The notes under the pieces are model-generated. The model saw only the letters and a program-made list of their open reading frames with translations. It did no database searches and was not told the origin of the DNA. This document shows positions 1 through 17,291 of a stretch of 17,291 nucleotides of DNA, piece after piece. Each line of letters opens with the position of its first letter. The first letter of the stretch is position 1. The position numbers and the translations under genes were made by a program. The stretch comes from Candidatus Pacearchaeota archaeon (GTDB taxonomy: Archaea; Nanoarchaeota; Nanoarchaeia; Pacearchaeales; GW2011-AR1), in contig NZAS01000135.1 in NCBI GenBank assembly GCA_002686195.1, positions 1-17,291 on the forward strand, written 5' to 3'.

Positions 1-1
1 A

Positions 2-169
2 AAACCATCAGTAAGCCCTTGGCAAGAAAAAGGAAATTATAAATTTGGTGACAAAGTAACAGGTAAAAGTGGTAGAACATTTTTAGCTATCGGTGGAAAG
101 TGGGGTGAAGCATCATTAGGTAAGACTGACCCAGAAAGCGACCATCCAATGTGGCAACCGCAGAAATAA
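2..169 (+). CDS. 3' end of an unrecognised phage gene (partial)
   Basis: The frame starting at base 2 is open from the left edge and ends at TAA 167-169, leaving 55 C-terminal residues. The visible part has many Gly and Lys residues (GDKVTGKSGRTFLAIGGKWG in the middle) and ends in a Trp/Pro-rich tail (HPMWQPQK). I do not recognise a family. The next gene starts two bases after this stop, so the two are probably co-transcribed. Its place upstream of head genes makes a structural or head-assembly role possible, but that is inference from position only. It could be short or long, since the start lies outside the window. Confidence 0.6.
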   Translation, partial: KPSVSPWQEKGNYKFGDKVTGKSGRTFLAIGGKWGEASLGKTDPESDHPMWQPQK

Positions 170-171
170 TT

Positions 172-885
172 ATGAAAAAATCACAAATTAGACAATTAGT
201 TAGAGAAACCATTATGGATATGTTTGAAGCAGAGATATCCAAGGGTGGGTTTACATTACAAGACTTTAGTAAAGTACATGGTGGTGAAGCTGGTGGAAGA
301 AAACAAGATAAAGGTTTATTTGACCTACAGAAAAAAGTAGAATTTGGTGTTAAAGGAGCTGATATAGATGCTTGGAGACATAAAGCTCTATTAAGTGGTG
401 ATAAAGAAAAATTACCATCTGCAAAATATCAAAGAGATGTTTCTAAAGTAAAAAGTGTTAGTGCTAAAATAGATAGTTTAGCGGCTATAAGAGCACAAGA
501 TGAACCTTCAAGAAGAGAAACTGGTGGAAGAGCAAAACCATCTACCAAAGTTAGTGCTAAGTATGTAGGTACAAAAGATGACTCTATTAAACAATATAAT
601 CAAATGATGGATGAAGAAATAGCTAAATTGAAGGGAATACAAGAAAAAACTCAAGAGGGAGATGTTAATTTTGTAGCACTTGGAAATTTGATAGAAGATT
701 TGGAGTTAAGAAAACAAGAATATGCATTAAGATGGGATTTTGTAACGGCGGCGTATAGTGAAAATGCCGCGGCTATGGATAATACTCGTGAATCTATTAA
801 AACTGTAAGAAGTCAACTTATGTCAAGACAAAAAGCAGTTGGTAAAGAACCAGAAAAAAATGGTAAAAATGGTGGTAAAAAATAA
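172..885 (+). CDS. Hypothetical protein, possible head-internal protein
   Basis: A 237-residue, Lys/Glu-rich, largely helical-looking protein with no signal peptide or membrane segment. I chose ATG 172 because it follows the upstream stop by two bases. A GTG at 151 would add seven residues but overlaps the upstream gene, and neither start has a clear Shine-Dalgarno sequence. The N-terminus (MKKSQIRQLVRETIMDMFEA) looks like a short amphipathic helix. In T4, short N-terminal sequences target internal proteins to the prohead core, so this could be a comparable leader; that is inference. The middle is Lys/Ser-rich and the tail is low-complexity (Gly, Asn, Lys). It lies a few genes upstream of the core and capsid genes. 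I cannot assign a family. Confidence 0.75.
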   Translation: MKKSQIRQLVRETIMDMFEAEISKGGFTLQDFSKVHGGEAGGRKQDKGLFDLQKKVEFGVKGADIDAWRHKALLSGDKEKLPSAKYQRDVSKVKSVSAKIDSLAAIRAQDEPSRRETGGRAKPSTKVSAKYVGTKDDSIKQYNQMMDEEIAKLKGIQEKTQEGDVNFVALGNLIEDLELRKQEYALRWDFVTAAYSENAAAMDNTRESIKTVRSQLMSRQKAVGKEPEKNGKNGGKK

Positions 886-905
886 CACTTTAACGGGATG
901 ATATG

Positions 906-1574
906 ATGAAAAAGAAAAGTAAATTAAACGAATTTTTTATTGCAGGTGGTGTTGTTAGTCGAAGACCATTCGATAACCGAATAGATACACCAGTTAGAGG
1001 TTCGGGTATAAAATTATCATCCTTAGTAAAGGAAGGAAATCCAGAATCTTGGGATGAATCTGAAACAACTATGAATGTTCAAAGATTTCTTGAAGATGTT
1101 AAGAATTATGCACAAATTGGTAATAATATTTATAGAGAAACCAATCTTAAAGAAATAGCTGTTAAAATTTCTGAAATTGTTGAGTCTGCAAAGATTCATA
1201 CTATGAATGAGACGGATGATTGGTTTGATAGAGTATCTGTAAAAAGAAATATGAAGGAATTAGGTTCTCTTGCTAGTGGGTTTGTTAAAGCTGCTAAAGA
1301 ATCTAATTTGATGCAACGAAGAATGGAAACTTTATATGAAGATATGGGTAATATATTAAGTAGATATTATGAAATAGAAGAAGTTTCTTCCATTACTGAA
1401 GCTGAAAAGGTAGATAATTTAGATAAACCAGAGTCTGGTGGTAAAGAAGAATATCAGAAATTTTTCAAATCAGCTTTAAAGAAATTTGGTGTTGATTCGC
1501 CAGATGACCTTGACGAAGAAGAGAAAAAAGAATTTTTTAATTGGGTAGATAAAAATTGGGCAAACAAGAAGTAA
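906..1574 (+). CDS. Hypothetical protein with C-terminal FFK/FGV-SP domain
   Basis: About 222 residues, charged and predicted mostly helical. Two ATGs are adjacent (903 and 906). The weak Shine-Dalgarno GGGA at 895-898 is seven bases from ATG 906 but only four from ATG 903, so 906 is preferred. The last ~45 residues carry a compact pattern: EEYQKFFKSALKKFGVDSP, then an acidic DDLDEEEKKEFFNW stretch. I have the impression that similar YQ-FF-L-FGV-SP / KK-FF tails recur in proteins of aquatic T4-like phages, but I cannot name a curated family. The N-terminus (residues ~1-45) is basic, with Arg residues and no membrane segment. It lies between the 172-885 gene and bS21, so co-expression is likely. 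A head-associated role is inferred from position only. Confidence 0.75.
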   Translation: MKKKSKLNEFFIAGGVVSRRPFDNRIDTPVRGSGIKLSSLVKEGNPESWDESETTMNVQRFLEDVKNYAQIGNNIYRETNLKEIAVKISEIVESAKIHTMNETDDWFDRVSVKRNMKELGSLASGFVKAAKESNLMQRRMETLYEDMGNILSRYYEIEEVSSITEAEKVDNLDKPESGGKEEYQKFFKSALKKFGVDSPDDLDEEEKKEFFNWVDKNWANKK

Positions 1575-1597
1575 TAATTTAATTTAAAGGTTATAAT

Positions 1598-1813
1598 ATG
1601 ATAAAAGTGGTTGTAAGAGATAATAAAATAGAATTAGCATTAAAACAATTTAAAAGAAAAGTAAAAGATTCTGGTTTATTACTTGAATTAAGAGAACGAG
1701 AGTTTTATAAAAAACCATCAGATATTAAACGAGTAAAAAAATCAAAAGCAAAATTAAGAATTAAGTACGATAAGTTACGTAGACAACGTGAAAAAATGCT
1801 TCGAGGCTTTTGA
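1598..1813 (+). CDS. rpsU: Ribosomal protein bS21 homolog (phage-encoded)
   Basis: A 71-residue, strongly basic protein, the usual length of bacterial bS21. The family pattern runs through the whole chain: VVVRDN near residues 4-9, [12 protein letters not shown] at ~15-26, [11 protein letters not shown] at ~31-41, then a Lys/Arg-rich helical tail. bS21 binds the 30S platform near the 3' end of 16S rRNA and affects translation initiation. Carried by a phage, it could replace or compete with the host copy and favour phage mRNAs; that role is inference. The start has AAGG seven bases upstream (1587-1590). The FKRK and REFY residues differ from the ALKKKMQREG form typical of Alphaproteobacteria. 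That argues weakly against copying from such a host, though phage copies may diverge on their own. It lies directly upstream of the capsid core genes. Confidence 0.93.
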
Positions 1814-1853
1814 ACGTTTTGGTATATTAGCTTATATTTATTTAAAAACCAAA

Positions 1854-1890
1854 TACACCATTTACCAATCGGTAAATCCTATATGGTGTA
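1854..1890 (+). promoter_or_regulatory. Nested hairpin in the bS21-to-core-protein gap
   Basis: TACACCAT (1854-1861) pairs perfectly with ATGGTGTA (1883-1890). Inside it TTTACC (1861-1866) pairs with GGTAAA (1871-1876) around the loop AATC. The leftover bases 1877-1882 would form a one-sided bulge. No T-tract follows, so this is not a standard intrinsic terminator. It could be an RNA processing, stability or attenuation element in the leader of the capsid operon. It may alternatively be a protein-binding DNA palindrome. The pairing is seen; the function is unknown. Confidence 0.55.
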
Positions 1891-1909
1891 CCTAAGATAG
1901 TTCACATAT

Positions 1910-1929
1910 TATTGTTCCAAATAACAATA
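1910..1929 (+). promoter_or_regulatory. Second hairpin upstream of the core protein gene
   Basis: TATTGTT (1910-1916) and AACAATA (1923-1929) form a perfect 7-bp stem with a six-base loop, CCAAAT. It ends 16 bases before the Shine-Dalgarno GGAG (1946-1949) of the next gene. The stem is A+T-rich and weak alone, but it follows the nested hairpin closely, so the leader may fold as a two-hairpin unit. Confidence 0.4.
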
Positions 1930-1957
1930 TTAATCCTAATTTAATGGAGATAAAATT

Positions 1958-3016
1958 ATGGACGACCTTTTGAAAGACGCAATAGCAGACGCAAAAGCAG
2001 TTCGTGAAACAGCATTGGAAAATGCTAAAGTAGCTTTACAAGAAGCTTTCACTCCGAGATTAAATCAAATGCTTTCTCAGAAGATTCAAAGTGAAGTTGA
2101 TGACGACATTTATGAAGAAGACGAGGAAGAAGCCGAAGAAGAAGAGGCCGATGAAGAAGAGGCCGAAGAAGTAGCTGATGATGAAGCTGAAATGGATGCT
2201 GAAGAAGCAGACGAAGAAGCTGAAGAAGAAGCTCCTGAAGAGGAAGAAGCCGCTGAAGAAGAACCCGCTGAAGAAGAGGGTGAAGAAGAAGCTGGCGAAG
2301 AAGAAGCAGAAGAAGAGGAAGAAGACGACCTTGACCTTGAAGCAGTTCTGAGAGAATTAGAATCAGAATTGAATGAAGAGGATGACGAGGAAGGTGACGA
2401 TTATCCTGTAGCGGATGAAGAAGAACCCGCTGATTTGGGTGAACCACCTGTCGAACTTTCCCCTGAAGATGCAACTCTTATGCCAGAACCTTCAGACGAA
2501 GAAGGCGAACTTGATTTAGACGCTCCTATGCCAGATGAATATGGCGAGGAAGACGAAGAAGTCGAAGAGGAAATTGACCTTGAAGAAGTACTTAAAGCTC
2601 TACAAGAAGAAGATGAAGAAGATGAAGAAGAAGAAGTTGATGAAATTACTAATCTGAAATCTGAACTTGGAGAACATCGCGAAGTGGTTAAGTACCTGCG
2701 GTCTAAATTAAATGAGGTCAATCTACTTAATGCTAAACTCTTGTTTACAAATAAGTTGTTCAGGAATCATTCTATGACTAATGAACAGAAAATTAAAGTC
2801 ATTGAGCAGTTTGACAGAGCTAAGAGTCTACGTGAGGTAAAACTTGTCTTTTCGACAATTGCCGAATCGTTTGGTTCTAAAGCTAAAAGTGTTAATGAAA
2901 GTAAAAAAGGTTCAGCTTCAAAAACTGTTGCTTCAACCAAACCCAAATCAAAGGCTGTTATAGCCGAGGGTTCTGAATTGAAGACACGTTTTCAGAAGTT
3001 GGCTAAGATACTTTAA
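1958..3016 (+). CDS. 22: Prohead core scaffold protein, T4 gp22-like
   Basis: 352 residues in three parts. Residues 1-47 form a helical head (ALENAKVALQEAFTPRLNQM and following) of the kind found in gp22-like proteins of marine T4-like phages. Residues ~48-230 are an extremely acidic Glu/Asp/Ala low-complexity region. Residues ~245-307 hold the recognisable core (LFTNKLFRNH, IKVIEQFDRAKSLREVKLVF), followed by a Lys/Ser linker and an LKTRFQKLAKIL tail. In T4 the core protein assembles inside the prohead, guides gp23 and is then degraded by the gp21 protease. The gene immediately upstream of the capsid gene fits. GGAG lies eight bases before the ATG. It is longer than T4 gp22 (269 aa), mainly through the acidic region. 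The assignment rests on the N- and C-terminal patterns plus context. Confidence 0.85.
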   Translation: MDDLLKDAIADAKAVRETALENAKVALQEAFTPRLNQMLSQKIQSEVDDDIYEEDEEEAEEEEADEEEAEEVADDEAEMDAEEADEEAEEEAPEEEEAAEEEPAEEEGEEEAGEEEAEEEEEDDLDLEAVLRELESELNEEDDEEGDDYPVADEEEPADLGEPPVELSPEDATLMPEPSDEEGELDLDAPMPDEYGEEDEEVEEEIDLEEVLKALQEEDEEDEEEEVDEITNLKSELGEHREVVKYLRSKLNEVNLLNAKLLFTNKLFRNHSMTNEQKIKVIEQFDRAKSLREVKLVFSTIAESFGSKAKSVNESKKGSASKTVASTKPKSKAVIAEGSELKTRFQKLAKIL

Positions 3017-3046
3017 AATTGAAACCGTTTAACTTGGAGATTAAAA

Positions 3047-4654
3047 ATGTCAAAAAGTAATCTAAAGTCTATTGAAGGCTTAATGGATAAATATAATCCA
3101 TATAAAGAACGGCTAGATGAAACTCGTAAGTTGGTAGACAAGTGGGAGCCCACTGGTTTACTCGAAGGTATTGGTGAAGAATCTAAAGTATTTGGAATGG
3201 CATGCTTATTGGAAAATCAAGCTCGTCAATTAATTGATGAGTCTTCCAAGACAAGTACCCAATCTAACTCGGAAGAGTGGAGTGGTGTTGCACTTCCTTT
3301 GGTACGTAGGATTTTTGGTGAATTGGCTGCACAAGATTTTGTATCTGTTCAACCTATGAACTTACCTTCAGGACTTATTTTTTACCTTGACTTCAAATAT
3401 GGGTCAGCTCAAGCTGGTCACACTCAGAATTCAGACATACATGGTATGACTTCTGGTTCTGGTGACGCTTCTGGTGGTCTTTATGGAGCAGGTAAATTCG
3501 GATACTCAATTAACGATTCCGTCGCATCTGTAGCATCTGGAAATTATTCTTCCAGTTCAGTTGTTTGGGGTGACGTTGATTTTGAACCCGACCTGAGTTC
3601 TTCTTTAGACAATCTAAGAAAAATTACTATCGCTCTCGCAGACGATGGTATGACAAATCCTGATTTCGATGGCGTAAGAGCTTTCGAAATTTCAGGTTCT
3701 GATACAGCGGCTATCGCAACTCATTACCCAGCTTATGCTAACTGGGATGGTTCGAACTGGAACTTTATTGTAAAGACTTCTGGTGCGTACGAAGTTGATG
3801 GCTCTGTACACGTGAAGTATCACAAAGCACCTACGGATGTTACTCGTGGTGACTTTGAAGATTCACCTACAGAACCTGCAACGGATGCTGGAATTCCTGA
3901 AATTGATATTCAGATGAAATCTATTCCGATTGTAGCAAAAACTCGTAAATTGAAAGCTGTTTGGACTCCTGAGCTTGCTCAAGACCTTAACGCTTATCAT
4001 TCTGTTGACGCAGAAGCTGAGTTGACTGCTATGTTATCAGAATACATCTCAATGGAAATTGATTTGGAAATTCTTGATATGTTGATGGCTAACGCCTCTG
4101 CAAAAACTGAACGTTGGTCAGCAAGAGTAGGATATGAGTATAACTCATCTACAGCTCTTTTCGCTGCCACATCTGATAACGCTTCCGCGTACGTAAAAGG
4201 AACTTGGTTCCAGACTCTTGGTAACAAGATACAGTCTGTTTCCAATGCAATCCATCAGAAAACTCTACGTGGTGGAGCAAACTTTATGGTCGTAAGTCCT
4301 GAAGTTGCTACTATCATCGAGTCTATTCCTGGATATGCTGCTGATACGTCTGGTGACGCGACACAAGGTTCATTTGCAATGGGTGTACAAAAAGTTGGTT
4401 TATTGAACAACCGTTTTACGGTCTACAAGAATCCATACATGCAAGAGAACGTAATACTTTGTGGTTTTAGGGGAAGTAATTTCCTTGAAACTGGTGCTGT
4501 ATACGCTCCGTATGTACCACTCATCATGACTCCGTTGGTCTATGACCCAACAAACTTTACGCCTCGTAAGGGTGTGATGACAAGATACGCGAAGAAAATC
4601 GTGCGTCCTGAATTCTATGGTAAAGTTGTTGTTGCTGATGTTAACTACGTTTAA
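3047..4654 (+). CDS. 23: Major capsid protein, T4 gp23-like
   Basis: 535 residues, close to T4 gp23 (521). It shares recognisable blocks in the right order: LLENQ (~54-58, like IFENQ in T4), LVRRIFGELAAQDFVSVQPM then NLPSG (~85-109), LKAVWTPELAQDLNAYHSVD-AEAEL in the second half, and near the end ETGAVYAPYVPL, DPTNFTPRKGVMTRYA and a short C-terminal strand. It forms the hexameric lattice of the head. Residues ~115-290 (Gly/Ser/Asp-rich) correspond to the variable insertion-domain region. I-D-E at 63-65 fits the T4 prohead protease pattern (I/L-x-E) and falls where T4 gp23 is cut (after residue 65); L-L-E at 38-40 is a weaker alternative. GGAGA precedes the ATG. The gene is clearly richer in G+C and in CGT arginine codons than its neighbours, as expected of a very highly expressed gene. 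Confidence 0.96.
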   Translation: MSKSNLKSIEGLMDKYNPYKERLDETRKLVDKWEPTGLLEGIGEESKVFGMACLLENQARQLIDESSKTSTQSNSEEWSGVALPLVRRIFGELAAQDFVSVQPMNLPSGLIFYLDFKYGSAQAGHTQNSDIHGMTSGSGDASGGLYGAGKFGYSINDSVASVASGNYSSSSVVWGDVDFEPDLSSSLDNLRKITIALADDGMTNPDFDGVRAFEISGSDTAAIATHYPAYANWDGSNWNFIVKTSGAYEVDGSVHVKYHKAPTDVTRGDFEDSPTEPATDAGIPEIDIQMKSIPIVAKTRKLKAVWTPELAQDLNAYHSVDAEAELTAMLSEYISMEIDLEILDMLMANASAKTERWSARVGYEYNSSTALFAATSDNASAYVKGTWFQTLGNKIQSVSNAIHQKTLRGGANFMVVSPEVATIIESIPGYAADTSGDATQGSFAMGVQKVGLLNNRFTVYKNPYMQENVILCGFRGSNFLETGAVYAPYVPLIMTPLVYDPTNFTPRKGVMTRYAKKIVRPEFYGKVVVADVNYV

Positions 4655-4679
4655 CATTTAGAACGCGATAGATAAAATT

Positions 4680-4706
4680 GGGGAGTCATTTGACTCCCCT
4701 TTTTTT
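4680..4706 (+). terminator. Intrinsic terminator after the capsid gene
   Basis: GGGGAGTC (4680-4687) pairs perfectly with GACTCCCC (4692-4699) around an ATTT loop and is followed by seven T residues (4700-4706). This is a textbook rho-independent terminator, 25 bases past the capsid stop codon. It should end the head transcript and separate it from the neck genes. Confidence 0.95.
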
Positions 4707-4754
4707 ATAGCAAAGATATTTATTATTGATAAAATGTACAGTTTATTAATAGTT

Positions 4755-4758
4755 GGAG
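4755..4758 (+). promoter_or_regulatory. Shine-Dalgarno that decides the 13-like start
   Basis: GGAG lies six bases before ATG 4765. A TTG at 4753 in the same frame overlaps this site and is therefore not the start. Confidence 0.8.
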
Positions 4759-4764
4759 AATAAT

Positions 4765-5934
4765 ATGGCAACTCAACCAATATGGCCAGGAAGTGGTTCT
4801 TATACAGACGCTACAGATACGCCATTTAGTTTTTATACAAGTGACGTTACATATGTAACACATTCGGTACAAACAGCCGAGTGGGTTGCTAAAAGACTTG
4901 GATATCCTATAATGGATGTTGAGTTACAAGGTGTACAGATGTATGCTTGTTTTGAAGAAGCAGTTACTGAGTATTCATCTATTGTAAATCAATATAACAT
5001 AAAAGAAAATATGTTAAAAGTACAAGGAGCACCAACATCTTCTAATTTTACACACACTGTTGTTACGGATTTAGGTAGAGCAATAACTATATCTGAAGCA
5101 TATGGTGCTGAAGTTGGGGTTGGTGGTAGTGTTGATTGGAAAACTGGTTATGTAGTAACTTCAGGTAGTCAACAAGTATATGATTTGGATGAATGGGCAA
5201 TTGTTTCTGAGAGTAGTTCTCCAATAGAGATTAAAAGGGTATTTCACGAAGCTCCACCAGCAGTAACAAGGTATTTTGACCCATATGCAGGAACAGGTGC
5301 TGGTACTGATAATGTAATTGATTCTTTTGGGTGGGGTAACTATTCCCCTGGTGTTCAATTTACTATGATGCCTATCTACGCTGATATTTTAAAAGTTCAA
5401 GCAATAGAATTTAATGACCAAATACGAAAATCTGCATATACATTTGAGTTGATAAATAATAAATTAAGAGTTTTTCCAATTCCAACAGCAGAATTTAAAT
5501 TATTTTTTCAATATATTAGAAAAGATGATAGATGGAAGACTTTAACAAATGAAGTTACCGATACATATGAATCTGGTGGTCAAACAGCGGTACAATCAGA
5601 CTTTTCTAACATTAGATATGATAATATGGTATATTCCTATATAAATCATCCAGGCCAACAATGGATTAGGAAATATACTTTAGCTCTTTGTAAAGAATTG
5701 TTGGGTATTATAAGAAGTAAATATGGTAGTATACCAATACCAGGTGCAGAAACTACTATGGATGGAGAAACATTACGTTCAGAAGCTACAGATGAAAAAA
5801 CTACACTTGTAGAACAATTGAGAGAGATGCTAGATGTTTCAACTGGTGATGAGTTGATGCAAGAAGAAGCGGCTGAAGCAGAAGCGACACAAGAGATTTT
5901 GAAAAAAGTGCCTTTGTCAATTTATATAGGATAA
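4765..5934 (+). CDS. 13: Putative neck/head-completion protein, gp13-like
   Basis: 389 residues with no signal peptide or membrane segment. The N-terminus (MATQPIWPGSGSY), the LGYPIMDVELQGVQMYACFE block near residue 45-65 and the C-terminal WIRKYTLALCKELLGIIRSK / GSIPIPG / DGETLRSEA / LREMLD blocks look like a conserved structural protein family of aquatic T4-like phages. The 13 assignment comes largely from context: 14-like and 15-like genes follow directly, as in T4, where gp13 and gp14 close the filled head and form the neck. It is longer than T4 gp13 (309 aa). The C-terminal ~70 residues look helical and acidic. A safer label would be connector or neck structural protein. The next gene starts four bases after the stop. 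Confidence 0.6.
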   Translation: MATQPIWPGSGSYTDATDTPFSFYTSDVTYVTHSVQTAEWVAKRLGYPIMDVELQGVQMYACFEEAVTEYSSIVNQYNIKENMLKVQGAPTSSNFTHTVVTDLGRAITISEAYGAEVGVGGSVDWKTGYVVTSGSQQVYDLDEWAIVSESSSPIEIKRVFHEAPPAVTRYFDPYAGTGAGTDNVIDSFGWGNYSPGVQFTMMPIYADILKVQAIEFNDQIRKSAYTFELINNKLRVFPIPTAEFKLFFQYIRKDDRWKTLTNEVTDTYESGGQTAVQSDFSNIRYDNMVYSYINHPGQQWIRKYTLALCKELLGIIRSKYGSIPIPGAETTMDGETLRSEATDEKTTLVEQLREMLDVSTGDELMQEEAAEAEATQEILKKVPLSIYIG

Positions 5935-5938
5935 TATT

Positions 5939-6424
5939 ATGGCCGGAAGATTTAATTCTGCAAATGATTTAAGAACATTTGAAACTTTTAATAAAGAGTT
6001 AATAGGTGATTTACGTCTAAGTAAAGATGGTATAATAAATCAACAAATAACTATATTTAAAGTTTCTGTGATGGATACGAGTACTAATTTATATGGTGAG
6101 TCTACTGGTGGTAAAGTTTATAAACCAGGTGTTAAATTAGCTTGTATGATTGAGTCTGGTGATATAGATTTTAATATGGATGAATTTGGAGCAGATAGTT
6201 TACAAGATGCTACATTTTTTATGTTAAGAGAATCTTTGACAGATTTAGATTTCGTTCCAGAGTTGGGAGATATAGTAGAATGGAATTATGCACATTTTGA
6301 AATTAATGGTATAAATGAAAATCAATTGGTTGGCGGTATGTATGACCAAAATTGGTCTGTTAATTGTACTGCACATTTAATTAGGTCTGTCAATTTACAA
6401 ATTGAAAGAGTGAGAAAAGTATAA
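5939..6424 (+). CDS. 14: Neck protein, gp14-like
   Basis: 161 residues. The pattern NKELIGDL, ITIFKVSVMDTSTNLYGEST, KVYKPGVKLACMIE, MDEFGAD, FMLRESL, PELGDIVEWNYAHFEINGI, ENQLVGG fits the core of the T4-like gp14 family, in which a beta-rich domain carries the N-YGES and GDIVEW-type motifs. It is shorter than T4 gp14 (256 aa), so it probably holds the core without the T4 additions. In T4, gp14 joins gp13 at the portal to complete the head and receive the tail. AGGA lies seven bases upstream of the ATG. The stop overlaps the next start as TAATG (6422-6426), so the two are probably translationally coupled. Confidence 0.7.
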   Translation: MAGRFNSANDLRTFETFNKELIGDLRLSKDGIINQQITIFKVSVMDTSTNLYGESTGGKVYKPGVKLACMIESGDIDFNMDEFGADSLQDATFFMLRESLTDLDFVPELGDIVEWNYAHFEINGINENQLVGGMYDQNWSVNCTAHLIRSVNLQIERVRKV

Positions 6425-7212
6425 TGGCTACAAGATATAGACCAATACCAGAAGTACAAAAAACTGAAAGAAGCCCTGGTGTTAACGCTAATAGAGGAAA
6501 ACAATTATCAAGAAAAAAAGATAATGTTAAAGATTATAGCATTGGTTTAATGGATGTAGATGGTGCAATTATGTATTATTTTAATGAGGTAATAAAACCA
6601 ACTATTGAAGATAATGGTGAAGTTGCTAAAGTTCCTGTTCTTTATTCTAATGCAGAAAGATGGAAGACTGCTCAAGTTGATGGAGTGATACGAGATAATA
6701 GAAAACAAGTTATTTTACCAGTAATAACTTTTAAAAGAACAAGTATTGCTAAAGATGAAAGTATTCCAGTAGATAAATTAGGTGATAGAGACCCACAATT
6801 ATTTTATCACTTTGAAAGATTATATAATTCTGAAAATAGGTATGATAAGTATAGTGTACAACAAGGTCTTACACCAGCAAGACAATATCATTCAATAGCG
6901 ATGCCGGATTATATGACTATGACTTATGATGCTATTATTTGGACGAGTTATACTGAACATATGAATGAGATAATAGAAAAAATTAATTTTTCTGAAGGTT
7001 CTTATTGGGGAGAACCTGGTAAGTTTAAATTTAGAGTAGCTATAGATTCGTTTGATGATGCTACGGAGTTGGCTGATAGAGAAAGAATTGTAAGAAGTTC
7101 GTTTTCTTTTAGTTGTAGAGGATATTTGATGCCAGATAGTATTAATAAAGCAATAAGTACAAGAAAATATTTTACACCAAAAGCAATTACTGTAACAGAA
7201 GTTGTTGAGTAG
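6424..7212 (+). CDS. 15: Tail completion / sheath stabiliser protein, gp15-like
   Basis: 262 residues (T4 gp15: 272). The order of blocks matches the gp15 family: a VPVLYSNAERWKT strand (~residue 78-90), ILPVITFKRT (~105-115), PDYMTMTYDAIIWTSYTEHM then NEIIEKI (~160-188), YWGEPGKFKFRVAIDSFDD and a final beta block VRSSFSFSCRGYLMPD. gp15 forms a hexameric ring that caps the tail tube and sheath and docks the tail to the neck. The N-terminal ~35 residues are basic and Arg/Pro-rich. It completes the 13-14-15 cassette. The start overlaps the previous stop by one base, with no separate strong Shine-Dalgarno, consistent with coupled translation. Confidence 0.75.
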   Translation: MATRYRPIPEVQKTERSPGVNANRGKQLSRKKDNVKDYSIGLMDVDGAIMYYFNEVIKPTIEDNGEVAKVPVLYSNAERWKTAQVDGVIRDNRKQVILPVITFKRTSIAKDESIPVDKLGDRDPQLFYHFERLYNSENRYDKYSVQQGLTPARQYHSIAMPDYMTMTYDAIIWTSYTEHMNEIIEKINFSEGSYWGEPGKFKFRVAIDSFDDATELADRERIVRSSFSFSCRGYLMPDSINKAISTRKYFTPKAITVTEVVE

Positions 7213-7221
7213 GAGAATATA

Positions 7222-7719
7222 ATGGGAGTTAATAATCAATTAGGCGGAGTAACAGATTTTATTAGATTAGCAGAAACGCAAACAGGAAATCAAGCTACAG
7301 ATATAGAGTTTACTAATACTTTTGGTGGTGAGACGATATTTATAATGAGAGGAGATGGTACTGCGGTATCTGGTAGCGATACTGTTAATTTGGATTATAT
7401 TGGTAGTCGGTATTATAGAAAAATTTATAATTTTGCTGGAAATGAATCGTCATCAATAGGTCAAAATAATTCACAAGTTTTTGAATTTTCATCATCTCTT
7501 GATAGTGGGTATCGTATAAAAAATGGTACGGTAGATGTAAATGTTAATGGAACAATAATGGTATCTAATACAGACCAATTGGGGCCAAGTACAGTAGATT
7601 TTTATCTAAGTAGTTCTTATGAACAAGTTAATGTAAGAAAATTATATACTGGTGGATTGGGTTTAACACTTGAACCAAGTGATATAGTTAATATATCGTT
7701 TCAACAGGAGAAGATTTAA
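7222..7719 (+). CDS. Structural protein, paralog 1 of a tandem family
   Basis: 165 residues, beta-rich in appearance, Ser/Thr/Asn/Gly-rich, no signal or membrane segment. It is clearly related to the next protein: shared FGGE/D, NL-x-x-GS-YY, the K-NGT / VNG / VDFYL-S / V-KLY / DIV-FQQE series and similar length. The VNG ... FYL ... DIV pattern resembles strand-rich domains seen in phage fibre and baseplate proteins, but I cannot name the family. AGGAGA lies six bases before the ATG, directly at the end of the 15-like gene. A tail, neck or fibre-attachment role is inferred from its neighbours. Confidence 0.75.
   Translation: MGVNNQLGGVTDFIRLAETQTGNQATDIEFTNTFGGETIFIMRGDGTAVSGSDTVNLDYIGSRYYRKIYNFAGNESSSIGQNNSQVFEFSSSLDSGYRIKNGTVDVNVNGTIMVSNTDQLGPSTVDFYLSSSYEQVNVRKLYTGGLGLTLEPSDIVNISFQQEKI
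7706..7710 (+). promoter_or_regulatory. Shine-Dalgarno embedded in the end of paralog 1
   Basis: AGGAG lies in the codons for the Gln-Gln-Glu ending of paralog 1 (CAA CAG GAG) and is nine bases before ATG 7720. The same arrangement and spacing recur before ATG 8299. Confidence 0.85.
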
Positions 7720-8298
7720 ATGGGAATTAACTGGATACCAGGTCAGTTAGGTATTAAACAAGTAGAAGGGTATAGGGGCGTTACAAGAGATTTTGTAACA
7801 CCAATTTCTGAGTCTGCTTTTGGTGGAGATGTTTTAAAATTTCATGATAGTACAACCAGTTCAATAGAAAATGGATTTACTATGAATTTAGTAAAAGGTA
7901 GTCCTTACTATTCAACTGATATTGTAAATAGAGATTTTAGTGACTCGGCTATGTATTATATACGAGAGAATTTTGTATTCAATGAGATGACGGCGTCTAC
8001 TTCGGAATACCAAGAATTTCATCCAAGATTATTGGGTGATAAAAGGAAAGTTAAAAATGGAACTCTCCAAATTAGTGTTAATGGTTGGCCAATGAGGTCA
8101 ATATCTGGTTCAACAATAGACCAAACTATTAGTACTAATGGTGTAGAATTTTATTTAGATTCTACACAAAAAAAAGTACGTATTAAAAAATTATATGTTG
8201 AAGATGAAAATAAAGTCGCAGGTGAAAGAGTTTTATTAGGAATAGATTTAAATAGTGACGATATAGTTTCATTTAAATATCAACAGGAGACAAGTTAG
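7720..8298 (+). CDS. Structural protein, paralog 2 of a tandem family
   Basis: 192 residues, starting immediately after the previous stop (TAA then ATG). It aligns with paralog 1 along most of its length: SAFGGDVLKF, MNLVKGSPYY, KVKNGTLQISVNG, VEFYLDS, VRIKKLY, DDIVSFKYQQE. The N-terminus differs (INWIPGQLGIKQVEGYRGV) and a ~25-residue insertion lies before the last block (around EDENKVAGERV). The strand-rich pattern suits a trimeric or ring-forming virion component, but I cannot identify the family. Its gene ends with the same embedded AGGAG as paralog 1. A recent unequal duplication is unlikely, since identity is only patchy. Confidence 0.75.
   Translation: MGINWIPGQLGIKQVEGYRGVTRDFVTPISESAFGGDVLKFHDSTTSSIENGFTMNLVKGSPYYSTDIVNRDFSDSAMYYIRENFVFNEMTASTSEYQEFHPRLLGDKRKVKNGTLQISVNGWPMRSISGSTIDQTISTNGVEFYLDSTQKKVRIKKLYVEDENKVAGERVLLGIDLNSDDIVSFKYQQETS
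8285..8289 (+). promoter_or_regulatory. Shine-Dalgarno embedded in the end of paralog 2
   Basis: AGGAG overlaps the CAA CAG GAG codons at the end of paralog 2 and sits nine bases before ATG 8299, exactly as at the previous junction. Confidence 0.85.
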
Positions 8299-9258
8299 AT
8301 GCCACTTATAGACCCGATACGACAATTAAAACCAGCTCCATCATCGAGTAGAGTTTTACAATCTTCTGTACTTACAAGTTCGGATACTGGACTACCTACA
8401 TTACAATGGGGTCAAGTTAGTCTTGAAGTACTTGGAACTGGTAGTTTAGATATGGGTTCAGGTAATACCCTATCTGTTGGTTATATTGATAGCTATAACA
8501 ATATAATAAGAAATTCATTAAGTGATACTTCTATTCAATTACTTGTAGATGGGTATGCGTCTGGTAGTGTTAAAGTATGGGGAGATTTGGTTGTAGAAGG
8601 AAGTCAATCTATACAAAATACTGTTACTTTTGCTGTAGAAGATTCTATTCTTGATTTAAATTTTAGTGGGTCTACCGCATTAGCGGCACAAGATAGTGGT
8701 TTAAATGTTGGTCGTAATGGTTTAAATAATGCAAGATTACTATGGGATGAATCAGAAACAAGTTGGATGGTAGATAAAGGAACTGGTACTTTACAGACAA
8801 TAGGTGGTGCTACAGGTTCAGGTTTTCTTGGTTCTACTAATACTAATATGTCTTCTTCTACTATGTTAGAAGGTGCTAATTTAACTTTTGAAGGTGGTGG
8901 TGAAGTACAAGGGTTACCAGGTACACCATCAACTGGAAGTGCGGCTGTATCATATACATTTGTATCTGAATCTTTATTTAGTTATGCTAGAAATACTACA
9001 TCAAAGAAAGCTGATACAGTTACTGCACCATCAACAGCTTCTTTTAATAGTGTTTATACGGCGTCAGCACCAGATGGATTTAGTTCAACTAATAAAGATG
9101 ATTTTTTATTCTTTATCAATGGACAATATATGGAACACGAAGCTGTTACAATTAGACAAGAAGATTCAAATTTAAAATTGTATATTGATAGTGCAAGTTT
9201 AGGAATGGAATTTGATGCAGATGATGAAATAGTTGGATGGGGTAAGTTTACTATATAA
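8299..9258 (+). CDS. Fibre-like structural protein
   Basis: 319 residues, starting directly after the previous TAG. Three parts are visible. The N-terminal ~95 residues are Ser/Leu/Gly-rich (SLEVLGTGSLDMGSGN). Residues ~95-165 carry a motif common in marine phage tail fibres: VKVWGDLVVEGSQSI, VEDSILDLNFSG, DSGLNVGRNGLNNARLLWDE, W. The last ~80 residues (FLFFINGQYME, LKLYIDSASLGMEFDADDEI) echo the NG / YLDS / DDIV pattern of the two proteins just upstream. No signal or membrane segment is seen. It probably belongs to a fibre or its attachment structure, and it sits just before the giant collagen-like gene. Gene-specific identity is uncertain. Confidence 0.75.
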   Translation: MPLIDPIRQLKPAPSSSRVLQSSVLTSSDTGLPTLQWGQVSLEVLGTGSLDMGSGNTLSVGYIDSYNNIIRNSLSDTSIQLLVDGYASGSVKVWGDLVVEGSQSIQNTVTFAVEDSILDLNFSGSTALAAQDSGLNVGRNGLNNARLLWDESETSWMVDKGTGTLQTIGGATGSGFLGSTNTNMSSSTMLEGANLTFEGGGEVQGLPGTPSTGSAAVSYTFVSESLFSYARNTTSKKADTVTAPSTASFNSVYTASAPDGFSSTNKDDFLFFINGQYMEHEAVTIRQEDSNLKLYIDSASLGMEFDADDEIVGWGKFTI

Positions 9259-9297
9259 TATGATATTTATGTATGAGAGAAATAATTGGAATAAATA

Positions 9298-12200
9298 ATG
9301 GCCAAAATTGAAGAAAAACAATTAGATGACGTTCTTATAGCGGGATTAAGTGGAACAAGTGGTTCTTCTGGTTCTTCTGGTTCCAGTGGTTCAAGTGGAA
9401 CGAGTGGAACAAGTGGAACAAGTGGAAGTTCTGGTTCAAGTGGAAGTAGTGGTTCGTCTGGAACAAGTGGAACAAGTGGTTCGTCTGGTTCCAGTGGAAG
9501 CAGTGGTTCGTCTGGCACCGATGGAACTTCGGGTACTGATGGAACTTCGGGTACTGATGGAACAAGTGGAAGTTCTGGTTCAAGTGGAAGTAGCGGAACA
9601 AGTGGAAGTTCTGGAACAAGTGGTTCGTCTGGTTCAAGTGGAAGTTCGGGTTCAAGTGGAACAAGTGGTTCAAGTGGTACAGACGGAACAAGTGGTTCGT
9701 CTGGTTCCAGTGGAAGTTCGGGTTCCAGTGGCTCAAGTGGAACTGATGGAACAAGTGGTTCTTCAGGTTCCAGTGGCTCAAGTGGAACTGATGGAACAAG
9801 TGGTTCTTCAGGTTCCAGTGGCTCAAGTGGTTCGTCTGGAACAAGTGGAACAAGTGGTTCGTCAGGTTCCAGTGGTTCAAGTGGAACTGATGGTACAAGT
9901 GGAACTGATGGAACGTCTGGTACAGACGGAACGAGTGGTTCAAGTGGTTCAAGTGGTTCCAGTGGTTCAAGTGGAAGTTCTGGAACTGATGGAACAAGTG
10001 GTTCATCTGGTTCAAGTGGAAGTTCTGGAACTGATGGAACAAGTGGTGTATCCGATACCTATGTTACAACATCTTCTACAAGTGTAGCTATACCAACATC
10101 ACACCCAACCACAGTAACAATTACTGTTGGTACTGGACTTGGATGGAGTACAGGTCAAAAATCTCTTGTAGCTAAAACAGGTGACGCGTCAAAAAGATTT
10201 TTAATGGAAGTAACCAGTTATAATACTGGTACAGGAGTTTTAATAGGTGACTCGGAATCAAATAATGGTACTGGTACTATTGATACATGGTCTGTAAATT
10301 TAGAAGGTGTTGCAGGAGACGATGGAACATCTGGTTCTTCAGGTTCAAGTGGAACTGATGGTACAAGTGGAACTGATGGTACATCTGGTACAGATGGTAC
10401 GAGTGGTTCGTCAGGTTCAAGTGGTTCAAGTGGTTCAAGTGGGTCTTCAGGAACTGATGGTACAAGTGGTTCCAGTGGAAGTTCAGGTTCAAGTGGTTCC
10501 AGTGGTTCGAGTGGTACAGACGGAACAAGTGGAAGTAGTGGTTCTTCAGGTTCTTCAGGTTCAAGTGGAACTGATGGTACATCTGGTACAGATGGAACAA
10601 GTGGTTCAAGTGGTTCAAGTGGAACGAGTGGTTCAAGTGGTTCGAGTGGCTCAAGTGGAAGTTCAGGTTCAAGTGGTACAGACGGAACAAGTGGAACTGA
10701 TGGAACAAGTGGAACTGATGGAACAAGTGGAAGTAGTGGTTCGTCAGGTTCAAGTGGGTCTTCAGGAACTGATGGTACATCAGGTTCAAGTGGTAGTTCT
10801 GGTTCCAGTGGTTCAAGTGGTACTGATGGAACTTCTGGTTCAAGTGGGTCTTCTGGTTCAAGTGGTTCAAGTGGTTTAGACGGAAACTTTGGTGGAGCTT
10901 CATTTGAATATGATTTTGAAGCAACATTTACTTCAGATTCAGACCCAGGCACTGGGATGTTACGATTAAGTAGTGCTACACAAAATACTGCTACTGAAAT
11001 TTATATAGATGATACTGATGTAAATTCTACTGATATACAAAGTTATATGCGTACCATTGACGATAGTACATCAACTTTAAAAGGTCATGTAAAGATTTCA
11101 AAAAAATTCTCTACTGGTGAATTTTTATTATTTACTATAACAGATTTAACAGAAAATTCTGGTTATTTTACTATAGCCGTTACTAATGTAGATTATTCAA
11201 CGGCATCACCATTTGGTGATAATGATGATATAATAGCTACCTTTGCTAGAACTGGTGATAAAGGTGATACAGGCGAGGCAGGAACAAGTGGAACTGATGG
11301 AACGTCAGGTTCAAGTGGTTCATCTGGTTCAAGTGGTTCAAGTGGAACTGATGGAACAAGTGGTTCGAGTGGTTCGAGTGGTTCAAGTGGTTCAAGTGGA
11401 ACTGATGGTACATCTGGTACAGATGGAACAAGTGGTTCGAGTGGTTCAAGTGGAACAAGTGGAACAAGTGGTTCGTCTGGAACAAGTGGTTCTTCTGGTT
11501 CTTCTGGTTCTTCAGGTTCCAGTGGTTCAAGTGGAACTGATGGTACATCTGGTACAGATGGTACAAGTGGAACTGATGGAACTTCAGGTACAGATGGAAC
11601 AAGTGGTTCAAGTGGAAGTTCGGGTTCAAGTGGGTCAAGTGGAACAAGTGGCTCGAGCGGTTCAAGTGGGAGCTCAGGTTCCAGTGGTTCAAGTGGAACT
11701 GATGGAACAAGTGGTTCGTCAGGTTCATCTGGCTCGAGTGGTTCAAGTGGTTCAAGTGGATTAACTGGTGATGCATATGAAACTACATCTTCTACAAGTG
11801 TAGCAATACCAACATCACATCCAACTACTGTTACAATAACAATTGGAACTGGTTTACAATGGACAATTGGTCAGACTGCTCTTGTAGCGTATACAAATTT
11901 AAAGAAATTTCAAGGTTCAGTAAGTGCATATAATGGTGTAACGGGAGTTGTAGAATTAGCTTCTACATCAAATACTGGTACGGGTACTTATGATGATTGG
12001 GAAGTAAATCTTGGTGGTGTTGAAGGGCCAGCAGGAACAAGTGGTTCTTCAGGTTCAAGTGGTTCAAGTGGAACTGATGGAACTTCGGGTACAGACGGAA
12101 CAAGTGGTTCGTCAGGTTCAAGTGGAAGTTCGGGTTCAAGTGGAAGTTCGGGTTCAAGTGGAACAAGTGGTTCAAGTGGTACAGACGGAACAAGTGGGTC

Positions 12201-15200
12201 TTCAGGTTCAAGTGGAACGAGTGGAACTGATGGAACAAGTGGTTCAAGTGGAAGTAGTGGTTCTTCAGGTACAAGTGGAACGAGTGGAACAAGTGGTTCC
12301 AGTGGTTCAAGTGGAAGTTCTGGAACTGATGGAACAAGTGGTTCGTCAGGCTCAAGTGGCTCAAGTGGTTCAAGTGGTACAGACGGAACAAGTGGTTCTT
12401 CTGGTTCAAGTGGTTCAAGTGGAAGTAGTGGAACAAGTGGAAGTAGTGGTTCGTCAGGTTCATCTGGCTCAAGTGGAAGTTCTGGAACCGATGGAACAAG
12501 TGGTTCTTCAGGTTCAAGTGGAACAAGTGGAAGTTCTGGAACCGATGGAACAAGTGGTTCTTCAGGTTCAAGTGGAACTGATGGAACTGATGGAACTTCA
12601 GGTACTGATGGAACAAGTGGGTCTTCTGGTTCAAGTGGTTCAAGTGGAAGTTCTGGAACAAGTGGTTCAAGTGGCTCGTCAGGTTCTTCAGGTTCAAGTG
12701 GAACTGATGGAACTTCGGGTACAGATGGAACAAGTGGTTCAAGTGGTTCAAGTGGTACAGATGGAACAAGTGGGTCTTCAGGGTCAAGTGGTTCATCTGG
12801 GTCAAGTGGGTCAAGTGGTTCATCTGGGTCAAGTGGGTCAAGTGGTGTAGATGGAAACTTTGGTGGTGTAACATTTGCATATACTTTTGAGACAAATACT
12901 ACAAACGCAAACCCAGGTTCTGGTGATATAAGATTAGATAATGCTACACAAAATGCTGCAACAGGTATTTATATCTGTGATACTGATGAAGATGGTACAG
13001 ATATATCATCTTATTTACAAACTATTGATGATTCTACGAGTGCTATTAAAGGTCATGTAAAGATTTCAAATAAATTAGATTCAAGTCAATTTATATTATT
13101 TACAATTGCAAGTTTAACAGATAATGTTGGATATTTTGATGTAACTGTAAGTCCAGTAGATTCATCTGGTGCTACACCTTTTGAAGCTAGTGAAGATATA
13201 ATTGTAACCTTTGCTAGAACTGGTGATGCAGGAACAAGTGGTTCTTCAGGTTCAAGTGGGTCAAGTGGTTCAAGTGGAACTGATGGAACAAGTGGAAGTA
13301 GTGGTTCCAGTGGTACGTCTGGTTCAAGTGGAACTGATGGAACAAGTGGAAGTAGTGGTTCTTCAGGTTCAAGTGGGTCAAGTGGTACAGATGGTACATC
13401 TGGAACTGATGGAACAAGTGGTTCCAGTGGCTCAAGTGGTTCAAGTGGCTCAAGTGGAAGTAGTGGAACTGATGGAACAAGTGGAAGTAGTGGTTCAAGT
13501 GGAAGTAGTGGTTCTTCTGGTTCAAGTGGAACTGATGGAACGAGTGGAAGTAGTGGTTCTTCGGGAACTGATGGAACATCTGGTTCTTCAGGTTCAAGTG
13601 GAACTGATGGAACGAGTGGAAGTAGTGGTTCTTCAGGTTCGAGTGGAAGTTCTGGTTCAAGTGGTTCAAGTGGCACGTCAGGTTCTTCAGGTACAGATGG
13701 AACAAGTGGTTCAAGTGGAAGTAGTGGTTCTTCAGGTTCGAGTGGTAGTGCTGGTACAAGTGGTGTGTCTGATAAATATGCTTCAACATCTTCTACTTCT
13801 AAGGCAATACCAACATCACATCCAACTGCAGTAACAATTACAATAGGTACTGGATTATCGTGGTCTGTTGGTCAATCAGCACTTGTTGCGTCTGATAATG
13901 ATAATAAATTTGTAGGTGAGGTAACTTCTTATACGACTGGTACTGGTGTACTTGTATTAGATTCTACATCAAATACTGGTACAGGTACATATGATGATTG
14001 GGAAGTTAATTTAGAAGGTGCTCCAGGCCCCGCTGGTACAAGTGGTAGTTCTGGTTCATCTGGTTCTTCAGGTTCAAGTGGAACGGATGGTACAAGTGGA
14101 AGTTCGGGTTCAAGTGGAACAAGTGGAAGTTCTGGAACAAGTGGAAGTTCTGGAACAAGTGGTTCAAGTGGTTCCAGTGGTTCAAGTGGAACTGATGGAA
14201 CTTCAGGTACAGATGGAACAAGTGGTTCAAGTGGTTCCAGTGGCTCAAGTGGGTCAAGTGGAAGTTCAGGTTCCAGTGGAACGGATGGAACAAGTGGAAC
14301 AAGTGGTTCGTCTGGTTCAAGTGGAAGTAGTGGTTCTTCAGGTTCAAGTGGAACAAGTGGAAGTAGTGGAACAAGTGGTTCAAGTGGAACTGATGGAACA
14401 AGTGGAAGTAGTGGTTCTTCAGGTTCCAGTGGCTCGTCAGGTTCAAGTGGCACAAGTGGTACAGATGGAACGTCAGGTTCAAGTGGAAGTAGTGGTTCTT
14501 CAGGTTCAAGTGGAACATCTGGCACAAGTGGTTCGAGTGGTTCTTCAGGTTCAAGTGGTTCAAGTGGAACGGATGGTACAAGTGGAACTGATGGCACAAG
14601 TGGTTCGTCAGGTTCATCTGGAACAAGTGGTTCAAGTGGAAGTTCAGGTTCCAGTGGTTCAAGTGGAACAAGTGGTTCAAGTGGAACGGATGGTACAAGT
14701 GGAAGTTCTGGTTCAAGTGGTACAAGTGGAAGCTCAGGCACGAGTGGGTCAAGTGGAACTGATGGAACGTCAGGTTCAAGTGGTTCATCTGGTTCAAGTG
14801 GTTCAAGTGGAACGAGTGGTTCAAGTGGTTCAAGTGGAAGTAGTGGTTCTTCAGGTTCAAGTGGAACAAGTGGTTCAAGTGGAACAAGTGGTTCATCTGG
14901 GTCAAGTGGTTCCAGTGGTTCATCTGGGTCAAGTGGCTCAAGTGGTTCAAGTGGTGTAGATGGTAATTTTGGTGGAGCTTCATTTGAGTATGATTTTGCT
15001 ACAGCTACTTCAATGGTTGACCCAGGAAGTGGTGCTCTAAGACTTAATGCGGCAGACCAAAATACAGCTACTAACATAGCTATTGATGAATTAGATGTTA
15101 ATGGTACAGATATTTCAAGTTATCTTGTTACCATAGATGATTCCACATCTACTATTAAAGGACACGTAAAGATTTCAAATAAAACTGATAGTAGTCAGTT

Positions 15201-17291
15201 TATATTAGCAACAATCTCAAGTCAAACTGATAATACAGGATGGCACACAATTGTTATATCTGTAGTTGATTCATCAGCTACATCACCATTCAGTAATGCA
15301 GAAGATATTATAGTTACATTCGCTAGAACTGGTGATAAAGGTGACGCTGGAACGTCAGGTACTGATGGAACAAGTGGAAGTAGTGGAAGTAGTGGAAGTT
15401 CTGGTTCTTCAGGTTCAAGTGGTTCCAGTGGTTCAAGTGGAACTGATGGAACAGATGGAACAAGTGGTTCAAGTGGAACTTCTGGTTCTTCAGGTTCCAG
15501 TGGTTCGTCAGGTTCAAGTGGTTCAAGTGGAAGTTCTGGAACAAGTGGTTCAAGCGGAACAAGTGGTTCAAGTGGTTCAAGTGGAAGCTCAGGTTCCAGT
15601 GGCTCAAGTGGAACAAGTGGTTCAAGTGGTTCAAGTGGAAGTTCGGGTTCAAGTGGTTCAAGTGGAACTGATGGAACAAGTGGAAGTTCGGGTTCAAGTG
15701 GAACTGATGGAACAAGTGGTTCTTCAGGTTCCAGTGGTTCAAGTGGTTCAAGTGGTTCAAGTGGAACTTCTGGTTCTTCAGGTTCCAGTGGTTCGTCAGG
15801 TTCAAGTGGTTCAAGTGGAACTGATGGTACAAGTGGTTCTTCAGGTTCCAGTGGTTCTTCAGGTTCAAGTGGTTCAAGTGGAACTGATGGAACAAGTGGT
15901 TCGTCAGGTTCAAGTGGTTCAAGTGGTTCGAGCGGAACTGATGGAACGTCAGGTTCAAGTGGAACTGATGGAACAAGTGGTTCAAGCGGAACTGATGGAA
16001 CAAGTGGTTCAAGCGGAACTGATGGAACAAGCGGTTCAAGCGGAACTGATGGAACAAGTGGCTCAAGTGGTTCAAGTGGTTCAAGTGGTTCGTCAGGTTC
16101 AAGTGGTTCAAGTGGTGTAACCGTAAGTGGAACAAGTGGTTCTTCAGGTTCAAGTGGTTCAAGTGGTTCTTCAGGTTCAAGTGGTGTAACCGTAAGTGGA
16201 ACAAGTGGTTCTTCAGGTTCAAGTGGTTCAAGTGGTTCGTCTGGTTCAAGTGGTGTAACCGTAAGTGGAACAAGTGGTTCTTCAGGTTCAAGTGGTTCGT
16301 CTGGTTCAAGTGGTGTAACCGTATCTGGAACAAGTGGTTCAAGTGGAACTGATGGAACAAGCGGGTCAAGTGGTTCAAGTGGAACTGATGGAACTGATGG
16401 TGCACCTGGTGGAACAGTAGATAGGTGTCATTTAAAGAAAAGTTCAGCAACTGAAGACATTAACGTTGTTCAGGCCAGTGCTGTAGCGATTGATTTTGAT
16501 GCTGAAGAATATAAATCAGCAATATATACTCATTCTACGGTAACCAATCCTGAACGAGTTACGGTTACTGCAGATGGCCTATACTACGTATTCGCTAATG
16601 TAACTTCTAAAAATACAGGCAACTCCAGGGTAAGTACAGTAGCCAGTATTTACAAAAACGGCACCGAAATCACTCAAACGCGAGTGTATAGTTATAGCCG
16701 TGGTGCATCCTATGGTGACGACAAATCCAAAACTATTATAACTACTCTCAGTTTAGTGGACACAGATTACATAGAAGTAAGAGCCTATGCTGATGACTAT
16801 GAACAAGCAGATTCTATTGATACAATAGTTGCAGAATGTGAATTTATAATAACCAGAATATCTACTGCGGCAGGTGTGGGAGGTTCTTCAGGTACAGATG
16901 GAACAGATGGAACAAGTGGTTCAAGTGGAAGTAGTGGTTCAAGTGGTACAGATGGTACATCTGGAACTGATGGAACATCTGGAACTGATGGTACATCTGG
17001 TACAGATGGTACAAGTGGAACTGATGGAACTTCAGGTACAGATGGAACATCTGGAACTGATGGTACATCTGGTACAGATGGTACAAGTGGAACTGATGGA
17101 ACTTCAGGTACAGATGGAACAAGTGGTTCTTCAGGTTCAAGTGGTGTAACCGTAAGTGGAACAAGTGGTTCTTCAGGTTCAAGTGGTTCAAGTGGTTCAA
17201 GTGGTTCGTCTGGTTCAAGTGGTGTAACCGTATCTGGAACAAGTGGTTCGTCTGGTTCAAGTGGTGTAACCGTATCTGGAACAAGTGGTTC
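9298..17291 (+). CDS. Giant collagen-like modular fibre protein (3' end outside window)
   Basis: One frame is open from ATG 9298 to the right edge: 2,664 codons and no stop. The N-terminal leader is 15 residues (MAKIEEKQLDDVLIA). Then Gly-X-Y blocks made of GSS, GTS and GTD alternate with globular modules: A1 (residues 253-336), B1 (532-652), A2 (827-906), B2 (1189-1308), A3 (1492-1573), B3 (1892-2011) and a C1q/TNF-like domain C (2372-2528), then more Gly-X-Y. I checked the frame across each block; globular modules and repeats stay in one phase. Collagen-like phage proteins form trimeric fibres; here a surface adhesin, whisker or head/neck decoration is inferred. Only three Cys residues are seen (one in B2, two in C). 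The start has only a weak TTGGA seven bases upstream. Proline is almost absent from the Gly-X-Y blocks, which is unlike typical collagen. Confidence 0.93.
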   Translation, partial: MAKIEEKQLDDVLIAGLSGTSGSSGSSGSSGSSGTSGTSGTSGSSGSSGSSGSSGTSGTSGSSGSSGSSGSSGTDGTSGTDGTSGTDGTSGSSGSSGSSGTSGSSGTSGSSGSSGSSGSSGTSGSSGTDGTSGSSGSSGSSGSSGSSGTDGTSGSSGSSGSSGTDGTSGSSGSSGSSGSSGTSGTSGSSGSSGSSGTDGTSGTDGTSGTDGTSGSSGSSGSSGSSGSSGTDGTSGSSGSSGSSGTDGTSGVSDTYVTTSSTSVAIPTSHPTTVTITVGTGLGWSTGQKSLVAKTGDASKRFLMEVTSYNTGTGVLIGDSESNNGTGTIDTWSVNLEGVAGDDGTSGSSGSSGTDGTSGTDGTSGTDGTSGSSGSSGSSGSSGSSGTDGTSGSSGSSGSSGSSGSSGTDGTSGSSGSSGSSGSSGTDGTSGTDGTSGSSGSSGTSGSSGSSGSSGSSGSSGTDGTSGTDGTSGTDGTSGSSGSSGSSGSSGTDGTSGSSGSSGSSGSSGTDGTSGSSGSSGSSGSSGLDGNFGGASFEYDFEATFTSDSDPGTGMLRLSSATQNTATEIYIDDTDVNSTDIQSYMRTIDDSTSTLKGHVKISKKFSTGEFLLFTITDLTENSGYFTIAVTNVDYSTASPFGDNDDIIATFARTGDKGDTGEAGTSGTDGTSGSSGSSGSSGSSGTDGTSGSSGSSGSSGSSGTDGTSGTDGTSGSSGSSGTSGTSGSSGTSGSSGSSGSSGSSGSSGTDGTSGTDGTSGTDGTSGTDGTSGSSGSSGSSGSSGTSGSSGSSGSSGSSGSSGTDGTSGSSGSSGSSGSSGSSGLTGDAYETTSSTSVAIPTSHPTTVTITIGTGLQWTIGQTALVAYTNLKKFQGSVSAYNGVTGVVELASTSNTGTGTYDDWEVNLGGVEGPAGTSGSSGSSGSSGTDGTSGTDGTSGSSGSSGSSGSSGSSGSSGTSGSSGTDGTSGSSGSSGTSGTDGTSGSSGSSGSSGTSGTSGTSGSSGSSGSSGTDGTSGSSGSSGSSGSSGTDGTSGSSGSSGSSGSSGTSGSSGSSGSSGSSGSSGTDGTSGSSGSSGTSGSSGTDGTSGSSGSSGTDGTDGTSGTDGTSGSSGSSGSSGSSGTSGSSGSSGSSGSSGTDGTSGTDGTSGSSGSSGTDGTSGSSGSSGSSGSSGSSGSSGSSGSSGVDGNFGGVTFAYTFETNTTNANPGSGDIRLDNATQNAATGIYICDTDEDGTDISSYLQTIDDSTSAIKGHVKISNKLDSSQFILFTIASLTDNVGYFDVTVSPVDSSGATPFEASEDIIVTFARTGDAGTSGSSGSSGSSGSSGTDGTSGSSGSSGTSGSSGTDGTSGSSGSSGSSGSSGTDGTSGTDGTSGSSGSSGSSGSSGSSGTDGTSGSSGSSGSSGSSGSSGTDGTSGSSGSSGTDGTSGSSGSSGTDGTSGSSGSSGSSGSSGSSGSSGTSGSSGTDGTSGSSGSSGSSGSSGSAGTSGVSDKYASTSSTSKAIPTSHPTAVTITIGTGLSWSVGQSALVASDNDNKFVGEVTSYTTGTGVLVLDSTSNTGTGTYDDWEVNLEGAPGPAGTSGSSGSSGSSGSSGTDGTSGSSGSSGTSGSSGTSGSSGTSGSSGSSGSSGTDGTSGTDGTSGSSGSSGSSGSSGSSGSSGTDGTSGTSGSSGSSGSSGSSGSSGTSGSSGTSGSSGTDGTSGSSGSSGSSGSSGSSGTSGTDGTSGSSGSSGSSGSSGTSGTSGSSGSSGSSGSSGTDGTSGTDGTSGSSGSSGTSGSSGSSGSSGSSGTSGSSGTDGTSGSSGSSGTSGSSGTSGSSGTDGTSGSSGSSGSSGSSGTSGSSGSSGSSGSSGSSGTSGSSGTSGSSGSSGSSGSSGSSGSSGSSGVDGNFGGASFEYDFATATSMVDPGSGALRLNAADQNTATNIAIDELDVNGTDISSYLVTIDDSTSTIKGHVKISNKTDSSQFILATISSQTDNTGWHTIVISVVDSSATSPFSNAEDIIVTFARTGDKGDAGTSGTDGTSGSSGSSGSSGSSGSSGSSGSSGTDGTDGTSGSSGTSGSSGSSGSSGSSGSSGSSGTSGSSGTSGSSGSSGSSGSSGSSGTSGSSGSSGSSGSSGSSGTDGTSGSSGSSGTDGTSGSSGSSGSSGSSGSSGTSGSSGSSGSSGSSGSSGTDGTSGSSGSSGSSGSSGSSGTDGTSGSSGSSGSSGSSGTDGTSGSSGTDGTSGSSGTDGTSGSSGTDGTSGSSGTDGTSGSSGSSGSSGSSGSSGSSGVTVSGTSGSSGSSGSSGSSGSSGVTVSGTSGSSGSSGSSGSSGSSGVTVSGTSGSSGSSGSSGSSGVTVSGTSGSSGTDGTSGSSGSSGTDGTDGAPGGTVDRCHLKKSSATEDINVVQASAVAIDFDAEEYKSAIYTHSTVTNPERVTVTADGLYYVFANVTSKNTGNSRVSTVASIYKNGTEITQTRVYSYSRGASYGDDKSKTIITTLSLVDTDYIEVRAYADDYEQADSIDTIVAECEFIITRISTAAGVGGSSGTDGTDGTSGSSGSSGSSGTDGTSGTDGTSGTDGTSGTDGTSGTDGTSGTDGTSGTDGTSGTDGTSGTDGTSGTDGTSGSSGSSGVTVSGTSGSSGSSGSSGSSGSSGSSGVTVSGTSGSSGSSGVTVSGTSG
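9343..10053 (+). repeat. Gly-X-Y block 1 (79 triplets)
   Basis: Uninterrupted triplets from GLS to GVS. They are almost all GSS, GTS and GTD, with no proline. Codons vary (GGA/GGT/GGC; six serine codons), so this is not a perfect DNA satellite. Confidence 0.95.
10054..10305 (+). other. Fibre module A1 (84 aa)
   Basis: Encodes a beta-rich globular module. Key marks are YVTTSSTS, IPTSHPTTVTITVGTGLGW, GQKSLVA, F-MEVTSYNTGTGVL and a final GTGTIDTWSVNLEG. It returns to Gly-X-Y through GVA-GDD. It is the most divergent of the three A copies at its C-terminal end (TIDTWS instead of TYDDWE). Function unknown; it may be a trimerisation or spacer head. Confidence 0.85.
10306..10890 (+). repeat. Gly-X-Y block 2 (65 triplets)
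   Basis: Runs from GVA-GDD to GLD-GNF without interruption. GTD-GTS-GTD runs at 10351-10400 and 10678-10725 stand out among the GSS triplets. Confidence 0.95.
10891..11253 (+). other. Fibre module B1 (121 aa)
   Basis: Globular module with the landmarks GGASFEYDFEA, DPGTG, ATQNTATEIYIDDTD, MRTIDDSTS, KGHVKIS, FLLFTITDL and a closing IIATFARTG that runs into GDK-GDT-GEA. I recall similar modules between collagen-like repeats in phage proteins, but I cannot name a curated family. Confidence 0.85.
11254..11775 (+). repeat. Gly-X-Y block 3 (58 triplets)
   Basis: Begins with charged triplets GDK-GDT-GEA, then GTS/GSS/GTD, and ends GLT-GDA. A GTD-GTS-GTD cluster lies at 11533-11600. Confidence 0.95.
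11776..12015 (+). other. Fibre module A2 (80 aa)
   Basis: YETTSSTSVAIPTSHPTTVT, then ITIGTGLQW, GQTALVA, FQGSVSAYNGVTGVV and NTGTGTYDDWEVNLGG. The DNA for the IPTSHPT segment is identical to A3 over about 20 bases, pointing to duplication. Confidence 0.85.
12016..12861 (+). repeat. Gly-X-Y block 4 (94 triplets)
   Basis: From GVE-GPA to GVD-GNF. It contains one of the few Pro triplets (GPA at its start). A 54-base tandem unit (12475-12528 and 12529-12582, nearly identical) includes the uncommon ACC GAT spelling of Thr-Asp in both copies. Confidence 0.95.
12862..13221 (+). other. Fibre module B2 (120 aa)
   Basis: GGVTFAYTFETNT, NPGSGDIRLDNATQNAATG, YICDTDEDGTDISSYL, TIDDSTSAIKGHVKIS, ending IIVTFARTG. 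It has a Cys at codon 12976 (YICD) that B1 and B3 lack. Confidence 0.85.
13222..13770 (+). repeat. Gly-X-Y block 5 (61 triplets)
   Basis: From GDA to GVS, with GSA just before its end. It is unusually rich in the GGA AGT AGT spelling of Gly-Ser-Ser, which suggests local amplification within the block. Confidence 0.95.
13771..14016 (+). other. Fibre module A3 (82 aa)
   Basis: KYASTSSTSKAIPTSHPTAV, GTGLSW, GQSALVA, FVGEVTSYTTGTGVLVLDS, NTGTGTYDDWEVNLEG. It leads into GAP-GPA, the only pair of consecutive Pro-containing triplets seen in the fibre. Confidence 0.85.
14017..14970 (+). repeat. Gly-X-Y block 6 (106 triplets)
   Basis: The longest unbroken block, from GAP-GPA to GVD-GNF. At the standard collagen rise it would be a rod of roughly 90 nm, if it forms a triple helix. 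The Thr-Asp spelling ACG GAT is seen mainly here. Confidence 0.95.
14971..15330 (+). other. Fibre module B3 (120 aa)
   Basis: GGASFEYDFATATSMVDPGS, LRLNAADQNTATNIAIDELD, NGTDISSYL, TIDDSTSTIKGHVKIS, FILATIS, closing IIVTFARTG. It opens like B1 (GGASFEYDF) but its middle is closer to B2 (DISSYL, IKGHVKISNK), so the copies may have exchanged segments. Confidence 0.85.
15331..16410 (+). repeat. Gly-X-Y block 7 with VTV interruptions
   Basis: About 360 residues from GDK-GDA to GAP-G. Four GVTVSG interruptions (16114, 16183, 16252, 16312) each put two glycines five residues apart instead of three. A 27-base unit coding GSSGTDGTS is repeated three times at 15979-16059 with the rare AGC serine codon in each copy. 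Confidence 0.93.
16114..16329 (+). repeat. Tandem 69/69/60-base units carrying GVTVSG
   Basis: The GVTVSG coding segments start at 16114, 16183, 16252 and 16312, with nearly identical DNA between them. The last copy spells Ser as TCT instead of AGT. Three more copies occur near the right edge (17143, 17221, 17263). Confidence 0.9.
16411..16881 (+). other. Fibre domain C, C1q/TNF-like
   Basis: A ~157-residue globular domain between Gly-X-Y blocks. The jelly-roll hallmarks are VTVTADGLYYVFANV (around residues 2420-2434), ASIYKNGTEI (2450-2457) and LVDTDYIEVRAYADD, ending with EFIITRI. C1q/TNF-like domains trimerise collagen-like stalks and often bind ligands. Two Cys (codons 16426 and 16837), near the two ends, could pair. 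Base and codon use differ from the A and B modules (about 40% G+C in sampled lines against about 25%). The fold assignment is by eye. Confidence 0.7.
16882..17291 (+). repeat. Gly-X-Y block 8 (runs off the window)
   Basis: GTD-GTS-rich at 16900-17124, then GSS with GVTVSG interruptions at 17143, 17221 and 17263. A 72-base unit at 16981-17052 is repeated at 17053-17124 with only the final codon different. Confidence 0.93.

Follow-up and report, generated by a model that had tools for sequence, protein, structure and literature searches.

The window analysed here, a stretch of 17,291 nucleotides, ends inside an open reading frame made up largely of Gly-X-Y triplets. The locus raises the questions of whether such a repetitive gene is real, what kind of structure its product would form, and how far it differs from phage fibres already described. 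The original prediction held that it encodes at least 2,664 residues in one frame, with two kinds of domain, A and B, alternating strictly along collagen-like stalks, and that the product is a distinct type of appendage.

A giant fibre gene in a T4-like structural cluster

The fibre frame runs on the forward strand from 9298 to 17289 (2,664 aa) and stays open through the end of the window. The missing 3′ end, whose recovery had been proposed as a check, was supplied by a 40,846-bp phage record in which the window occupies G000:C1:10926-28216. In this record, the whole gene (G000:C1:20223-29558) encodes 3,111 aa without an internal stop codon and has a Peptidase_S74 terminus; the window (9298..17291, +) holds the 5′ 2,664 of the 3,111 codons, with 1,342 more bases lying beyond it.

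Judging by its gene content, the record is a T4-like virus of bacteria, a myovirus. Its structural cluster contains gp23, gp20, gp18, gp19 and gp17 homologues (PF07068, PF07230, PF04984, PF06841, PF03237), with terminase and portal upstream of the window and sheath, tube and a baseplate-type protein downstream. The window itself encodes a gp23-like major capsid protein (3047..4654, +; PF07068, E = 3.1e-76) and a gp15-like tail sheath stabiliser (6424..7212, +; PF16724, E = 6.8e-7), and the fibre gene sits between the latter, after three small genes, and the sheath gene. The small gene directly 5′ of the fibre encodes a 319-aa protein (8299..9258, +) with a 317-aa counterpart at the same place in a second species. 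The two before it (7222-7719 and 7720-8298) are adjacent paralogues (32% identity, E = 4e-14), and contigs of the second species have similar-sized proteins at their place. Immediately before the capsid gene, where a scaffold would be expected, 1958-3016 encodes a very acidic, Glu-rich 352-aa protein; Pfam and PHROG searches gave it no match at E ≤ 1e-3. The products of window 151-885, L002:8673-10082 and L002:10096-11094 share SKGGFTL(K/Q)DFS(A/K)V and similar later stretches, and the three genes apparently form a tandem family lying upstream of the capsid cluster.

Gene place was compared across 56 related loci with enough upstream DNA. An S74-type protein lies just 5′ of the small pre-sheath ORF at 39 of these; the protein at the fibre place fails the S74 pattern at 15 (one of them, L074, passes a looser pattern) and 2 were not judgeable. 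S74-type proteins at this place range from 216 aa up to thousands and are often shorter than the window fibre. Microcystis phage Mel-JY01, whose capsid protein makes it the closest annotated relative, has no such fibre at this place. The leader of the window fibre (MAKIEEKQLDDVLIA; 9298..9342, +) bears a MAxxxxKQ(L/I) motif common to some fibres at the same gene place: it is present in 11 of 28 complete N-termini there, 5 of the 11 coming from the window lineage, and absent from 17, and another 10 of the 28 start with MP(S/N)WKK. Among 2,503 ORFs the motif had 21 distinct matches, namely 14 long putative structural proteins, two of 105 aa and 5 that seem unrelated. The motif alone is non-specific; in the leader, a candidate virion anchor, it may act as a docking peptide.

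Collagen-like rods alternate with two kinds of bead

Following the leader, rods and beads are arranged on the forward strand as (Gly-X-Y, A, Gly-X-Y, B) three times, followed by interrupted Gly-X-Y, a TNF/C1q-like domain and more Gly-X-Y. Rod 1 (9343..10053, 79 triplets) leads into bead A1 (10045..10314), rod 2 (10306..10899, 66 triplets, its run ends overlapping the bead edges) into B1 (10882..11271), rod 3 (11254..11775, 58 triplets) into A2 (11761..12024), rod 4 (12016..12870, 95 triplets) into B2 (12853..13239), rod 5 (13222..13770, 61 triplets) into A3 (13762..14025) and rod 6 (14017..14979, 107 triplets) into B3 (14962..15348). The A copies are identical to one another at 55-61 of 87-88 residues and the B copies at 77-83 of 129. 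Both the strict alternation and the proposed bead borders were recovered: all three B copies start with GNFGG after G-x-D and end in FARTGD, and the triplets behind A contain D, E or P in all three copies, in line with the charged or Pro triplet that had been described there. Rod 7 (15331..16416) is broken by four GVTVSG interruptions and leads to the TNF/C1q-like domain (16417..16872), after which the interrupted rod 8 (16873..17291) continues out of the window. Beyond lie further Gly-X-Y with GVTVSG breaks, a region of ~155 residues and the Peptidase_S74 domain (L004:2242-2556).

Counting runs of at least 4, the window encodes 627 Gly-X-Y triplets, or 1,881 of its 2,664 fibre residues, including 351 GSS, 147 GTS and 92 GTD. 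In the full-length protein, GSS, GTS and GTD account for 638 of the 685 triplets and proline occurs in 4; there are 16 copies of GVTVSG, which are G4G-type breaks. Since 78 different 9-base words encode the rods, the repetition is at the protein level and not the expansion of one DNA unit. Pfam Collagen (PF01391) matches 23 stretches of the fibre (E = 5.5e-235), and the long uninterrupted Gly-X-Y expected of collagen-like proteins is present in rods 1-6, at 58-107 triplets each. The locus does encode a very long single fibre with A and B beads between collagen-like rods, as had been proposed. It is not the largest array of this kind that we encountered: an ORF in the 735-kb phage record LR756501.1 (L010) exceeds the window fibre in Gly-X-Y triplets, with runs of 301, 44, 424 and 9, and bears an A-type bead.

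The distal region

The domain at 16417-16872 had been called C1q-like. TNF and C1q belong to one superfamily, and a weak Pfam TNF score (E = 3.4e-4; 21.0 bits, where 23 is the cut-off) would fit that assignment; a PDB sequence search gave it no firm support, with an oligopeptide-binding protein as the best match (E = 0.0016) and CD40 ligand at E = 0.34. The domain is absent from the otherwise matching fibres of two related contigs, L012 and L013, so the distal part is strain-variable.

The C-terminal domain was assigned to Peptidase_S74 (PF13884, E = 1.7e-13; 51.0 and 53.6 bits against a cut-off of 22), and had no meaningful match among PDB sequences. It contains a Ser/Lys pair five residues apart, Ser3007 and Lys3012, each near-invariant (36 of 37 aligned rows). 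A Ser-x4-Lys pair is also found in T5 pb1 (Ser1264/Lys1269) and MYRF (S578/K583), and this +5 spacing is described for self-cleaving trimeric chaperones (PMC4690869, PMC3742443). By analogy, the S74 domain of the fibre would cut itself at Ser3007 after trimerisation and release the last 105 residues.

Glycine at every third position is conserved

Three contigs from other IMG/VR datasets, L012, L013 and L104, are ~91-93% identical to the window in DNA over the aligned stretch and have six rod lengths identical to those of the window, L104 stopping after bead B3. Their change counts relative to the window are equal over the first 2,015 codons, so we count them as one genotype. A further contig, L091, shows 100% identity across 6,872 bp and possibly represents the same population as the window phage. 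In a second species (L016, L017 and L023; sheath 88% identical) the fibre is again ABABAB, with rods of 69, 52, 47, 84, 49 and 97 triplets, each 10-14 fewer than in the window. This shared order, together with the equal rod lengths in the other contigs, indicates that the architecture is inherited. Within the second species, rod 6 of L023 has 34 triplets instead of 97 and rod 7 has 68 or 101, and length change within a species is therefore seen distally. Compared with L003, rods 1-6 of L016 are shorter by 10, 14, 11, 11, 12 and 10 triplets, all of the same sign and of nearly equal size.

In an ungapped comparison with L104, none of 466 rod glycines was changed, against 76 of 932 X/Y residues, a difference with a probability of about 4e-14 if changes fell evenly; 85 Gly codons were changed silently. 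L012 and L013, the same genotype, repeat these numbers over the same stretch, and the same simple comparison with them loses register in the distal part, where Gly mismatches appear. dN/dS against L104 was 0.35 for the rods and 0.51 for the modules. In fragments of close relatives (L014, L015 and L018; sheath 85-93% identical), GAQ, GNQ or GTI abound in the rods, yet Gly stays at every third residue. The conserved feature of the rods is Gly at every third position. The same three fragments keep the S74 end, and their X and Y residues have turned over wholesale with Gly unchanged.

Beads A and B recur in other collagen-like phage proteins

Single-chain AlphaFold2 models were obtained for B from copy B2 (mean pLDDT 93.2, pTM 0.86, 45 sequences) and for A from copy A3 (mean pLDDT 86.4, pTM 0.78, 13 sequences). 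Neither family matched Pfam at E ≤ 1e-3, and neither fold matched the PDB at E ≤ 1e-3, where fold similarity was middling. Among predicted viral structures, 49 matched B (E ≤ 1e-3), and 26 of the 49 carry the name 'Collagen triple helix repeat'. These came mostly from uncultured Caudovirales phages, and also from Marseillevirus LCMAC102, Indivirus and Klosneuvirus. The models with a B fold from these three giant viruses are of collagen-repeat proteins (A0A481YTC9, A0A1V0SCQ2, A0A1V0SHP6), a hint that a collagen-associated module has been transferred.

The suggested profile-type searches with A and B were run on proteins 0.55-1.75 times the query length. The B search returned 45 proteins (P0003-P0047), of which 41 matched the Collagen Pfam family, 26 the S74 family and 25 both; all 45 have B beads only. 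The A search returned 2 proteins, one of which (P0001) has A, B, A. Scanning viral contigs with a pattern based on the A alignment found at least 498 stretches that encode a relative, and 78 loci were kept. Among the matches listed, these loci hold 87 ORFs with A, 79 of which have at least 15 Gly-X-Y triplets; 74 have A only, 13 also have B, and 7 are ABAB. All 7 ABAB ORFs come from contigs of the window fibre's lineage, some probably being duplicate assemblies, and no ABAB order outside that lineage was seen among the loci examined and the matches listed. Of 50,697 named phage records, 13 contained B and 2 contained A.

Since A and B also occur in other collagen-like phage fibres, to call the fibre a distinct appendage type was too strong. 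Judged by domain content, collagen plus B plus S74 is a recurrent recipe, and what is special to this lineage among the material examined is the three-fold ABAB order and the size. Proline is also nearly absent, and the proximal rod lengths are constant among related contigs.

A model of the fibre and its alternatives

We consider it likely that the gene encodes a long homotrimeric, S74-matured adhesin fibre of a T4-like myovirus, with beads on Gly-X-Y rods. The model builds on the observed sequence architecture, the S74 family with its Ser/Lys pair, the Gly conservation, the gene position and the finding that its parts occur together in other proteins. The fibre is probably a trimer, as the original prediction supposed, because it carries an S74 chaperone domain with the Ser/Lys pair and its Gly period is under strict selection. 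The three chains would begin at the short N-terminal peptide, probably docked close to the neck or tail of the virion, and each Gly-X-Y stretch would form an extended three-chain rod. Interrupting the rods, A and B would be small, mainly beta-strand domains that probably hold the chains in register, nucleate the rods and present binding surfaces. The distal part would comprise the strain-variable TNF/C1q-like domain, the G4G breaks and a tip that is probably beta-helical. The S74 domain would trimerise the chains, fold the tip and then cut itself off. The mature chain would have about 3,006 residues, and the role of the fibre would be host or surface recognition.

The collagen triple helix rises 0.286 nm per residue, and 685 triplets, if fully triple helical, would span about 588 nm. 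This value of ~590 nm is an upper estimate of fibre length, because the rods are nearly free of proline and the distal rods are interrupted. In bacterial collagens, proline makes up 19% of X residues according to a review (PMC8968730); with proline in 4 of 685 triplets, the stability of a triple helix here is doubtful. In a bolder version of the model, which we consider less likely than not, this proline-poor Ser/Thr/Asp collagen forms triple-helical rods, and A and B act as beta-domain register clamps spaced 58-107 triplets apart; the filament on this T4-like phage would then exceed half a micrometre. Rod lengths are constant within a genotype group, and on this proposal bead spacing itself would be functional.

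Three other explanations were weighed. That several fibre genes' rods were fused, expanded or collapsed during assembly is very improbable. The region is repetitive and lies in a metagenomic contig, the identical contig L091 ends inside interrupted rod 7, and the second-species contigs disagree in rods 6 and 7. However, no exact repeat of at least 120 bp was found in the fibre region, and short-read assemblers usually resolve exact repeats below that length; L012, L013 and L104 share the six rod lengths at ~91-93% DNA identity, and the 3,111 codons lie in one uninterrupted frame. A chimeric or collapsed assembly had been named as the finding that would overturn the prediction; at the contig level, with the same rod lengths in contigs from other metagenomes, collapse is unlikely. 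If the gene is real, its Gly-X-Y stretches could instead be flexible or polyglycine-II-type Ser/Thr-rich tethers, perhaps O-glycosylated, with nothing but the beads and the tip folded by S74 holding the trimer together, and the whole being floppy and much shorter than its extended length. The near absence of proline and the preponderance of GSS, GTS and GTD point this way. A linker, however, needs no exact third-residue glycine, yet none of the 466 glycines has changed relative to L104, the period survives replacement of X and Y in relatives, and Pfam Collagen matches many stretches, leaving the tether an unlikely reading, although polyglycine-II packing may fit these data.

The place of attachment invites another alternative, that the fibre is not a receptor-binding tail fibre but a whisker associated with the neck, collar or head and resembling fibritin in position and role. 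The gene does lie between the gp15-like gene with its three small followers and the sheath gene, not in a baseplate cluster. The C-terminus matches 37 PHROG families at E up to 1; of the 25 listed, 2 are classed as 'head and packaging'. The other 23 of those listed are classed as 'tail', however, 18 of the 25 being named tail fiber or long tail fiber distal subunit; a baseplate-type gene comes after sheath and tube, and gene order does not fix the attachment site. The fibritin family is absent from the Pfam matches of the fibre and from the Pfam and PHROG matches of its parts (for the C-terminus, among the matches listed). We regard a whisker as somewhat improbable, if slightly less so than the flexible tether, and retain the adhesin fibre as the preferred reading.

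Comparison with known systems

The closest experimental counterpart to the rods is EPclA, a prophage collagen-like protein of E. coli that was shown to be trimeric with a collagen triple helix and is a likely side-tail protein (PMC3368898); it is a precedent for triple-helical phage rods. EPclA and its kin share with the window fibre a phage Gly-X-Y rod with terminal globular domains, and are described in that source as having one collagen stretch, a coiled coil and PfN/PfC domains (PMC3368898). The window fibre, in contrast, has six A/B-separated rods plus distal rods, an S74 end and nearly no proline, and no PfN/PfC (PF08400, PF06820) was found in it, Collagen and Peptidase_S74 being its only Pfam matches at E ≤ 1e-3. 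T5 L-shaped fibre pb1 and K1F endosialidase also have a C-terminal S74-type domain with Ser and Lys five apart; collagen-like rods go unmentioned in the sections of the sources that deal with them (PMC4690869, PMC3742443), and cleavage of the window fibre is predicted only.

The metagenomic collagen plus B and collagen plus A proteins have the same kinds of rod and bead, but are B-only (45 of 45) or mostly A-only (74 of 87, among the matches listed). B-type domains also occur in the tail protein of Pelagibacter phage HTVC010P and its neighbour, and in a 'baseplate wedge tail fiber connector' of Synechococcus phage S-H34, proteins that are far shorter than the window fibre at about 450-500 aa. 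Pelagimyophages and cyanomyophages, marine phages that are T4-like as is the window phage, encode structural operon proteins with triple collagen repeats that are described as putative receptor-binding proteins, and the account of them given there does not describe a bead-on-rod order (PMC7029224). The tail whiskers of vB_PcaM_CBB, long thin virion appendages of 119 nm, resemble the proposed fibre as unusual long thin appendages, a likeness by description only; 'collagen' occurs 0 times in the main text of that report (PMC5259590).

Implications

The fibre is real, large and orderly, and is an unusually long form of a phage fibre type already known elsewhere. A and B have no Pfam match at E ≤ 1e-3 or clear solved relative and yet recur in metagenomic phages, B also in giant-virus models, so both deserve names and structures. 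The nearly proline-free, collagen-like rods offer a natural test case of whether such rods are triple helical when beads could clamp their register. More broadly, the fibre shows how phages can assemble very long fibres from exchangeable rods and beads.
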